Below are positions 1-64,000 of a stretch of DNA of 64,000 nucleotides, in pieces. Numbering within the stretch: position 1 is the stretch's first letter; every line of letters begins with the position of its first letter. The notes below the pieces were generated by a model. It saw only the letters and a program-made list of their open reading frames with translations, made no database searches and was not told the DNA's origin. Source of the stretch: Piscinibacter gummiphilus. GTDB taxonomy: Bacteria > Pseudomonadota > Gammaproteobacteria > Burkholderiales > Burkholderiaceae_C. The position numbers and the translations under genes were made by a program. The DNA lies in NCBI RefSeq assembly GCF_032681285.1, contig NZ_CP136336.1:3087001-3151000 (forward strand), in the 5' to 3' direction.

Positions 1-503
1 GAGAGCAGCTCGAGCCGCCGAGTGCCGGGCAGCCCACCTTCATACAGCGTCGGGCCGTGGCCGGCGATCCTGGGGTGAACGAGGAACTGGTACTCATCGA
101 TCAGGCCCAGCCGGTCCAGCTCGGTCGCGAGCTTGCCGCTGCCCAGCAGCACGCCGGCCGCGGTCGCGTCCTTGAGCCTTTGCACACCCGAGCGCAGGTC
201 GCCCTCGATGTGGTGGCTGTTGGTCCAAGGGAAGGCCGTTCGCGTCGTCGACGCCACGTACTTCGGCTTGGTCTCCAGCTTGACTGCCCATTCGCGCACC
301 GCTGGCGGCGCTTGCACATCGCCCCGGGCGACCGCCGGCCAGTAGCTCTCCATCATCTCGTAGGTGGTGCGGCCCCACAGCATCGCCCCTGCCTCGTCCA
401 TGAGGCGGGTGAAGAAGGCATGCGTCTCGTCGTCGGCGATGCCCTCCTCGTGGTCGACGCAGCCGTCGAGCGTGAGGTTGAGGCTGAAGGTCAGGCGTCC
501 CAT
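1..503 (-). CDS. Dihydrofolate reductase family protein (RibD C-terminal domain), 3' end cut by window edge
   Basis: The frame reads from an ATG at 503 (MGRLTFSLNLTLDGCVDHEE) and is still open at the left edge, so the C-terminus is missing. Motifs of the RibD_C/DHFR-like family are visible: the N-terminal strand with 'LDGCV', 'MLWGRTTYEMM' around residue 41, and 'GVLLGSGKLATELDRLGLIDEY' region near residues 115-137, the usual NADPH-binding segment. Members are NAD(P)H-dependent reductases of unassigned substrate, often stand-alone in proteobacteria. A GGAG lies about 9 bases before the ATG. It follows the cupin gene by 44 bp on the same strand, so the two are probably cotranscribed. The specific reaction cannot be told from sequence. 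Confidence 0.8.
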   Translation of the reverse strand, partial: MGRLTFSLNLTLDGCVDHEEGIADDETHAFFTRLMDEAGAMLWGRTTYEMMESYWPAVARGDVQAPPAVREWAVKLETKPKYVASTTRTAFPWTNSHHIEGDLRSGVQRLKDATAAGVLLGSGKLATELDRLGLIDEYQFLVHPRIAGHGPTLYEGGLPGTRRLELL

Positions 504-547
504 GCAAGTCTTCTCCGAGTCGGGTGGGCCGCTGGAGTGTCGCCGGT

Positions 548-919
548 TCACGCGGCCCAGGGCGGCGTGAATGCAGGCCGGTCCTCGATCACCGCCTGCC
601 CGCCGACGGGGAACACGGCCAGGGCCCGGAACGGCAGCGTGCCCGTGTTCGACAAGGCCAAGGTCTGACCGGCGGCGACGACGAGCGCGCTGCCGGCAGC
701 AAGCTCGTGGTGTTGACCGTCGACCTCGGCGAAGGCACACCCCTCGAGCGCGACGAAGGTCTCCTCGCGCGTGAGGCGGTGGGGCGAGCCCGCGACGCCG
801 GGCTCGACGGTGACTTCCCAGACGGCGTTTTCGCGGGAACCTCGAGTCGGCGACGACAAGGTCGTGAAGCGGATGCCAGGAAGGCTGAAGGTGGGGGCTT
901 CGGAGCGGAGCAGCAGCAT
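548..919 (-). CDS. Small cupin-domain protein
   Basis: A 123-residue protein with a single cupin-like beta-barrel pattern: 'SPHRLTREETFVALEG' (residues about 44-59) resembles cupin motif 1 with H and E ligands, and 'LSNTGTLPFRALAVFP' (about 89-104) resembles motif 2. Metal ligands in motif 2 are not obvious, so an enzymatic role is uncertain; many such proteins are sugar or small-molecule binders. It is transcribed divergently from a MarR regulator with only 48 bp between start codons, and heads a two-gene unit with the downstream RibD-like reductase. I infer that the MarR protein controls this unit. No signal peptide is seen. Confidence 0.7.
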   Translation of the reverse strand: MLLLRSEAPTFSLPGIRFTTLSSPTRGSRENAVWEVTVEPGVAGSPHRLTREETFVALEGCAFAEVDGQHHELAAGSALVVAAGQTLALSNTGTLPFRALAVFPVGGQAVIEDRPAFTPPWAA

Positions 920-926
920 GTGGATT

Positions 927-961
927 CCTCGATATACTTAACCTTAGTTTATTAACCGAGG
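927..961. promoter_or_regulatory. Probable MarR operator between divergent cupin and marR-like genes
   Basis: The 48-bp intergenic region is AT-rich compared with its surroundings. It holds outer arms CCTCG (927-931) and CGAGG (957-961) flanking a TTAACC direct repeat. An operator covering both divergent promoters is the usual arrangement for MarR autoregulators. The arms are short and binding is inferred. Confidence 0.4.
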
Positions 962-967
962 ATAACG

Positions 968-1429
968 ATGTCAAGCCCTGAACCGCTGGACTTTGGTGTG
1001 CTGCTGAACGTCGCCTTCGCGGCCTTCAGGGAGGCGCTCGATGCCGACCTCGCTGCGGCGGGGTTCGACGACATCGGCACCTCGTTCGGCTACGTCTTCC
1101 GGCTGCTGGCCGAGGTGCCATGCAACCTGAGCGAGCTGGCGGCGCAGCTCGGCATGAGTTCGCCTGGGGCGCTGAAGGTGGTCGACGACATGGTGGCCAA
1201 GGGCTATGTGTCGCGCAGCACCGATGCCGACGACCGACGCGTCAAGCGGCTCGCCTTGACCGCGCGTGGTCGTGCTGCGTTGAGCCGGGCGCGGGCTTTC
1301 CACGCCAGGTACGAGCAGGCCGTGGCAGAGCGACTCGGCGCACGCGAAGTGGCAGCAACGCGCAAGGTGCTGGAGGCCATGGCCGCCTCGCAGGGCGAAC
1401 GCGGCGGTCGGATGCCGCGTCCCGTCTAG
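968..1429 (+). CDS. MarR-family transcriptional regulator
   Basis: A 153-residue winged-helix protein. The recognition region 'NLSELAAQLGMSSPGALKVV' lies near residues 52-71 and is followed by the wing 'DADDRRVKRLALTARG' (about 84-99), the most conserved MarR signature. Flanking helices fit the dimerisation domain, and the length is normal for the family. MarR proteins usually repress a divergent gene and respond to small aromatic or oxidant ligands. Its divergent neighbours are a cupin protein and a RibD-type reductase, so these are the likely targets. No ligand can be assigned. Confidence 0.9.
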   Translation: MSSPEPLDFGVLLNVAFAAFREALDADLAAAGFDDIGTSFGYVFRLLAEVPCNLSELAAQLGMSSPGALKVVDDMVAKGYVSRSTDADDRRVKRLALTARGRAALSRARAFHARYEQAVAERLGAREVAATRKVLEAMAASQGERGGRMPRPV

Positions 1430-1571
1430 CGTTCGCCATGGAATACGTCCTCGTCAGCGCTTGCGTGCTTGGCAGTACGGTCCGGTACGTCCCTGACGGC
1501 AGCATCGGCACCACCCTCGTCCAGGCTCGACCATCTGCATCTTCTCGCGGCGCAGACACGCCCTTGACGGT

Positions 1572-2483
1572 TCACGGCGGGGCCAGGCTGCCCGGCGCCG
1601 TGAGATCGATGCTTTGCAGCCGCTCGACGAACCATGACAGCGCCGGCCCGCCTTCCGAGCCACGCCAGGCCACGCTGAGCTGAAGGCGGGGCTTGGGCGC
1701 GGCCACCTGCAGCGGCACGAGCTGCCCCTGTGCGATCGGCATGGCGGCGATGGGCTCGGGCAGGAAGCCGACTCCCAGGCCCGCCACCTGCGCGGCAAGC
1801 TTGGCATGCAGGCTCGACACGGTGAGCACGTCGGCAGCCTCGGCGATGCCCGTGGAACGCGGCGCGCCGCCGCGGGCGGAGTCGGCCACGACGACCACGC
1901 GGTGGCGGCGGATCGTCGCGACCTTGATCGGCTGCTTCTCGCGTGCCAGGGGATGATCTGGCGCCACGGCGAACACGAACGGCAGCGAGCCGATCGGGCG
2001 ATGCGTGATGTCGGGGGCGCCGCGCGATTCGAGCTCGGTCACGGCCACGTCGGCACGCCGCGAGACGAGCGACTCCCACACGCCGCCCAGCACCTCGGTG
2101 CGCATGCGAATGCGCGTCGGGTGGCCGGCGCGATAGAAGTCGGCCACCGCGGCGAGCACCGTCTCCAAGGGCACCAGATCGTTGACCGCGATCTCCAGCT
2201 CTGCCTCCCAGCCGTCGCCGAGGCTGCGCACGCGCCGTTCCATCGCGCGCGCCGCATCGAGCACGCCGCGGCCTTCGTCGAGCAGCAAGCGCCCCGCGTC
2301 GGTGAGCTTGGCGCGGTGGCCGCTGCGGTCGAAGAGCTGGACGCCCAGGTCGTCCTCCAGCTTCTTCACGGTGTACGACAGCGTCGACGTGGTCCGGTGC
2401 AGCTCATCGGCAGCCGCTGCAAAACTGCCGCGCCGCTCGATGGCGTCGACCACCTGAAGTGCGTCGAGGGTGAGGCGGAGCAT
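1572..2483 (-). CDS. LysR-family transcriptional regulator
   Basis: I chose the ATG at 2483 (MLRLTLDALQ), giving 303 residues, the usual LTTR length; the frame stays open further upstream without family-like sequence. The N-terminal helix-turn-helix spans about residues 5-60, with 'GSFAAAADELHRTTSTLSYT' matching the LTTR recognition helix. The remainder is the periplasmic-binding-like effector domain. It is divergent from a DMT-family exporter (start 2608), so by LTTR convention it probably regulates that exporter and the secreted protein coupled to it. A T-N11-A inverted repeat lies between them. Confidence 0.92.
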   Translation of the reverse strand: MLRLTLDALQVVDAIERRGSFAAAADELHRTTSTLSYTVKKLEDDLGVQLFDRSGHRAKLTDAGRLLLDEGRGVLDAARAMERRVRSLGDGWEAELEIAVNDLVPLETVLAAVADFYRAGHPTRIRMRTEVLGGVWESLVSRRADVAVTELESRGAPDITHRPIGSLPFVFAVAPDHPLAREKQPIKVATIRRHRVVVVADSARGGAPRSTGIAEAADVLTVSSLHAKLAAQVAGLGVGFLPEPIAAMPIAQGQLVPLQVAAPKPRLQLSVAWRGSEGGPALSWFVERLQSIDLTAPGSLAPP

Positions 2484-2517
2484 GCGGGTGGTCGTTCGAT
2501 GGCTTCGATGGAGTTGG

Positions 2518-2541
2518 GCGAATTTATCCGTTTTCATTCGC
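2518..2541. promoter_or_regulatory. Candidate LTTR box
   Basis: Inverted repeat GCGAAT (2518-2523) and ATTCGC (2536-2541) with a 12-bp AT-rich spacer, containing the T-N11-A spacing (T2524, A2536) expected of LysR-type binding sites. It sits between the divergent LysR gene and the DMT exporter. Binding is inferred. Confidence 0.45.
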
Positions 2542-2607
2542 AACGGCCGACCACCATCATGAAGCTCTCGATGCCACGCATCGGTCGACTTCACGATGGA
2601 GCAAACC

Positions 2608-3510
2608 ATGACGACGCTCTTGCTGCTGCTCAACGGCTCGTTGATGGCCGGCATCTACGCCTTGGCCAAGGCCGGCACCGCTTCTGCGCTCGGGGTGCTG
2701 GCCTGGCAGCTTCTCTTCGCCACCACCGCCCTCACCGCCGTGGCCAGCTGGCGCGGCGAGCGGGCGGCTTTGACCCGCGCGAACCTCCGCTATGCCGCCA
2801 TCGCCGGCATGCTGGGCATGACCGGCCCGAGCCTGGTGACCTTCTGCGCCCTGGCCCGCGTGCCGGCGGGGTTCATCGGCGTGATCGGCGCGCTGGCGCC
2901 GATGTTCACCTACGCACTGGCACTGGCGCTGCGCATCGAAGCGCTGCGCACGCTGCGCGCCGCGGGCATCGTGCTCGGCCTGGCCGGCGTGCTTGGCCTG
3001 CTGCTCCCCGCGGGCAGCCTGCCTGGCGATGGGTCGTGGCCGTGGGCGCTCGCGGCCGTGGCGAGCCCCCTGCTCCTGGCCGCAGGCAACCTGTTCCGTT
3101 CGCTGGCGTGGCCGGTGGGGCTTGCCCCGCTCGGCGCGGCGAGCCTGATGCTCGCCGTGCAGGCGCTCGTGGTCGTGCCGCTGGCGATCGCGCTGGGGCA
3201 CTTCCAGTGGCCGCTTCCCGTCGGCGCACCGGCCGACGTGATGCTGCTGGGCGGTGGGCTGCTGACAACGATCTTCTACCTCGGCGCCTTCGAACTGCAG
3301 CGCCGCGGCGGCCCCGTGATCGTCGCCCAGCTCGGATACGTGATCACCGCGGCGTCGCTGCTGCTCGGCGCGGCCGTGTTCGGCGAACGCTATCCCGTCA
3401 CGGCCTGGCTGGCCATTGCGGCGGTGCTCGGCGGGCTGTCTCTGGTCAACCGCGCGCAGCCAAGCCCTTCAACCCCCCACGCCCTGCAACCCTCGGATCG
3501 TCGATCATGA
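2608..3510 (+). CDS. EamA/DMT-superfamily transporter
   Basis: A hydrophobic protein of 300 residues with about ten membrane segments in two EamA repeats, the normal architecture of drug/metabolite transporters that export amino acids, metabolites or drugs. An in-frame ATG at 2596 exists, but TGGAG at 2597-2601 sits correctly only for the ATG at 2608, so I use that start. The tail after residue 285 is short and hydrophilic. It is divergent from a LysR regulator, and its stop codon overlaps the ATG of the next gene (ATGA), so the two are translationally coupled. The substrate is not predictable. Confidence 0.88.
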   Translation: MTTLLLLLNGSLMAGIYALAKAGTASALGVLAWQLLFATTALTAVASWRGERAALTRANLRYAAIAGMLGMTGPSLVTFCALARVPAGFIGVIGALAPMFTYALALALRIEALRTLRAAGIVLGLAGVLGLLLPAGSLPGDGSWPWALAAVASPLLLAAGNLFRSLAWPVGLAPLGAASLMLAVQALVVVPLAIALGHFQWPLPVGAPADVMLLGGGLLTTIFYLGAFELQRRGGPVIVAQLGYVITAASLLLGAAVFGERYPVTAWLAIAAVLGGLSLVNRAQPSPSTPHALQPSDRRS

Positions 3511-4343
3511 AACACACGAACTTCCTCCACCGTCTCGCCAGCCTCGCCGTGCTGTCGGCCAGCCTCACCGCCGCAGCATTAGCCGCACCGGTACCCGATG
3601 CCGACGGCTACATCGCACTCCACTACAGCGACGGCACGCCCGCATCCGTCGGCCTCGACGCCGTCAATGCGCGGCTGCGGACTGTCGGCGTGCGCGTGAG
3701 CGAAGTGGCGATCCCGGCCGCCGCGAAGCCGCTGCTGCAAGCCTCGCGCACCCGCGCCCTCAACACAGAGCAGGCGTCGGCACTGCTCGGGCACTTTGCG
3801 CTCGGGCGCAAGGAACTGGTGCAAGAGATCTCGCGTGCCGGCCGTGCCCCGGAAATGCCCCGTGGCGGTCATCTGCAGACCTCCGAACCCGGCGTCGCGC
3901 CCTATCCGAAGGTCTACGACATGAAGGCGCTCGACCAGCCGACCACGGCGTTCATCCAGCGCAAGTTCGGGCGCTTGCACGTCAACAGTTCCGAAGCCGG
4001 TGTCGGCATCGACGAGGTGATGACCATCGTCTCCGGCGGGCCCTACACATGGTTCTTCGTGTTTCCGAATGACGTGGTGGGCAAGCTGCGCTTCGGTCGC
4101 GTCGGCGATCGAGGCGTCGCCTGGCGCATCAGCTACCCGGGCCTCGTGCCGCACGGCGGCTTCTTCGACGCCCCGGACGGACTCGTGGTGGCCTACGCGC
4201 ATGGGCCCGCATCCTTCGTGATGCGCTACGACGACCCGAGCGTCGACGGCGCCGCGACCCTCGGCGACAACCCCTGGATCGACTTCACCTCGGAGCGCCC
4301 GCGGCTGCTGTCGGCGCCCCGCGCAACGACCAAGCCGCATTGA
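3507..4343 (+). CDS. Secreted protein of unknown function
   Basis: A 278-residue protein starting at the ATG that overlaps the DMT exporter stop (ATGA at 3507-3510). The first 27 residues form a Sec signal peptide (charged MKHTNFLHR, hydrophobic core, cleavage likely after AALA). The mature part has no motif I recognise. It is rich in aromatic and glycine residues in its second half ('YTWFFVFPNDVVGKLRFGRV', about residues 174-193), which suggests a beta-rich periplasmic or secreted fold. Coupling to the exporter suggests a shared LysR-controlled role, which is inference. No catalytic signature is visible. Confidence 0.7.
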   Translation: MKHTNFLHRLASLAVLSASLTAAALAAPVPDADGYIALHYSDGTPASVGLDAVNARLRTVGVRVSEVAIPAAAKPLLQASRTRALNTEQASALLGHFALGRKELVQEISRAGRAPEMPRGGHLQTSEPGVAPYPKVYDMKALDQPTTAFIQRKFGRLHVNSSEAGVGIDEVMTIVSGGPYTWFFVFPNDVVGKLRFGRVGDRGVAWRISYPGLVPHGGFFDAPDGLVVAYAHGPASFVMRYDDPSVDGAATLGDNPWIDFTSERPRLLSAPRATTKPH

Positions 4344-4352
4344 GGCCGAATG

Positions 4353-4381
4353 AAAAAAGGGGCGCCCGACCTCGGCGCCCC
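4353..4381 (-). terminator. Rho-independent terminator of the sugar ABC operon
   Basis: Perfect 8-bp stem GGGGCGCC (4359-4366) / GGCGCCCC (4374-4381) with a 7-base loop. Read on the minus strand it is followed by six T residues (A-run at 4353-4358), so it ends transcription of the leftward sugar cluster 27 bp past the binding-protein stop codon. There is no U-tract in the plus direction. Confidence 0.85.
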
Positions 4382-4407
4382 GAACAGGGTTCCCCCAAAC
4401 GGAACGC

Positions 4408-5370
4408 TCAGAACGGAGAGGCGGGCTCGTAGTACTTGGCCGCGTTGTCCTTCGTGATCAGCACCGACGGGATGATCGTGGTGGCCGGCATGGTGGTGCC
4501 CTTGGCGCGCGCTTCCGCCGTGAGCTTCATGGCGTCGGCAATCATGCTCGGCGAGTAGGTCACGTTGGCGGAGACGATCTTGTCGCCATCCATCACCTTC
4601 TTGATGTACTCCTTGGAGCCGGCTCCGCCCAGCACCAGCTTGATGTCGGTTCGCTTGGCCTGCTCGATGGCCTTCTGCACGCCTACGGCCATGTCGTCGT
4701 CGGACGCCCACACCGCGTCGATCTGCTTGAAGCGCGTCAGGTAGTCCTGCATCACCTTGAAGGCATCGTCGCGGTTCCAGTTGCCGTGCTTGGCATCGAG
4801 CACCTTGATGTCGGGGTACGAGGCCTTGAGCACCGCGTTGAAGGCGTCGACGCGCTGGTTGTCGATGACGGTCGGAATGCCGCGCAGCACCACCACGTTG
4901 CCCTTGCCGCCGAGCGCCTTGCCCATGTACTCGGCCGCCACCTTGCCGAAGCCCGGGTTGTCGCCGGCCACATAAGCGCTTTGCGCGCTGGCGTCGGTGA
5001 GGCCGCGGTCGACCACGGTCACGAAGACGCCCTTGCTCTTCACCTGCGCCACCGGCTTGGTCAGCGGTGCCGATTCGAAGGGCAGGATCACCAGCGTGTC
5101 GATCTTGTTGGCGGTGTGGAGGTCCTGCACCTGGTTGGCCTGCTCGGTGGCCGAGCCGGCCGTCTTCACGATCACCGTCATGCCGGGGTACTGCTTCTCC
5201 AGCTCGGCCTTGGTGCGGTTGGCCCAATACACGACGCCGCCGGTCCAGCCGTGCGTCGCGGCCGGGATCGACACGCCCATCGTGACCTTGTTCTGCGCCA
5301 TCGCGGCAGCGCCGGCCACGAGGGCGGCGAGAGCGATGGCGGTGCGGATGGCGAATCTTCTGTTGTTCAT
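4408..5370 (-). CDS. Sugar ABC transporter periplasmic substrate-binding protein (RbsB-like)
   Basis: A 320-residue type I periplasmic binding protein (peripla_BP_4 class). The signal peptide is clear ([10 protein letters not shown], hydrophobic stretch, cleavage after AMA near residue 25). The mature start '[20 protein letters not shown]' is the typical first strand and ligand loop. '[20 protein letters not shown]' (about 119-138) and '[17 protein letters not shown]' (about 222-238) match the hinge and second-lobe signatures of RbsB/XylF/TorT-type receptors. It delivers a monosaccharide or polyol to the permease and ATPase encoded upstream in the same operon. The ligand is unknown. Confidence 0.92.
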
Positions 5371-5409
5371 GCTTGTCTCCTCGTCTTGAGGTCTGTGGGT
5401 GGAAAAACG

Positions 5410-6439
5410 TCAGCGTCGCGCGCGCTGCATGAACGCCACGACGATGATCACGAAGCCCTGCACCGCCGCGTTGAGGTACACGCTGATGATGCTGGTGAGG
5501 TTGAGGATGTTGCTGATGACCGAGAGCAGCACTGCGCCGATCACCGTGCCGGTGATGCTGCCCGCGCCGCCCTTGAGCGCCGTGCCGCCGACGATCACCG
5601 CGGCAATGGCTTCGAGCTCCCACAAGAGGCCGGTGGTCGGCGAGGCCGAGCCGAGGCGTGGCACATACAGCAAGGTGGCGATGCCCACGCACACGCCGAG
5701 CAGCACGTAGGTGATGACCTTGATGCGGTCGACGTCGACCGCCGCATAGCGCGCGACCTGCTCGTTGGAGCCGATCGCCTGCACGTAGCGCCCATAGGCC
5801 GTGCGGTTCAGGATGAGCCCTCCGGCCACCGCGGCCACGAGGAACACCCAGACCGGGATCGGCACACCCAGGAGGCTCGCGTAGTACACCGGGCTGTAGA
5901 CGTCGGACAGCGCGTTGTCGAGCGTGATCGCCCCGCCGTTGGCGAAGTAGGTGAGGTAGGCGCGGAAGATGCCGAGCGTGCCGAGCGTCACGATGAAGGG
6001 CTCGATGCGGCCCTTGGTGATGAGCAGCCCGTGCGCGAGGCCGAACACGGCCCCCAGCAGCACCGCGAAGACCATGCCGAGCACCACCACCAGCAGCGGC
6101 GAGCCCACGGTGGCCGCCATGGCGTTCATCGCGAGGATCACCGAGCCGGCGATGAGCGCGGCCATCGAGCCCACCGACAGGTCGATGCCGCCCGAGATGA
6201 TGACGAAGCACATGCCCACGGCAATGATGCCGATGAAGGCTGTGCGCGTGAGCAGGTTCATCGCGTTGTCGAAGCTCGCGAAGTCGCTGTTGAGCAGCGT
6301 GCCGGCGATGCACAGCAGCACCAGGCCCAGCAAGGGGCCCATGCTCCGCAGCCGCCCGTCGCGGCGCAGCCAGGCCTGCAGGCGCGCGCCGGGGCTCGCG
6401 CCGTCCGCCGCCGTGTGGGTGGAGACGGCCACGCTCGAA

Positions 6440-6459
<20 letters not shown>
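5410..6459 (-). CDS. Sugar ABC transporter permease (RbsC-like)
   Basis: A 349-residue inner-membrane protein of the BPD_transp_2 family with about nine hydrophobic segments and a roughly 40-residue hydrophilic N-terminal extension. Conserved stretches include '[16 protein letters not shown]' (about residues 110-125), a hallmark of RbsC/AraH/XylH permeases, and '[19 protein letters not shown]' near residue 300. Its start lies inside the 3' end of the ATPase gene (20-bp overlap), and the binding-protein gene follows after 39 bp, so the three form one transport operon. It forms the homodimeric translocation channel. Confidence 0.92.
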
Positions 6460-7921
<1,462 letters not shown>

Positions 7922-7937
7922 GCTGCGGCGTCTTCCA

Positions 7938-9128
7938 TCACAGGGCGAGCTGCGCGTCGACCCAGCGGCCGTCGGCGCGGCTCGACTCGACCACGGCCTC
8001 GATGAATTTCATGCCCCGCGCACCGTCTTCGACGCTCGGCACCAGGCAGGCCCGCGGGTCGGGCGCACGGCCTTCCCAGCGCGCGTGGATCTGCTCGGCC
8101 ACGTCGCGGTAAAGCTGCGCAAAGCCTTCGAGGTAGCCCTCGGGGTGCCCCGAGGGGATCCGCGAGGCGTATTGGGCCGCGGCGCCCGCCGCGCTGCCGC
8201 CGCGGGTGATGAGGCGCGGCGTCTGGCCGAGCGGCGTGAACCAGAGGTGGTTGGGCTGCTCCTGGCAGAAGTCGAGGCCGGCCTTGCTGCCGTAGACCCG
8301 CACCCGCAGCGCGTTCTCGTTGCCCGGCGCCACCTGGCTGCACCACAGCATGCCGCGCGCGCCGCTGGTGTAGCGCAGCATCACATGGGCGTTGTCGTCG
8401 AGCCGACGCCCTTCCACGAAGCTCTGCAGATCGGCGCTCACCGCCTTCAGCGTGAGGCCCGAGATGAAGCGGCCCAGGTGCTCGGCATGGGTGCCGATGT
8501 CGCCGAGCGAGCCGCCGGCGCCAGCTTGTGCCGGGTCGACGCGCCACGCCGCCTGCTTTTGCCCCGTGGCTTCGAGGCCGGTGCTCAGCCAGTCTTGCGG
8601 GTACTCGGCGTGCACGAGGCGGATCTCGCCCAGCTCGCCCGCCTGCACCATCTCGCGGGCCTGCCGCACCATCGGGTAGCCGCTGTAGTTGTGCGTGAGC
8701 GCGAAGAGCCGCCCGCTGCGCTTCACGCGCTGCACCAGATCCATCGCCTCGGCGAGCGTGGTGGTCACCGGCTTGTCGCAGATCACGTCGATGCCGGCGT
8801 CGAGGAAAGCGCGGGCGATCGGCGCATGCAGGTGGTTGGGCGTGACGATGGCCACCGCGTCGATGCCGTCTTCACGCTCGGCCTCTCGCTGCGCCATCTC
8901 GCGGTAGTCGGTGTAGCTGCGGTCGGGGGCCACGTGCAGCTCGGCGGCGCTCGCGCGAGCCCGATCCGGCTGCGACGAGAGCGCACCGGCCACGAACTCA
9001 TAGCGGTCGTCGAGGCGGGCGGCCATGCGGTGCACGCCGCCGATGAAGGCGCCCTGCCCGCCTCCCACCATGCCGAGGCGAATGCGCCGCGGCGTCGCGC
9101 CCTGGGCGCGAGATGCTTCGATGGTCAT
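7938..9128 (-). CDS. Gfo/Idh/MocA-family NAD(P)-dependent oxidoreductase
   Basis: A 396-residue protein. The N-terminal Rossmann fold begins 'IRLGMVGGGQGAFIGGVH' (about residues 15-32). The family motif 'CDKPVTTTLAEA' (about 116-127) carries the catalytic-region lysine in a DKP variant of the usual EKP. The C-terminal half fits the GFO_IDH_MocA alpha/beta domain, with 'GSLGDIGTHAEHL' near residue 206 containing the usual D and H. Such enzymes oxidise a hydroxyl of a sugar, inositol or glucoside. Linkage to an ABC importer and two TIM-barrel isomerases suggests catabolism of an imported carbohydrate. AGAGGA lies just upstream of the ATG. Confidence 0.9.
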   Translation of the reverse strand: MTIEASRAQGATPRRIRLGMVGGGQGAFIGGVHRMAARLDDRYEFVAGALSSQPDRARASAAELHVAPDRSYTDYREMAQREAEREDGIDAVAIVTPNHLHAPIARAFLDAGIDVICDKPVTTTLAEAMDLVQRVKRSGRLFALTHNYSGYPMVRQAREMVQAGELGEIRLVHAEYPQDWLSTGLEATGQKQAAWRVDPAQAGAGGSLGDIGTHAEHLGRFISGLTLKAVSADLQSFVEGRRLDDNAHVMLRYTSGARGMLWCSQVAPGNENALRVRVYGSKAGLDFCQEQPNHLWFTPLGQTPRLITRGGSAAGAAAQYASRIPSGHPEGYLEGFAQLYRDVAEQIHARWEGRAPDPRACLVPSVEDGARGMKFIEAVVESSRADGRWVDAQLAL

Positions 9129-9139
9129 CGCGCGTCCTC

Positions 9140-10195
9140 TCAGGCCAGGCCCAGGATCTTGCGGTTCTTGGCCTGGTCGACGCCGCTCGCCGCGAAGTCG
9201 TCGAAGGCACGGTCGGCCACGCGGATGATGTGATCGGCGATGAAGGTGGCGCCTTCACGCGCGCCGTCTTCCGGGTGCTTGAGGCAGCACTCCCATTCGA
9301 GCACCGCCCAGCCGGGGAAGTCATACGCCGCCATCTTCGAGAAGATGGCCGGGAAGTTGACCTGCCCGTCACCCAGCGAGCGGAAGCGCCCGGCCCGGTT
9401 GACCCACGACTGGAAACCGCCGTACACGCCCTGGCGGCCGGTCGGGTTGAACTCGGCGTCCTTCACGTGAAAGATCTTGATGCGGTCGTGATAGAGGTCG
9501 ATGTACTCGAGGTAGTCGAGCTGCTGCAGCACGAAGTGGCTCGGGTCGTAGAGCAGGCAGGCGCGCTTGTGCTGGTTCACGCGGTCGAGAAACATCTCGT
9601 AGGTCACGCCGTCGTGCAGGTCTTCGCCAGGGTGGATCTCGTAGCAGACATCGACGCCGCTCGCGTCGAACGCATCGAGGATCGGGCGCCAGCGCTTGGC
9701 CAGCTCGTCGAACGCGCCCTCGATCAAGCCCGCCGGCCGCGGCGGCCATGAGTACAGGTAGGGCCAGGCGAGCGCGCCGGAGAAGGTGGCATGCGCCGTG
9801 AGCCCCAGGTTCTCGGACGCCTTGGCTGCATAGAGCATCTGTTGCACGGCCCACTGCTGGCGCCGGGCCGGGTTGCCCCGCACCTCGGGTGCGGCAAAGC
9901 CGTCGAAGCCCTCGTCGTAGGCGGGGTGCACCGCCACGAGCTGGCCCTGCAGGTGGGTCGAGAGTTCCGTGATCTCGAGCCCGTGCCGCGCGAGCGTGCC
10001 TTTCACCTCTTGGCAATAGGTCTTGCTCTCGGCGGCCTTCTGCAAATCGAAAAGGCGACCGTCCCAGCTCGGCATCTGCACGCCCTTGTAGCCGAGGCCG
10101 GAAGCCCACGCCGCGATGGCGTCGAGCGAATTGAACGGCGCCTGGTCGCCCGCGAACTGCGCCAGGAAGATGGCGGGGCCCTTGATCGTCTTCAT
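9140..10195 (-). CDS. Sugar phosphate isomerase/epimerase (xylose isomerase-like TIM barrel)
   Basis: I place the start at the ATG at 10195 (MKTIKGPAIFLAQF), giving 351 residues; the long upstream frame extension lacks family similarity and runs through the divergent promoter. The TIM barrel shows metal-ligand strands typical of AP_endonuc_2/IolE-type enzymes: 'VCYEIHPGEDLHDG' (Glu), 'LLYDPSHFVLQQLDY' (Asp, His), 'IFHVKDAEF' (His, Asp) and 'AVLEWECCLK' (Glu). The likely chemistry is isomerisation, epimerisation or dehydration of a keto-sugar or keto-inositol. It is the first gene of the leftward transport operon, 11 bp before the Gfo/Idh/MocA gene. Confidence 0.88.
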   Translation of the reverse strand: MKTIKGPAIFLAQFAGDQAPFNSLDAIAAWASGLGYKGVQMPSWDGRLFDLQKAAESKTYCQEVKGTLARHGLEITELSTHLQGQLVAVHPAYDEGFDGFAAPEVRGNPARRQQWAVQQMLYAAKASENLGLTAHATFSGALAWPYLYSWPPRPAGLIEGAFDELAKRWRPILDAFDASGVDVCYEIHPGEDLHDGVTYEMFLDRVNQHKRACLLYDPSHFVLQQLDYLEYIDLYHDRIKIFHVKDAEFNPTGRQGVYGGFQSWVNRAGRFRSLGDGQVNFPAIFSKMAAYDFPGWAVLEWECCLKHPEDGAREGATFIADHIIRVADRAFDDFAASGVDQAKNRKILGLA

Positions 10196-10270
10196 GCCTT
10201 GTCTCCTTCTGTCGGCGAACCTTGTGCCTCGTTCGCTCGGGGTCGGATGATCGCGCCGCAGATCGGCGGA

Positions 10271-10297
10271 GTCAACATCTGGTCTGACCAGTTGACA
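10271..10297. promoter_or_regulatory. FadR/GntR-type operator at the divergent sugar promoter
   Basis: A 13-bp palindrome, CTGGT-CTG-ACCAG (10279-10291), with outer GTCAAC (10271-10276) and GTTGAC (10291-10296). A TGGTCNGACCA core is a known binding pattern of FadR-subfamily GntR regulators, and such a regulator is encoded at 11826. The site overlaps the -35 of the rightward promoter and lies close to where a leftward -35 (TTGACT on the minus strand, 10275-10270) would fall, so one dimer could repress both directions. Confidence 0.65.
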
Positions 10298-10320
10298 CCC
10301 AAGCCGCCGCTTCCTAAGCT
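10292..10320 (+). promoter_or_regulatory. Sigma-70 promoter of the rightward sugar operon
   Basis: A consensus -35 TTGACA (10292-10297), 17-bp spacer and -10-like TAAGCT (10315-10320). It lies about 95 bp before the ATG at 10414. The -35 overlaps the GntR-type palindrome, consistent with repression by occlusion. Confidence 0.55.
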
Positions 10321-10413
10321 CGGGCCGGCTCGGTTTCAGCCCGGGCGAACCAGTAAAGTCCTCCTTCATGCCGAGGTGGCGCAGCCATGCGCGCCTGGCC
10401 CGAAGGAGACACC

Positions 10414-11307
10414 ATGCACATTGCGGCCCACAACTGGATGCGCGCCGAACCCATTCGACGAACCATGGAGCGCCTGCGCGCACACGGCATCGACGCCCTC
10501 GAGATCGCGGGCGAGCCCGAGCAATACGACACCCGAGAGGTGCGCGCGCTGCTGAAGGAACACGGGCTCACCTGCTGGGGCGCCGTGACGCTCACGCTCG
10601 GCGAACGCAACCTCGCCGCACGCGACGCGGCGCGCCGCGAAGCCACCGTCGACTACATGAAGCGCGTCGTCACGATGGTCAAGGAGCTCGACGGCGAGAT
10701 CGTCTCGCTCGTGCCGCTCACGGTAGGCAAGGTGGTGCCCGAAGCCTCGGCGGAGGACGAGTGGCGCTGGGTGGTCGAAGGCGTGAAGGCCGTGCACGAG
10801 CATGCGCGCCGCGAAGGCGTGCGCATCGCCATCGAGCCGCTCAACCGCTTCGAGACCTACCTCATCAACCGCACCGACCAGGCCCTCGCGCTCGCCGACG
10901 CCGTGGCACCCGACTGCGGCGTGTGCCTCGACGTCTTCCACATGAACATCGAGGAAGCCGACCTGCACGCCGCCTTCCGCCAGGCCAAAGGGCGCATCTA
11001 CGACGTGCACCTCGCCGACAGCAACCGCTTCGCGCTCGGCATGGGCCACCTCGATTTCCGCGCCATCCTCGACACGCTGCGCGAGGTCGACTACACCGGT
11101 GCGCTGTCGCTGGAGTTCGTCGCCACGCTCGACCGCACGCCGGCCAATCCCTACGGCGCGCAGGCCGAGACGAGGCCGGTCGACATCTCGCCCGAGCAGA
11201 AGCAGTTCCTCATCGACCACGGTTCCAACCTGCTGTCGGACGAGTTCTACACCTCGCTCTTCACCCGCTCGATGGACGTGCTGCGCCCGCTGGTCGCGCC
11301 CCGCTGA
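10414..11307 (+). CDS. Sugar phosphate isomerase/epimerase (second TIM-barrel paralogue)
   Basis: AAGGAG (10403-10408) fixes the ATG at 10414 (MHIAAHNWMRAEP), giving 297 residues; an in-frame ATG at 10387 has no ribosome site. Metal-site strands are visible: 'IAIEPLNRFETYLINRT' (Glu), 'CLDVFHMNIEE' (Asp, His), 'VHLADSNRFALG' (His) and 'LSLEFVATLDRTPANP' (Glu), a pattern shared with ketose 3-epimerases (tagatose/psicose epimerase family) and hydroxypyruvate isomerase-like proteins. It is the first gene of the rightward half of the sugar cluster and probably acts on the same imported carbohydrate as the divergent paralogue. Confidence 0.88.
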   Translation: MHIAAHNWMRAEPIRRTMERLRAHGIDALEIAGEPEQYDTREVRALLKEHGLTCWGAVTLTLGERNLAARDAARREATVDYMKRVVTMVKELDGEIVSLVPLTVGKVVPEASAEDEWRWVVEGVKAVHEHARREGVRIAIEPLNRFETYLINRTDQALALADAVAPDCGVCLDVFHMNIEEADLHAAFRQAKGRIYDVHLADSNRFALGMGHLDFRAILDTLREVDYTGALSLEFVATLDRTPANPYGAQAETRPVDISPEQKQFLIDHGSNLLSDEFYTSLFTRSMDVLRPLVAPR

Positions 11308-11320
11308 TTACCTGCCTGCC

Positions 11321-11839
11321 ATGCTCTTCGGAAAACTCTTCCACACCGGCCTGCGCACCGCCGACCTCGCCTCGAGCGTGCGCTTCTACACCGACGTGCT
11401 GGGCATGGTGCAGGTGCCTCGACCGCCGTTCGACTTCCCCGGCGCGTGGCTGGCACCGGCCCAGGCCGGGGCCGAGGCCACCATCCATCTCTACGCGGGA
11501 GACGCTGCGCGCGAGCCCGATGGTTCGGTGCTCACCGGCTCGGGCGCCATCGACCATCTCTCGATCGTCTGCGGCGGCTACAGCGCCTTCCGCGCGCAGT
11601 TCGAGCGCTTCGGCCTGCCCTACCGCGAGAACCTCGTGCCTGGCACGCCGCTGTGGCAGCTCTTCGTCTACGACCCCAATGGCGTGCAACTGGAGCTGAC
11701 CTTCCACGCCGCCGCCGAGCGCGAGCCGGTGCCGGTGATCTCACCCGAGCGTCTCTACAAGCCGCGCGAGCGCTGGTTCGAGCCGGCGGCCTACCGGCAG
11801 TTCTCCACCCCATCCAAGGACGACCATGGAAGGCCTTGA
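11321..11839 (+). CDS. VOC (glyoxalase/dioxygenase superfamily) protein
   Basis: A 172-residue vicinal-oxygen-chelate protein starting at the ATG 13 bp after the epimerase stop. 'LFHTGLRTADLASSVRFYTD' (residues 5-24) is the typical first beta-alpha unit with the metal-ligand His, 'AIDHLSIVC' (about 76-84) the second, and 'FVYDPNGVQLELTFH' (about 115-129) the closing strand with a Glu ligand. Members include glyoxalase I, epimerases and extradiol dioxygenases. Its place between an isomerase and a GntR regulator suggests it processes an intermediate of the sugar pathway. The exact reaction is unknown. Confidence 0.85.
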   Translation: MLFGKLFHTGLRTADLASSVRFYTDVLGMVQVPRPPFDFPGAWLAPAQAGAEATIHLYAGDAAREPDGSVLTGSGAIDHLSIVCGGYSAFRAQFERFGLPYRENLVPGTPLWQLFVYDPNGVQLELTFHAAAEREPVPVISPERLYKPRERWFEPAAYRQFSTPSKDDHGRP

Positions 11840-12623
11840 ACAGACCGCCCGACTGCTGCACATGATCCGCGAGCGCGGATTCAAGCCCGGCGACAAGCTG
11901 CCCTCGGAGCGCGACCTGGCCGAAGAGTTCAACATGAGCCGCAGCGCCTTGCGCGAAGGGCTCATCCGCCTCGACACGCTGCGCATCATCGAGTGCCGCC
12001 CGAAGTCGGGCATCTACCTGCAGCCCTACGGCGCCGAGCGCAGCATCGAGGCGATGGTGCTCTTCGCCGAGACCAACACGCCGCTCTCGGCGGCCGAGGT
12101 GGCGCAGTCGGTCGAGCTGCGCAGCGTGCTCGAAACCGAAGCGCTGCGCCTGGCCTGCATGCGCCGCACGCAAGACGACCTCGACCGCATGCAGGCGCTG
12201 CTGGCCGAGAGCGAAGCCATCATCGAGCGCGGCGAGAGCCTGGCCGACCTTGACGCCGAGTTCCACAAGGCCATCGTCGCCGCCACCAAGAACGATGTGC
12301 TGCTGCGCTTCATCAACGTCTTCTATCGCATGTCGCGCCAGCGCCGCGAGATCTACTTCGACACGCCCACACAGAGCAAACGTTCGCACGCGCAGCACCT
12401 GGCGCTGTACCGCGCCATCGAGCGGCAGGACGCCGAAGCCGGCCTGCGCATCCTGCGGCGCCACCTGAAGGGCGTCGACACGTACTTCCGCATGTTCTTC
12501 TCCGAAGGCCCGGGCCAGGGCGGCAACGGGCACGACACCGAGGCCGTCGCCCCGGCCAAGGCCAGTGGCCGGCCGGCGAAACCGAAACGAGCCCTGGCCG
12601 CAGCGGCCACGGCGCGGCGTTGA
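11826..12623 (+). CDS. FadR-subfamily GntR transcriptional regulator (FCD domain)
   Basis: A 265-residue regulator whose start overlaps the VOC gene by 14 bp. The winged helix spans about residues 5-65 ('KLPSERDLAEEFNMSRSALR' is a classic GntR recognition region). The all-helical FCD ligand domain follows (about 90-220), with the expected metal-ligand pattern ('DLDAEFHKAIVAAT', 'RSHAQHLALYRAIERQD'). An Ala/Lys/Pro-rich tail closes the protein. FCD regulators usually sense carboxylated sugar metabolites such as aldonates or uronates, which hints at a sugar acid intermediate. It probably represses both arms of the cluster through the palindrome at 10279-10291. Confidence 0.92.
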   Translation: MEGLEQTARLLHMIRERGFKPGDKLPSERDLAEEFNMSRSALREGLIRLDTLRIIECRPKSGIYLQPYGAERSIEAMVLFAETNTPLSAAEVAQSVELRSVLETEALRLACMRRTQDDLDRMQALLAESEAIIERGESLADLDAEFHKAIVAATKNDVLLRFINVFYRMSRQRREIYFDTPTQSKRSHAQHLALYRAIERQDAEAGLRILRRHLKGVDTYFRMFFSEGPGQGGNGHDTEAVAPAKASGRPAKPKRALAAAATARR

Positions 12624-13618
12624 GCACCGCCTTGCCGCGCGTTCTGCTCACGAACGCGATCCACCCCGAGGCGCACGCGAGGCTCTCCCGCTCGGCCGAG
12701 GTCGTCGTCGCGCCCGACACGGCGGCAGCCACGCTGCGCCACGCGGCCGCCGGCTGTGAGGTCGTGGTGGTGCGCGCCCAACTGCCCGACGACATCTTCG
12801 AGGCGGCGCCCTCGCTCATCGGCGCGGTGCGCCACGGCACGGGGATCGACATGATCCCGCTCGACGCCGCCACCGCACGCGGCGTGCTGGTCGCCAACGT
12901 GCCGGGCGTCAACGCCAACGCCGTGGCGGAACACGTGCTGCGCAGCATGCTCGCACTGGCGCGGCAGACGCCCCAGGTATCGGCAACGCTGAAGGATGCG
13001 GGCTGGGCGGCCGCTCGCGCCGCCGCCGAACGCGGGGTCGAGCTGCGCGGGCGCACGCTCGGTGTGGTGGGCTTCGGCCACGTGGGCCAGGCGGTGGCGC
13101 GGCTGGCGCACCTGGGCCTGTCGATGCGCGTGCTGGCACACAGCCGCTCGCCGCTTCGAGACGACACGCACGCGACGGCCGCCCACTCGCTCGACAACCT
13201 GCTCGCGCAAAGCGACGTGGTGGTGCTCGCCTGCCCGCTGACCGATCAGACGCGCGGCCTGCTGGGCGCCTCGCAGCTCGCGCGCATGCGCCCCGGCAGC
13301 TGGCTCGTCAACGTGGCGCGAGGCCCGGTCGTCGACGAAGCGGCGTTGATCGCCGCGTTGCGCTCCGGCCATGTGGCGGGCGCCGCGCTCGACGTCTTCG
13401 ACACCCAGCCTCTGCTTGCCGGCCACGCGTTCTGGCAGATGCCGCATGTGATCGTGACCCCGCATGCCGCCGGCGTGTCGGAAGACAGCATGCGGGCGAT
13501 GGGCCTCGGCGCCGTCGAGGCGGTGGAGCACCTGCTGCGGGGCGTTTGCCCGCCGACCTGCCGCAACCCGCAGACGCTGCCGGCATTCAAGCTGCGCTGC
13601 CAGCAACGCCGGGGCTGA
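12620..13618 (+). CDS. D-isomer-specific 2-hydroxyacid dehydrogenase family protein, catalytic Glu replaced
   Basis: A 332-residue protein starting at a TTG that overlaps the regulator stop (TTGA). The NAD-binding Rossmann motif is 'GVVGFGHVGQAVA' (about residues 148-160). Of the family catalytic triad, Arg (VARG, R234) and His (TPHAAG, H282) are present, but the Glu expected in the '(D)VFxxEP' segment is Gln (DVFDTQPL, Q263). The enzyme would reduce a 2-ketoacid or oxidise a 2-hydroxyacid at the end of the sugar pathway; the Gln may lower activity or change specificity. It is the last gene of the rightward operon. Confidence 0.88.
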   Translation: MSTALPRVLLTNAIHPEAHARLSRSAEVVVAPDTAAATLRHAAAGCEVVVVRAQLPDDIFEAAPSLIGAVRHGTGIDMIPLDAATARGVLVANVPGVNANAVAEHVLRSMLALARQTPQVSATLKDAGWAAARAAAERGVELRGRTLGVVGFGHVGQAVARLAHLGLSMRVLAHSRSPLRDDTHATAAHSLDNLLAQSDVVVLACPLTDQTRGLLGASQLARMRPGSWLVNVARGPVVDEAALIAALRSGHVAGAALDVFDTQPLLAGHAFWQMPHVIVTPHAAGVSEDSMRAMGLGAVEAVEHLLRGVCPPTCRNPQTLPAFKLRCQQRRG

Positions 13619-13627
13619 CGGGCAGCG

Positions 13628-14662
13628 TCACAAGCCTCGTGCAAGCGCCCGGGTGAGCGTGCCGGCATCCACGCCCTCGAGGTTGCCCACGCGCTGGCCC
13701 GACCACAGAGGCGTGAAGTCACCGATGCCGCGGGCCTCGGCCGCCGCACGCAGCGGTGCGATGGCGGCCGTGGCCGTCGGGAACTCGGGCGCATCGGGCG
13801 AGAGCGGCCCCACTTCGCGCATCACCCGGTTCACGATGCCGCGCGCCGGCCGGCCCGTGAAGAGGTTGGTGAGCGCGGTGTGGCGGGCCTGCGGGCTGCG
13901 CAGCGCCGCTCGGTGCAGCGCCGAGGTTTGCGCTTCGGGGCAGAGCATGTAGGCCGTGCCCACCTGCACCGCCGAGGCGCCGAGCGCCATCGCGGCCTTC
14001 ACGGCATTGGCATCCGAGATGCCGCCCGCCGCGATCACCGGCACGCGCACGGCCTGCACGATCTGCGGCAGCAGCGTCATCAGGCCTTGCTGGCGCGTGA
14101 GGTCGTGGTCGAGGAAATGGCCCCGGTGACCACCGGCCTCCAGGCCCTGCGCGATCACAGCGTCGACACCGTGCTCCTGCAGCCACAGCGCCTCATCGAC
14201 CGTGGTGGCCGACGAGAGGATGCGCGAGCCCCAGCTGCGCACACGCTTCATGAGCTCAGGCGCGGGCAGCCCGAAATGAAAGCTCACGATCGGCGGCTTG
14301 AAGGGCTCGATGAGGTCGGCGATCTCGCTGCTGAAAGGGTTGCGGCCGGCACCGGCGGGCACCTTGTCGATGTCGATGCCGTACTCGGCGTGGTAGGGCG
14401 CGAGGCGCGCGCGCCACCGGGCTTCACGCACGTTGTCGGGCGCGGGGTTGGTGTGGGCGAAGAAGTTGACGTTCCAGGTGCCGCCGTGCGCGGCCAGCGC
14501 CTTCAGCTCGTCTTGCAGCGCCTGTGGCGCGAGCATGGCCGCGGGCAACGAACCCACGCCACCCGCTTCGATCACCGCGATGGCCAGCCGGCTCGTCTGC
14601 ACACCGGCCATCGGCGCCTGGATGATGGGCAGCTCGGTCTTGAGCAGGTCTTGGATGGGCAT
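13628..14662 (-). CDS. Nitronate monooxygenase / NPD-family FMN protein
   Basis: I use the ATG at 14662 (MPIQDLLKTELPIIQAPMAG), preceded by AGAGGA; the frame extends nine residues further without family character. The protein has 344 residues. The N-terminal 'PIIQAPMAGVQTSRLA' and the FMN-phosphate region 'PVIAAGGISDANAVKAAMAL' (about residues 209-228) followed by 'GASAVQVGTAY' are diagnostic of the 2-nitropropane dioxygenase family. 'AQGLEAGGHRG' (about 171-181) carries the His proposed as the catalytic base. Members oxidise alkyl nitronates with FMN; related proteins are enoyl reductases. It is convergent with the sugar cluster and has no obvious partner. Confidence 0.87.
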   Translation of the reverse strand: MPIQDLLKTELPIIQAPMAGVQTSRLAIAVIEAGGVGSLPAAMLAPQALQDELKALAAHGGTWNVNFFAHTNPAPDNVREARWRARLAPYHAEYGIDIDKVPAGAGRNPFSSEIADLIEPFKPPIVSFHFGLPAPELMKRVRSWGSRILSSATTVDEALWLQEHGVDAVIAQGLEAGGHRGHFLDHDLTRQQGLMTLLPQIVQAVRVPVIAAGGISDANAVKAAMALGASAVQVGTAYMLCPEAQTSALHRAALRSPQARHTALTNLFTGRPARGIVNRVMREVGPLSPDAPEFPTATAAIAPLRAAAEARGIGDFTPLWSGQRVGNLEGVDAGTLTRALARGL

Positions 14663-14806
14663 GGGTCGTGTTCCTCTGGGCGTCGTCAAGATGGGATGCG
14701 CTTCATCGTACCCCTGCCGTCACGACAGCGTCGGCGCAAAAGCCGAGCGCCGCTGACCGCGTGATGGCCCGCCGTCCTACAGCTTTCGCGCACCGGCCGC
14801 ATCACC

Positions 14807-17206
14807 ATGCCGGCCATGCCACCGCCCGAGATCGACCCACCGCAGCCCTCTCCTTCACGAGCGCCGCACGCCAGGCGATGGCATGCCGCCCGCATCGCCC
14901 TCTGGGCGGGCCTGGGAAGCGCGCTCCTGGCCGCCGCGGCCGGTGCCGCCTACCTCACCCACCTCGCGCGCAACGCCCCCGGCGTGCAGGACCTGCGCGA
15001 AGTCACCTCGGCGCGCCCTTCGGTGCTGCTCTCGGCCGATGGCGAGACGCTCGCCACCTTCAGCCGCGGGCCGTCGCAGCGCGTCACCGTCGACGAGGTG
15101 TCGCCGCACCTCATCCAGGCCCTGCTCGCCACCGAAGACCACCGCTTCCACGAGCACGGCGGTGTCGACTACAAGCGCCTCGTGGCGGCGCTCTACAACA
15201 CCTGCATCGGCCGCACGCAAGGCGGCTCCACGCTCACGCAGCAGCTGGCGCGCAACCTCTTCCCCGAGGAGATCGGCCGCAGCCGCTCGCTGCACCGCAA
15301 GCTCAAGGAGCTGGTGACGGCCTTGCGCATCGAGCAGCATTACAGCAAGCGCGAAATCCTCGAGGCCTACCTCAACACTGCGCCATTCCTCTTCAATGCG
15401 GTGGGCGTGGAGATGGCCGCGCACACCTATTTCAACAAGCCCGCTTCGGAACTGAATGAAGTGGAAAGCGCCACGCTCGTGGGCATGCTCAAGGGCCCGC
15501 GCTACTACAACCCGGTGCTCAACCCCGAGCGCGCCCGCGAGCGACGCAACCTGGTGCTCGCGCAGATGCAAAAGCGCGGCTCGCTGGAAGCTGCACGCTT
15601 GCGGCAACTCGCCGCGCAGCCGCTGCGAGTGAGCCTCAACCGCTACGCCGACGCACCCGGCCCCGCGCCGCACTTCAGCGGCCATGCGCGCAAGTGGCTC
15701 CTGGCCTGGGCCGAGACCACCGGGCACGACCTGTACGCCGACGGCCTGGTGATCGAGAGCACGCTCGAGATGGACCTGCAGCGCGCCGCCGAGGAGGCCG
15801 TGGCCCGCCAGACCGAAGCCCTGCAGCAGATCGCCAACGTCGAGTGGAGCCAGGCCGAGCTGGTGGAGACCTCGCTCAACGGCGCGCGCCTGCCACGCCG
15901 CGCCGAGCCCTTCGGCTACTTCTGGAAGCAGCGCCCGGAGTTGCTGGCCGCCGCGGTGCGCGAAACGCCCGAGTTCCGCCGCGCGGTGGACGGCGGCGCC
16001 AGCGAAGCGCAGGCCGTGCGGGAACTGCTGTCCGACAAGGAATGGCTCTCGTCCCTCAAGGCCCGCAAGACGCGACTCGAAGCCGGTTTCGTGGCGATGG
16101 ACCCGACCACCGGCGAGGTGAAGGCCTGGGTCGGCAGCCGAGACTTCGCACAAGACCAATACGACCACGTCGCACAGGCCGCGCGCCAGCCGGGCTCCAC
16201 CTTCAAGCCGCTGGTCTATGGCGCCGCGCTCGAAGGCGGCATCCGCCCGCAGCGCGCCTACCTCGACCAGGCCGTCGAGATCCGCAGCAGCGATGGCAGC
16301 GTGTGGAAGCCCACCGACATGACGGCCCCGAGCGGCCTGCCCATGACGCTGCGCGACGGGCTCGTGCACTCGCGCAACATCGTCACCGCGCAGGTGATGC
16401 AGGACGTGGGCGTCGACCGCGTGGTGGCGTTGGCCAAGGCGTCCGGCGTGAACCAGAGCCGGCTCGACCCGGTGCCTTCGCTTGCGCTGGGCACGAGCCC
16501 GGTCACGCTCCTGGAGATGGTCAACGCCTACGCCACCATCGCGCACGAAGGCGTGCGGCGCGAGCCGCTCGTCATCAAGCGCATACGCGACCGCGAAGGC
16601 CGCGTCATCGCCGAGTTCGGCTCGTCACCACGGCGCGCGATGTCGCCCGACACCGCGGTCACGCTCGTCGACATGCTGCGCGGCGTGGTCACGCAAGGCA
16701 CCGGCACCATGGTGCGCACGCGGTTCGGCATCACCCAGGCCGACGTGGCCGGCAAGACCGGCACCACGCAGAACAACACCGACGGCTGGTTCATCCTCAT
16801 GCACCCGCGCCTGGTGGCCGGCGCGTGGGTCGGGTTCAACGACTCGCGCGTGGCGATGCGCAGCAACTACTGGGGCCAGGGCGGCCACAACGCCATCCTG
16901 CTGGTGGGCGACTTCTTCCGCGACGCGCTGCGTAGCGGTCTGGTCGACGCCCGCGCGCGCTTCGCGAGCCCGCAGACGCCGCAGGCCGTGATGGCCAGCT
17001 GGCCGGCCGTGGCCGACGAGCGTGAGGGCGCGTCCATCGCCCGGCTGGAAGTGCAGCCCGACACCAACCCCGACACCGCCCCGCCCGAAGATGCGCCGCC
17101 CAAGACCTCGCAGGAGCTCGATCAGCTCATCCAGACCATCGGGCGGCGCGAGGCGTGGTCGTCGTCAGGCTCGGCCGCCGGCGCGGCCATGTCGGTCACG
17201 CGCTGA
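14807..17206 (+). CDS. Class A penicillin-binding protein (bifunctional transglycosylase/transpeptidase)
   Basis: A 799-residue inner-membrane protein with one TM helix at about residues 29-50. The GT51 glycosyltransferase domain follows, with the catalytic Glu in 'ATEDHRFHEHGGVD' (E110) and 'GGSTLTQQLARN' (139-150). The transpeptidase domain has SxxK 'PGSTFKP' (S464/K467), SxN 'HSRN' (S522-N524) and KTG (650-652), so all catalytic residues are present. It polymerises and cross-links peptidoglycan in the periplasm. The length matches PBP1A/PBP1C-type proteins, but there is no C-terminal PBP1C domain; the tail after about residue 730 is a low-complexity Asp/Pro stretch. It stands alone and is followed by a strong terminator. 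Confidence 0.93.
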   Translation: MPAMPPPEIDPPQPSPSRAPHARRWHAARIALWAGLGSALLAAAAGAAYLTHLARNAPGVQDLREVTSARPSVLLSADGETLATFSRGPSQRVTVDEVSPHLIQALLATEDHRFHEHGGVDYKRLVAALYNTCIGRTQGGSTLTQQLARNLFPEEIGRSRSLHRKLKELVTALRIEQHYSKREILEAYLNTAPFLFNAVGVEMAAHTYFNKPASELNEVESATLVGMLKGPRYYNPVLNPERARERRNLVLAQMQKRGSLEAARLRQLAAQPLRVSLNRYADAPGPAPHFSGHARKWLLAWAETTGHDLYADGLVIESTLEMDLQRAAEEAVARQTEALQQIANVEWSQAELVETSLNGARLPRRAEPFGYFWKQRPELLAAAVRETPEFRRAVDGGASEAQAVRELLSDKEWLSSLKARKTRLEAGFVAMDPTTGEVKAWVGSRDFAQDQYDHVAQAARQPGSTFKPLVYGAALEGGIRPQRAYLDQAVEIRSSDGSVWKPTDMTAPSGLPMTLRDGLVHSRNIVTAQVMQDVGVDRVVALAKASGVNQSRLDPVPSLALGTSPVTLLEMVNAYATIAHEGVRREPLVIKRIRDREGRVIAEFGSSPRRAMSPDTAVTLVDMLRGVVTQGTGTMVRTRFGITQADVAGKTGTTQNNTDGWFILMHPRLVAGAWVGFNDSRVAMRSNYWGQGGHNAILLVGDFFRDALRSGLVDARARFASPQTPQAVMASWPAVADEREGASIARLEVQPDTNPDTAPPEDAPPKTSQELDQLIQTIGRREAWSSSGSAAGAAMSVTR

Positions 17207-17231
17207 ACCGCTTCCTCACCAACGCACCATG

Positions 17232-17259
17232 AAAAAGGCCGGCATGATGCCGGCCTTTT
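17232..17259. terminator. Bidirectional intrinsic terminator
   Basis: A near-perfect 13-bp inverted repeat (AAAAGGCCGGCAT, 17233-17245; ATGCCGGCCTTTT, 17247-17259) with a T-run on both strands. It separates the convergent PBP gene (plus) and the DUF2383 gene (minus). Confidence 0.93.
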
Positions 17260-17275
17260 CGTTGCAGTGCGACCG

Positions 17276-17728
17276 TCAAGCCGCCTTGTCGATGTCCCGC
17301 AGGCGCTTGATCTGATCGTGGTTGGCCTGCACGCCAAGCTGCTGGCGCGCGACGACCGCCCTCACCGACTCGGGCAGCGCTTCTTCCTTCAGTGCGGCGC
17401 GGTAGCGGGCAAGCGCAGCGTCTTCGCCTCGCTCGCACTCTTCGAGCATCGCGTGGTCGCTGTAGCCCGAGAGCGAGCCGCGCACCGCCACCCAGCCACG
17501 GTGCAGCGCGCCGGTGGCCGAACCGCCGGCGTCGGGCTTGCCGCCGTACTCGACCACCAGTGTCTGCAACTCGCCGGCGGCCGCGCGGCATTCCTCGGCG
17601 CGGCGCAGGAAGAGGTTGCGCAGGTCGCTCGACTTCACGTGCTTGGCGCACGCGGTGAAGCCGAGCTCGCCGTCTTTCGAGGTTTCGATCAGGTCGTTCA
17701 AGGTATCGACGATGTCATCGTGACTCAT
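17276..17728 (-). CDS. PA2169-type four-helix-bundle protein (DUF2383)
   Basis: A 150-residue protein. Two ATGs compete; GGAG at 17737-17740 is eight bases from the ATG at 17728 and only two from the one at 17734, so MSHDDIVDTLNDLIETSKDG is the start. The sequence is helical with ferritin-like spacing of acidic and His/Gln residues ('RRAEECRAAAGELQTLV', 'YSDHAMLEECERGEDAAL'). The family is common in soil proteobacteria next to stress genes; a role in stress or metal handling is suspected but unproven. It lies just downstream of a sigma-54 response regulator on the same strand, with 61 bp between them. Confidence 0.85.
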   Translation of the reverse strand: MSHDDIVDTLNDLIETSKDGELGFTACAKHVKSSDLRNLFLRRAEECRAAAGELQTLVVEYGGKPDAGGSATGALHRGWVAVRGSLSGYSDHAMLEECERGEDAALARYRAALKEEALPESVRAVVARQQLGVQANHDQIKRLRDIDKAA

Positions 17729-17789
17729 GGGCATTTCTCCTTTCAGTACTGCCAGAGGAGGCCCGCCACGAAGCGATTCGCCGCGGGCC

Positions 17790-19190
17790 CTAGTGCCCCT
17801 CCTCCACGGCCGTCTGGTTGGCCAAGGTGCCATCCGGCAAGGCTGCGTACTCCTTCAGCCGGTTGTAGAGGGTCTTCAGGCTGATGCCCAACGCTGCAGC
17901 GGTCTTTTCCTTGTGGTTGCCAAGGTGCTCCAGCGTTGCAAGCGTCACCCTGCGTTCGATCTCGGCAAGTGCTGTTCCGACCTGGATGGTCAGCGACGGC
18001 ACCGCGGGCTTGTCCGACACGCCGGCGGCCTGTACAGGATCGCCCGGCAGGCAGGCGTCGTGGATCAGGGTGTCGGTGGCCATCACGTAGGCGCGGCACA
18101 CCATGTTGCGAAGCTCACGCACGTTGCCGGGCCACTTGTAGGCCGACAGGCGTTGCAGCGCGGCGGGCGCGAACTGCTTGCGCTGACCTTCGCGCTTGGA
18201 GATCTGGTCGAGGAAGTGCTGCGCCAGCAGCGGAATGTCTTCCGCGCGCTCGCGCAGCGGCGAGAGTGCGATCGGGAAGACATTCAGGCGATAGAACAGG
18301 TCTTCACGCAGCTTGCCGGCCTTCACCGCATCCATCGGGTCGCGGTTGGTGGCGGCGACGAGGCGCACGTCGGTCTGCTGCACGGTCGTCGAGCCCACGC
18401 GCATGAAGGTGCCGGTCTCGAGCACGCGCAGGAGCTTCACCTGCAGGTCGAGCGGCATCTCGGTGATCTCGTCGAGGAAGAGCGTGCCACCGCTCGCGCG
18501 CTCGAAGAAGCCCTGGTGCTGGCGGTCGGCGCCGGTGAAGCTGCCCTTCTCGTGGCCGAAGATCTCGCTTTCGATCAGCTGCGGGGAAATGGCACCGCAA
18601 TTGACGGCAAGAAAGGGTCGGGCGCGGCGGCGGCTGAGGTCGTGCACCGTGCGGGCCACGACCTCCTTGCCGGTGCCGCTCTCGCCGGTCACGAACACCG
18701 TGACGTTGGTGCAGGCCACACGCATCACCTGCTCGTACACACGGCGCATCACCGGCGAGCGGCCCCACAGGGCGCCGAAGTGGCCTTCCTTTTCCAGCTT
18801 GGCTTCGAGCTCCTGCGCTTCGTGCTGGAGCGGGCACGGCGCGCTGATGCGCGAAATCAGCTTCTGCAGCTGCTGGGGGGCGACGGGTTTGACCAGGTAG
18901 TCGGCCGCGCCGCGGCGCAGCGCCTGGATGGAGGTGTCGAGGCTCGCATGCCCGGTGACCAGCACCACTTCGGTCTGCGGCATGGAGCGGGTGTCTTCCA
19001 GCAGCTCGAGGCCGTTGCCATCGGGCAGCACGAGGTCGAGGAAGATCAGATCGGGCGGTTGCAGCGCGATCTGGCGGCGTGCGTCGCGAAGCGAGCCCGC
19101 CGTGGCGACGGTCATTCCTTCGGTGGCAACAAGCATGGCCAGGGTTTCGGCCGAATCGCTGTCGTCGTCAATAACCAGGACGTGTGGCAT
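17790..19190 (-). CDS. NtrC-family sigma-54 response regulator, copy 1
   Basis: A 466-residue three-domain activator. The receiver spans about 1-120 (acidic pocket 'IDDDSDS', phospho-acceptor Asp in 'FLDLVLPDG', Lys in 'LVKPV'). The AAA+ domain spans about 143-385 (Walker A 'GESGTGKE', Walker B 'GGTLFLDEITEM', sigma-54 contact loop 'GSFTGA' in place of the commoner GAFTGA). A Fis-type helix-turn-helix closes it ('NHKEKTAAALGISLKTLYNR'). It activates sigma-54 promoters after phosphorylation. GGAG lies eight bases before the ATG. A close paralogue lies at 20486-21892, and an rpoN gene lies 5.5 kb away. Confidence 0.95.
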   Translation of the reverse strand: MPHVLVIDDDSDSAETLAMLVATEGMTVATAGSLRDARRQIALQPPDLIFLDLVLPDGNGLELLEDTRSMPQTEVVLVTGHASLDTSIQALRRGAADYLVKPVAPQQLQKLISRISAPCPLQHEAQELEAKLEKEGHFGALWGRSPVMRRVYEQVMRVACTNVTVFVTGESGTGKEVVARTVHDLSRRRARPFLAVNCGAISPQLIESEIFGHEKGSFTGADRQHQGFFERASGGTLFLDEITEMPLDLQVKLLRVLETGTFMRVGSTTVQQTDVRLVAATNRDPMDAVKAGKLREDLFYRLNVFPIALSPLRERAEDIPLLAQHFLDQISKREGQRKQFAPAALQRLSAYKWPGNVRELRNMVCRAYVMATDTLIHDACLPGDPVQAAGVSDKPAVPSLTIQVGTALAEIERRVTLATLEHLGNHKEKTAAALGISLKTLYNRLKEYAALPDGTLANQTAVEEGH

Positions 19191-19200
19191 TCCGTTTGCT
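19185..19200 (+). promoter_or_regulatory. Sigma-54 promoter reading toward the SDR gene at 19495
   Basis: TGGCATtccgTTTGCT: GG at 19186-19187, ten bases, GC at 19198-19199, so spacing is exact. It overlaps the start codon of the divergent response regulator copy 1 (19188-19190). Predicted transcription begins near 19211, giving an untranslated leader of about 285 nt. It matches the five other sites in this window in the ccgtTTGC core. Confidence 0.55.
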
Positions 19201-19494
19201 CCAGTACATCTGAATCGGTTGGAGAGGCAACCCGGTAGGGATTGCCGCGTGGTCTCCTTTGTCCGCGAAGCCAGTCTTGTGGCCTGGATCGCGGCGCTGT
19301 TGTCGTGACAGATATGCGTCGTGTCGAAGGCTTCATCTTGCCCAATGTGTGCAGAAAGCCGCGTCAGGGCGTGCCGATTTGCTTGTGGGAATCCGCTTAC
19401 ACGGCAACCACATCCGCTTTCAAAAAACGGAAAGATTTGCCGCCGATTTCACATGCCGGCATCTCCCCAATGACCCCATTTCACGGAGGCCTGC
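19191..19494. other. 304-bp intergenic region between response regulator copy 1 and the SDR
   Basis: No convincing small ORF is seen. It holds the downstream half of the sigma-54 promoter at 19185-19200 and an interrupted inverted repeat GGCAACCC (19226-19233) / GGGATTGCC (19238-19246) that would lie near the 5' end of the predicted leader. It also contains a relatively AT-rich segment at about 19415-19440. The function of the long leader is unknown. Confidence 0.5.
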
Positions 19495-20478
19495 ATGCCT
19501 GAACCCCGAGACAAACCCACCGTGCACAAGCAGCGCGACATCCAGCGCAGCCAGGACGAGCGCGACAAGGCCGCCAAACCCGAAGCGAAGCAGAAGGAAT
19601 CGCAGCCCGTGCAGGCCGGCCTTCGCGAGCAGCCCGGCAAGCTGCCCGCGCAGCACCTCGAGAAGCCCGGGCTCGAAGCCGATCTCGAACTCAAGCCGCG
19701 TTTTCTCGCGCCCGACTACGAAGGCAGCCGCAAGCTGCAGGGCATGGCCGCACTCATCACCGGCGGCGACTCCGGCATCGGCCGTGCGGTGGCGGTGCTC
19801 TTTGCCCGCGAAGGCGCCGACGTGGCCATCGTCTACCTCGACGAGCACGAAGACGCCGAAGAGACCCAGCGCCACGTGGAGCACGAAGGCCGGCAGTGCG
19901 TGCTGATCCCGGGCGACGTGAAAGACCCCGCTTTTTGCCGCAAGGCGGTCGACCAAGCCGTGCAGGCCTTCGGCAAGCTCGACATCCTTGTCAACAACGC
20001 CGCCTTCCAGGAGCATGCAGCCTCGCTGGAAGACATCACCGACGAGCGCCTCGACGAAACCCTGCGCACCAACGTGCACGGCTACTTCAACATGGCCCGC
20101 GCCGCGCTGCCGCACCTGCGAGAAGGTGCCAGCATCATCAACACCGGCTCGGTGACGGGGCTCGAGGGCAGCCCGCAGCTGCTCGACTACTCGGCTACCA
20201 AGGGCGCGATCCACGCCTTCACCAAGTCGCTCGCGAGCAACCTCATCTCCAAGGGCATCCGCGTCAACGCGGTGGCGCCCGGCCCGGTATGGACGCCACT
20301 CAACCCGGCCGACAAGCCGGCAGAGAAGGTCGCCGAGTTCGGCAGCCAGACGCAGATGAAGCGCGCCGCGCAGCCCGAAGAGCTGTCACCGGCGTACGTG
20401 TTCCTCGCGTCGCCGGTGTGTGCAAGCTACATCACGGGCATCGTGCTGCCCATCACGGGCAGCGTCGGGGCCGAATAG
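19495..20478 (+). CDS. SDR-family oxidoreductase with charged N-terminal extension (YghA-like)
   Basis: A 327-residue short-chain dehydrogenase. The first 75-80 residues are a Lys/Gln/Glu-rich extension typical of the YghA/general-stress SDR subgroup. The Rossmann motif 'TGGDSGIGRAVA', the 'NNAAFQEHAA' segment, catalytic Ser in 'NTGSVTG' and 'YSATKGA' (Tyr and Lys) are all present, and 'VAPGPVWTPL' follows as usual. Such proteins are often induced in stationary phase or osmotic stress; the substrate is unknown. The gene sits between two paralogous sigma-54 regulators that both point away from it, and a sigma-54 promoter lies about 300 bp upstream. Confidence 0.9.
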   Translation: MPEPRDKPTVHKQRDIQRSQDERDKAAKPEAKQKESQPVQAGLREQPGKLPAQHLEKPGLEADLELKPRFLAPDYEGSRKLQGMAALITGGDSGIGRAVAVLFAREGADVAIVYLDEHEDAEETQRHVEHEGRQCVLIPGDVKDPAFCRKAVDQAVQAFGKLDILVNNAAFQEHAASLEDITDERLDETLRTNVHGYFNMARAALPHLREGASIINTGSVTGLEGSPQLLDYSATKGAIHAFTKSLASNLISKGIRVNAVAPGPVWTPLNPADKPAEKVAEFGSQTQMKRAAQPEELSPAYVFLASPVCASYITGIVLPITGSVGAE

Positions 20479-20485
20479 CCGGCCC

Positions 20486-21892
<1,407 letters not shown>

Positions 21893-22030
21893 TCAGTCTC
21901 CGACTTCATTCGATTCCACCCGACTCTAGGCGGCTCACTCTCACGCTTCAACGGAAATCGCAAGCCCCCGCGCGTTGATGGGTCATCGCCCTCGCGCACG
22001 CGGTTTGCTCTTAGCGTCTTGCCCATCGCA

Positions 22031-24493
22031 TCACGCATGCATGTGTGCTCCGTCGCGCAGCCAGCGTCTCAGCTGCTGCGCATCCACCGGCTTGACGGCA
22101 TGCAAGTCGAAGCCCGACCTCATCGCACGCTGCACGTCTTCGTTCTGCCCGTAGCCCGAGACCGCGATCATCCGCCCCGCGTAGCCACGCGAGCGCGCGG
22201 CGAGCGCCAGTTCGAAGCCATTGAGGCCGGGCAGGCCGATGTCGACGATGGCGACATCGGGCCATTCGGCGAGCAGCGTCTCCAGGCCCGCCGTGCCGGT
22301 GTTCTCGCCGCTCACCTTGTGGCCGTCGAGCCGCAGCAGGTCGCACATCGATTGCAGCGAATCGGGGTTGTCTTCCACCACCAGCACGCGAAGGCCCGGG
22401 CGCACGGCGCTGTCGGTGTGTGCCGGCGCGGCGCGTGCCGCCTCCACCCGCGGCAGGCGCACCTCGAAGCGTGAGCCCGCAGTCGAGCTGGCGGCACTCA
22501 CCGTGCCGCCGTGCAGTTCCACCAGGCGCTTCACGAGCGAGAGCCCGATGCCCAGGCCTCCGGCCCTGCGATCCAGCGTGCGCTCGCCCTGCACGAAGAG
22601 ATCGAACACCCGTGGCAGCAGGTCCGGCGCGATGCCGTCGCCCTCGTCGACCACGCTGAAGATCACCTCGCCTTCCTGTGCGCGCACCTCCACGCCGATG
22701 CGCCGCCCGACCGGCGTGTACTTGATCGCATTGCCCACGAGGTTGGTCACCACCTGCTCCAGGCGAGACGCATCGGCCATCACCCACGCTTCGTCGAGCT
22801 GGCGCTCGATGGGGTGCCGCGAGGTGTCGCCGGTGATCGTGAGCATGTCGAGCGTGCGCCGCACGAGCAGTGCGAGATCCATCGGCTCGCACACCAAGCG
22901 CTCCTTGCCCGAGAGGATGCGCGTCATGTCGAGCAGGTCACCGATCATGTGCGAGAGGTGCAGCGTCTGGCGGCGGATGATGCCGCGGGCACTGCGCGCC
23001 TTGGCGTCCGGCATCTCGCCGTGGTGCAGCACCTCCACCGCCGTCGAGATCGCGTTCAGCGGGTTGCGCAGCTCGTGGCCCAGCATGGCGAGGAACTCAT
23101 CCTTCGACTGGCTGGCGGCCTTCAGCTGCTCGTGCGCTTCCACGAGCTGGGCCTCGACCTCCTTGCGCGCGCTGATGTCGACCATGGCGGCGATGGCGCC
23201 ACGCGGGCGCCCTTGCGCATCGCGCAACGGCACGGCGTTGGCAATGGCGTGCACCACCGGCCGGTGCGGCGCGCGGATCTCCAGCTCCGTCACCGCCACC
23301 GCCTGGCCGGTGCGCGCGGCCACGCACAGCGGCATCTCGTGGGGCAGCACCGGCCGCCCCTCGTGGAAGACGCTCGGCTCCGCGTCACCGCCGCGGCGGC
23401 CGAAGAGCTGCACCATCGTCGCGTTGCGCAGCACGTTTTCGCAGTCGCGGTCCTGCGCGAAGGCGAGGCCGATGGGTGAGCTGTTGAAGAGCGTCTCGAA
23501 TTCGTCGGCCTTGCGCCGAAGCACATCGCGCGCCGCCTGGTCTCGCTCGTGCGAGGCTTGCAGCGCGTCGCGCAGCGCCGCGATCTCGCGCACGTGCACC
23601 GTGCCCAAACGGGCCGCGCCACCGTCGCGCGCCAGTGCCTCCAGCGGGCGCCGGATGCGCCGCGCGAGCAGCAGCGCCATCGTCACACCCAGCAGCAGGC
23701 AGGCCGCCGCCGTGGCCCAGGCGATGCCGATGGAGCGGATCTGCCCGGCCGCCACCGGCGCCGTGGCCATGTCGCGGCGCACGCCCCAGCCGGCGAGCAG
23801 CACGCTGCGGGTTGCGGCATCCGTGCTCACGCCGGGGACAGCCGTGTCGGGCAGGCGCTTGCCCACGTGCTGCGGGTCGGTGGAGCGTGCGATGACACGC
23901 CGCTCGCGGTCGAAGAGCACGCTGTAGCCCTCGCTCGGCGCCGAGCGTTTGACGATCACCTGCCAGGCGGCCCAGGACACCCACACGCCGAGCCCGAAGC
24001 GCAGGTTGCCATCGATCACCACGGGAATCGCGATCACGGTCGCGGCCTGCCCGCTCGGCGGGTGTTGGAGCAGGTTGCTGACGAGCGGCTTCTCGTCCCA
24101 CAGCATCTGGCGAAAACCTGGCACCGGGGGCAGCGTGCCGCGACGCGCAGCGCCCGTGGTGTCGAAGATGACGAGGCCACGCGTGTCGGTGAGGAAGCTG
24201 CCCTTCCAGCCGCTGCGCAGCGGCCCACGCCCGGCGATGGCACGCTCGAAGTCACGCACGTCGCCATGCCGCAGCGATTCGGAGAGCGCCACGATGCGCA
24301 GCGCCTCGATCGTCGCCTGCATTTCGTTCTCGACGGCCTCGGCCAGCACCTGGGCCTCGCGGTCGAGGTCGAGGCGCAGACGCTGCTGCTCGCTGCGCAT
24401 CTTCTCCAGCAGCAGGTACGACATGAGCAGGGCCACGGGCACCGTGGCCACGAGCAGCATGGCCACGAAGGCGGTGCGCAGCGAGACCTTCAT
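22031..24493 (-). CDS. Membrane hybrid sensor histidine kinase with C-terminal receiver
   Basis: The start is the ATG at 24493 (MKVSLRTAFVAMLL), giving 820 residues. Order of parts: TM helix 1 (about 8-29); periplasmic sensor region (30-250, Cache-like); TM helix 2 (about 255-277); a PAS-like segment (about 330-440, starting 'FETLFNSSPIGLAFA'); HisKA with the phospho-acceptor in 'LGHELRNPLN' (H473); HATPase with N-box 'NLVGNAIKYTP' (N588) and 'GGLGIGLSLV'; and a receiver (about 702-815) with Asp in 'VDIGLPG' (D751) and Lys 'VKPV' (K801). It probably feeds phosphate to the sigma-54 regulator encoded just downstream. The ligand is unknown. Confidence 0.93.
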   Translation of the reverse strand: MKVSLRTAFVAMLLVATVPVALLMSYLLLEKMRSEQQRLRLDLDREAQVLAEAVENEMQATIEALRIVALSESLRHGDVRDFERAIAGRGPLRSGWKGSFLTDTRGLVIFDTTGAARRGTLPPVPGFRQMLWDEKPLVSNLLQHPPSGQAATVIAIPVVIDGNLRFGLGVWVSWAAWQVIVKRSAPSEGYSVLFDRERRVIARSTDPQHVGKRLPDTAVPGVSTDAATRSVLLAGWGVRRDMATAPVAAGQIRSIGIAWATAAACLLLGVTMALLLARRIRRPLEALARDGGAARLGTVHVREIAALRDALQASHERDQAARDVLRRKADEFETLFNSSPIGLAFAQDRDCENVLRNATMVQLFGRRGGDAEPSVFHEGRPVLPHEMPLCVAARTGQAVAVTELEIRAPHRPVVHAIANAVPLRDAQGRPRGAIAAMVDISARKEVEAQLVEAHEQLKAASQSKDEFLAMLGHELRNPLNAISTAVEVLHHGEMPDAKARSARGIIRRQTLHLSHMIGDLLDMTRILSGKERLVCEPMDLALLVRRTLDMLTITGDTSRHPIERQLDEAWVMADASRLEQVVTNLVGNAIKYTPVGRRIGVEVRAQEGEVIFSVVDEGDGIAPDLLPRVFDLFVQGERTLDRRAGGLGIGLSLVKRLVELHGGTVSAASSTAGSRFEVRLPRVEAARAAPAHTDSAVRPGLRVLVVEDNPDSLQSMCDLLRLDGHKVSGENTGTAGLETLLAEWPDVAIVDIGLPGLNGFELALAARSRGYAGRMIAVSGYGQNEDVQRAMRSGFDLHAVKPVDAQQLRRWLRDGAHMHA

Positions 24494-24515
24494 CGCCACC
24501 CGCCTTCGCGCGCAG

Positions 24516-24531
24516 CGGCACGCCGTTTGCT
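24516..24531 (+). promoter_or_regulatory. Sigma-54 promoter upstream of rpoN
   Basis: CGGCACGccgtTTGCT: -24 GG at 24517-24518, ten bases, -12 GC at 24529-24530; near-perfect match to the consensus with GGCACG and TTGC both present. Predicted start near 24542, about 168 nt before the rpoN ATG. It lies 23 bp from the start codon of the divergent hybrid kinase. It implies that this sigma-54 gene is transcribed by sigma-54 itself. Confidence 0.7.
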
Positions 24532-24709
24532 GCAAAAGCTGCCGGTGACCGGAAAAGTCTTCCGCCGGCGCGCCACCCGGCGTGCCGCGCCGCGAACGCC
24601 GCAGCGCGAGCAATCACGGGGCCTGCCGCCCGTCACGCCGGGCCCGCCGCCGCCAAGGCACGGTCGTTGCATTGAGGCTTGCCCATCTTTGGCTCTCACA
24701 CGGCTTTCA

Positions 24710-26152
24710 ATGACCTCGATGTACTTGCATACCGAGCAACGCCAGCAGCAAGGGCTTTCGCCGCGTTTGCAGCAAGCGGTGCGCCTGCTCCAGTTGTCGT
24801 CGCTCGATTTCGCGCATGAAGTGCAGGCCGCCGTCGACAGCAACCCCTTCCTCGACACGGTGGACGACGAAGCGCCCGACGAAGCTGCCGCCGCCGCGCC
24901 CGACATGCCGCTGCCCGAGGCCACGCATGCCGACGCCCTGGAAGCGCCGGCCGTCACCATGGCCGACGAGGGTGGCGACGCCCAGGACAGCTGGCAGACC
25001 GCCGGCCCGTCCGACACCCCGCGCAGCGACGACCTCGACGCCTCGCCGATGAACCGCGTGGCCGCCGAGACCTCGCTCAGCGAATACCTGCTGCGCCAGT
25101 TGCATGTGCTGCCCATCCCGCCGCGCGACATGCTGCTCGCCGAGGCCATCGTCGAGTCGCTCGACGACGACGGCTACCTGCGCATGGACGACCTCTCCGA
25201 GCTGATCCCCGTGATCGAGCTCGACCCCGCCGTCACCGTGCCCGAGTTGCAGATCGCACTCAAGCGCGTGCAGTCGCTCGAGCCTGCCGGCGTGGGCGCG
25301 CGCAGCGTGGTCGAGTGCCTGCTGCTGCAACTCGACGGCATCGAGGACGCGCGTGAGCGTGAATTGGTGCGCCTCCTCGTGTCGGAAAAACTCGAGAGCC
25401 TCGCGCACAAGGATGCCGCAACGCTCGCCAAGCAACTGGGCCGCCCGGTCGACGAAGTGGCCGCGGCCTGTGCCCGCATCCGCCGCCTCGACCCGCGCCC
25501 CGGGTGGCGCTTCGGCTCGGCCGACATCCGCTACATCACGCCCGACGTGATCGTGAAGAAGGTGCGCAACAACTGGACGGTGTCGCTCAACCCCGCCATC
25601 GTGCCCAAGGTGCGGCTGCACCGCGTGTACGCCGAGATGTTCCAGCGCCACCAGCAGGCGCAGCACCCCGAGCTCGCCTCGCAGCTGCGCGAGGCCCGCT
25701 GGACGCTGCGCAACGTGGAGCAGCGCTTCGCCACCATCCTCGGCGTGGCGCAAGCCATCGTGAAGCGCCAGCACCACTTCTTCGACTACGGGCCGCTCGC
25801 GATGAAGCCGATGGGCCTGAAGGAGATCGCCGAGGAGGTGGGCGTGCACGAGTCGACCGTCTCGCGCGTCACCAACAACAAGTACATGGCCACGCCGAGC
25901 GGCGTGTTCGAGCTCAAGTACTTCTTCTCGCGCGCGATGACGGCCACGAGCGGCACCGCGTTCTCGGGCACCGCGATCCGCGGGCTCATCAAGGACATGA
26001 TCGAGAACGAGAAGCCCGACAACCCGCTGTCGGATGCCGAGATCACCCGCCAGCTCGCACAGCAAGGCTTCGTGGTGGCGCGCCGCACGGTCACCAAGTA
26101 CCGCCACCTGTTGAAGGTGGAGCCGGTGGAGCGGCGGCGCAACGGCACCTGA
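24710..26152 (+). CDS. rpoN: RNA polymerase sigma-54 factor (probably a second copy)
   Basis: A 480-residue RpoN starting at MTSMYLHTEQ (an internal ATG at 24719 is also possible). Region I is Gln/Leu-rich ('SPRLQQAVRLLQLSSLDFAH'), region II is acidic (about 45-110), and region III holds the core-binding and DNA-binding parts ('KEIAEEVGVHESTVSRVTNN' helix-turn-helix and 'FFSRAM'). The RpoN box near residues 457-465 reads ARRTVTKYR instead of the canonical ARRTVAKYR. The usual Burkholderiales context (lptB upstream, hpf/ptsN downstream) is absent here, so I infer an additional rpoN copy dedicated to local genes. A sigma-54 promoter lies upstream. Confidence 0.95.
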   Translation: MTSMYLHTEQRQQQGLSPRLQQAVRLLQLSSLDFAHEVQAAVDSNPFLDTVDDEAPDEAAAAAPDMPLPEATHADALEAPAVTMADEGGDAQDSWQTAGPSDTPRSDDLDASPMNRVAAETSLSEYLLRQLHVLPIPPRDMLLAEAIVESLDDDGYLRMDDLSELIPVIELDPAVTVPELQIALKRVQSLEPAGVGARSVVECLLLQLDGIEDARERELVRLLVSEKLESLAHKDAATLAKQLGRPVDEVAAACARIRRLDPRPGWRFGSADIRYITPDVIVKKVRNNWTVSLNPAIVPKVRLHRVYAEMFQRHQQAQHPELASQLREARWTLRNVEQRFATILGVAQAIVKRQHHFFDYGPLAMKPMGLKEIAEEVGVHESTVSRVTNNKYMATPSGVFELKYFFSRAMTATSGTAFSGTAIRGLIKDMIENEKPDNPLSDAEITRQLAQQGFVVARRTVTKYRHLLKVEPVERRRNGT

Positions 26153-26155
26153 GGC

Positions 26156-26171
26156 GGGCACCGCGCTTGCC
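26156..26171 (+). promoter_or_regulatory. Sigma-54 promoter at the ABC-receiver fusion gene
   Basis: GGGCACCgcgcTTGCC: GG at 26157-26158, ten bases, GC at 26169-26170, with GGCAC and TTGC intact. It lies in the 31-bp gap between rpoN and the fusion gene. The predicted start (about 26182) falls at the ATG (26184), so the transcript would be leaderless or nearly so. That is unusual and lowers my confidence that the site works alone. Confidence 0.5.
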
Positions 26172-26183
26172 GCGGCAGGCGCA

Positions 26184-29000
26184 ATGACCCCTTCGCACAA
26201 CCGCCGCCGCGTCCTTGCCGGCCTCTGGGACGCCGCCTGGCTTTACCGTCGCCGCACGCTGGCGGCCATCGGCCTGCTGTTGCTGGCGAAGGTGGCCACG
26301 GTGTGCGTGCCGCTGCTGCTGAAAGCCATCGTCGACCAGTTCAGCCGCCCCGAAGGGCTGGCGCAAAGCGTGCCGCAAAGCGCTGCGCCCGACCTGCCCG
26401 CCGGGCAGATCGTGCTCGTGATCCCGGTCTTCCTGCTGCTGTCGTATGCGCTGCTGCGCTTCGCCGGCACGCTCTTCACCGAGCTGCGCGACCTGGTGTT
26501 CGCTCCCGTGACGCGGCGCACGGTGATCGCGATGTCGCAGCGTGCCTTCTCGCACCTGCTCTCCTTGAGCCCGCGCTTCCACGTGCAGCGCAACACCGGC
26601 TCGCTGATCCGCGACGTGGAGCGTGGCACCGCAGGCGTGGGTTTCCTGCTCGGTGCCGGGCTCTTCACCGTGGTGCCCACGCTGGTGGAATTCGTCGGCG
26701 TGCTGCTGGTGATGGCCAGCGGCTACAGCCTGTGGTTCACGCTCATCATCATGGTGACCTTCGTGGTCTACGGCGCGGTGACGATGGGGCTCACGCAGAA
26801 GCGAGAGCTGCGCCAGCGCCGCGTCAACGAGATGGACTCGCGCGCCAACGGCCGGCTGGTCGACAGCCTGCTCAACTACGAGACCGTCAAGACCTACGCC
26901 CGCGAAGACTACGAGCGCCGCCGCTACGCCGAGATCTGCGACGAATGGGTGCGCGGCAGCGTGCACAACCAGCGCGCCCTCTCGGGCCTGCACATCAGCC
27001 AGAGCGCCATCATCGCGGGCGGCGTGGCCGCGGTGATGATGCTTGCCGCCGAGCAGACGGTGCGCGGCGTGATGACAGTGGGCGACCTCGTGCTCGTCAA
27101 CGCCTACGTGATCCAGATCTGCATGCCGCTCAATGCGCTCGGCTTCGTGTTTCGCGAGGCCAGCGATGCACTCGTCAACACCGAGAAGCTCTTCAACCTG
27201 CTCGACCAGCGACCCGACATTGCCGACCAGCCTGGCACGCCGCCGCTGCAGGTGAAGGAAGGCGTGGTCAGCTTCGAGAACGTCGACTTCTCGTATGAGG
27301 CCGGCCGCCAGGTGCTCTACGGCGCCTCGCTCACCATCGGCGCCGGGCAGACGGTGGCGGTGGTCGGCGGCAGCGGCTCGGGCAAGTCGACGCTCGCGCG
27401 CCTGCTGCTGCGCCTGTACGACGTGAACCAAGGCCGCATCACCGTCGACGGGCAGGACATCCGCCACACCACGGTCGGCTCGCTGCGCGAGGCCATCGGC
27501 GTGGTGCCGCAAGACACGGTGCTCTTCAACGACACCATCGCCTACAACATCGCCTACGGCCGCCAGGGCGCCGGCATGGCCGATGTGATCGAAGCGGCCA
27601 AGGCCGCGCAGGTGCACGAGTTCATCCTCTCGCTGCCGCAGCAGTACGAGACGACCGTCGGCGAACGGGGGCTCAAGCTCTCGGGCGGCGAGAAGCAGCG
27701 CATCGCCATCGCACGCGCGTTTCTCAAGAACCCGCCGATCATGATCTTCGACGAGGCCACCTCCGCGCTCGACACCCGCGCCGAGCGCGCCATCCAGAGC
27801 GAACTCGACCGCATCGCCGAAGGCCGCACCACCCTCGTCATCGCGCACCGGCTCTCCACCATCGTCAACGCCGACGAGATCGTGGTGATGGACAAGGGCC
27901 GCATCGTCGAGCGCGGCAAGCACGACGACCTGCTCGCCCACGGCGGCCTCTACGCCCAGCTGTGGAGCCTGCAACGCCAGCAGGCGCAGTTCGAGCGCCT
28001 GGAGCGGCAGCTGGCGCGCCAGCCGGTGAACCTCGTGGCGCTGGTGGCAAACGCGATCGACGGGCTGCGCGAAGCGATCGACGCACGCCAGGTGCGGCTC
28101 TACACCGATGTCGACATCGACAACGCCAGCGTCACCGGCGACCCCACCACACTCGCGCAGGCGCTGCGCGAGGTCTGCGTCTGGGCCCTCGACGCCACGC
28201 CGGTGGGCGGCCGCGTGGCGATCAAGCTCGACCGCGTGGAGGGCCGCGTGCGCCTGAGCGTGACCGACGGCCGCGATGCCGCGTCGTCGCCCCACCTGGC
28301 GGCGAGCGACTGGCAGCGCCCGCACGGCACCGACACGCCGGTCGACCCGATGGAGCTGCGCTCCACGCTCGAGCGCCAGGGTGGCACCTTCCACATCGAG
28401 CCGCCCGGCTCCGTCAAGGGCATGCGCTACGTGATGGAGCTGCCGCTCAGGGCGGTGACCGTCGAGCCCGCCGCGCCGGCGAGGGGCGAAGAGCCCCCGA
28501 TGCACACACCGGCCGACCCCTTGCAGGGCCTCTCGATCATGGTGATCGACGACAACGCCGATGCACGCGAAGCGCTGGGCATGGTGCTCTCGGTGCAGGG
28601 TGCCGAGGTGCTGTCGTTCGGCCGCGGCCACGATGCACTCTCGTGGCTGGCCAGCCACCCGAGCGGCCAATGGCCCGACCTGCTGGTGTGCGACATCATG
28701 CTCGACGAAGAAGATGGCCACACCGTGATGCGCCAGGTGCGGCAGCTCGAAGAGGAGCGCCACGTGCCGCTCGATCGCAGCATGCCCGCCATCGCACTCA
28801 CGGGCTTGGCCGAAGCCGGCGACCGCATGCGCGCGCTGATGGCCGGCTTCCAGGTGCACCTGGTCAAGCCGGTCGAGCCCGACGAGCTGATCCAGACCCT
28901 CTTCAACCTCGCCGGCCGCCACGGCGGCGACTCGGCGCCGGGAGCCCTGCCGCCCACCGGCATGCCGCCTCCTGCATCCCCCAGACCGGAGATCCACTGA
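26184..29000 (+). CDS. Atm1-type ABC exporter fused to a degenerate histidine-kinase ATPase domain and a receiver domain
   Basis: A 938-residue single open frame. Residues 1-335 are a type IV ABC membrane domain with six hydrophobic segments and the Atm1/ABCB7 signature 'LLNYETVKTYARE' (229-241). Residues 360-590 are a complete ATPase: Walker A 'GGSGSGKST' (395-403), signature 'LSGGE' (499-503), Walker B 'IMIFDEA' (519-525), H-loop H555. Residues about 615-756 have the strand/helix pattern of a HATPase_c domain ('VNLVALVANAIDGLREAIDA', 'GDPTTLAQALREVCVWALDA') but lack the N-box Asn and the glycine boxes, so ATP binding there is doubtful. Residues 784-910 are an intact receiver (D789, D790, phospho-acceptor D837, T873, K895). 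No HisKA is present. I know of no described family with this order; it suggests export gated by phosphorylation. Confidence 0.9.
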   Translation: MTPSHNRRRVLAGLWDAAWLYRRRTLAAIGLLLLAKVATVCVPLLLKAIVDQFSRPEGLAQSVPQSAAPDLPAGQIVLVIPVFLLLSYALLRFAGTLFTELRDLVFAPVTRRTVIAMSQRAFSHLLSLSPRFHVQRNTGSLIRDVERGTAGVGFLLGAGLFTVVPTLVEFVGVLLVMASGYSLWFTLIIMVTFVVYGAVTMGLTQKRELRQRRVNEMDSRANGRLVDSLLNYETVKTYAREDYERRRYAEICDEWVRGSVHNQRALSGLHISQSAIIAGGVAAVMMLAAEQTVRGVMTVGDLVLVNAYVIQICMPLNALGFVFREASDALVNTEKLFNLLDQRPDIADQPGTPPLQVKEGVVSFENVDFSYEAGRQVLYGASLTIGAGQTVAVVGGSGSGKSTLARLLLRLYDVNQGRITVDGQDIRHTTVGSLREAIGVVPQDTVLFNDTIAYNIAYGRQGAGMADVIEAAKAAQVHEFILSLPQQYETTVGERGLKLSGGEKQRIAIARAFLKNPPIMIFDEATSALDTRAERAIQSELDRIAEGRTTLVIAHRLSTIVNADEIVVMDKGRIVERGKHDDLLAHGGLYAQLWSLQRQQAQFERLERQLARQPVNLVALVANAIDGLREAIDARQVRLYTDVDIDNASVTGDPTTLAQALREVCVWALDATPVGGRVAIKLDRVEGRVRLSVTDGRDAASSPHLAASDWQRPHGTDTPVDPMELRSTLERQGGTFHIEPPGSVKGMRYVMELPLRAVTVEPAAPARGEEPPMHTPADPLQGLSIMVIDDNADAREALGMVLSVQGAEVLSFGRGHDALSWLASHPSGQWPDLLVCDIMLDEEDGHTVMRQVRQLEEERHVPLDRSMPAIALTGLAEAGDRMRALMAGFQVHLVKPVEPDELIQTLFNLAGRHGGDSAPGALPPTGMPPPASPRPEIH

Positions 29001-29494
29001 TGAGCACCACCGGAAGCTATTTCGCCGACCGCGCCGCCGCCCAACGCGCGGTGCAGATGGCGCTACCCATGATCGAACCCGCGATGCGCGAGCCCGGCGT
29101 GTGCGGCAGCGGCTTCCTGGTGATCGTGGTGATGGACCCGGCGCTGCACCCGGGCGACTGCCCGTTCGACGACGCCGTGCTGCTCGAACACTGCATCGGC
29201 GACCGCACGAAGTGGGACGCCGACTATGCCGCCTTCGCCCGCGGCAAGGCGCGCCTGTCGTGGCAGCACCGCACGGGCAGCGCCGAGCTGCAGTCGGCAC
29301 GCGCGCATGCGTTGCGCGAGGGCGAAAGCATGCTCTGGGGCAGCGTGTGCCTCGACGGCATCGTCGTCGGCGTGAGCGGCGCCGAAGCCTGGTGGGACGA
29401 AGCCTTCGCCACCGCCGTCGCGGCCAACCTGCGTGCCATCGCGAAGGAGCGCCACGCGGCCCTGCTGAAAGACCGCCAGCTCTGGGTGGACTGA
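29000..29494 (+). CDS. Small cytosolic protein, possibly GlcG/HbpS-like
   Basis: A 164-residue protein whose ATG overlaps the stop of the ABC fusion gene (TGATG), so it is translationally coupled to it. No signal peptide. The central part 'FARGKARLSWQHRTGSAELQ' (about residues 76-95) and 'LWGSVCLDGIVVGVSGAEAW' (about 113-132), followed by an amphipathic helix, resemble the DUF336 GlcG/HbpS fold, whose members bind haem or cofactors; HbpS in Streptomyces modulates a sensor kinase. The similarity is a pattern judgement and could be wrong. Tight coupling to an exporter with a receiver domain suggests a sensory or accessory role. Confidence 0.5.
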   Translation: MSTTGSYFADRAAAQRAVQMALPMIEPAMREPGVCGSGFLVIVVMDPALHPGDCPFDDAVLLEHCIGDRTKWDADYAAFARGKARLSWQHRTGSAELQSARAHALREGESMLWGSVCLDGIVVGVSGAEAWWDEAFATAVAANLRAIAKERHAALLKDRQLWVD

Positions 29495-29501
29495 GCGGAA
29501 G

Positions 29502-29517
29502 CGGCACGCCGCCTGCT
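29502..29517 (+). promoter_or_regulatory. Sigma-54 promoter upstream of the second SDR
   Basis: CGGCACGccgcCTGCT: GG at 29503-29504, ten bases, GC at 29515-29516; one mismatch (T to C) in the TTGC half. Predicted start near 29528, 26 nt before the ATG at 29554, with a GGGAG ribosome site at 29544-29548 between them. Confidence 0.6.
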
Positions 29518-29553
29518 CCTTTGCGTCAGCTCATTCCACTAACGGGAGACCTC

Positions 29554-30300
29554 ATGTCCAACACCCCCAGCCTGCAAGGCCAAACGATCATCATCACCGG
29601 CGGCAGCCGCGGCCTCGGCGCAGCCATTGCGCAGGTGCTCGGCGAAGAAGGCGCCCTTCTCGTCATCGCCGACCTGGCGCTGGAACGTGCGCAAGACCGC
29701 GTGGCCGTGCTCGCCGAAAGCGGCATCAAGGCGCTGGCCATGCCGCTCGACGTGGGCGACGAAGAGCAGGTGCGCCAGGTGATCTCGGCCACGCGCGAGC
29801 GCTTCGGCCGGCTCGACGCGGTCATCAACAACGCGGCCATCGACATCACCGTGCCCATCGCCGAGCTCACCAGCACCGACTGGGAGCGCGTGGTGCAGAC
29901 CAACCTCACCGGCCCCTTCCTCATGGCCAAGCACGCCGCGGCCGCGATGGGCCCGAAGACGGCCAAGGGTGGCGGGGGCCACATCGTCAACATCGCCTCC
30001 ACCGCCTCGAAACGCGCCTGGCCCAACGCAGCGGCCTACCACGCCACCAAGTGGGGGCTGCTCGGCCTCTCGCATGCGCTGCATGCCGAGCTGCGCCCGC
30101 AAGGCATCAAGGTTTCGGCGGTGGTGGCGGGCGGCATGCGCACGCCCTTCCTGCTCGACCGTTTCCCCGACATCGACCCCGGCGTGCTGCAAGACCCGCT
30201 CAACGTGGCCCGCACCGTGCGCTTCGTGCTCACGCAGCCCGACGAGACCGTGATCCCCGAGATCACGGTGCTGCCGATGCGCGAGACCTCCTGGCCCTGA
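29554..30300 (+). CDS. SDR-family oxidoreductase (3-oxoacyl reductase-like)
   Basis: A 248-residue classical short-chain dehydrogenase with 'TGGSRGLGAAIA' (cofactor loop), 'NNAAID' and the catalytic set Ser in 'NIASTAS', Tyr and Lys in 'YHATKWG'. The Asp in 'VIADLAL' (about residue 42) at the end of the second strand favours NAD(H). GGGAG precedes the ATG by five bases. The stop overlaps the ATG of the cysteine hydrolase gene (TGATG), so the pair is coupled. A sigma-54 promoter lies directly upstream. The substrate cannot be inferred; many such proteins reduce 3-oxoacyl or sugar carbonyls. Confidence 0.9.
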   Translation: MSNTPSLQGQTIIITGGSRGLGAAIAQVLGEEGALLVIADLALERAQDRVAVLAESGIKALAMPLDVGDEEQVRQVISATRERFGRLDAVINNAAIDITVPIAELTSTDWERVVQTNLTGPFLMAKHAAAAMGPKTAKGGGGHIVNIASTASKRAWPNAAAYHATKWGLLGLSHALHAELRPQGIKVSAVVAGGMRTPFLLDRFPDIDPGVLQDPLNVARTVRFVLTQPDETVIPEITVLPMRETSWP

Positions 30301-30929
30301 TGGCCACACGCGGCACGCTGCAGACGCGCACGCCGCGGCGCCCGGCGTTCGCAGTCGATGGCGGCGGCACGCGCCTGCCGCGCAGCGCGACGGTTCTGCT
30401 GCTGGTCGACTTCATCAACCCACTGGCCTTCGACGGCGGAGAGCAGCTCGCCGCGCCGGCGCTCGCCGCCGCCCGCGCCACGAAGCGCCTGAAGGCGCGC
30501 CTGGCACAAGACGGTGTGCCCACCATCTACGCCAACGACAACTACGGCGTGTGGCGCTCCGACTTCCACGACATCCTCACGTATTGCGCCACCCGGCCTG
30601 GCGCCACCGGCCGCATGGCCGAGTGGCTCGCCCCGGGGCCCGACGACCTGGTGCTGCTCAAGCCGCGCCATTCGGCCTTTTTTGCCACCCCGCTCGACCT
30701 CGTGCTGTCACAGATGCACGCCCGCACCCTGGTGCTCGCCGGCCTTGCTGCCGACATCTGCGTGCAGATCACCGCGATGGACGCGACGCTGCGCGGCTAC
30801 GAGCTGTGGGTGCCGGCCGACTGCACCGCCGCCGAAAGCGAACCGGCCAAGAAGGCCGCGCTCGCCTACATGAAACGCGTGCTCAAGGCCGACGTGCGGC
30901 GCTCGTCCTCGCGCCCGCCGCGCGCCTGA
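30300..30929 (+). CDS. Isochorismatase-family cysteine hydrolase
   Basis: A 209-residue protein starting at the ATG coupled to the SDR stop. The catalytic triad of the isochorismatase/nicotinamidase superfamily is visible: Asp in 'LLLVDFINPL', Lys in 'LLKPRHSAFF' and Cys in 'AADICVQITA'. An Arg-rich N-terminal stretch of about 27 residues precedes the domain, and the C-terminus is an Arg/Ser/Pro tail. The family hydrolyses amides or vinyl ethers such as nicotinamide, isochorismate or N-carbamoyl compounds. Cotranscription with the SDR under sigma-54 is inferred; the substrate is unknown. Confidence 0.85.
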   Translation: MATRGTLQTRTPRRPAFAVDGGGTRLPRSATVLLLVDFINPLAFDGGEQLAAPALAAARATKRLKARLAQDGVPTIYANDNYGVWRSDFHDILTYCATRPGATGRMAEWLAPGPDDLVLLKPRHSAFFATPLDLVLSQMHARTLVLAGLAADICVQITAMDATLRGYELWVPADCTAAESEPAKKAALAYMKRVLKADVRRSSSRPPRA

Positions 30930-30930
30930 G

Positions 30931-30946
30931 CGGCACACCGTTTGCC
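30931..30946 (+). promoter_or_regulatory. Sigma-54 promoter upstream of the carbamoyltransferase operon
   Basis: CGGCACAccgtTTGCC: GG at 30932-30933, ten bases, GC at 30944-30945; GGCAC and TTGC both intact. Predicted start near 30957, 47 nt before the ATG at 31004. It begins two bases after the TGA of the preceding gene. Confidence 0.7.
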
Positions 30947-31003
30947 TGAATCGTTTTCGCTTGCCGCTCGTGGCAGGCACGCCATCAGGAAGCTTCTCCA
31001 TCC

Positions 31004-32794
31004 ATGATCACGCTCGGGCTGAATGCCGCCTTTCACGATTCGTCGGCTGCCCTGGTGGTGGATGGTGTGGTGGTCGCAGCGGCCGAAGAAGAGCGCTTCA
31101 CCCGCATCAAGCATGGCAAGCGCCCCGTGCCGTTCTCGGCCTGGGAGCTGCCGTTCAACGCCATCGACTTCTGCCTCCAGCAGGCCGGCGTGACGCTCGC
31201 CGACGTCGACCACGTGGCCTACAGCTACGACCCCAAGACCTTCCTCGGCGAGCGCCACGCCCCCACGATCACGCTGCCGCTGGAGCCCTCGGCCGCCGAC
31301 CACGGCGACTGGGAAAGCCCCTGGGACCCGCTCTTCGCCGCCTACATCGTCAACGCACCGCGCCAGCTCGCCGATGGCTGGCCGCACCACCTGCGCAAGC
31401 GGCTGAGCGGTGTGAAAGCCACAAGCGCGCCCTACCGCTGGCATTTCGTCAACCACCACACCTGCCACCAGGCGAGCGCCTTCCTCGCCGCGCCCTACCC
31501 GCGCTGCGCGGTGATGACGCTCGACGGCCGCGGCGAGCACGCCACCACCACCTACGGCCGCCACCGCGACAGCCGCTACGAGCCGATGGGCGAGGTGCTG
31601 ATGCCGCATTCGCTGGGCATGCTCTACGAGCAGATGACCACGCACCTCGGCTTCCTGCATTCAAGCGACGAGTACAAGGTGATGGCGCTCGCCGCGCTCG
31701 GCACACCGCGCTTCGCCAGGCGGCTGCGCGACGCCATCCACATCGGGGCCGACGGCCAGTACACCATCGATCCCATCGACCTCACCGCCATCGCGGGCCC
31801 GGCGCGCGAGCCCGGCAGCCAGATGGCCGAGGCGCACCTCGACCTTGCCGCCTCGCTGCAGGACGTGCTCGAAAGCGTGGTGATCGAGCTGTGCGCCTGG
31901 CTGCGTGAAGCCAGCGGAGAGCGTTACCTCGCGATGGCCGGTGGCGTGGCGCTCAACTGCGTGATGAACGCCCGCCTGCGCGACAGCGGCATCTTCGACG
32001 GCATCTGGGTGCAACCCGCCGCGGGCGACGCCGGCACCGGCCTCGGCGCGGCACTCTGGGTCGACGCTCGCGAGCGCCGCGGCCTGGCGCCCACCGACGC
32101 GAAGGAGCAGGCGGTCAACACCTTCGCCCCCCGCCGCTGGCAGATGGATCACCCCTACCTCGGCCCCGCCTACGGCGACGACGAGATCGAGCAGCTGCTG
32201 AAGTGGGCCAAGCTGCCCTACCGCCGCTGTGAAGACCTCGCGGCCGAGACGGCCGAGCTGCTGGCCGCCAACCGCATCGTCGGCTGGTTCCAGGGCCGCA
32301 TGGAGTTCGGCCCGCGATCGCTCGGCGCGCGCTCCATCCTCGCCTCGCCCATCGACCCGGCCATGCAGGCCCGCCTCAACGAACTGAAGGACCGCGAAGA
32401 CTTCCGCCCGGTGGCGCCCGCGGTGCCTGAAGAAGAACTGGGCAACTGGTTCCGCCCGGCCGAGGCCAACGGCGGCCAGTCGCCCTTCATGCTCTTCATC
32501 TACGACCTCGCACCCGGTGCCGCAGAGCGCATTCCCTCGGCCTGCCACACCGACCGCACGGCCCGCGTGCAGACGGTCAATCGTGACACCAACCCCCGCT
32601 TCCATGCGCTGCTGAAGGCCTTCGGCAAGAAGACCGGCGTGCCGGTGCTGGTCAACACCTCGTTCAACGTGCGCGGCGAGCCCATCGTGTGCTCGCCCAA
32701 GGCGGCGATCGAGGCGTTCTTCAGCACACCGCTCGATGCACTCTCCATCGGCAGCTTCCTCGTCGAAAAGCCAAGCCTGCAGCCAAGCACATGA
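31004..32794 (+). CDS. NodU/CmcH-family carbamoyltransferase
   Basis: A 596-residue O-carbamoyltransferase, the normal family length. The N-terminal Kae1-like domain begins 'LGLNAAFHDSSAALV' and contains 'NHHTCHQASAFLAAPY' (about residues 149-164) with the HxxxH metal motif that makes carbamoyl-adenylate. 'AGGVALNCVMNARL' (about 312-325) and the C-terminal domain motifs 'FGPRSLGARSILASP' and 'VNTSFNVRGEPIVCSP' are intact. It transfers a carbamoyl group from carbamoyl phosphate to a sugar hydroxyl. The coupled downstream glycosyltransferases (ATGA overlap) suggest decoration of a surface glycan or glycolipid. It is driven by a predicted sigma-54 promoter. Confidence 0.93.
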   Translation: MITLGLNAAFHDSSAALVVDGVVVAAAEEERFTRIKHGKRPVPFSAWELPFNAIDFCLQQAGVTLADVDHVAYSYDPKTFLGERHAPTITLPLEPSAADHGDWESPWDPLFAAYIVNAPRQLADGWPHHLRKRLSGVKATSAPYRWHFVNHHTCHQASAFLAAPYPRCAVMTLDGRGEHATTTYGRHRDSRYEPMGEVLMPHSLGMLYEQMTTHLGFLHSSDEYKVMALAALGTPRFARRLRDAIHIGADGQYTIDPIDLTAIAGPAREPGSQMAEAHLDLAASLQDVLESVVIELCAWLREASGERYLAMAGGVALNCVMNARLRDSGIFDGIWVQPAAGDAGTGLGAALWVDARERRGLAPTDAKEQAVNTFAPRRWQMDHPYLGPAYGDDEIEQLLKWAKLPYRRCEDLAAETAELLAANRIVGWFQGRMEFGPRSLGARSILASPIDPAMQARLNELKDREDFRPVAPAVPEEELGNWFRPAEANGGQSPFMLFIYDLAPGAAERIPSACHTDRTARVQTVNRDTNPRFHALLKAFGKKTGVPVLVNTSFNVRGEPIVCSPKAAIEAFFSTPLDALSIGSFLVEKPSLQPST

Positions 32795-33771
32795 CGCCGA
32801 GAATTTCCGTTGTCATTCCCACCTACAAACGCCCGCAGCTCCTGCTGCGCTGCCTCAAGTCCGTCCTGACCCAGCGCTTCGAGACCGACGCCTACGAAGT
32901 GATCGTGGTCGACGACGGGCACGACGACGCGACGAAGCACCTCGTCGAGTCGCTCATCAACGGTGCCCCGCTCGCCGCCGAGCTGCGCTACCTGCGCCCG
33001 CCCATCGGCCGTGGCCCGGCGGTCGCGCGCAACGTAGGCTGGCGCGCGGCGCGCGGTGCGCTCGTGGCCTTCACCGACGACGACACCGTGCCCGCCCGCG
33101 ACTGGCTGGCCGAAGGCGAACGGGTGATGGCCAAGCACCCCGAGTGGGTGGCGATGTGCGGCCGCGTCAGCGTGCCCATCCCGGGCGAAACCACCGACCA
33201 TGCGCGCATGACGGCTGGCCTGGCCAAGGCCGAGTTCGTGACGGCCAATGCCTTCGTGCGCCATTGGGCACTCGAGAAGGTGAACGGCTTCGACGAGCGC
33301 TTCGCCCGCGCCTGGCGAGAAGACTCCGATCTGCAGTTCCGCCTCATGGCCGAGGTCGGCCACGTGGGCCGCAGCGCGCGCGCCGAGGTCGTGCACCCCG
33401 TGCGCTCGGCGCCCTGGGGCCTGAGCCTCTCGCAGCAGCGCAACACCTTCTACGACGCGCTGCTCTACAAGAAGCACCCGCGGCTCTACCGCGAGCGCAT
33501 CCGCCCGGTGCCGCCGTGGAATTACTACCTGATCGTGGCGCTCGCGTTCGCCGCACTCGTGCTGCTCTTCTTCCGCCAGATCGAGTGGGCGATGGGCAGC
33601 CTGGCGGTGATGGTGGTGCTCGTGCTGCACCTCGCCTTCGAGCGGCTGCGAGACACCAGCCACCGGCTGCCCCATGTGCTGGAGATGCTGGCCACCTCGG
33701 CGCTGATCCCCTTCCTTTCGGTCTACTGGCGGTTGCGCGGCGCCATCCACTTCAGGGTGCTCTTCCTGTGA
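32791..33771 (+). CDS. Family 2 glycosyltransferase with C-terminal membrane segments
   Basis: A 326-residue protein; the ATG at 32791 overlaps the carbamoyltransferase stop (ATGA). The GT-A fold shows 'VVIPTYKRPQLLLRCL' at the N-terminus, 'VIVVDDGHDD' (nucleotide site), the metal-binding 'FTDDDTVPARDWL' (about residues 91-103), and 'GFDERFARAWREDSDLQFRL' (about 168-187) with the acceptor-site acidic residues. Two hydrophobic helices at about 250-285 anchor it in the inner membrane, with a third possible segment near the C-terminus. It probably adds a sugar to a lipid-linked or surface glycan modified by the neighbouring carbamoyltransferase. Confidence 0.92.
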   Translation: MTPRISVVIPTYKRPQLLLRCLKSVLTQRFETDAYEVIVVDDGHDDATKHLVESLINGAPLAAELRYLRPPIGRGPAVARNVGWRAARGALVAFTDDDTVPARDWLAEGERVMAKHPEWVAMCGRVSVPIPGETTDHARMTAGLAKAEFVTANAFVRHWALEKVNGFDERFARAWREDSDLQFRLMAEVGHVGRSARAEVVHPVRSAPWGLSLSQQRNTFYDALLYKKHPRLYRERIRPVPPWNYYLIVALAFAALVLLFFRQIEWAMGSLAVMVVLVLHLAFERLRDTSHRLPHVLEMLATSALIPFLSVYWRLRGAIHFRVLFL

Positions 33772-34724
33772 ACACGCCAAAGCGCCGGCTGCGCATCCTG
33801 ACCTGGCATGTGCACGGCAACTATCTCTACTACCTCACGCAGGTGCCGCACGACTTCTACCTCGTGACCGACGCCGAGCGTTCCACGCACCACAGCGGGC
33901 GAAGCGGCATCCTGCCCTGGGGCGACAACGTGCACGAAGCGCCGGTCGAGCAGATCGCCGGCATGCCCTTCGATGCGATCCTCTTCCAGTCGCGCGACGC
34001 ATGGGAGCGCGAGCAGCACCTCATCCTCTCGGAGGCCCAGCGCCGCCTGCCGCGTCTCTACCTCGAGCACGACCCACCGCAGCAGCACCCCACCGACACC
34101 CCGCACTGGGTGGACGACCCGGCCGTGCTGCTGGTGCACGTGACGCACTTCAACCAGCTGATGTGGGACAACCGGCGCACGCCCAGCCGGGTGGTCGAGC
34201 ACGGCGTGAAGCCGCTCGCGAGCGTGCCCTGGACGGGCGAGATCGAGCGCGGGCTGGTGGTCGTCAACAACCTCGACCGCCGTGGCCGCCGCCTGGGGCT
34301 GGACGTCTACCAGCAGGTCGCGCCACAGGTGCCGCTCACGCTCGTGGGCATGGGCAGCGAGCGCTGCGGCGGCGCGGGCGAGGTCTCGCACCACGAGCTG
34401 CCCAAGCGCATGGCCGCACACCGCTTCTTCTTCAACCCGATCCGCTACACGAGCCTCGGCCTGGCCATCATCGAGGCCATGATGGCCAGCACGCCCATCG
34501 TCGGCCTGGCCACCACGGAGCTGAGCACCGTGATCAGGAATGGAGGCAATGGCATCATCGACACCCGCGTCGACGCCCTCGTCGCGGCGATGCGCGAGCT
34601 GATGGCCAACCCTGCCGAGGCGCGGCGCCTGGGTGAAGCCGGCCGACGCACTGCACAGGAGCGCTTCCACATCGGGCGATTCGTCGACGACTGGATGCGC
34701 GTGTTCCACGAAGCCACGAGTTAA
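33768..34724 (+). CDS. GT-B (family 4-like) glycosyltransferase
   Basis: A 318-residue protein starting at a GTG that overlaps the previous stop (GTGA). The N-terminal half is a compact Rossmann domain; the C-terminal half has '[20 protein letters not shown]' and the donor-site region '[20 protein letters not shown]' (about residues 222-241), with the E-x7-E-like spacing of GT4 enzymes. It is shorter than a standard GT4 protein. It closes the coupled three-gene carbamoyltransferase/glycosyltransferase operon and probably builds the same glycan. Sugar donor and acceptor are unknown. Confidence 0.85.
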
Positions 34725-34740
34725 AAATCACAAGACACTC

Positions 34741-38223
<3,483 letters not shown>

Positions 38224-38244
38224 CACCAACCGAGCACCCAGCCC

Positions 38245-39075
38245 ATGCCCACCACTCGGGACCAGGACATCGAGCTTCGCCTGCTCATCGACGCGATCTT
38301 CCACAAGTATCACTACGACTTCCGCGGCTACGCCACAGCCTCGCTCAAGCGCCGCATGGGCAGCGCGATGACGCGCTTCGGCTGCAGCACGCTCTCGCAG
38401 CTGCAGGACAAGCTGCTGCACGACCCCAGCATCTTCCCGCCACTGCTCGACTACCTCACCGTGCAGGTGAGCGAGATGTTCCGCGACCCGAGCTACTACA
38501 AGGCGCTGCGCGACGAAGTGGTGCCGCTCTTGCGTACCTACCCCTCGCTCAAGGTCTGGGTGGCCGGATGCAGCGCGGGCGAAGAGGCGTATTCGATCGC
38601 CATCCTGCTGCGCGAAGAGGGGCTGCTCGAGCGCACGCTGATCTACGCGACCGACATCAACACCGACGCGCTCAAGCGTGCCGAGGCGGGCGTCTACCCG
38701 CTGGAGCAGATCGCCCTCTACACGCAGAACCACCAGAAGAGCGGCGGGCACTCGTCGCTGTCGGACCACTACACCGCGGCGTATGGCCGCGCGGTGTTCG
38801 ACAAGAGCCTGCGCAAGCAGATGGTCTTCTCCGACCACAGCCTCGCGACCGACAGCGTGTTTGCCGAAGTGCACCTCGTCTCGTGCCGCAACGTGCTGAT
38901 CTACTTCGACCGCCAGTTGCAGGACCGCGCGCTCGGCCTCTTCAGCGAGGCGCTGTGCCGCAAGGGCTTCCTCGGCATCGGCAGCAAGGAGTCGCTGCGC
39001 TTCTCGGTGCACCGCGAGGCCTTCGAAGACTTCGTGCCGCAGGAGCGGATCTTCCAGCGCAGGAGCGAGGCATGA
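38245..39075 (+). CDS. CheR-type protein-glutamate O-methyltransferase
   Basis: A 276-residue CheR with the N-terminal helical domain (about 1-85) and the SAM-binding catalytic domain ('KVWVAGCSAGEEAYSIAILL', about residues 106-125; 'IYATDINTDAL'; 'VSCRNVLIYF'). It would methylate glutamates of a chemoreceptor-like partner using SAM. No methyl-accepting protein is encoded nearby, so the target may be the CHASE3/coiled-coil region of the adjacent hybrid kinase, which is inference. Its stop overlaps the ATG of the CheB gene (ATGA). There is no TPR or chemoreceptor-tethering extension. Confidence 0.93.
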   Translation: MPTTRDQDIELRLLIDAIFHKYHYDFRGYATASLKRRMGSAMTRFGCSTLSQLQDKLLHDPSIFPPLLDYLTVQVSEMFRDPSYYKALRDEVVPLLRTYPSLKVWVAGCSAGEEAYSIAILLREEGLLERTLIYATDINTDALKRAEAGVYPLEQIALYTQNHQKSGGHSSLSDHYTAAYGRAVFDKSLRKQMVFSDHSLATDSVFAEVHLVSCRNVLIYFDRQLQDRALGLFSEALCRKGFLGIGSKESLRFSVHREAFEDFVPQERIFQRRSEA

Positions 39076-39653
39076 GCGCCGCGGGCATCGAGGCGGTCGT
39101 GATCGGCGGCTCGGCGGGCGGCGTCGACGCGCTCGCCGTCATGTTGCCGGCGCTGCCGGCCGCCCTGCCCGTGCCGGTGATCGTGGTGCTGCACCTGCCC
39201 CGCGAGAAGCCCAGCCTGCTCGTCGAGATCTTCTCCCGCCAGTGCGCCCTGCCCGTGCAGGAGGCGCAGGACAAGGCGCCCATCGAGCCCGGCAATGTGT
39301 ACTTCGCCCCGGCCGACTACCACCTGCTGGTCGACCACGGCCCGAGCTTCGCGCTCTCGGTCGACGAGCCGGTGCACTACTCGCGCCCGTCGATCGACGT
39401 GCTCTTCGAAACCGCCGCCGACGTCTACGCCGAGCACCTGCTCGCCGTTGTGCTCACCGGCGCCAGCCAGGATGGCGCCGCCGGCCTCGCCGCCGTGCAC
39501 CGCGCCGGCGGCACGACCGTCGTGCAGGAACCGCAGGAAGCCCTTTCCCCTTACATGCCCGAATCTGCGTTGCGTACGAGTCCGGTGGACCACGTGCTCC
39601 CGTTGGCAGGCATCGCCCAACTGATCGGCGGCCTTGCCGCAAACCGCACATGA
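39072..39653 (+). CDS. CheB-type methylesterase, catalytic domain only
   Basis: A 193-residue protein equal to the C-terminal esterase domain of CheB, without the usual N-terminal receiver. The catalytic Ser lies in 'IGGSAGG' (about residue 14), the His in 'VVLHLPRE' (about 42) and the Asp in 'TGASQDGAAGL' (about 138). It removes methyl groups placed by CheR. Lacking its own receiver, it may be controlled by the receiver-kinase encoded next, whose ATG overlaps the cheB-like stop (ATGA at 39650-39653). The four genes are thus coupled. Confidence 0.92.
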   Translation: MSAAGIEAVVIGGSAGGVDALAVMLPALPAALPVPVIVVLHLPREKPSLLVEIFSRQCALPVQEAQDKAPIEPGNVYFAPADYHLLVDHGPSFALSVDEPVHYSRPSIDVLFETAADVYAEHLLAVVLTGASQDGAAGLAAVHRAGGTTVVQEPQEALSPYMPESALRTSPVDHVLPLAGIAQLIGGLAANRT

Positions 39654-40768
39654 ACCTGGACAACCGTCACCCTGCGCCGCGCCCGAAGGTGAAATGCCTG
39701 CTGGTCGACGACCTGGCGGAAAACCTGCACGCCCTCTCGGCTCTGCTGGCCGACGACGAGGTGGAGCTGCTGCAAGCCCGCTCGGGCACCGAGGCGCTGG
39801 AAATCCTGCTCGTGCACGACGTGGCCCTCGCCCTCATCGACGTGCAGATGCCCGAGATGGACGGCTTCCAGCTCGCCGAAATGATGCGCGGCGTGCAGCG
39901 CACGCGCGACGTGCCCATCATCTTCGTCACGGCCGGCAGCAGCGACCGGCACCGCCAGTTCCAGGGCTACGAAAGCGGTGCGGTGGACTTCCTCTTCAAG
40001 CCCATCGAGCCGCACATCCTCAAGAGCAAAGCCGAGGTCTTCTTCCAGCTATGGCGCCAGAAGCAGCAGCTCGCGTGGGAACTGCAGGAGCGCACGAATT
40101 CGCTGCGCATCCAGGAGATGTTCACGGCCGTGCTGAGCCACGACCTGCGCGGGCCGCTCTCGGCCATCCAGCTCTCGGCCAAGATCCTCGAGAAGCGCTC
40201 CGACGAAGACGCTCAAACCATCGGCGGGCGCATCGCCCGCAGCGCCAAATGGATGGGCCGCATGATCGAAGACCTGCTCGACGTGACCCGCGTGCGGCAA
40301 GGCCACGGCATCCCCATCACCCGCACGCCGGTCGACCTGGCGTCCGTCGTGCAAGGCGTGGTGCAGGAGCGCCTGGTGCTCTCACCCGACCGGCACGTGA
40401 ACGTCGAAGCCGAGGGCGACCTGCACGGCTCGTGGGATGGCGACCGCCTGGTGCAGGTGGCCTCGAACCTCATCGGCAATGCGCTGCGGCACGGCACCGG
40501 CGACACGGTGACCGTGAAGCTCGATGGCCGTCATGCAGACCGGGTGGTGATGTCGGTGCTCAACGACGGGCACATCCCCGCGGAGCTGTTGCCGTCGATC
40601 TTCGACCCCTTCCGGCGCGGGCAGCGGCAAAGCGCACGCACCGAGGGTCTGGGGCTGGGGCTCTACATCGTGCAGCAGGTCGTGCAGGCGCACGGCGGGT
40701 CGATCCAGGTGTCGTCGGAACCGGGCCAGCCCACACGATTCGACGTGCGGCTGCCCCGGGCGATCTGA
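39650..40768 (+). CDS. Receiver-histidine kinase (REC-HisKA-HATPase)
   Basis: A 372-residue cytoplasmic protein. The receiver at about 15-130 has 'LLVDDLAEN', phospho-acceptor Asp in 'LIDVQMPEMDG' and Lys in 'LFKPIE'. A short helix leads to HisKA with 'LSHDLRGPLSAI' (His near residue 164) and HATPase with N-box 'NLIGNALRHGT', then 'EGLGLGLYIV'; the G1 box DxGxG is replaced by 'NDGHIPAE'. This REC-first arrangement receives phosphate and signals onward. It ends the kinase/CheR/CheB/kinase operon, whose final output is not encoded here. A bare 21 bp separates it from the convergent hydrolase gene. Confidence 0.92.
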   Translation: MNLDNRHPAPRPKVKCLLVDDLAENLHALSALLADDEVELLQARSGTEALEILLVHDVALALIDVQMPEMDGFQLAEMMRGVQRTRDVPIIFVTAGSSDRHRQFQGYESGAVDFLFKPIEPHILKSKAEVFFQLWRQKQQLAWELQERTNSLRIQEMFTAVLSHDLRGPLSAIQLSAKILEKRSDEDAQTIGGRIARSAKWMGRMIEDLLDVTRVRQGHGIPITRTPVDLASVVQGVVQERLVLSPDRHVNVEAEGDLHGSWDGDRLVQVASNLIGNALRHGTGDTVTVKLDGRHADRVVMSVLNDGHIPAELLPSIFDPFRRGQRQSARTEGLGLGLYIVQQVVQAHGGSIQVSSEPGQPTRFDVRLPRAI

Positions 40769-40789
40769 GTCAGCCGGGTTCCGGTCGAC

Positions 40790-41524
40790 TCACGAGGTGA
40801 CGCCGACCTCGCTGCGCGCCAGCCGGCCCGCCACGATCCGCAACACCTGCGGATTCCACGGCAAGCCCATGTGGCTGCCCTCCACTTCCACGTTCTCGCC
40901 TTCGTCGCAATCGCCGTCGAGCAGGCAGGTTTCCCACGCCACCACGCCGTCGGTGCGCGAGTAGATGGAGGTGGTGGGCACCGGCGGCGTCTCGCGCAGG
41001 CGTGCGGCGAGCTTGTCGTCGACGAGCGGCGCGCTGCCGTTCACGAGGCGATAGAGCCAGCCCACGTTCGTCTCGCTGCCGCGCGACAAGAAGGGCGTGC
41101 CCAGCGTGATCACCTGCCGTACCAACGGTGACTGCAGCTTCGCGATCTCGCGTGCATAGATGCCGCCGAGGCTCCAGCCGATGAGGCTCACCTTGCGGTT
41201 GTGCAGCGTCGCCACGCCACGCACGTGGGTGGCGAGGTTGTGGAGCCACTCGTCGATGTCACCCTTCGGGCCGGTGTTGAAGCCCTGTTCCCAGTCGTAG
41301 ACCGCATAGCCCAGCGCTTCGCAGCAGTTGCGCAGCGGCACCAGCGAGCGTTTGTCGGCGGCAAGGCCGGGGAAGATGATGACCGGGTGACCGTCGCCCT
41401 CGGGCAGGGCTTCGCGGTCCATCAGGTGCATGCCCGCGTATTCGATCACCGCTCGAAACGGCTCCACACCCAGCAATGCCAGTGACGGGGCGACCACCTG
41501 GGGGGCAACCATCATCTTGTTCAT
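40790..41524 (-). CDS. Alpha/beta-hydrolase (poly(3-hydroxyalkanoate)-synthase/lipase-like fold)
   Basis: A 244-residue protein starting at the ATG at 41524 (MNKMMVAPQVVAPS). The oxyanion strand 'PVIIFPGLAADKRSL' (about residues 48-62) and nucleophile elbow 'IGWSLGGIYARE' (Ser near 119) are clear; 'SRTDGVVAWETC' fits the acid region and 'VEGSHMGLPWNPQVLRIVAG' (about 216-235) supplies the catalytic His. No signal peptide. The pattern resembles the esterase/lipase alpha/beta-hydrolases often placed near polymer or lipid metabolism in Burkholderiales. The substrate is unknown. It is divergent from the copper-storage-like gene, with 204 bp between them. Confidence 0.82.
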   Translation of the reverse strand: MNKMMVAPQVVAPSLALLGVEPFRAVIEYAGMHLMDREALPEGDGHPVIIFPGLAADKRSLVPLRNCCEALGYAVYDWEQGFNTGPKGDIDEWLHNLATHVRGVATLHNRKVSLIGWSLGGIYAREIAKLQSPLVRQVITLGTPFLSRGSETNVGWLYRLVNGSAPLVDDKLAARLRETPPVPTTSIYSRTDGVVAWETCLLDGDCDEGENVEVEGSHMGLPWNPQVLRIVAGRLARSEVGVTS

Positions 41525-41686
41525 GTGCTTCTTCCTTTCGAGAGAGTGCGGTCGACGTTGCCGCGAATGGTGAGCGAGACCGCGCCTCTCGCCCATCGGT
41601 GGCCCACACCATTTGCATGTGCGAATTCGCCTACGCAGTCTTCCTGACCGGGCGCCCTTCTTCCACCCGCACTCGTGGGGAATGCA

Positions 41687-41701
41687 CCTTGCCGGCCAAG
41701 G
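41687..41701. promoter_or_regulatory. Palindrome upstream of the cysteine-rich protein gene
   Basis: Perfect inverted repeat CCTTG-CCGGC-CAAGG, 27 bp upstream of the ATG at 41729. The CCTTG...CAAGG arms recall MerR/CueR-type metal-responsive operators, which would fit a copper-binding product, but the arms and spacing are not canonical. A weak GG-N10-GC arrangement (41679-41692) overlaps it. Confidence 0.3.
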
Positions 41702-41728
41702 GTTCCCCCACGTTTGAAGGAGTCCGAC

Positions 41729-42100
41729 ATGGCCACCTCCCACCAGAGCTGCATCGATGCCTGCAATGCCTGCGCAGATGCCTGTGACCGCTGCGCCATC
41801 GCCTGCCTGCAGGAACCGCAGCCCAAGCTGATGGCGCGATGCGTTGCGCTCGACATCGACTGCGCGCAAGCCTGCCGCCTCGCGGCCGGCTACATGGCAC
41901 GCGGCAGCGCACTCGACAGCGCCGCCTGCGCTTTCTGCGCGATGGTCTGCCTCGAATGCGCGAAGGAATGCGACCAGCACGCGATGGACCATTGCCAGGC
42001 CTGCGCCGACGCGTGCCGCGCCTGCGCCCGCGAATGCGCGGCGATGGCACAACGCCCCGCCCGGCCCGAGACGGCGGCCGGCACGCACTCGCACCATTGA
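41729..42100 (+). CDS. Cysteine-rich four-helix-bundle copper-binding protein (Csp-like, DUF326)
   Basis: A 123-residue protein with 19 cysteines, spaced as Cx3C, Cx2C and Cx6C repeats along helices (C8, C12, C15, C19, C22, C26, C38, C45, C49 and ten more), plus a His-containing C-terminus. This is the signature of the Csp copper-storage family, in which Cys residues line the inside of a four-helix bundle and bind many Cu(I) ions. There is no signal peptide, so it resembles cytosolic Csp3. GAAGGAG sits just before the ATG. It may buffer copper in the cytosol; no copper transporter or regulator is adjacent. Confidence 0.88.
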   Translation: MATSHQSCIDACNACADACDRCAIACLQEPQPKLMARCVALDIDCAQACRLAAGYMARGSALDSAACAFCAMVCLECAKECDQHAMDHCQACADACRACARECAAMAQRPARPETAAGTHSHH

Positions 42101-42120
42101 GCTGACCGCCCCCTTCGCTG

Positions 42121-42152
42121 CCGCAAAGTTTGCGGACAGCCGCAAAGTGCGG
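42121..42152. terminator. Tandem hairpins between convergent genes
   Basis: Two consecutive short hairpins that share the same left arm: CCGCAAA-G-TTTGCGG (42121-42135) and CCGCA-AAG-TGCGG (42140-42152). They lie between the convergent Csp-like and CBS genes. No T-tract follows on either strand, so an intrinsic terminator role is only probable; they could also be a small repeat element. Confidence 0.4.
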
Positions 42153-42163
42153 CGGCCCGGGGT

Positions 42164-42592
42164 TCAGCGGTCCGGTTGCGAGGGCGTCGAGATCTCGCGC
42201 AGCGCCTCGTCGGCCTGCGCGGTGTCGTGCGTCGCGAGGTCGCCGAGCGAGACGATGCCCACCAGCTCGCGGCGGGCGTTGAGCACCGGCAGGCGGCGCA
42301 CCTGCATGTCGCTCATCTGATGGGCCGCGGTGGCGGTGCTGTCATCTTCGCTGACCCAGCGCACCCGCTCGCTCATCACGTCGGAGACGCAGGTCTCCGA
42401 CGGGCCCTGACCGGCCGCGACCGCGCGCACGGTGATGTCGCGGTCGGTGATCATGCCCAGCAACTCCTTGCCGCTGCACACCGGCAGCGCGCCGACGTTG
42501 AGCTCGTCCATCAGCTGGGCAGCACGCTGCAACGATTCCTCCGGCGCAATCACCTCGACGTTGCGCGTCATCACCTCTGAAACGGTCTGCAT
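42164..42592 (-). CDS. Two-CBS-domain protein
   Basis: A 142-residue protein made of a tandem CBS pair: 'SEVMTRNVEVIAPEESLQRA' (start of CBS 1), 'LLGMITDRDITVRAVAAG' (end of CBS 1), 'VSDVMSERVRWVSEDDS' (start of CBS 2) and 'LVGIVSLGDLATHD' (end of CBS 2). Such stand-alone pairs bind adenosine nucleotides and act as energy or redox sensors; their partners vary. The ATG at 42592 follows an AGGAGAG ribosome site. It is divergent from the glycosyltransferase operon, with 127 bp between them, and convergent with the Csp-like gene. Confidence 0.92.
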   Translation of the reverse strand: MQTVSEVMTRNVEVIAPEESLQRAAQLMDELNVGALPVCSGKELLGMITDRDITVRAVAAGQGPSETCVSDVMSERVRWVSEDDSTATAAHQMSDMQVRRLPVLNARRELVGIVSLGDLATHDTAQADEALREISTPSQPDR

Positions 42593-42667
42593 GGCACCTC
42601 TCCTTTTGCAACGGCCTTGAACACGGAAGGCCACGGCAAGAAGCCGGCAACCCGCATTCCGGCGCCA

Positions 42668-42683
42668 CGGAACGCCTCTTGCC
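42668..42683 (+). promoter_or_regulatory. Sigma-54 promoter upstream of the GT4-HAD-GT9-GT9 operon
   Basis: CGGAACGcctcTTGCC: GG at 42669-42670, ten bases, GC at 42681-42682, with one mismatch in the GGCACG half (C to A) and an intact TTGC. Predicted start near 42694, 26 nt before the ATG at 42720. Confidence 0.6.
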
Positions 42684-42719
42684 GAGGGGACTTCAACCTT
42701 GCAGTACACGGAGACCGCC

Positions 42720-44024
42720 ATGAACGAGAACCTGCGCATCGCGTTGATCAGTGAACACGCCTCGCCGCTCGCCATGCTCGGCGGTGTGGACGCGGGCGGC
42801 CAGAACATCTACGTGGCCCACCTGGCCGATTGCCTGGCACGCGCCGGTCATCACGTGGACGTGCTGACCCGCCGCGACGACCCCGAGCTGCCCGCCTCCG
42901 TCGACCTGCGCCCCGGCGTGCGGGTGGTGCACATCGACGCCGGGCCCGCGACCTTCGTGCCCAAGGAGCAGCTGCTCGCGCACATGCCCGAGTTCGCCCG
43001 CGCGAGCGAACGGCTGCTGCGCCACAGCGTGCCCTACGACGTGGTGCATGCCAATTTCTTCATGTCGGGCCTGGTGGCACGGCACCTCAAGCACACACTC
43101 GGCACGCCGTATGTGATGACCTTCCATGCCCTCGGCCTCGTGCGCCGCGAGCACCAGCAGGAAGCCGATGCCTTCCCCCTCGAGCGGGTCGACATCGAGC
43201 GTGCCCTCGTGCGCGATGCCGATGCGGTGATCGCCGAATGCCCGCAAGACAGCGCCGACCTCGTGCGCCTCTACGACGCCGACCCCGAACGGCTGACGAT
43301 GGTGCCCTGCGGCTTCGACCCGCTCGAGTTCAAGCCCACCAACAAGGCCGTGGCACGCGCTGCGCTCGGCCTGCACCCCGACGATTTCATCGTGCTGCAA
43401 CTCGGCCGCCTGGTGCCGCGCAAGGGCATCGACAACGTCATCCGCTCGCTCGCGCACCTGCCGCGCCACGTGCCCGGCCGGGTGCTCGTGGTGGGCGGCG
43501 AATCGCGCGAGCCCGACGAGCGCCTCACCCCTGAGATCGCCCGCCTGCGCGGCGTGGCCGTCGAGTACGGCGTGGCCGAGCGTGTGAGCTTCGCCGGCCA
43601 TCGCCGCCGCGAGGAGCTGCGCCTCTACTACGCCGCGGCCGACGTGTTCGTGACCACGCCGTGGTACGAGCCCTTCGGCATCACGCCTCTCGAAGCGATG
43701 GCCTGCGGCACGCCGGTGGTGGGCAGCGAGGTCGGCGGCATCCAGTATTCGGTGAGCGACGGCGTCACTGGCTTCCTCGTGCCGCCCAACGACCCGGCGG
43801 CGCTGGCCACGAAGCTCACCGAGCTGTACGAGAACCCCGCACTCGCGCGTGCGATGGGCCGCGCGGGCATCCGCCGCGCGCGCTCAATGTTCACCTGGCA
43901 GCAGGTGGCGCAGCAGCTCATCGAGGTGTACGAGAGCGTGCGGCAGCCGGTGTCGATCGACCTGCCCGAGACGGCCTGGCGGCAGCTGCCGCTGCTGCAG
44001 TCCGAGCGGGCCATCGCCCCATGA
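42720..44024 (+). CDS. Family 4 glycosyltransferase
   Basis: A 434-residue GT-B enzyme. I use the ATG at 42720 (MNENLRIALISEHASP), preceded by GGAG at seven bases; a TTG at 42699 is a poorer start. 'LGGVDAGGQNIYVAHLA' (about residues 20-36) resembles the sucrose-synthase-like N-terminus, and 'QLGRLVPRKGIDNVI' and 'PWYEPFGITPLEAMACGTPV' carry the donor-binding Lys and the E-x7-E motif. It transfers a nucleotide-activated sugar to an unknown acceptor. The stop overlaps the next ATG (ATGA), beginning a four-gene chain in which every junction is a 4-bp overlap. Confidence 0.93.
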   Translation: MNENLRIALISEHASPLAMLGGVDAGGQNIYVAHLADCLARAGHHVDVLTRRDDPELPASVDLRPGVRVVHIDAGPATFVPKEQLLAHMPEFARASERLLRHSVPYDVVHANFFMSGLVARHLKHTLGTPYVMTFHALGLVRREHQQEADAFPLERVDIERALVRDADAVIAECPQDSADLVRLYDADPERLTMVPCGFDPLEFKPTNKAVARAALGLHPDDFIVLQLGRLVPRKGIDNVIRSLAHLPRHVPGRVLVVGGESREPDERLTPEIARLRGVAVEYGVAERVSFAGHRRREELRLYYAAADVFVTTPWYEPFGITPLEAMACGTPVVGSEVGGIQYSVSDGVTGFLVPPNDPAALATKLTELYENPALARAMGRAGIRRARSMFTWQQVAQQLIEVYESVRQPVSIDLPETAWRQLPLLQSERAIAP

Positions 44025-44662
44025 CACCCACCATGACATCTGCCTTCGATGACCTGCGGCCGGAGCCACCGCGCTCGCCCGCCGTCTTCCTCGACAAGGA
44101 CGGCACGCTCGTCGAGAACGTGCCCTACAACGTCGACCCCGCCAAGCTGCGCTTCACGCCCCACGCCTTCGACGGCCTGCGCGCGCTGCAGGCAGCCGGC
44201 TTCAAGCTGGTGGTCGTGACCAACCAGCCCGGCATCGCCTTCCACTTCTTCGACCGCGCGTCGCTCACGCGCCTGCAGCGCGCGATGGAAGCGCGGCTCG
44301 CCGCCGAGGGCATCGAGCTCGCCGGCTTCTACGCCTGCCCGCACGCACCGGCCGCGCCGCGCATGGCCGGCTGCCTGTGCCGCAAGCCCGCGCCGGGCCT
44401 GCTGCACCAGGCGGCGCAAGCGCTGCACCTCGACCTCGCGCGCTCGTGGATGGTGGGCGACATCCTCGACGACATCGAAGCGGGCCAGCGCGCGGGCTGC
44501 CGCAGCGTGCTGCTCGACGTGGGCAACGAAACCGTCTGGCGCATGTCGCCGCTGCGCACGCCGCATGCGCGCTGCCAGGACCTGCTGCAAGCCGCCGACC
44601 ACATCCTTGCCGCCAGCTGCGCGGCCCCCTCCGCCTCTGCCCTCGCCCAGGAAACCGAATGA
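44021..44662 (+). CDS. HAD-IIIA phosphatase (heptose-bisphosphate phosphatase, GmhB-like)
   Basis: A 213-residue HAD-family phosphatase. The catalytic motif 1 is 'VFLDKDGTLVENVPYN' (nucleophile Asp near residue 25), motif 2 'VVVTNQPGIA', the zinc-loop-like 'CPHAPAAPRMAGCLCRKPAPG' region contains the Cys/His set typical of GmhB/HisB-N proteins, and motif 4 is 'MVGDILDDIEAG'. GmhB removes the 7-phosphate from heptose-1,7-bisphosphate on the way to ADP-heptose. Its place among heptosyltransferase-like GT9 genes supports a heptose role. No gmhA or hldE is in this window. An alternative ATG is at 44033. Confidence 0.88.
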   Translation: MTPTMTSAFDDLRPEPPRSPAVFLDKDGTLVENVPYNVDPAKLRFTPHAFDGLRALQAAGFKLVVVTNQPGIAFHFFDRASLTRLQRAMEARLAAEGIELAGFYACPHAPAAPRMAGCLCRKPAPGLLHQAAQALHLDLARSWMVGDILDDIEAGQRAGCRSVLLDVGNETVWRMSPLRTPHARCQDLLQAADHILAASCAAPSASALAQETE

Positions 44663-45822
44663 ACTCCGCTTCTGCCGTCCATCCGAACACCCGCTGGAAC
44701 GCCTGGCACGCCGCACGCAACATCCTCGTCGTGCGCCTCGACAACCTGGGCGACGTGCTGATGACCACGCCCGCCATCCAGGCCATCCGCCAGAGCTCGC
44801 CGCAGGCGCGCATCACGCTGCTCGGCTCGCGCTCCGGCGCCGCCCTCGCGCGCCACGTGCCCGCCATCGACGACGTGATCACCTATGACGCGCCGTGGGT
44901 CAAGGGCGCCTCGCACGGCGACCTGACCGACCGCCGCCTGCTCACCACGTTGCGCCGCGGCCATTTCGACGCCGCGATCATCTTCACCGTGTGCACGCAG
45001 AGCGCATTGCCGGCCGCGATGATGTGCCGCCTTGCGGGCATTCCGCTGCGCCTCGCGCACTGCCGCGAGAACCCCTACGACCTCGTGACCGACTGGGTAC
45101 CCGACCGCGACGAGTGCCGGGAAGGCATGCGCCACGAGGTGGCCCGTCAGCTCGACCTCGTGCGTGCGGTCGGCTTCCACACCGCCAACGAGCGCCTCGT
45201 CTTTCGCTATGCCGCCACCGACGTGCTCAACATGCGGCGCAAGTTCACCGCCGCGGGCGGCGACTTGAACCGCCCGTACATCGTGGTGCACCCGGGCGCC
45301 ACCGCCGTCTCGCGCCGCTACCCGGCCGAACGCTTCGGCATCGCCGCCGACGGCATCAGCCGCGACACCGGCTGCCAGGTGGTCTACAGCGGCGGGCACG
45401 ACGAGCAGGCCCTGGTGGCCAGCGCCCGCGCCGCGATGTCGGCGCCTTCGATCTCGCTCGCGGGCCAGCTCACGCTCGGCGAGCTGGCCGCGCTGATCGC
45501 GGGTGCGCAAGTCACGGTGTGCAACAACAGCGGGCCGGCACACATCGCCGCCGCGCTCGAAACACCGGTGGTCGTGCTCTATGCGCTGACCAACCCGCAG
45601 CACACGCCATGGCGCGCCAGGGCCCACGTGCTCAACCACGACGTGCCCTGCCGCGACTGCCTGAAGAGCACCTGCCCGCAGGGGCACCACGACTGTCTGC
45701 TCAAGGTGCAGCCCGACGAGGTGATGGAAGCCGCGCTCGACCTGATCGAGGCGCCACCTCCGGTGTGGGCACCACCGCTGCCCCTGCGGGCCGCCACGCC
45801 GGCCCTTGCCGCCCTCGGATGA
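44659..45822 (+). CDS. Family 9 glycosyltransferase (heptosyltransferase-like), first copy
   Basis: A 387-residue GT9 protein. 'NILVVRLDNLGDVLMTTPA' (about residues 20-38) is the canonical GT9 N-terminal strand with the catalytic Asp, and 'VCNNSGPAHIAAALETPVV' (about 286-304) is the donor-site signature. A Cys-containing segment 'PCRDCLKSTCPQGHHDCL' near residue 333 is found in several GT9 subgroups. It probably adds heptose or a related sugar to an LPS core-like or exported glycan. Start and stop overlap with neighbours (ATGA), so it is cotranslated with the phosphatase and the second GT9. Confidence 0.93.
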   Translation: MNSASAVHPNTRWNAWHAARNILVVRLDNLGDVLMTTPAIQAIRQSSPQARITLLGSRSGAALARHVPAIDDVITYDAPWVKGASHGDLTDRRLLTTLRRGHFDAAIIFTVCTQSALPAAMMCRLAGIPLRLAHCRENPYDLVTDWVPDRDECREGMRHEVARQLDLVRAVGFHTANERLVFRYAATDVLNMRRKFTAAGGDLNRPYIVVHPGATAVSRRYPAERFGIAADGISRDTGCQVVYSGGHDEQALVASARAAMSAPSISLAGQLTLGELAALIAGAQVTVCNNSGPAHIAAALETPVVVLYALTNPQHTPWRARAHVLNHDVPCRDCLKSTCPQGHHDCLLKVQPDEVMEAALDLIEAPPPVWAPPLPLRAATPALAALG

Positions 45823-46889
45823 TCGACCTCGGCGGCGCGGCGCCGCGCATCGGCGTCTTCCGCGCGCTGGTGCTCGGCGACATGCTGTGCGCCACGCCGG
45901 CGCTGCGCACGCTGCGGGCCGCGTGGCCGCAGGCGGAGATCACGCTCATCGGCCTGCCGTGGGCCGAGGCCCTGGTCGACCGCCTGCCCTCGCTCGACCG
46001 GTTCATCGCCTTCCCCGGCCATGCCGGCCTGCCTGAGCGCGCCGCCGACGAGGCGGCCTGGCCTGCCTTCGTCGACGAGCTGCGCTCGCACCGTTTCGAC
46101 CTGCTGCTGCAGATGCACGGCAGCGGCGGCATCACCAACCCGCTCGTGGCCGGCTGGGGCGCGCGTCACTGCGCGGGCTTCGCCGAGCCCGGTGCATGGC
46201 GACCCGAGCCCCAGCTCTTTGCACCGTGGCCGGTGCGCGGCCACGAGATTGAGCGGCTGCTCGCGCTCACCGATCGGCTCGGGCTGGCGCGCCAGGGGCT
46301 GTACCTGGACTTCCCGCTGCGCGACGACGAGCGCGGCGCGGTCGCCGCACGCTGGCCGGGCCCGAACGTGTGCCTGCACCCGGGCGCGCAACTCGCCTCG
46401 CGGCGCTGGCGGCCCGAGCGCTTCGCGGCCATCGGCGACCTGCTCGCCTCGCGTGGCTACGAGGTGCTCATCACCGGCACCGCCGGCGAAGCGGCGATCG
46501 CGAACGAGGTCGCCGCCGCCATGCACGCCCCTTCGCAAGTGCTCGCCGGGCAGACGACGCTGTGGACGCTGGGCGCGCTGATCGAGCGCTCGGCACTGCT
46601 CGTGTGCAACGACACCGGCGTGTCGCACATCGCTGCCGCTTTGCACACACCCAGCGTGGTGGTGAGCCTGGGCGCCGAGGTGTCGCGCTGGGCGCCGCTC
46701 GACCGGCAGCGCCACCGCGTGCTGTGGGAGCCCGTGGCCTGCCGGCCTTGCGCGCATGCGGTGTGCCCGGTGGGACACGGCTGCTCGACCGGGCTCGAAC
46801 TGCGGCGTGTGGCCGACGCCGTGCTGCAGGTGCTCGACACCGCGCCGGCGCGAGTGCGCCAGCCCGAGACGGCTCAGGCCGCGTACTGA
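45819..46889 (+). CDS. Family 9 glycosyltransferase, second copy
   Basis: A 356-residue GT9 paralogue. The N-terminal 'IGVFRALVLGDMLCATPALR' (about residues 11-30) is the GT9 pattern with 'ALVLGD' in place of the usual 'RxDNIGD'; 'LVCNDTGVSHIAAALHTPSV' (about 261-280) is the donor signature, and 'CRPCAHAVCPVGHGCSTG' repeats the Cys motif of its neighbour. The two GT9 copies differ enough to act at different positions of a glycan. It ends the coupled operon and overlaps the convergent MscS gene by 16 bp at the 3' ends. Confidence 0.92.
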   Translation: MIDLGGAAPRIGVFRALVLGDMLCATPALRTLRAAWPQAEITLIGLPWAEALVDRLPSLDRFIAFPGHAGLPERAADEAAWPAFVDELRSHRFDLLLQMHGSGGITNPLVAGWGARHCAGFAEPGAWRPEPQLFAPWPVRGHEIERLLALTDRLGLARQGLYLDFPLRDDERGAVAARWPGPNVCLHPGAQLASRRWRPERFAAIGDLLASRGYEVLITGTAGEAAIANEVAAAMHAPSQVLAGQTTLWTLGALIERSALLVCNDTGVSHIAAALHTPSVVVSLGAEVSRWAPLDRQRHRVLWEPVACRPCAHAVCPVGHGCSTGLELRRVADAVLQVLDTAPARVRQPETAQAAY

Positions 46890-47695
46890 ATTCCGGCCGC
46901 GCGCACGCGCTCGTCGATCAGCCGGTTGAGCTCGCTCGTGAGATGGCGCCGCACCGGCCCGCGTGCGGCGTGCCACACGCACAGCTCGAAGTGCAGCGAG
47001 CCCGCCGCCAGCGTGGGGCGCAGTACCTCGGGCCCCGGGTCCTTCAGCACCTCGGGGTGGCTGCGGGCAGCCTCCATCATGATGTTCTCGACCTGTACCG
47101 GGTCGCTGCCGAAGGCCACGTGCACCGCCACCCGCAGTCGGATGGGCGCCTCGGCGTAGACGAGGTTGGTGACCTGGTCGGTGATGAACTTCTGGTTGGG
47201 CACGAGGATGGCGATGTTGTCGTGCGTGACGATGGTGGTGCGGCGTGCGCCGATGTCACGCACCGTGCCTTCGATGGTGGCCATCTCCACCCGGTCGCCC
47301 ACCTTGATGGGCCGCTCGACCATGATGATCACGCCGCTCACGAAGTTGCTGAAGACGTTCTGCAGGCCGAAGCCCACTCCGACGCCCAGCGCGCCGGCCA
47401 CCACGCTCAGCGCGGTGAGGTTCACGCCCGCGTTTTGCAGGATGAGCATGAAGCCGACGATGAGCACCAGGTAGCGGAGCATCGAGCCCAGCGCCTGGCG
47501 CGTGCCTTCGTCGAGGTGCGTGCGGGTGAGCGCACGCCGGATCAGCCAGGAGCGCAAGGCCCCGGCCACCCAGAAAAGGGCAATCAGGAAGACCGTGACC
47601 TTCGCGAGCGAGGAGACGGTGAAGGTGGCGCTGCCGAGGGTGAAAAGCTGGAAGTCGTAGTCGCGCCAGGCGGAGAGCCACTCGGGAAACTGCAT
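46874..47695 (-). CDS. Small-conductance mechanosensitive channel (MscS family)
   Basis: A 273-residue inner-membrane channel with three TM helices (about 25-45, 62-85, 92-118), the pore-lining third helix being the Gly/Ala-rich 'VAGALGVGVGFGLQNVFSNF' (about 98-117). The beta domain begins 'MVERPIKVGDRVEM', and 'TTIVTHDNIAILVPNQKFI' fits the family. The C-terminal alpha/beta domain is complete and the length is near E. coli MscS. It opens under membrane tension to release solutes during osmotic downshock. The nearby Rho_N gene follows on the same strand, with 19 bp between them. Confidence 0.93.
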   Translation of the reverse strand: MQFPEWLSAWRDYDFQLFTLGSATFTVSSLAKVTVFLIALFWVAGALRSWLIRRALTRTHLDEGTRQALGSMLRYLVLIVGFMLILQNAGVNLTALSVVAGALGVGVGFGLQNVFSNFVSGVIIMVERPIKVGDRVEMATIEGTVRDIGARRTTIVTHDNIAILVPNQKFITDQVTNLVYAEAPIRLRVAVHVAFGSDPVQVENIMMEAARSHPEVLKDPGPEVLRPTLAAGSLHFELCVWHAARGPVRRHLTSELNRLIDERVRAAGIQYAA

Positions 47696-47714
47696 CTCGC
47701 GGTGGGACGTCGGG

Positions 47715-48041
47715 TCAGCGGCCCACGGCCTTTTCGAGCTGGGCCTTGGTCATGCTCGATCGACCCTTGATCCCACGGCTCTTGGCCTCGTTGTAGAGCT
47801 GGTCGTAGGTGCGCCCGCCCGCACCGCTGTGCGAACGTTTGCCCCCGCGGTGGCCCGACGACACGTCGTCGATCGAGCTGCGGCTCACCTCGCGCGCCTC
47901 GCCGTGGCGGGCGCGCTCCTTGTTGACGGTGCGTGCCGCAATCTCCTCGGCGAGCTTCTCGCCCTTGCCGCTCGACTTCAGGCCGTCCTTGATGTGCTGG
48001 TCCTGGCGCTCGCGCTTGTCACTCCAACGGTTCTCAGGCAT
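47715..48041 (-). CDS. Small basic protein with Rho N-terminal (SAP-like) domain
   Basis: A 108-residue hydrophilic protein. The C-terminal 35 residues ('TYDQLYNEAKSRGIKGRSSM' then 'TKAQLEKAVGR') match the Rho_N/SAP helix-extended-helix fold, which binds nucleic acid. The N-terminal part is charged and predicted disordered ('ENRWSDKRERQDQHIKDG'). Similar proteins are annotated as plasmid stabilisation or Rho-factor-like proteins and are common in stress-related clusters of Burkholderiales. No rho function is implied. It precedes mscS on the same strand. Confidence 0.78.
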   Translation of the reverse strand: MPENRWSDKRERQDQHIKDGLKSSGKGEKLAEEIAARTVNKERARHGEAREVSRSSIDDVSSGHRGGKRSHSGAGGRTYDQLYNEAKSRGIKGRSSMTKAQLEKAVGR

Positions 48042-48066
48042 GGCTTGCTCCTTGCGGTTGTGTCGA

Positions 48067-48669
48067 TCACATCTGCTTGGGGATGGTCTTGCTGCCTTCG
48101 GCGTTGCCGCCGAGGCCGCCGGGCTTCACGGGCGAGGCGATCACGCCGCAGGCGATGCGCTTGCCGCTGTTGCCCGAAGGCTGGGTCATGTAGTCGTCGG
48201 GATCGGCGTGCACGACGAGCGCCTTGCCCATCAGGTCAGCCGCCCCTGCACCGAGCAGCGTGCCTTTCACCTCGAAGCTTGTGGCCGCCACGCCGGCGGC
48301 ATCGGCCTTCAGCGACGGCAGGTCGCCGGCATGGTGATCGGCGTGCGGGGCGCCGTGCGGCTTGCCCTGCGGGTTGAGGTGCTCACCGGCGCTGCTTGCA
48401 TCGGGCGCCGAGCAGTCGCCCTTCTCGTGAACGTGGAAGCCGTGCTCGCTGTTGGGCGTGAGCCCCGAGACGCGGGCCCGCACCACCACACGGTCGCCTT
48501 CCTGCGCCATGCGCACGAGCCCATTCGCCTTCTGGCCCGCGGTTGGGTTCAACATGACAACGGCGCTGGGCGGCTGGGGTGTGCTCGCGCACCCCGCGAG
48601 CGCCGCGACCGCGACAGGTGCCGCCAGGAGAAAACTCGTGCGGATCGAAAAAACTGACAGCGACAACAT
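48067..48669 (-). CDS. sodC: Copper/zinc superoxide dismutase, lipoprotein
   Basis: A 200-residue protein starting at the ATG at 48669. It has a lipoprotein signal peptide with lipobox LAGC (Cys27), so it is likely anchored in the periplasm or outer membrane. The SodC domain has 'HGFHVHEKGDCSAPD' (copper ligands and the first disulfide Cys), 'NPQGKPHGAPHADHHAGDLP' (bridging and zinc His region), 'LVVHADPDDYMTQPSGNSG' and 'RIACGVI' (second Cys and catalytic Arg region). It converts periplasmic superoxide to peroxide and oxygen. An inverted repeat (48713-48729) lies in the 103-bp gap upstream. Confidence 0.93.
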   Translation of the reverse strand: MLSLSVFSIRTSFLLAAPVAVAALAGCASTPQPPSAVVMLNPTAGQKANGLVRMAQEGDRVVVRARVSGLTPNSEHGFHVHEKGDCSAPDASSAGEHLNPQGKPHGAPHADHHAGDLPSLKADAAGVAATSFEVKGTLLGAGAADLMGKALVVHADPDDYMTQPSGNSGKRIACGVIASPVKPGGLGGNAEGSKTIPKQM

Positions 48670-48712
48670 GGCGACCTTCGCATCTCGGTGAGGGATGCGA
48701 CGATGGTCGCGC

Positions 48713-48729
48713 GCAGGCAGCTCGCCTGC
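48713..48729. promoter_or_regulatory. Inverted repeat upstream of sodC
   Basis: Perfect repeat GCAGGC-AGCTC-GCCTGC, 44-60 bp before the sodC ATG on the minus strand. It could be an operator. Read on the minus strand it also gives GG-N10-GC spacing, but the bases around it match sigma-54 poorly, so I do not call a promoter. Confidence 0.3.
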
Positions 48730-48772
48730 TGTAGGACGACGCCGGAACGCGGCGTCGGCATGCGTGTGAAGT

Positions 48773-49822
48773 TCAGCCGCAGCGTTGCAGGTGCACCAGC
48801 AGGCCTTCGATGGGCACGCGTTGCTCTTCGCGCACCGTCTCGCGCGAGACGCGCAGCGGCTCGAAGCCGTGGCGCTCGGCGAGCGTGCGCAGGTAGGCCT
48901 CATGGTGGGCATAGCGCAGGCTCGGCTGCAGGCTGAAGCCCACTGCCTCGGGAGCCCCCGAGGTCTCGGCTGAGAAGCAGAACACGCCACCCGCAGGCAC
49001 CACACGCTCGAGCGCGGCGAAGACCGGCGCGAGGTCGCCGAGGTAGATGAACACGTCGGCCGCGAGCACGAGGTCGTGTCGCTCGGGGGTGTGGGCGAGG
49101 TGCTCGACGATCTCGCCCAGGTGCAGCTCGTCGTAGACACCGCGCGAGCGCGCCTGCTCGAGGATGCGCGGCGACAGGTCGATGCCGCTCAGGCGCTGCA
49201 CGAGCGGGCGCACCAGCGGGCCGCACAGGCCGGTGCCGCAGCCGAGGTCGAGCGCCGAGCGGAAAGGCGCGGGGTGCAGCTGCGACAGCGGCGCGGCCAG
49301 CCCTTCGGGCACCCGGTAGTGCAGCACGTCGACCAGGTGATGGTCGAAGTCGGCGGCGTAGTCGTCGAAGAGGGCCTGCACGTAGGCCACGGGCGAGCTG
49401 GGCGGTGCAACGGCATCGCCGAGGCTCGCGAGGCAGTAGGCCATCAGCTGCGCGTCGGCGCCGAGTGCGAGCGCCTCGCGGTAGGCCAGGCGAGCCGCTT
49501 CGAGCTGGCCGCTGTCGCGCAGCAGGTCGGCCTCCTCCACCAGCTTGCCGAGCGCCGCGCGGCGGTGCAGCAGCGCATCGGCATTGCCTGGTTCCTGGGC
49601 CAGCACCTCGTCGGCGGTGGCGATGGCTTCGGCATGCCGGCCAAGCGCCACGCGCGTGGCGGCGAGGTTGACGAGCGTCGACACACGGCCCGGCACATGG
49701 CGCAGCGAGTTCTCGAACGCGCGCTCGGCCTCGGCGGCCCGCCCGGCCTGCAGGTGAGCGAGGCCCTCGAAGAAGGCGGCCTTGGCCTGCTCGAAGGCAG
49801 CGGAGTCTGGGGGGTGCGACAT
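48773..49822 (-). CDS. TPR-containing SAM-dependent methyltransferase
   Basis: A 349-residue protein. The N-terminal 130 residues contain about three TPR-like helix pairs ('AFFEGLAHLQAGRAAEAERA', 'NLAATRVALGRHAEAIATAD', 'LRDSGQLEAARLAYREALAL'). The C-terminal half is a class I methyltransferase with motif I 'ALDLGCGTGLCGPL' (about residues 188-201), 'LSGIDLSPRIL' and 'HDLVLAADVFIYLGD'. It starts at the ATG at 49822. Such TPR-methyltransferase fusions are known in proteobacteria, with unknown targets. No partner is evident; the 3' end is 103 bp from the sodC start. Confidence 0.88.
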   Translation of the reverse strand: MSHPPDSAAFEQAKAAFFEGLAHLQAGRAAEAERAFENSLRHVPGRVSTLVNLAATRVALGRHAEAIATADEVLAQEPGNADALLHRRAALGKLVEEADLLRDSGQLEAARLAYREALALGADAQLMAYCLASLGDAVAPPSSPVAYVQALFDDYAADFDHHLVDVLHYRVPEGLAAPLSQLHPAPFRSALDLGCGTGLCGPLVRPLVQRLSGIDLSPRILEQARSRGVYDELHLGEIVEHLAHTPERHDLVLAADVFIYLGDLAPVFAALERVVPAGGVFCFSAETSGAPEAVGFSLQPSLRYAHHEAYLRTLAERHGFEPLRVSRETVREEQRVPIEGLLVHLQRCG

Positions 49823-49849
49823 GGCCGGCGATTATCCCGGCCGCGGGTG

Positions 49850-50944
49850 TCAGGCGGTCTGCGCGTGCGTGGGCGGCTCGCCCACCCCTTCCATGCGCAC
49901 CGGGAAGCGGCACAGGGCGCCGCTGCCGGTGGCGGTGTACAGGTCACGGGCGCCGAACTGCTCGGCGTCGGGCAGCTCGTTGGGCGACAACACCTCGTGC
50001 ACCGGCACATCGGCTCCGGCGAGCAGCGCCACGGCCTGCGCGCGCGACATGCCGCTCAGGGCAGCCCCGATGTCGCAGTTGATCGCCTCGGCATGCGGCA
50101 TGCGCTTCGCATAGATCGCAAACGCGTCGCCTTGCCAGGCGTCAAGCGCGAGCACCTGCACGAGCGACTTCCAGAAGTGATCTTCCAGCGCGGCCACGCT
50201 CAGCGGCTCGCCCCCGGCACAGGTGAAGACGCCGTAGCCCGGCCGCGCACTCACCGTGCGGCTCTGCGCCGCGAGGTCGGTGGCACCGTTGTGGCGGAAG
50301 GCCACGAGGCGGGTGTTCATCCAGTGCAGCATGCAGTCGGTGAGCGACACGTCGAGCCGCTGGCCCCGCCCGCTGCGCTCACGCTGGAAGAGCGCGGCGT
50401 TGACGGCGGCCAGTGCGTAGACCGCACCGCCGAGATCGGCCACCGGCACGGCGAAGGCGGGTGCGCCGCTGCCGCTCGTCAAGGCGAGCGAGCCGCTGGC
50501 GGCGAGGTAGTTGATGTCGTGCCCCGGCCACTGCGCGCGCGGGCCGCTCGCGCCATAGCCGGTGAGCGAGACGTAGACGAGCCTCGGGTTGCGCGCGACG
50601 AGCGTGTCGTAGCCGAGGCCCAGGCGATCGAGCACGCCGGGCCGATAGGCCTCGACCAGCACATCGGCCTCGTCGGCCAAGGCCAGCACCCCCGCCCGCT
50701 GCGCGTCGCTCTTCAGGTCTGCCTGGAAGCAGCGCTTGCCGCGGTTCATTGCCTCGAAGAGCGCGGGGGCCATGCGCCGCGCCGCGTCGCCATGCGGCGG
50801 GCGCTCGGCCTTGAGCACGTCGGCGCCGAGTTCCACCATGCTCTGGGTGAGAAAGGGGCCGGGCAGCAGCTCGCTGAAGTCGAGCACCCGCACGCCCGCG
50901 AGCGGGCCACCCTCCGCGGCCCGGGGCAGCCAGGCGGCGCTCAT
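49850..50944 (-). CDS. CaiB/BaiF-family (class III) CoA-transferase
   Basis: A 364-residue protein starting at the ATG at 50944, which overlaps the acyl-CoA synthetase stop (ATGA). 'VRVLDFSELLPGPFLTQSMV' (about residues 19-38), 'VLKAERPPHGD', 'EAYRPGVLDRLGLGYDTL' and the catalytic-Asp region 'VPVADLGGAVYALAAVNAAL' (about 166-185) are family hallmarks. It moves CoA between organic acids. Being downstream of an acyl-CoA dehydrogenase and an acyl-CoA synthetase, it likely activates a carboxylic acid for beta-oxidation-like breakdown. Its expression may suffer from the upstream nonsense codon because the two genes are translationally coupled. Confidence 0.9.
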   Translation of the reverse strand: MSAAWLPRAAEGGPLAGVRVLDFSELLPGPFLTQSMVELGADVLKAERPPHGDAARRMAPALFEAMNRGKRCFQADLKSDAQRAGVLALADEADVLVEAYRPGVLDRLGLGYDTLVARNPRLVYVSLTGYGASGPRAQWPGHDINYLAASGSLALTSGSGAPAFAVPVADLGGAVYALAAVNAALFQRERSGRGQRLDVSLTDCMLHWMNTRLVAFRHNGATDLAAQSRTVSARPGYGVFTCAGGEPLSVAALEDHFWKSLVQVLALDAWQGDAFAIYAKRMPHAEAINCDIGAALSGMSRAQAVALLAGADVPVHEVLSPNELPDAEQFGARDLYTATGSGALCRFPVRMEGVGEPPTHAQTA

Positions 50945-53079
50945 CGCGGCGCCTTCAGTCGGCCGACGATCACCGCATCGAGCGCATGCGCGCCCCGCCC
51001 CACCGGGCCGACCCACACCGGGTTCAGGTCCATCTCGTCGATCTGCGCGGCATGCGCCGCGACGAAGTCCGACACCTTCAGCAGCAGGTCGATGAGCGCC
51101 GGCACGTCGGCCTTGGGCCGGCCGCGCAGGCCATTGAGCAAGGGGAAAGCGCGGATCTCGCGCACCATCGCCTCGGCGTCGCGGCGCGACAGCGGCAGCA
51201 CGCGGCGCGTCACGTCTCGGAACAGCTCCACATGCACGCCGCCGAGGCCGAAGGTCAGCACCGGGCCGAGCACCGGGTCGCGGCTCACGCCGACGAGCGT
51301 CTCCACGCCGCCCGCCGGGGCCATCGCCTCGATGAGCAGGCCGTCGATCGTGGCGTCAGGGCGGTTCGCGTACACATTGCCGTGGATGCGCTGCCAGGCT
51401 TCGCGCAAGGCGTCATCGTCGGCGATGCCGAGCATCACGCCGCCCACCTCCGTCTTGTGCGTGATGGCGGTGCTCAGCACCTTGGCGACGACCGGGTAGC
51501 CGATGCGCTGCGCGACCTGCACTGCCTCATCGGCGCTGCGGGCCACGCCCGATGCCGGCACACCGATGCCCGCCGCACGCAGCAGAGCCTTGGCATCGTG
51601 CTCGTTGAGCGTGCTGGCCTCGCCGGAAGGCGCGTCTGGCGGCATGCGCAGCAGCAAGGGCTCGAAGGGCGCGGTGCCGGGCGTCTGCTGCGCCACCCAT
51701 TCGGCCCATTCGAGCCAGCGCTTCACCGCTTTCACCGCCTTGCCGACCGAGCCCACCGGCACCATGCCGGCCTCGGCATACACCTCGACCGCGTCGCCGC
51801 GGCGGCTGCTCATCCACACCGGCACGATGGGCACCGCCGTCTGCCGCTGCACGCGCACGGCGCTCTCGGCGACCTTGATGGTGACGTCGCCATAGTCGAT
51901 GGTCACCGGGAAGAGCACCAGCGACACGCTCGGGTCTTCGCACACCGCGAGCAGCGTCTTGTCGATGAGCTGCGGGTCGGTGATGACCGCCGTGGTGGTG
52001 TCGACCGGGTTGCCGATGGCGGCATACGAGGGCAGGCTCTCGGCCAGCAGCCGGGTCGTGGGCTCGGCGAAGTGCGCGAGCTTCAGGCCGGCCTGGCCGA
52101 CCATGTCGGCGGTGAGCGCCGAGGCGCCACCCGACGAGCAGTAGATGGCAATGTCGCGCCGCGTCTTCGGCGGCTTCGCGCGTGCGATGAGCGCGGCGGT
52201 GTCGGCCAGCTCGTCGATGTCGTCGACCTAGATCACGCCCAGTTGCCTGAAGAGCGCACTGTTGACCTCGGCCAAGCCGGTGAGCGAGCCGGTGTGCGAC
52301 ATCGCCGCCTTCTGCCCGTAAGCCGAGCGGCCGACCTTGAGCGCGATCACCGGCTTGCCGTTGGCCGCAGCACGCTGCACGGCACGCACGAACTTGCGGC
52401 CGTCCTTGATGCCTTCGATCAGCGTGACGATGACCTCGATGCCGTCGGCATCGGCCATGTGGGCGATGAAGTCGCTGACCTGCAGGTCGACCTCGTTGCC
52501 CGACGAGCACCACAGGCCGATGCCGAGGCCCCGGTCCATCGCCTGCAGCACGTTGCGGCCGAGGCCGCCGCCCTGCGTGGCCAGGCCGATCGGGCCGCGG
52601 CGCAGGTCGTACTGGAACGAGGGCGAGAAGGTGAAGCCCAGGCGCTCGTTGATGTTGCACAGGCCCGGGCAGTTGGGGCCGTAGACGCGCAGCGATGACG
52701 ACACGACGATGCTGCGCATCTCGTCCTCGAGCGCCTTGCCGGCCGGCCCCGCTTCGCCGAAGCCGGAGGTGTAGACGATGGCGAAGCGCACGCCGCGCGC
52801 TGCGGCCTGGCGCAGCGCGGGGTTCACATGCACCGCCGGCACCGAGACGAGCACGAGATCGGGCGTACTCGGCAGCGACGCGATGTCGGGCCAGCAGCGC
52901 ATGCCGGCCACGCTCTCGCGCTTCGGGTTGACGAGCATCACCTCGCCCTTGAAGTCGGAGTGCTTCAGCAGGTTGATGAGAGCGCGGCCGCCGATGCTGC
53001 CAGGGTCGTCGGAGGCGCCCACGAGGGCGACGGAGCGCGGCGAGCATAGGAGGGAGAGGTCTGGGAGCGTGTCGTGCAT
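50941..53079 (-). pseudogene. NDP-forming acyl-CoA synthetase, interrupted by one in-frame TAG
   Basis: The reading frame from the ATG at 53079 (MHDTLPDLSLLCSPRS) runs for 283 codons, meets TAG at 52230-52228 (codon 284), and continues in the same frame for 428 more residues to a TGA at 50941. The N-terminal part is the CoA-binding domain ('SVALVGASDDPGSIGGRALI') with the start of the succinyl-CoA-ligase domain; the C-terminal part completes it and carries the ATP-grasp domain ('DAKALLRAAGIGVPASGVAR', 'VVAKVLSTAITHKTEVGGVM'). The total of about 712 residues is normal for the family, and the text on either side of the TAG joins smoothly ('QLGVI' / 'VDDIDEL'). A single C-to-T change of CAG (Gln) explains it. 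It may be a recent pseudogene, a sequencing error, or suppressed. Confidence 0.85.
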
Positions 53080-53098
53080 GGGGACTGCTGGAAGCAAA

Positions 53099-54247
53099 TC
53101 AGGAGATCGCGTTGATGCCCAGGATCTCGCGGCCGATGATGAGCGTCTGTATCTCCGTCGTGCCCTCGGGAATCATGCCGCCGCGGGTGTCGCGGAAGAT
53201 GCGCTCGATGGGCAGGTCGGTCGAGTAGCCGCTGCCACCGTGCACCTGCAACGCCATGCTCGCGACCTCGTGCGCCGACTCGGTGGCGTAGAGCTTGGCG
53301 ATGGAGCAGGCCTGGCGCACGTCTTGCCCGCGCTGCAACGCATGAGCGGCGCGGTAGCCGAGCGCACGCGCGGCCTCCACGCGCACCGTCATGTCGACGA
53401 TGTGCTTCTGCACCAGCTGGTAGCTGCCGATGAGGCGGCCAAACTGCTTGCGCTGCTTGACGTAGTCGATCGACAGATCGAGCGCCGCCTGCGCCGCACC
53501 CACCGCACCCATCGCGATGTTGAGGCGCGCGGCGTCGAGCCCCTTCAGCGTGCCCTTCAAGGCCTGGCCTTCCTGGCCGACGAGGTTCTCCTTCGGGATC
53601 TCCACGTCGTTGAAGCCGAGCTCGGCGGTGCCGGTGCAGCGCAGCACCATGGTGTCGAGGCGGCGCACGTCATATGGGCTCTTCGCGCGCTCCACGATGA
53701 AGGCCGACAAGGCCCCGTCGCAGGTAGGGCTGTAGGTGCGCGCGACGATCATGGCCACGTCGGCGAAGGCGCCGTTGGTGATCCACATCTTGCGGCCGTT
53801 GATGACCCAGTGGTCGCCTTTCAACTCGGCGCGGGTCTGGATGCCCGCGATGTTGGAGCCGGTGTCGGGCTCGGTGAGGCCGGTGCAGACCTTCAGCTCC
53901 CCGCGCAGCGCAGGCTTGAGGAAGCGCTCTTTCTGCTCGGGAGTGCCATGCGTGGCAATGCGGTTGATCGAGCCGTTGGTGATGTTGCACATGGTGCGCA
54001 ACGAGAGCCAGTGGTAGCCGGCCTCTTCCATCATCATGGCCCAGGTGGGGTAGTCGATCCCCATGCCGCCGTCTTCCTCCGACAGCGTGCCGCCGAGGTA
54101 ACCGAACTCGGCCAGCCGCGGCAACAACTCGAACGGGAAACTGCGCTCGGCCTCGTGCTTCGTGATCAAGGGCACGACCTCGGCCTTCATGAAGCGCCGG
54201 ATGCTGTCGCGCAGCGTGACTTGATCGGCGTTCAGATCGATGCTCAT
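53099..54247 (-). CDS. Acyl-CoA dehydrogenase
   Basis: A 382-residue flavoprotein starting at the ATG at 54247 (MSIDLNADQVTLRDSI). The N-terminal helical domain, the middle 'GLTEPDTGSNIAGIQTRAEL' (about residues 122-141), 'GRKMWITNGAFADVAMIVAR', and the C-terminal 'QVHGGSGYSTDLPIERIFRD' with 'IPEGTTEIQ' (catalytic Glu in the usual EGT segment) are all present. It removes two hydrogens from an acyl-CoA and passes them to ETF. It is the first gene of a leftward operon with the acyl-CoA synthetase and CoA-transferase, and is divergent from a Bug receptor. Confidence 0.94.
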   Translation of the reverse strand: MSIDLNADQVTLRDSIRRFMKAEVVPLITKHEAERSFPFELLPRLAEFGYLGGTLSEEDGGMGIDYPTWAMMMEEAGYHWLSLRTMCNITNGSINRIATHGTPEQKERFLKPALRGELKVCTGLTEPDTGSNIAGIQTRAELKGDHWVINGRKMWITNGAFADVAMIVARTYSPTCDGALSAFIVERAKSPYDVRRLDTMVLRCTGTAELGFNDVEIPKENLVGQEGQALKGTLKGLDAARLNIAMGAVGAAQAALDLSIDYVKQRKQFGRLIGSYQLVQKHIVDMTVRVEAARALGYRAAHALQRGQDVRQACSIAKLYATESAHEVASMALQVHGGSGYSTDLPIERIFRDTRGGMIPEGTTEIQTLIIGREILGINAIS

Positions 54248-54422
54248 CGTCCTGCATGTCGTGGTGTGGGTTCGCCGAATGGTGTCGTTCGAAGAGCAGA
54301 ACGGCACGTGGGGCAAACGTGCATGCACGGTAGCGAATTCGCTTGTTAGTCTGCAAGTATCTTTTCTCCAGAGCAGTGCGGTGCGCTGCGTAGAACGACC
54401 CAAGACGACGAAAGGAAATGCG

Positions 54423-55397
54423 ATGACGAAGTTGCGTGTCCTGTTGATTGCAGTCGCCGCGCTGGTGCTCGCCGACATGCCCGCGCGAGCACAGACCTAC
54501 CCCACCAAGCCGATCACCTGGGTCGTGCCCTTCACGCCGGGTGGTGTGACCGACACCACCTCGCGCGCCATCTCCAAGAAGATGGGTGAGGTGCTGGGCC
54601 AGGCCTTCGTGGTGGAGAACCGGCCCGGCGTGGGCGGCTCGCTCGCCACCGAGCAGGTGGCCGGTGCACCGGCCGATGGCTACACCGTGCTCTACGCCAC
54701 CTCGGGCACGATGGCCGCGAACCTCGCGCTCTACAAGAACCTCAAGTACCAGCCGCTGCGAGACTTCGTGCCGGTGCACGGCATGTTCATGTCGCCCACG
54801 GTGCTGGTGGTCGAGGCCTCGCGGCCCTACAACAGCATGCAGGAGCTGATCGCCTTCGCGAAGGCGAACCCCGGGGTGCTCAATTACGGCTCGGCTGGGC
54901 CCGGTACCGGCACACACCTCACGAGCGAGATGGTGCAGGCCAAGACCGGCGTCAAGATGACGCACGTGCCCTACAAGGGCAGCACGCCCGCACTGCAAGA
55001 CCTGCTCGGCGGCCGGCTCGACCTGATGTACGACTACACCGTGACGCTGCTGCCGCACATCAAGGCCGGCAAGCTGCGCGCACTCGCGGTGATGGGCAAC
55101 AAGCGGCTGCCGGCGCTGCCCGATGTGCCGACGATCGCCGAAGCGGGCTTTGCGGGGCTGGAGTCGAGCAGTTGGTCGGGCATCGTGGTGCCGGCTGGCA
55201 CGCCACCCGCGGTGGTGAAGAAGCTCTCGGCTGCGATGCACACCGCGCTCACCGACAAGGCGGTCGTGGCACCGTTCGAAGAGATCGGCAGCCAGCCGCT
55301 CGTCGACCACGACGAGAAGAAGTTCAAGGCCTTCATTGGCGACGAGATCAACAAGTGGGCCGAGGTGGTGAAGGTCTCGGGAGCGACGCTCAATTGA
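54423..55397 (+). CDS. Bug-family (TctC-like) periplasmic solute receptor
   Basis: A 324-residue protein with a Sec signal peptide (MTKLRVLLIAVAAL, cleavage after ARA near residue 23). The mature start 'QTYPTKPITWVVPFTPGGVT' and the motifs 'VVENRPGVGGSLATEQVAGA' and 'NYGSAGPGTGTHLTSEM' are diagnostic of the Bug/tripartite tricarboxylate receptor family, hugely expanded in Burkholderiales. It binds a carboxylate or aromatic acid in the periplasm. AAAGGAAA precedes the ATG. No TctAB permease is nearby. It is divergent from the acyl-CoA operon, so the ligand may be the acid that the operon activates, which is inference. Confidence 0.93.
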   Translation: MTKLRVLLIAVAALVLADMPARAQTYPTKPITWVVPFTPGGVTDTTSRAISKKMGEVLGQAFVVENRPGVGGSLATEQVAGAPADGYTVLYATSGTMAANLALYKNLKYQPLRDFVPVHGMFMSPTVLVVEASRPYNSMQELIAFAKANPGVLNYGSAGPGTGTHLTSEMVQAKTGVKMTHVPYKGSTPALQDLLGGRLDLMYDYTVTLLPHIKAGKLRALAVMGNKRLPALPDVPTIAEAGFAGLESSSWSGIVVPAGTPPAVVKKLSAAMHTALTDKAVVAPFEEIGSQPLVDHDEKKFKAFIGDEINKWAEVVKVSGATLN

Positions 55398-56374
55398 CCG
55401 TGGCCGCCCGCACGCCTCGCCTGCCCTTCGCCCACCGGCTGTCGCTGCCGCTCATCGCCGCGCCGATGCTGCGCGTGAGCGGCATCGAGCTCGTGTCGGC
55501 AGCGTGCGCGGGTGGCGTGATCGGCTCGTTCCCCACGCCCAACTGCCGCTCGGTCGACGAGCTCGACGCGTGGCTCTCGCGCCTCGCCCAGGAAGCACGC
55601 GACGCGGCCGAGGCCGGCAGGCCGAGCGCCCCGTGGTGCCCCAACCTCATCATGCGGCGCGACCCCGCGCAGCTGCGCCAGGACATCGACTGCCTCCTGC
55701 GCCACCGCACCGAAGTCGTCATCACGAGCGTGGGCTCGCCCGCAGCGGTGGTGCCACAGCTGCGCGACGGCGGCTGCCTGGTGCTGGCCGACGTGGCCTC
55801 GCTGCACCACGCCGAGCGTGCGATCGAAGCGGGTGTGGATGGGCTGGTGCTGCTGACGGCCGGCGCCGGCGGGCAGACGGGGTGGACCAACCCGTTCGCC
55901 TTCGTGCGCGCGGTGCGCAGCTTCTTCGACGGGCCGGTGGTGCTCGCGGGCGGCTTGTCAGACGGCGTGTCGCTGTATGCGGCCATCGCGCTCGGCTGCG
56001 ACCTCGGCTACATGGGCACGCGCTTCATCGCCACGCGCGAGAGCATGGCAAGCGACGCCTACAAGCAGATGCTGGTGGCGAGCCGCCTCGACGACGTGCA
56101 CCTCACGAAAGCGTTCACCGGCCTGCAGGCCAATTTCCTCCGCCCCTCGATCGTGGCTTCGGGGCTCGACCCGGCCACCTTGCCCGAGAACCTCACGCCA
56201 GCCGAAGCACGCGAGCGCTACGGCGGCGGCGTCGGCCCGCACGAAGGGCCGCGGCGCTGGGCCGACGTGTGGAGCGCGGGGCACTCGGTGTCGGGCGTCG
56301 ACGACGTGCCGACGACGGCGGCACTGATCGAACGGATCGGGCGGGAGTACGCGGCGGCTCAGCGCTCTCTGTAA
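55394..56374 (+). CDS. Nitronate monooxygenase / NPD-family FMN protein, second copy
   Basis: A 326-residue protein. GGGAG about ten bases upstream favours a TTG start at 55394, which overlaps the Bug receptor stop (TTGA); a GTG at 55400 is the alternative. 'LPLIAAPMLRVSGIELVSAA' (about residues 18-37) is the FMN-binding N-terminus, and 'GPVVLAGGLSDGVSLYAAIA' plus 'LGYMGTRFIA' form the phosphate site. 'TAGAGGQTG' replaces the usual EAGGH catalytic-base segment, with Gln where His is expected, so the activity may differ from nitronate oxidation. It is only distantly similar to the copy at 13628. It overlaps the convergent cytochrome gene by 16 bp. Confidence 0.87.
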   Translation: MTVAARTPRLPFAHRLSLPLIAAPMLRVSGIELVSAACAGGVIGSFPTPNCRSVDELDAWLSRLAQEARDAAEAGRPSAPWCPNLIMRRDPAQLRQDIDCLLRHRTEVVITSVGSPAAVVPQLRDGGCLVLADVASLHHAERAIEAGVDGLVLLTAGAGGQTGWTNPFAFVRAVRSFFDGPVVLAGGLSDGVSLYAAIALGCDLGYMGTRFIATRESMASDAYKQMLVASRLDDVHLTKAFTGLQANFLRPSIVASGLDPATLPENLTPAEARERYGGGVGPHEGPRRWADVWSAGHSVSGVDDVPTTAALIERIGREYAAAQRSL

Positions 56375-57612
56375 CGCGACACCTCGAAGGCCGACACCGG
56401 CGCCGCCTGGTTGCCCCAGGCACTGCGCACGTGCGAGAGCAGCGCGGCCATGTCGTCGTCACTCAGCGTGCCGGCAAAGGGCGGCATGCCGAAGGGCCGG
56501 GGGTTGCCCGCGGTCGACGGTGCGAAGCCGCCTTCCATCAGCACCCGCACGAGGTTGGCCGGTGTCTTCATCGTCACGGCGCGGTTGCCGGCAAGCGCCG
56601 GGTACAGACCCTTGGCGCCCTCGCCTGCGGCGCCGTGGCAGCCGGCGCAGTGGTCGCCGTAGAGCTTCTCGCCGCGCGCGAGGTCGGGCTCGGGGCCTTG
56701 CGGGCTGGTCACGCGGGTGCTCGTGGGCGGCAGGCTGCGCAGGTACTCGGCCATCGCCAGCAGGTCGTCGTCGCGGAGGTGCTGGGTGCTGCCGATCACG
56801 ACTTCGGCCATCGGCCCGAGCACCGAGGCACGCGGGCTCACGCCGGTCTTGAGCAGCGTGGCGGTCTCCTGCGCGGGCCAGTCGCGCACGCCGGCCTCGT
56901 GCGGGTCGCTGAGCGACGGGGCGTACCAGTTCTGCACCGGGATCAGGCCGCCGCTCAGGTCGAGCGTGCCGCCTGTCGCGCCGAGCGCGTTGCGATGCCC
57001 GTGGCAGGCGTTGCAGTGGCCGAGGCCGCGCACGAGATAGGCGCCGCGGTTCCATGCAGCCGTCTGCGAGGCTTCGAGCGTGTGCGTCTCGGGCTTGAAG
57101 TAGAGCGCGCGCCAGACGCCCAGGGCGGCCTGGGTGCCGAAGGGGAAACGCATCGCATGCTCGCGGTTCGCCTTGGCCACGGGGGGCAGGCTGCGCAGGT
57201 AGGCATAGAGGGCGTCGGAATCGGCGCGCGTCACCAGCGTGTAGTTGGTGTACGGGAAGGCGGGCGACAGCAGGCGGCCGTCGCGCGAGCGGCCGTTGTG
57301 CATGGCGCGCCAGAAGTGCGCGGCGCTCCACTGGCCGAGGCCGGTGGCGGGGTCGGGCGTGAGGTTGGGGCTGTAGAGGGTGCCGAAGGGGGTGTCGATG
57401 CCACGGCCGCCGGCATAGGGCACGCCGCCCCGCTCGGTGTGGCAGCCGGCGCAATTGCCAGCGCGGGCGAGGTATTCGCCGCGCTGGATCAGCTCGGGCG
57501 TGGCCACCACGGCCGCGTCGTCGAGCGGATCTTCGCCTCGCAGGTTGAGGCCGACGAGCGCGCCGGCCAAGAGCAACACAAGCGCCACGACGATGAAGAG
57601 TGCGCGTGTCAT
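56359..57612 (-). CDS. Membrane-anchored tri-haem cytochrome c
   Basis: A 417-residue protein with one N-terminal TM anchor (about residues 4-23) and three class I haem sites: CAGCH (54-58), CNACH (200-204) and CAGCH (322-326). The architecture matches the cytochrome subunit of membrane-bound alcohol, aldehyde and sugar acid dehydrogenases ('GRGIDTPFGTLYSPNLTPD' near residues 69-87 is characteristic). It would carry electrons from a periplasmic dehydrogenase to the quinone pool or an oxidase. No dehydrogenase subunit is adjacent. The start overlaps the stop of the upstream di-haem gene (ATGA), so the two are coupled. Confidence 0.92.
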   Translation of the reverse strand: MTRALFIVVALVLLLAGALVGLNLRGEDPLDDAAVVATPELIQRGEYLARAGNCAGCHTERGGVPYAGGRGIDTPFGTLYSPNLTPDPATGLGQWSAAHFWRAMHNGRSRDGRLLSPAFPYTNYTLVTRADSDALYAYLRSLPPVAKANREHAMRFPFGTQAALGVWRALYFKPETHTLEASQTAAWNRGAYLVRGLGHCNACHGHRNALGATGGTLDLSGGLIPVQNWYAPSLSDPHEAGVRDWPAQETATLLKTGVSPRASVLGPMAEVVIGSTQHLRDDDLLAMAEYLRSLPPTSTRVTSPQGPEPDLARGEKLYGDHCAGCHGAAGEGAKGLYPALAGNRAVTMKTPANLVRVLMEGGFAPSTAGNPRPFGMPPFAGTLSDDDMAALLSHVRSAWGNQAAPVSAFEVSRYRER

Positions 57613-58304
57613 CGTGCAGCCCCCTCCCCGCCCGTGCCGCCGCAGCCCATGGGCAAGGGCGCCGGCAAGGCGGCGGCCGGTTTCGCCGACGCGGGCAAGG
57701 GCTGCGCGGCAAGCCAGTGCGACACGGCGCTCACGTCGTCAGCGGTCAGCGCCTTGGCGATCTGCGCCATGCAGTCGGGTGCCATCGCGCGGCGGCTGCC
57801 CGACTTCCACGCGCCGAGCTGGCCGGCGATGTAGTCGCGCGGAATGCCCAGGAGACCGGGCAGGTGCGGCGTGACGCCGGTGAAGCTCGCGCCGTGGCAC
57901 TGCGCACAGGCGGGGATCTGGCGCGCTGGGTCACCGCGCAGCGCGAGCGCTTCGCCGCGCGCGAGCACCTCGGCCGACACCTGCGCAGGCCGCGGCGGTG
58001 GGTACGGCAAGTCGAGCGAGGCGAAGTGCTGGGCGATCTCGCGCAGGTAGGCGTCGGACAGCGGATCGATCAGCCGCGTCATCGGCAGGTAGTGGCGCCG
58101 GCCGTCGCGAAAGTTGGCGAGCTGGTTGTAGAGGTAGCCGGCCGGCTTGCCGGCGATGCGGGGGTAGTAGCCGTCGCGCGCGGCGCGGCCCTCAGGGCCG
58201 TGGCAGCCAGTGCAGGCCAGCACCCGCTGGGCCATGCTGTCTTCGACCGCCATCGCGGACGTCGACAACAGCAGGGACACGAGCAACGCGCAGATGGATT
58301 TCAT
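57609..58304 (-). CDS. Periplasmic di-haem cytochrome c
   Basis: A 231-residue protein with a signal peptide (MKSICALLVSLLLSTSAMA, cleavage near residue 19) and two haem sites, CTGCH (31-35) and CAQCH (133-137). The spacing and 'YPRIAGKPAGYLYNQLANFR' resemble the c4-type cytochromes, which shuttle electrons to terminal oxidases. The C-terminal tail after about residue 200 is Ala/Pro-rich and ends in a Gly-rich stretch. It is upstream of the tri-haem cytochrome and overlaps it by 4 bp, suggesting a shared electron path. Confidence 0.92.
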   Translation of the reverse strand: MKSICALLVSLLLSTSAMAVEDSMAQRVLACTGCHGPEGRAARDGYYPRIAGKPAGYLYNQLANFRDGRRHYLPMTRLIDPLSDAYLREIAQHFASLDLPYPPPRPAQVSAEVLARGEALALRGDPARQIPACAQCHGASFTGVTPHLPGLLGIPRDYIAGQLGAWKSGSRRAMAPDCMAQIAKALTADDVSAVSHWLAAQPLPASAKPAAALPAPLPMGCGGTGGEGAAR

Positions 58305-58358
58305 GGGGCGTGAGCTTAGTGGCCGCAGCGGTGCCGGTGACTGGACAAATTGTCCCAG

Positions 58359-59477
58359 TCAGTCGCCGGCAGGCACCAGGCGCAAGCGTGTGATCTCGGA
58401 CGGCGCACCGAGGCGCTTGGGCGGCCCCCAGTAGCCGGTGCCGCGGCTCACGTAGACCCACAAGCCACGCAGGCGGTGCAGGCCTGCAGTGAACGGCTGC
58501 TGCAGCGGCACGAAGAAGTTCCAGGGGAAGAACTGGCCGCCGTGCGTGTGCCCGGAGATCTGCAACTGGAAGCCGGCGCGTTCGGCCCCCTCGGCGCTGC
58601 GCGGCTGGTGCGCGAGCAGCACGCGCGTGGCATCGGCCGGTGCACCGGCCAGGGCACGCTCTGGATCGCTGCGATGGGCAGGGTCAAAGAGGTGGGCGGT
58701 GTAGTCGGCCACGCCTGCCAGCACCAGGGGCGAGGCACCGTGCTGCAAGACGACATGCTCGTTCAGCAGCACACGGATGCCGAGCCGCTTCAGCTCTGCG
58801 ATCCACGCGTGCGCGCCGGAGTAGTACTCGTGGTTGCCGGTGACGAAGAAGGTGCCGTGGCGCGAGCGCAGCTCGGTGAGCGGCGCCACATGCGCGCTCA
58901 ACTCGCGCACGCTGCCGTCGACCAGGTCGCCGGTGACGGCCACCATGTCGGCGTCGAGCTGGTTCACCCTGTCGACGATGGCGCGCAGGTACGAGGCCTT
59001 GATCGTTGGGCCGACGTGGATGTCGCTGATCTGCGCAATGGTGAAGCCTTGCAGCGAAGCCGGCAGGCCGGCGATGGGCACCTCGACATGGACCACGCGG
59101 GCACGGCGGCGCGCGTTGACGAAGCCCCAGAGCGTCACGAGTACGGCGATGACGGGCACTCCTTGCCCTGTCCAGCGGGCGAGTTGAGCAGAGGCTCCGG
59201 CGATCGAACCGACCAGCAGCACCAGCTCTCGCAGCAAGGTCAGCACCAGGAGTGACGAAAAGAGCCCCATGAAGACGAACCCGACCCACGCGAAGGCCTC
59301 GGCGGCCTGGCGGTTCTGCATGCGCCGGGAGGTCATGCTGAGCGGCATCAGCACGGCCGAGGCGACGAGCACCAGCGCGAGGCCCCACGCTGCCGCACTG
59401 TCCAGCTGAGGCACGAGCCGCCAGCCGATGTAGAGATGCAGCAGCGCGACGATGAACGAGATGGGGGTGATGGACAT
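58359..59477 (-). CDS. Membrane metallophosphoesterase
   Basis: A 372-residue protein starting at the ATG at 59477 (MSITPISFIVALLHLYIGWR). About four TM helices fill residues 1-125. The calcineurin-like domain follows with all metal motifs: 'ISDIHVGPT' (about 151-159), 'VTGDLVDG', 'VTGNHEYYSG' and 'ISGHTHGGQFFPW'. Proteins of this YkuE/YaeI-like class cleave phosphoester bonds, in some cases in UDP-diacylglucosamine-type lipids; the substrate here is unknown. It stands alone, with the tRNA-Ser gene on the same strand about 115 bp upstream. Confidence 0.9.
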   Translation of the reverse strand: MSITPISFIVALLHLYIGWRLVPQLDSAAAWGLALVLVASAVLMPLSMTSRRMQNRQAAEAFAWVGFVFMGLFSSLLVLTLLRELVLLVGSIAGASAQLARWTGQGVPVIAVLVTLWGFVNARRRARVVHVEVPIAGLPASLQGFTIAQISDIHVGPTIKASYLRAIVDRVNQLDADMVAVTGDLVDGSVRELSAHVAPLTELRSRHGTFFVTGNHEYYSGAHAWIAELKRLGIRVLLNEHVVLQHGASPLVLAGVADYTAHLFDPAHRSDPERALAGAPADATRVLLAHQPRSAEGAERAGFQLQISGHTHGGQFFPWNFFVPLQQPFTAGLHRLRGLWVYVSRGTGYWGPPKRLGAPSEITRLRLVPAGD

Positions 59478-59555
59478 GGCGCAGGTTGCTGTCGACGGAA
59501 ATCGACAGATGGGCTCGACTGTGCGCCAGTTCAATGGAGAGGGAAGCCCAGACGC

Positions 59556-59581
59556 AAAAAAGCCCCAAGAGCGGGGCTTTT
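59556..59581 (-). terminator. Intrinsic terminator after tRNA-Ser
   Basis: Stem AAAAGCCCC (59558-59566) / GGGGCTTTT (59573-59581) with a 6-base loop. On the minus strand it is followed by a T-run (59561-59556) about 11 bp past the CCA end of the tRNA. Confidence 0.9.
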
Positions 59582-59591
59582 GCTATCTGGC

Positions 59592-59684
59592 TGGCGGAGT
59601 CGGAGGGATTCGAACCCTCGATGCAGGTTTTGCCCACATACTCCCTTAGCAGGGGAGCACCTTCGGCCACTCGGTCACGACTCC
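59592..59684 (-). tRNA. tRNA-Ser (anticodon GCT)
   Basis: A 93-nt tRNA read on the minus strand. Acceptor arm GGAGTCG (59684-59678) pairs with CGACTCC (59602-59596); the discriminator is G and CCA is encoded (59594-59592). The anticodon stem CTCCC/GGGAG encloses loop CTGCTAA, so the anticodon is GCT, reading AGC and AGU. The T-arm GAGGG TTCGAAT CCCTC is canonical, and the long variable arm is typical of serine tRNAs. A strong terminator follows. Confidence 0.97.
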
Positions 59685-59733
59685 AGCACAGGGCGGCATT
59701 CTAGTTCAGAAGATCGCCCTTAAGTCGGAACGC

Positions 59734-61002
59734 TCAAGCAGGTTGTTGCTCGAGGTCGAACGCCTTGTGGAGCGCACGCACGGCGAGCTCCATGTACTTC
59801 TCGTCGATCACCACGCTGGTCTTGATCTCGCTGGTGGTGATCATCTGGATGTTGATGCCCTCTTCCGAGAGACAACGGAACATCTTGGCGGCCACGCCCA
59901 CGTGCGAGCGCATGCCGATGCCCACGATGCTGACCTTGCAGATCTTGTTGTCGCCGGTCACTTCCTTGGCGCCCATCTGCTGCAGCACCTTGTTCTTCAG
60001 CAGGTCGACGGTGCGGGCGTAGTCGTTGCGGTGCACGGTGAACGAGAAGTCGGTCTTCCCGTCGTGCGACACGTTTTGGATGATGACGTCGACGTCGATG
60101 TTGGCCTCGGCCACGGGGCCCAGGATCTGGAAGGCGATGCCGGGCTTGTCGGGCACGCCGGCGACGGTGATCTTGGCTTCGTCACGGTTGAACGCGATGC
60201 CTGCAACAACGGCTTGTTCCATTTTTTCGTCTTCCTCAAAAGTGATCAGGGTGCCGGACTTGGCCTCTTCGGCGAGGTCGATGTCCCAGGGGGTGAAGCT
60301 GGAGAGCACGCGTGTCGGCACGCGGTACTTGCCGGCGAATTCGACCGAGCGGATCTGCAGCACCTTGGAGCCGAGGCTGGCCATTTCGAGCATCTCTTCG
60401 AAGCTCACGGTGTGCAGGCGGCGTGCCTCGGGCACGATGCGCGGGTCGGTGGTGTAGACACCATCGACGTCGGTGTAGATCAGGCACTCATCGGCCTTCA
60501 TCGCGGCCGCCACGGCCACGGCCGAGGTGTCGGAGCCGCCCCGACCGAGCGTGGTGATGTTGCCCTTGTCGTCCACGCCCTGGAAGCCGGTGATGACGAC
60601 CACCTTGCCGGCGGCCAGATCGGCACGCACGCGCTTGTCGTCGATGCTCTGGATGCGGGCCTTGGTGTACGACGAGTCGGTGGCGATGGGCACCTGCCAG
60701 CCCGCGTAACTCACGGCTTGCAGGCCTTCAGCCTGCAACGCGATGGACAGCAAGCCCACCGACACCTGCTCGCCGGTGGAGGCGATCATGTCGAGCTCGC
60801 GCAGCACGCCGTCGCTCGCGATTTCGGGCGACAGCTCCTTCGCCAGGCCCAGCAGGCGATTCGTCTCGCCGCTCATCGCCGAGGGCACGACCACCATTTG
60901 GTGCCCGGCGCGCGCCCACTTGGCCACGCGTTTGGCGACATTGCGAATGCGCTCCGTGGAGCCCATGGAAGTGCCGCCGTATTTGTGAACGATGAGTGCC
61001 AT
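59734..61002 (-). CDS. lysC: Aspartate kinase
   Basis: A 422-residue monofunctional aspartokinase, normal length for the class II enzyme of betaproteobacteria. The kinase domain starts '[19 protein letters not shown]' (about residues 4-22) and includes '[16 protein letters not shown]' and '[13 protein letters not shown]'. Two C-terminal ACT domains (about 262-420) bind lysine and/or threonine for feedback control ('[20 protein letters not shown]', '[20 protein letters not shown]'). It phosphorylates aspartate, the first step to lysine, methionine, threonine and diaminopimelate. An internal start for a beta subunit is possible but not shown. It lies between tilS and tRNA-Ser. Confidence 0.96.
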
Positions 61003-61037
61003 GAAAAGAGCCGGTCAAAGGAGGGAAACCGCGCATT

Positions 61038-62372
61038 TTAGCCGCGCTGCCAACGCAGGCGCAGCTGCGGCTGGCCGGGCAGCGCCAGCACGCGTGCATC
61101 AATGCCCAGGCCGGGCACGAAGACCAGCTGGCCGCCGCTGTAGAGGAGCGGGCCGTCACGCTCCCAGGCTGGCACGTCGGCAGCCTGGTACTGCTTCTTC
61201 AGGCTGCGGGCCGGGCGGCCGACGCCGGCCATGAACTGCTCTCCTCCTTCGCGCCTGCGCAGGTCGATCCTGGCCAGCCAAGCGGGGTGGACGCCGTCCT
61301 GCCGGACGCGGGTGGCCACCAGTTCACCGCCCCACCCCGGGAGCGGATAGCGGCCGGGGCCGGAGATGTGCAGCAAGCTCTCTGGTGCAGACATGACTGG
61401 CCCCGCGGCAGGGACGAATGCCAGCCGCCCGCGACGACGATGCAAGGTCCCTTGCGGTGATTGCCATTGGGCATCACCGGCACCGGGCAGCTCGGATTGC
61501 AGGCGCTGCAGCAGCGTCGAACTGGGCAGCGCCCCGGCTTCGCGCTGAAACCAGGTGCGCAAGGCGTTGACCTGCCGCGGTGCGCTGAGCGTCCGCCACG
61601 TGTTGACCTTCAGGCCACGGGCATCCGCAATGTCGGCGAGATCCATGGCGGCCAGTTCGGCCAATGCGTCGGTCGCCTGAGCGGCCCAGGTGGCCGCATC
61701 GGCCAGGCTGGCCTCGGCCTGCGGAAAGGCTTTCACCAGCGCAGGCCACACATCGAGCCGCAGGCGGTTGCGGGCAAAACGGGGCTGGTCGTTGCTGTCG
61801 TCATCGACGAAGCGCAGGCGGTGATGCCGCACGTAGGCCTCGATCGCCGAACGCGACTGCTGCAGCCACGGGCGGGTCCATGTCACGCCCTCGCGTTCGA
61901 TCGTCTCCGGCATCCCGGCGAGCCCGGCGACACCCGCGCCGCGCAGGGCCTGCAGGAGCAGCGTCTCGGCCTGGTCGCGCTGATGGTGGGCCAGCAGCAC
62001 GAGGGTTGCGCCCTCCTGCAACGCCATCTCGCGCAACGCGCGATAACGCTCGCGACGCGCCCAGGCTTCCACGCTTTCCCCCGTGGCCGGTTTGTGCGTC
62101 AGTCTCTGCGTGCACAAGCGCACCGGCAGACCCTGCCTGCGCCACCGAGCGCACTGCCGCTGCGCATGGGCGAGCCAATCGTCTGCGTGCGGACTCAGCC
62201 CGTGGTGGATGTGGAGTGCAAGAACTTCAACGCCCTGCCCCACCGCAGCGGTGGCGGTGGCATGCAGCAGGGCGGTGGAATCGCGGCCGGCGCTATAGGC
62301 AACCGCGATGCGTGGCGCGGGCTCAGCGGTCGCTGGTGTCCGTGAAGCGGCCATAGGACTGCAGTCGCTCAT
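61038..62372 (-). CDS. tilS: tRNA(Ile)-lysidine synthetase
   Basis: A 444-residue N-type ATP pyrophosphatase. The PP-loop reads '[14 protein letters not shown]' (about residues 25-38), with Ala where many family members have Gly in SGGxDS. '[20 protein letters not shown]' and '[20 protein letters not shown]' are TilS signatures, and a C-terminal substrate-binding domain follows with '[20 protein letters not shown]' near residue 390. It converts C34 of tRNA-Ile(CAU) to lysidine so that AUA codons are read as Ile. The start overlaps the 3' end of accA by 50 bp; an ATG at 62354 is an alternative. Confidence 0.95.
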
Positions 62373-63294
62373 AGCGACGCTGCAGCAGTTCCTTGGGCTT
62401 GAGGTCGACGACCTGGCGCAGCGCGTCGTTCAGTGCGCGCTTGAGGAACGCGCACATCTGCTTCGGGTCGCGGTGGGCGCCACCGACCGGCTCGTTGACG
62501 ATCTTGTCGACCAGCCCCAAGGCCTTGAGCCGGTGTGCCGTGATGCCCAAGGCTTCAGCGGCGTCGGATGCACGCTCGGCGGTCTTCCAGAGAATCGAGG
62601 CACAGCCTTCCGGCGAGATCACCGAGTACACCGCGTACTGCAGCATCAGCACCTGATCGCCGACGCTGATGGCCAGCGCACCGCCGGAGCCACCTTCACC
62701 GATGATGGTCACGATGATGGGCACCTCGAGCTGGGCCATCTCGAAAATGTTGCGGCCAATGGCCTCGGACTGACCACGCTCTTCGGCCCCGATGCCGGGG
62801 TAAGCCCCGGGCGTGTCGACGAACGTGAACACCGGAAGGCCGAACTTCTCGGCCAGCTTCATCAGGCGCAGGGCCTTGCGGTAGCCCTCGGGGCGCGACA
62901 TGCCGAAGTTGCGCATCGCGCGCTCCTTCGTGTCTCGGCCCTTCTGGTGACCGATGACCATGCAGGCTTGGCCGTTGAAACGGGCGAGGCCGCCGACGAT
63001 GGATTGGTCGTCGGCGAAATGACGGTCGCCGCGCAGTTCCTGGAAGTCAGTGAAGACCTCGTTGATGTAGTCCATCGCATACGGGCGCTGCGTATGCCGC
63101 GAGATCTGCGTGACCTGCCACGGGGTCAGGTTGGAGTAGATGTCCTTGACGAGCTGCTGGCTTTTCTTGCCCAGGCGGTCGATCTCTTCGGAGATGTCGA
63201 CGGCCGATTCACTTTGTACGTAGCGCAGCTCTTCGATCTTGGTTTCAAGCTCGGCAATGGGTTGCTCGAACTCGAGGAAGTGTCGTTTGCTCAT
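62323..63294 (-). CDS. accA: Acetyl-CoA carboxylase carboxyltransferase subunit alpha
   Basis: A 323-residue protein, standard length for AccA. '[20 protein letters not shown]' at the N-terminus, 'YDFINEVF'-type region ('[20 protein letters not shown]'), '[20 protein letters not shown]' (about residues 158-177) and '[20 protein letters not shown]' (about 201-220, oxyanion glycines) are all family hallmarks. With AccD it transfers the carboxyl group from biotin to acetyl-CoA, making malonyl-CoA for fatty acid synthesis. It is essential and cytosolic. Gene order with tilS and lysC supports a Burkholderiales origin. Confidence 0.97.
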
Positions 63295-63357
63295 CCGTCA
63301 GGATCCCGGTGTGTTGACGCGCAGGGCGCGCGTTGTGCATGAGGCGAGACAGGTGTC

Positions 63358-63996
63358 TCAGTAAGCCACAGGCAGAGGGTCGAGGCTGCGCCAAATGTAC
63401 CACGTGGCCACCGAGCGAAAAGGGGCCCAGGCGTCGCCAACTTCACGGGCTTCGGCCCTGGAAACGGGCTCGCCGCTGAAGTAGTTGAGGCTGATGCCCT
63501 TGATCAAGCCGACGTCGTCGAGCGGCAGCACATTGGGCCGCATGAGGTGGAAGATCAGGAACATCTCTGCCGTCCAGCGGCCAATGCCGCGAATCGCAAC
63601 AAGCTCGTCGATGATGGCTTCGTCGTCCATCTGCTGCCACTGGCGCACATGGACTTTCCCCGACTCGAAATGCTGGGCCAGGTCGAGCAGGTATTCCACC
63701 TTGCGAGCCGACAGGCCGGCACTGCGCAGCACCGTGGCTTCGATCTGCGCCACGGCTGCGGGCAGCACGCGTGTGGGCGCGCCATCCATCAAGGCAACGA
63801 AGCGATCCCATACCGCCTGTGCGGCCTTGACCGAGATCTGCTGGCCAACGATGGAGCGCGCCAAGGTCGTGAACGCGTCACCGCGGCTTTGCAGTTGCCC
63901 TTCCCCGCACTGGGGAATGAGCTTGCGCATCACGCGGTCACGTTTGGCGAGGTGCTTGCACGCCTCGTCCCAATAGTCGGGGGTGACGGTACGCAC
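63358..63996 (-). CDS. DNA-3-methyladenine glycosylase II (AlkA-like, HhH-GPD), start possibly beyond the window
   Basis: At least 212 residues of a helix-hairpin-helix glycosylase. The HhH-GPD core is 'ELVAIRGIGRWTAEMFLIFH' (about residues 131-150), followed by the catalytic Asp in 'LPLDDVGLIKG'; 'LARSIVGQQISVKAAQAVWD' near residue 45 is the N-terminal part of the domain. The apparent start is a GTG at 63996, four bases from the edge, and the frame is still open there, so a few N-terminal residues may lie outside. It removes alkylated bases from DNA. There is no Ada-type domain. Confidence 0.9.
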   Translation of the reverse strand: MRTVTPDYWDEACKHLAKRDRVMRKLIPQCGEGQLQSRGDAFTTLARSIVGQQISVKAAQAVWDRFVALMDGAPTRVLPAAVAQIEATVLRSAGLSARKVEYLLDLAQHFESGKVHVRQWQQMDDEAIIDELVAIRGIGRWTAEMFLIFHLMRPNVLPLDDVGLIKGISLNYFSGEPVSRAEAREVGDAWAPFRSVATWYIWRSLDPLPVAY

Positions 63997-64000
63997 CTGA

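Follow-up and report, generated by a model that had tools for sequence, protein, structure and literature searches.

A conserved single-chain fusion of an Atm1-type ABC exporter, a degenerate kinase-type ATPase domain and a receiver

The gene at positions 26184..29000 on the plus strand of the window, by which we mean the whole 64,000-nucleotide stretch of Piscinibacter gummiphilus DNA analysed here, encodes a 938-residue fusion protein in which an intact Atm1-type half-exporter, a dead kinase-type ATPase domain (a pseudo-HATPase, called pseudo-CA below) and a chemically intact receiver are conserved as one protein. Two genes, for a NodU-type carbamoyltransferase and for a partner protein of 164 residues, are inherited along with the fusion. 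Tentatively, and with somewhat less than even confidence, we read the fusion as an exporter derived from Atm1 that would carry a product of a glycoconjugate pathway and be gated in trans by two-component phosphorylation via a pseudokinase adaptor.

Anatomy, spread and origin of the chain

The exporter half consists of an ABC transmembrane domain (residues 27-316; 26262..27131, plus strand), where Q211 and H270 stand in place of the Arg and Asn of stand-alone Atm1, and a nucleotide-binding domain matched by Pfam at residues 380-527 (27321..27764, plus strand). Its motifs are Walker A (395-403), the LSGGE signature (499-503) and the DE pair (523-524), with the switch His (555) just past the Pfam match, in agreement with the original prediction of an exporter with all ATPase motifs intact. 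Walker A, signature and Walker B are also intact in 24/24 copies from the window's family, and the Walker-A Lys, Q-loop Gln, signature Ser, catalytic Glu and switch His in 231 of 231 database proteins, these being the ones of at least 850 residues among the 240 listed, which are best matches and hence biased to typical members. In the predicted structure a single helix (residues 589-611; 27948..28016, plus strand) runs without a break from the ABC ATPase into the pseudo-CA domain (residues 616-756; 28029..28451, plus strand), which has lost the N-box Asn and the G boxes, and the chain ends with the receiver (residues 785-906; 28536..28901, plus strand) containing D789, D790, D837, T873 and K895. 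The full-length model has a pTM of 0.51, and the arrangement of the domains is a predicted one.

The uninterrupted frame of 938 codons joining these three parts is real, since the chain recurs in related genomes and among the listed proteins, and the same domain order was found in one chain in other genomes and in database proteins. With the join preserved in 30 genome copies and more than 200 listed proteins, a sequencing artefact, be it a frameshift or a stop codon lost somewhere in residues 595-620, is rejected.

Within the window's family, a genome search placed the full-length fusion in at least 24 of the 399 genomes, spread over 15 of 141 genera; the threshold was strict (E <= 1e-215) and these counts are therefore lower bounds. 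Within the order, a tail profile gave matches in 27 of 399 sampled genomes, and besides the window's own, six of them, from three other families, carry the fusion (three in f4, one in f21 and two in f32). When 39 loci from the order and phylum tail-profile matches were examined, 33 proved kinase-like without an ABC half and six had one; approximately 13 weaker matches had no locus and fall outside these 39. In 398 genomes sampled across the phylum, every fusion seen belonged to the window's own order. One listed database relative, P0077, is labelled Acidobacteriota, which may be due to misbinning. Searching proteins with residues 560-938 gave 120 best relatives, the query included, of which 113 of at least 780 residues were aligned and seven shorter ones dropped. 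A second search seeded with six distant members returned at least 120 proteins, and all the matches listed carry the three domains as strong hits; they include proteins from Burkholderia, Bordetella, Achromobacter, Castellaniella and Azoarcus.

Two quick trees, both with SH-aLRT support only, bear on the origin. With 30 fusions set against 33 kinase tails, the C-terminal halves of the fusions fall on one side of a branch with a support of 100. In the tree of ABC halves, which has long outgroup branches and compares the 30 fusions with 22 stand-alone Atm1 and eight other ABC proteins, they again fall on one side (support 99) and branch beside bacterial stand-alone Atm1. Since both halves of the 30 genome copies group, a single ancient fusion event appears as the simplest account of these sequences.

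Cargo and co-inherited genes

The solved structures nearest to the transmembrane part are AtAtm3, ABCB7, CtAtm1, NaAtm1, ScAtm1 and ABCB6, while a whole-chain query instead puts P-glycoproteins on top, with two matched stretches each. The pocket was compared between 74 fusions (thinned from the listed proteins plus six distant members) and 22 stand-alone Atm1, which comprise the strain's own and those of 21 loci (L011-L031). A strict two-sided filter over the first 599 positions passed only positions 89, 211, 270 and 323. In the AtAtm3 study, the pocket residues given as conserved in AtAtm3, NaAtm1, ScAtm1, ABCB7 and ABCB6 are T317, R324, R328, N387, Q390, L433, G437 and R441 (PMC9000953). Since our numbering equals that of AtAtm3 minus 117 in the transmembrane part, this list corresponds to T200, R207, Q211, H270, Q273, L316, G320 and R324 in the fusion, where six of eight are kept and two are changed. 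Position 211 is Gln in 73/74 fusions and Arg in 21/22 stand-alone Atm1; position 270 is His in 74/74 fusions and Asn in 22/22 stand-alone Atm1. Among the listed proteins of at least 850 residues, Q211 is present in 228/231 and H270 in 231/231.

With two of the eight glutathione-pocket residues replaced family-wide, glutathione is probably not the cargo of the fusion exporter. The same strain also encodes a separate stand-alone Atm1, 54% identical, and from this together with the altered pocket we infer that glutathione export may have stayed with the stand-alone protein, the fusion having switched to another cargo. The label Atm1/ABCB7-like given in the original prediction is thus apt for the sequence, the motifs and the nearest structures, but needs care with regard to the pocket.

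Ordinary Atm1 function, i.e. export of glutathione, a persulfide or a metal-thiol compound by a protein with a redox-linked regulatory tail, would agree with the position of the branch next to stand-alone Atm1 and with the six retained pocket residues. We regard it as improbable, given that the strain has its own stand-alone Atm1 and that Q211 and H270 supplant polar pocket residues nearly throughout the listed proteins. A further point against it is C313 in TM6, found in 111/111 nearer relatives, where the AtAtm3 study reported TM6 to be without Cys in 410 plant Atm3 homologues (PMC9000953); the weight of this is limited, as the Cys is present in only 32/120 of the second set and 23/30 genome copies.

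Immediately downstream of the fusion lies the gene for the partner protein, 164 residues of an unnamed family (29000..29494, plus strand), whose ATG overlaps the TGA of the fusion by one base (TGATG). It is followed on the same strand by an SDR oxidoreductase, a conserved neighbour (29554..30300), by the co-inherited carbamoyltransferase (31004..32794) and by two glycosyltransferases (32689..34724), one of family 2 (ORF 32689-33771) and one of group 1 (33840-34724). Conservation of the neighbours was counted in stretches of 6.4-19.5 kb round 29 other fusion loci, and homologues of the SDR were near the fusion in 19, of the carbamoyltransferase in 15 and of the partner protein in 13. Where the partner was nearby, it was directly downstream on the same strand in 10 of 13 loci, and all three genes were absent from the stretches round 6/29. 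At one locus (L180) the carbamoyltransferase is accompanied by heptosyltransferase-type glycosyltransferases and a HAD hydrolase.

The partner protein was found in 17/24 fusion genomes as compared to 4/374 others (Fisher 6e-21), or by genus in 10/15 against 2/126 (3e-10), and the carbamoyltransferase in 22/24 against 10/360 (5e-26), or by genus in 13/15 against 6/126 (3e-12); these tests presuppose an identical set of genomes behind each search (399, 398 and 384, with the two unlisted fusion genomes taken to be among the 384), and relatedness is handled only via the genus count. Among the 22 fusion genomes with the carbamoyltransferase, six have matches that span no more than approximately the first 360-380 of its 596 residues, and one has a match split in two. 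The split one is in G056 (C1:2642860-2644598), as residues 1-269 and 265-590, possibly by a gene break or a sequencing error. Outside the family the partner protein occurs in 6/6 fusion genomes. Seven fusion genomes in the family are without it; a loose threshold brought up a match of 34 residues in one of them and nothing in the other six. Conversely, four genomes have the partner with no fusion found, and three of these four have the carbamoyltransferase; no ABC half was present beside their strongest tail-like places in six stretches of 7.5 kb.

No Pfam domain was found among the best 120 of 377 relatives of the partner family, which are called 'hypothetical protein' where named, and no PDB sequence matched the partner up to E=1. 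Its comparison with HbpS-like PF03928 reached E=0.026 and 15 bits, against a cut-off of 25, in one of four members, a hint below the threshold on which we base no name.

The pseudo-CA domain, the receiver and phosphate control

The loss of the N-box and glycine boxes that had been claimed for the HATPase_c-like domain is seen in nearly all family members. In the N-box column Asn occurs in 0/113 nearer proteins and 11/120 of the second set; most kin of the window have DGR for DxGxG, a motif that is absent or altered in others, G2 is replaced, and the place of the ATP-lid region is taken by a variable linker rich in Ala and Pro, whose median identity to that of the window is 17%. No HisKA/DHp domain was matched by Pfam in the chain, and the join at residues 597-616 is too short to hold one. 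Being without a phospho-acceptor domain and without intact N, G1 and G2 boxes, the protein does not qualify as a histidine kinase. The assignment as pseudo-CA is based on sequence and strand order, the 50 rows listed by the fold search being receivers or receiver-holding chains by title.

Other features persist. GDP, TP-GGR and DPLxLRSxxERQGG are largely retained in the 113 nearer proteins, and the 30 genome copies have G734 and R677 in 29/30 each, with looser conservation of the Asp of DGR, the Pro of DP and the Thr of TP (22/30 each). Loci L107-L111 deviate most in these motifs and several distant members are changed too, D653 and D721 excepted. When compared with the window copy, residues 616-700 show a median identity of 53% and residues 719-756 one of 63%; the transmembrane part has 65%, the ABC ATPase 77% and the receiver 51%, and at such levels the pseudo-CA looks like a domain under maintenance, not decay.

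The receiver has the acidic pair, the phospho-Asp, the Thr/Ser and the Lys together with a receiver fold, and the five phosphorylation residues originally named in it are widely conserved: D790 and D837 each in 231/231 listed proteins, D789 in 229/231, T/S873 in 230/231 and K895 in 225/231. In the 30 genome copies, K895 is present in all and D789, D790 and D837 in 26. The exceptions form one genus, g53, where 4/4 fusion genomes (L099, L100, L102 and L103) have the acidic pair replaced by Glu-Pro and the phospho-Asp by Glu, with the exporter intact, so that phosphorylation cannot be indispensable everywhere. The g53 receiver is its most diverged part, 43% identical to ten relatives compared with 61% among those ten, while the first pseudo-CA part gives 56 vs 66% and the transmembrane part 73 vs 73%. 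The genus thus cuts both ways: an exporter that lacks the site can persist, and loss of the site went along with faster divergence of the receiver. At g53 loci L122, L123, L125 and L126 the fusion is near another ABC exporter adjoining a small gene, presumably a pair like the cyanophycin-associated ABC/DUF1854 one.

The same genus offers an argument for regarding the C-terminal module as a scaffold, serving in dimerisation or localisation or in docking of the partner or a biosynthetic complex, with phosphorylation vestigial or reduced to fine-tuning. Its receiver persists at 79% identity within the genus despite the loss of the acidic pair and a Glu at the phospho-site, and the pseudo-CA has kept D653 and D721 in 30/30 genome copies. 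We find this rather unlikely: the phospho-Asp is invariant among the listed proteins aligned, and the drop in g53 receiver identity next to an unchanged transmembrane part looks as if the site had mattered before its loss, with the caveat that the first pseudo-CA part also fell, less strongly.

The original prediction had pointed to neighbouring genes as natural sources of phosphate, which found little backing. These are RpoN, upstream (24665..26152, plus strand), a CHASE3-GAF-HisKA-HATPase hybrid kinase with three receiver stretches (34699-38223) and sigma-54 regulators, among them a response regulator named by sequence reading (20486-21892, minus strand). Their homologues are near only 4, 3 and 8, respectively, of the 29 other fusions. 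RpoN is directly upstream in both other fusion genomes of the window's genus and rarely near elsewhere. Since these genes mostly do not stay beside the fusion, the idea that RpoN or the nearby kinase works as one unit with it is not supported. The ORF at 38245, after the hybrid kinase, looks CheR-like. A cognate kinase conserved beside the fusion was not found in the stretches round the 29 other loci.

This last result also weighs on a reversed flow of the signal, where the exporter would sense flux or cargo and the receiver serve as a phosphate sink or allosteric kinase partner, letting transport tune a two-component network in a transceptor-like manner. The pseudo-CA resembles DivL weakly by sequence (4q20, E 1.1e-5), and DivL is a pseudokinase that reads a receiver. 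CbrA shows that a transporter and two-component domains can share one chain (PMC13022988). With no kinase conserved beside the fusion and, HisKA being absent, none in cis, we consider such a reversal unlikely.

Returning to a phosphate-gated exporter, an intact receiver site and no kinase in the chain mean that phosphate must come in trans. The protein would be a homodimeric Atm1-derived ABC exporter that has lost glutathione specificity and moves a product of a carbamoylated-glycoconjugate pathway over the inner membrane. A histidine kinase or phosphotransfer protein would phosphorylate the C-terminal receiver and thereby set exporter activity, and the degenerate CA, with neither ATP nor kinase activity and continuous with the ABC ATPase through a single long helix, would be the adaptor that relays the receiver state to the ATPase dimer and alters its dimerisation. 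In some Atm1 structures the ATPase domains are said to interact via C-terminal extended elements (PMC9329353), and these contacts, together with the junction helix at the C-terminal end of the ABC ATPase, are the ground for proposing an effect on dimerisation. We infer the dimer, the phosphorylation and its direction of effect, the cargo and the adaptor role.

The phospho-site is retained over most of the depth of the order. Of the originally suggested exporter set by two-component phosphotransfer, the anatomy of such control is present and conserved, while direct phospho-control of transport is deduced from it; given that the fusion recurs in many related bacteria, the pump is probably under direct phosphate signalling. 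A fuller version, in which the transporter is a phosphorelay output whose kinase-phosphorylated receiver gates the ABC exporter of the same chain via a pseudokinase lever, with a carbamoylated glycoconjugate having taken the place of glutathione as cargo and with the co-inherited partner family taking part, is possible but doubtful. Against a gated exporter we counted the lack of a conserved nearby kinase, the site loss in g53 and the Atm1-like state of most of the pocket, and also the loci without all three neighbours, the partial carbamoyltransferase matches, the variable pseudo-CA motifs and the modest pTM.

Comparison with known systems

Two-component receivers are best known as controllers of DNA binding, enzymes and motors. 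If true, a conserved receiver inside an ABC exporter would place transport under direct, transcription-independent phospho-control. The genus without the phosphorylation site is a natural experiment inside the family, and since the fusion occurs in cultured bacteria such as Azoarcus olearius the idea can be tested now. The annotation of one family member as 'ATM1-type heavy metal exporter' (P0209) calls for caution, as not every Atm1-like protein is a glutathione or heavy-metal exporter.

That no described family could be named holds for the open-licence literature searched, where neither the titles and abstract openings of the papers listed nor two passages of PMC4618731 describe an ABC exporter-receiver fusion, but not for the databases, where P0126 is annotated as 'ABC transporter, membrane component, C_term Response regul...'. 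The parts are known and the assembly is already in databases; the idea closest to it is that of CbrA, a transporter-kinase 'transceptor', which differs in its type of transporter and in having a kinase (PMC13022988).

The fusion resembles Atm1/ABCB7-type exporters (NaAtm1, AtAtm3 and ScAtm1) in the sequence of the half-exporter, the ATPase motifs, the neighbouring branch and six of eight pocket residues, and differs from them by two pocket replacements, the pseudo-CA and receiver tail and the genomic link to a carbamoyltransferase. With hybrid histidine kinases (HisKA-HATPase_c-REC) it shares the CA-REC order and sequence kinship, from which its tail is probably derived, but it has no HisKA and no usable ATP boxes and sits on an ABC exporter instead of a sensor. 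Pseudokinases such as DivL have an altered CA domain too; the fusion, unlike these, is without a DHp and has its receiver in cis. The SLC5-STAC kinases (CbrA and CrbS), described as 'transceptors', also combine a transporter with two-component domains in one chain, and no SLC5 symporter, STAC or kinase domain was found among the Pfam matches of the fusion up to E=1: theirs is a kinase on a symporter, whereas in the fusion an ABC exporter carries a receiver and the kinase is absent.
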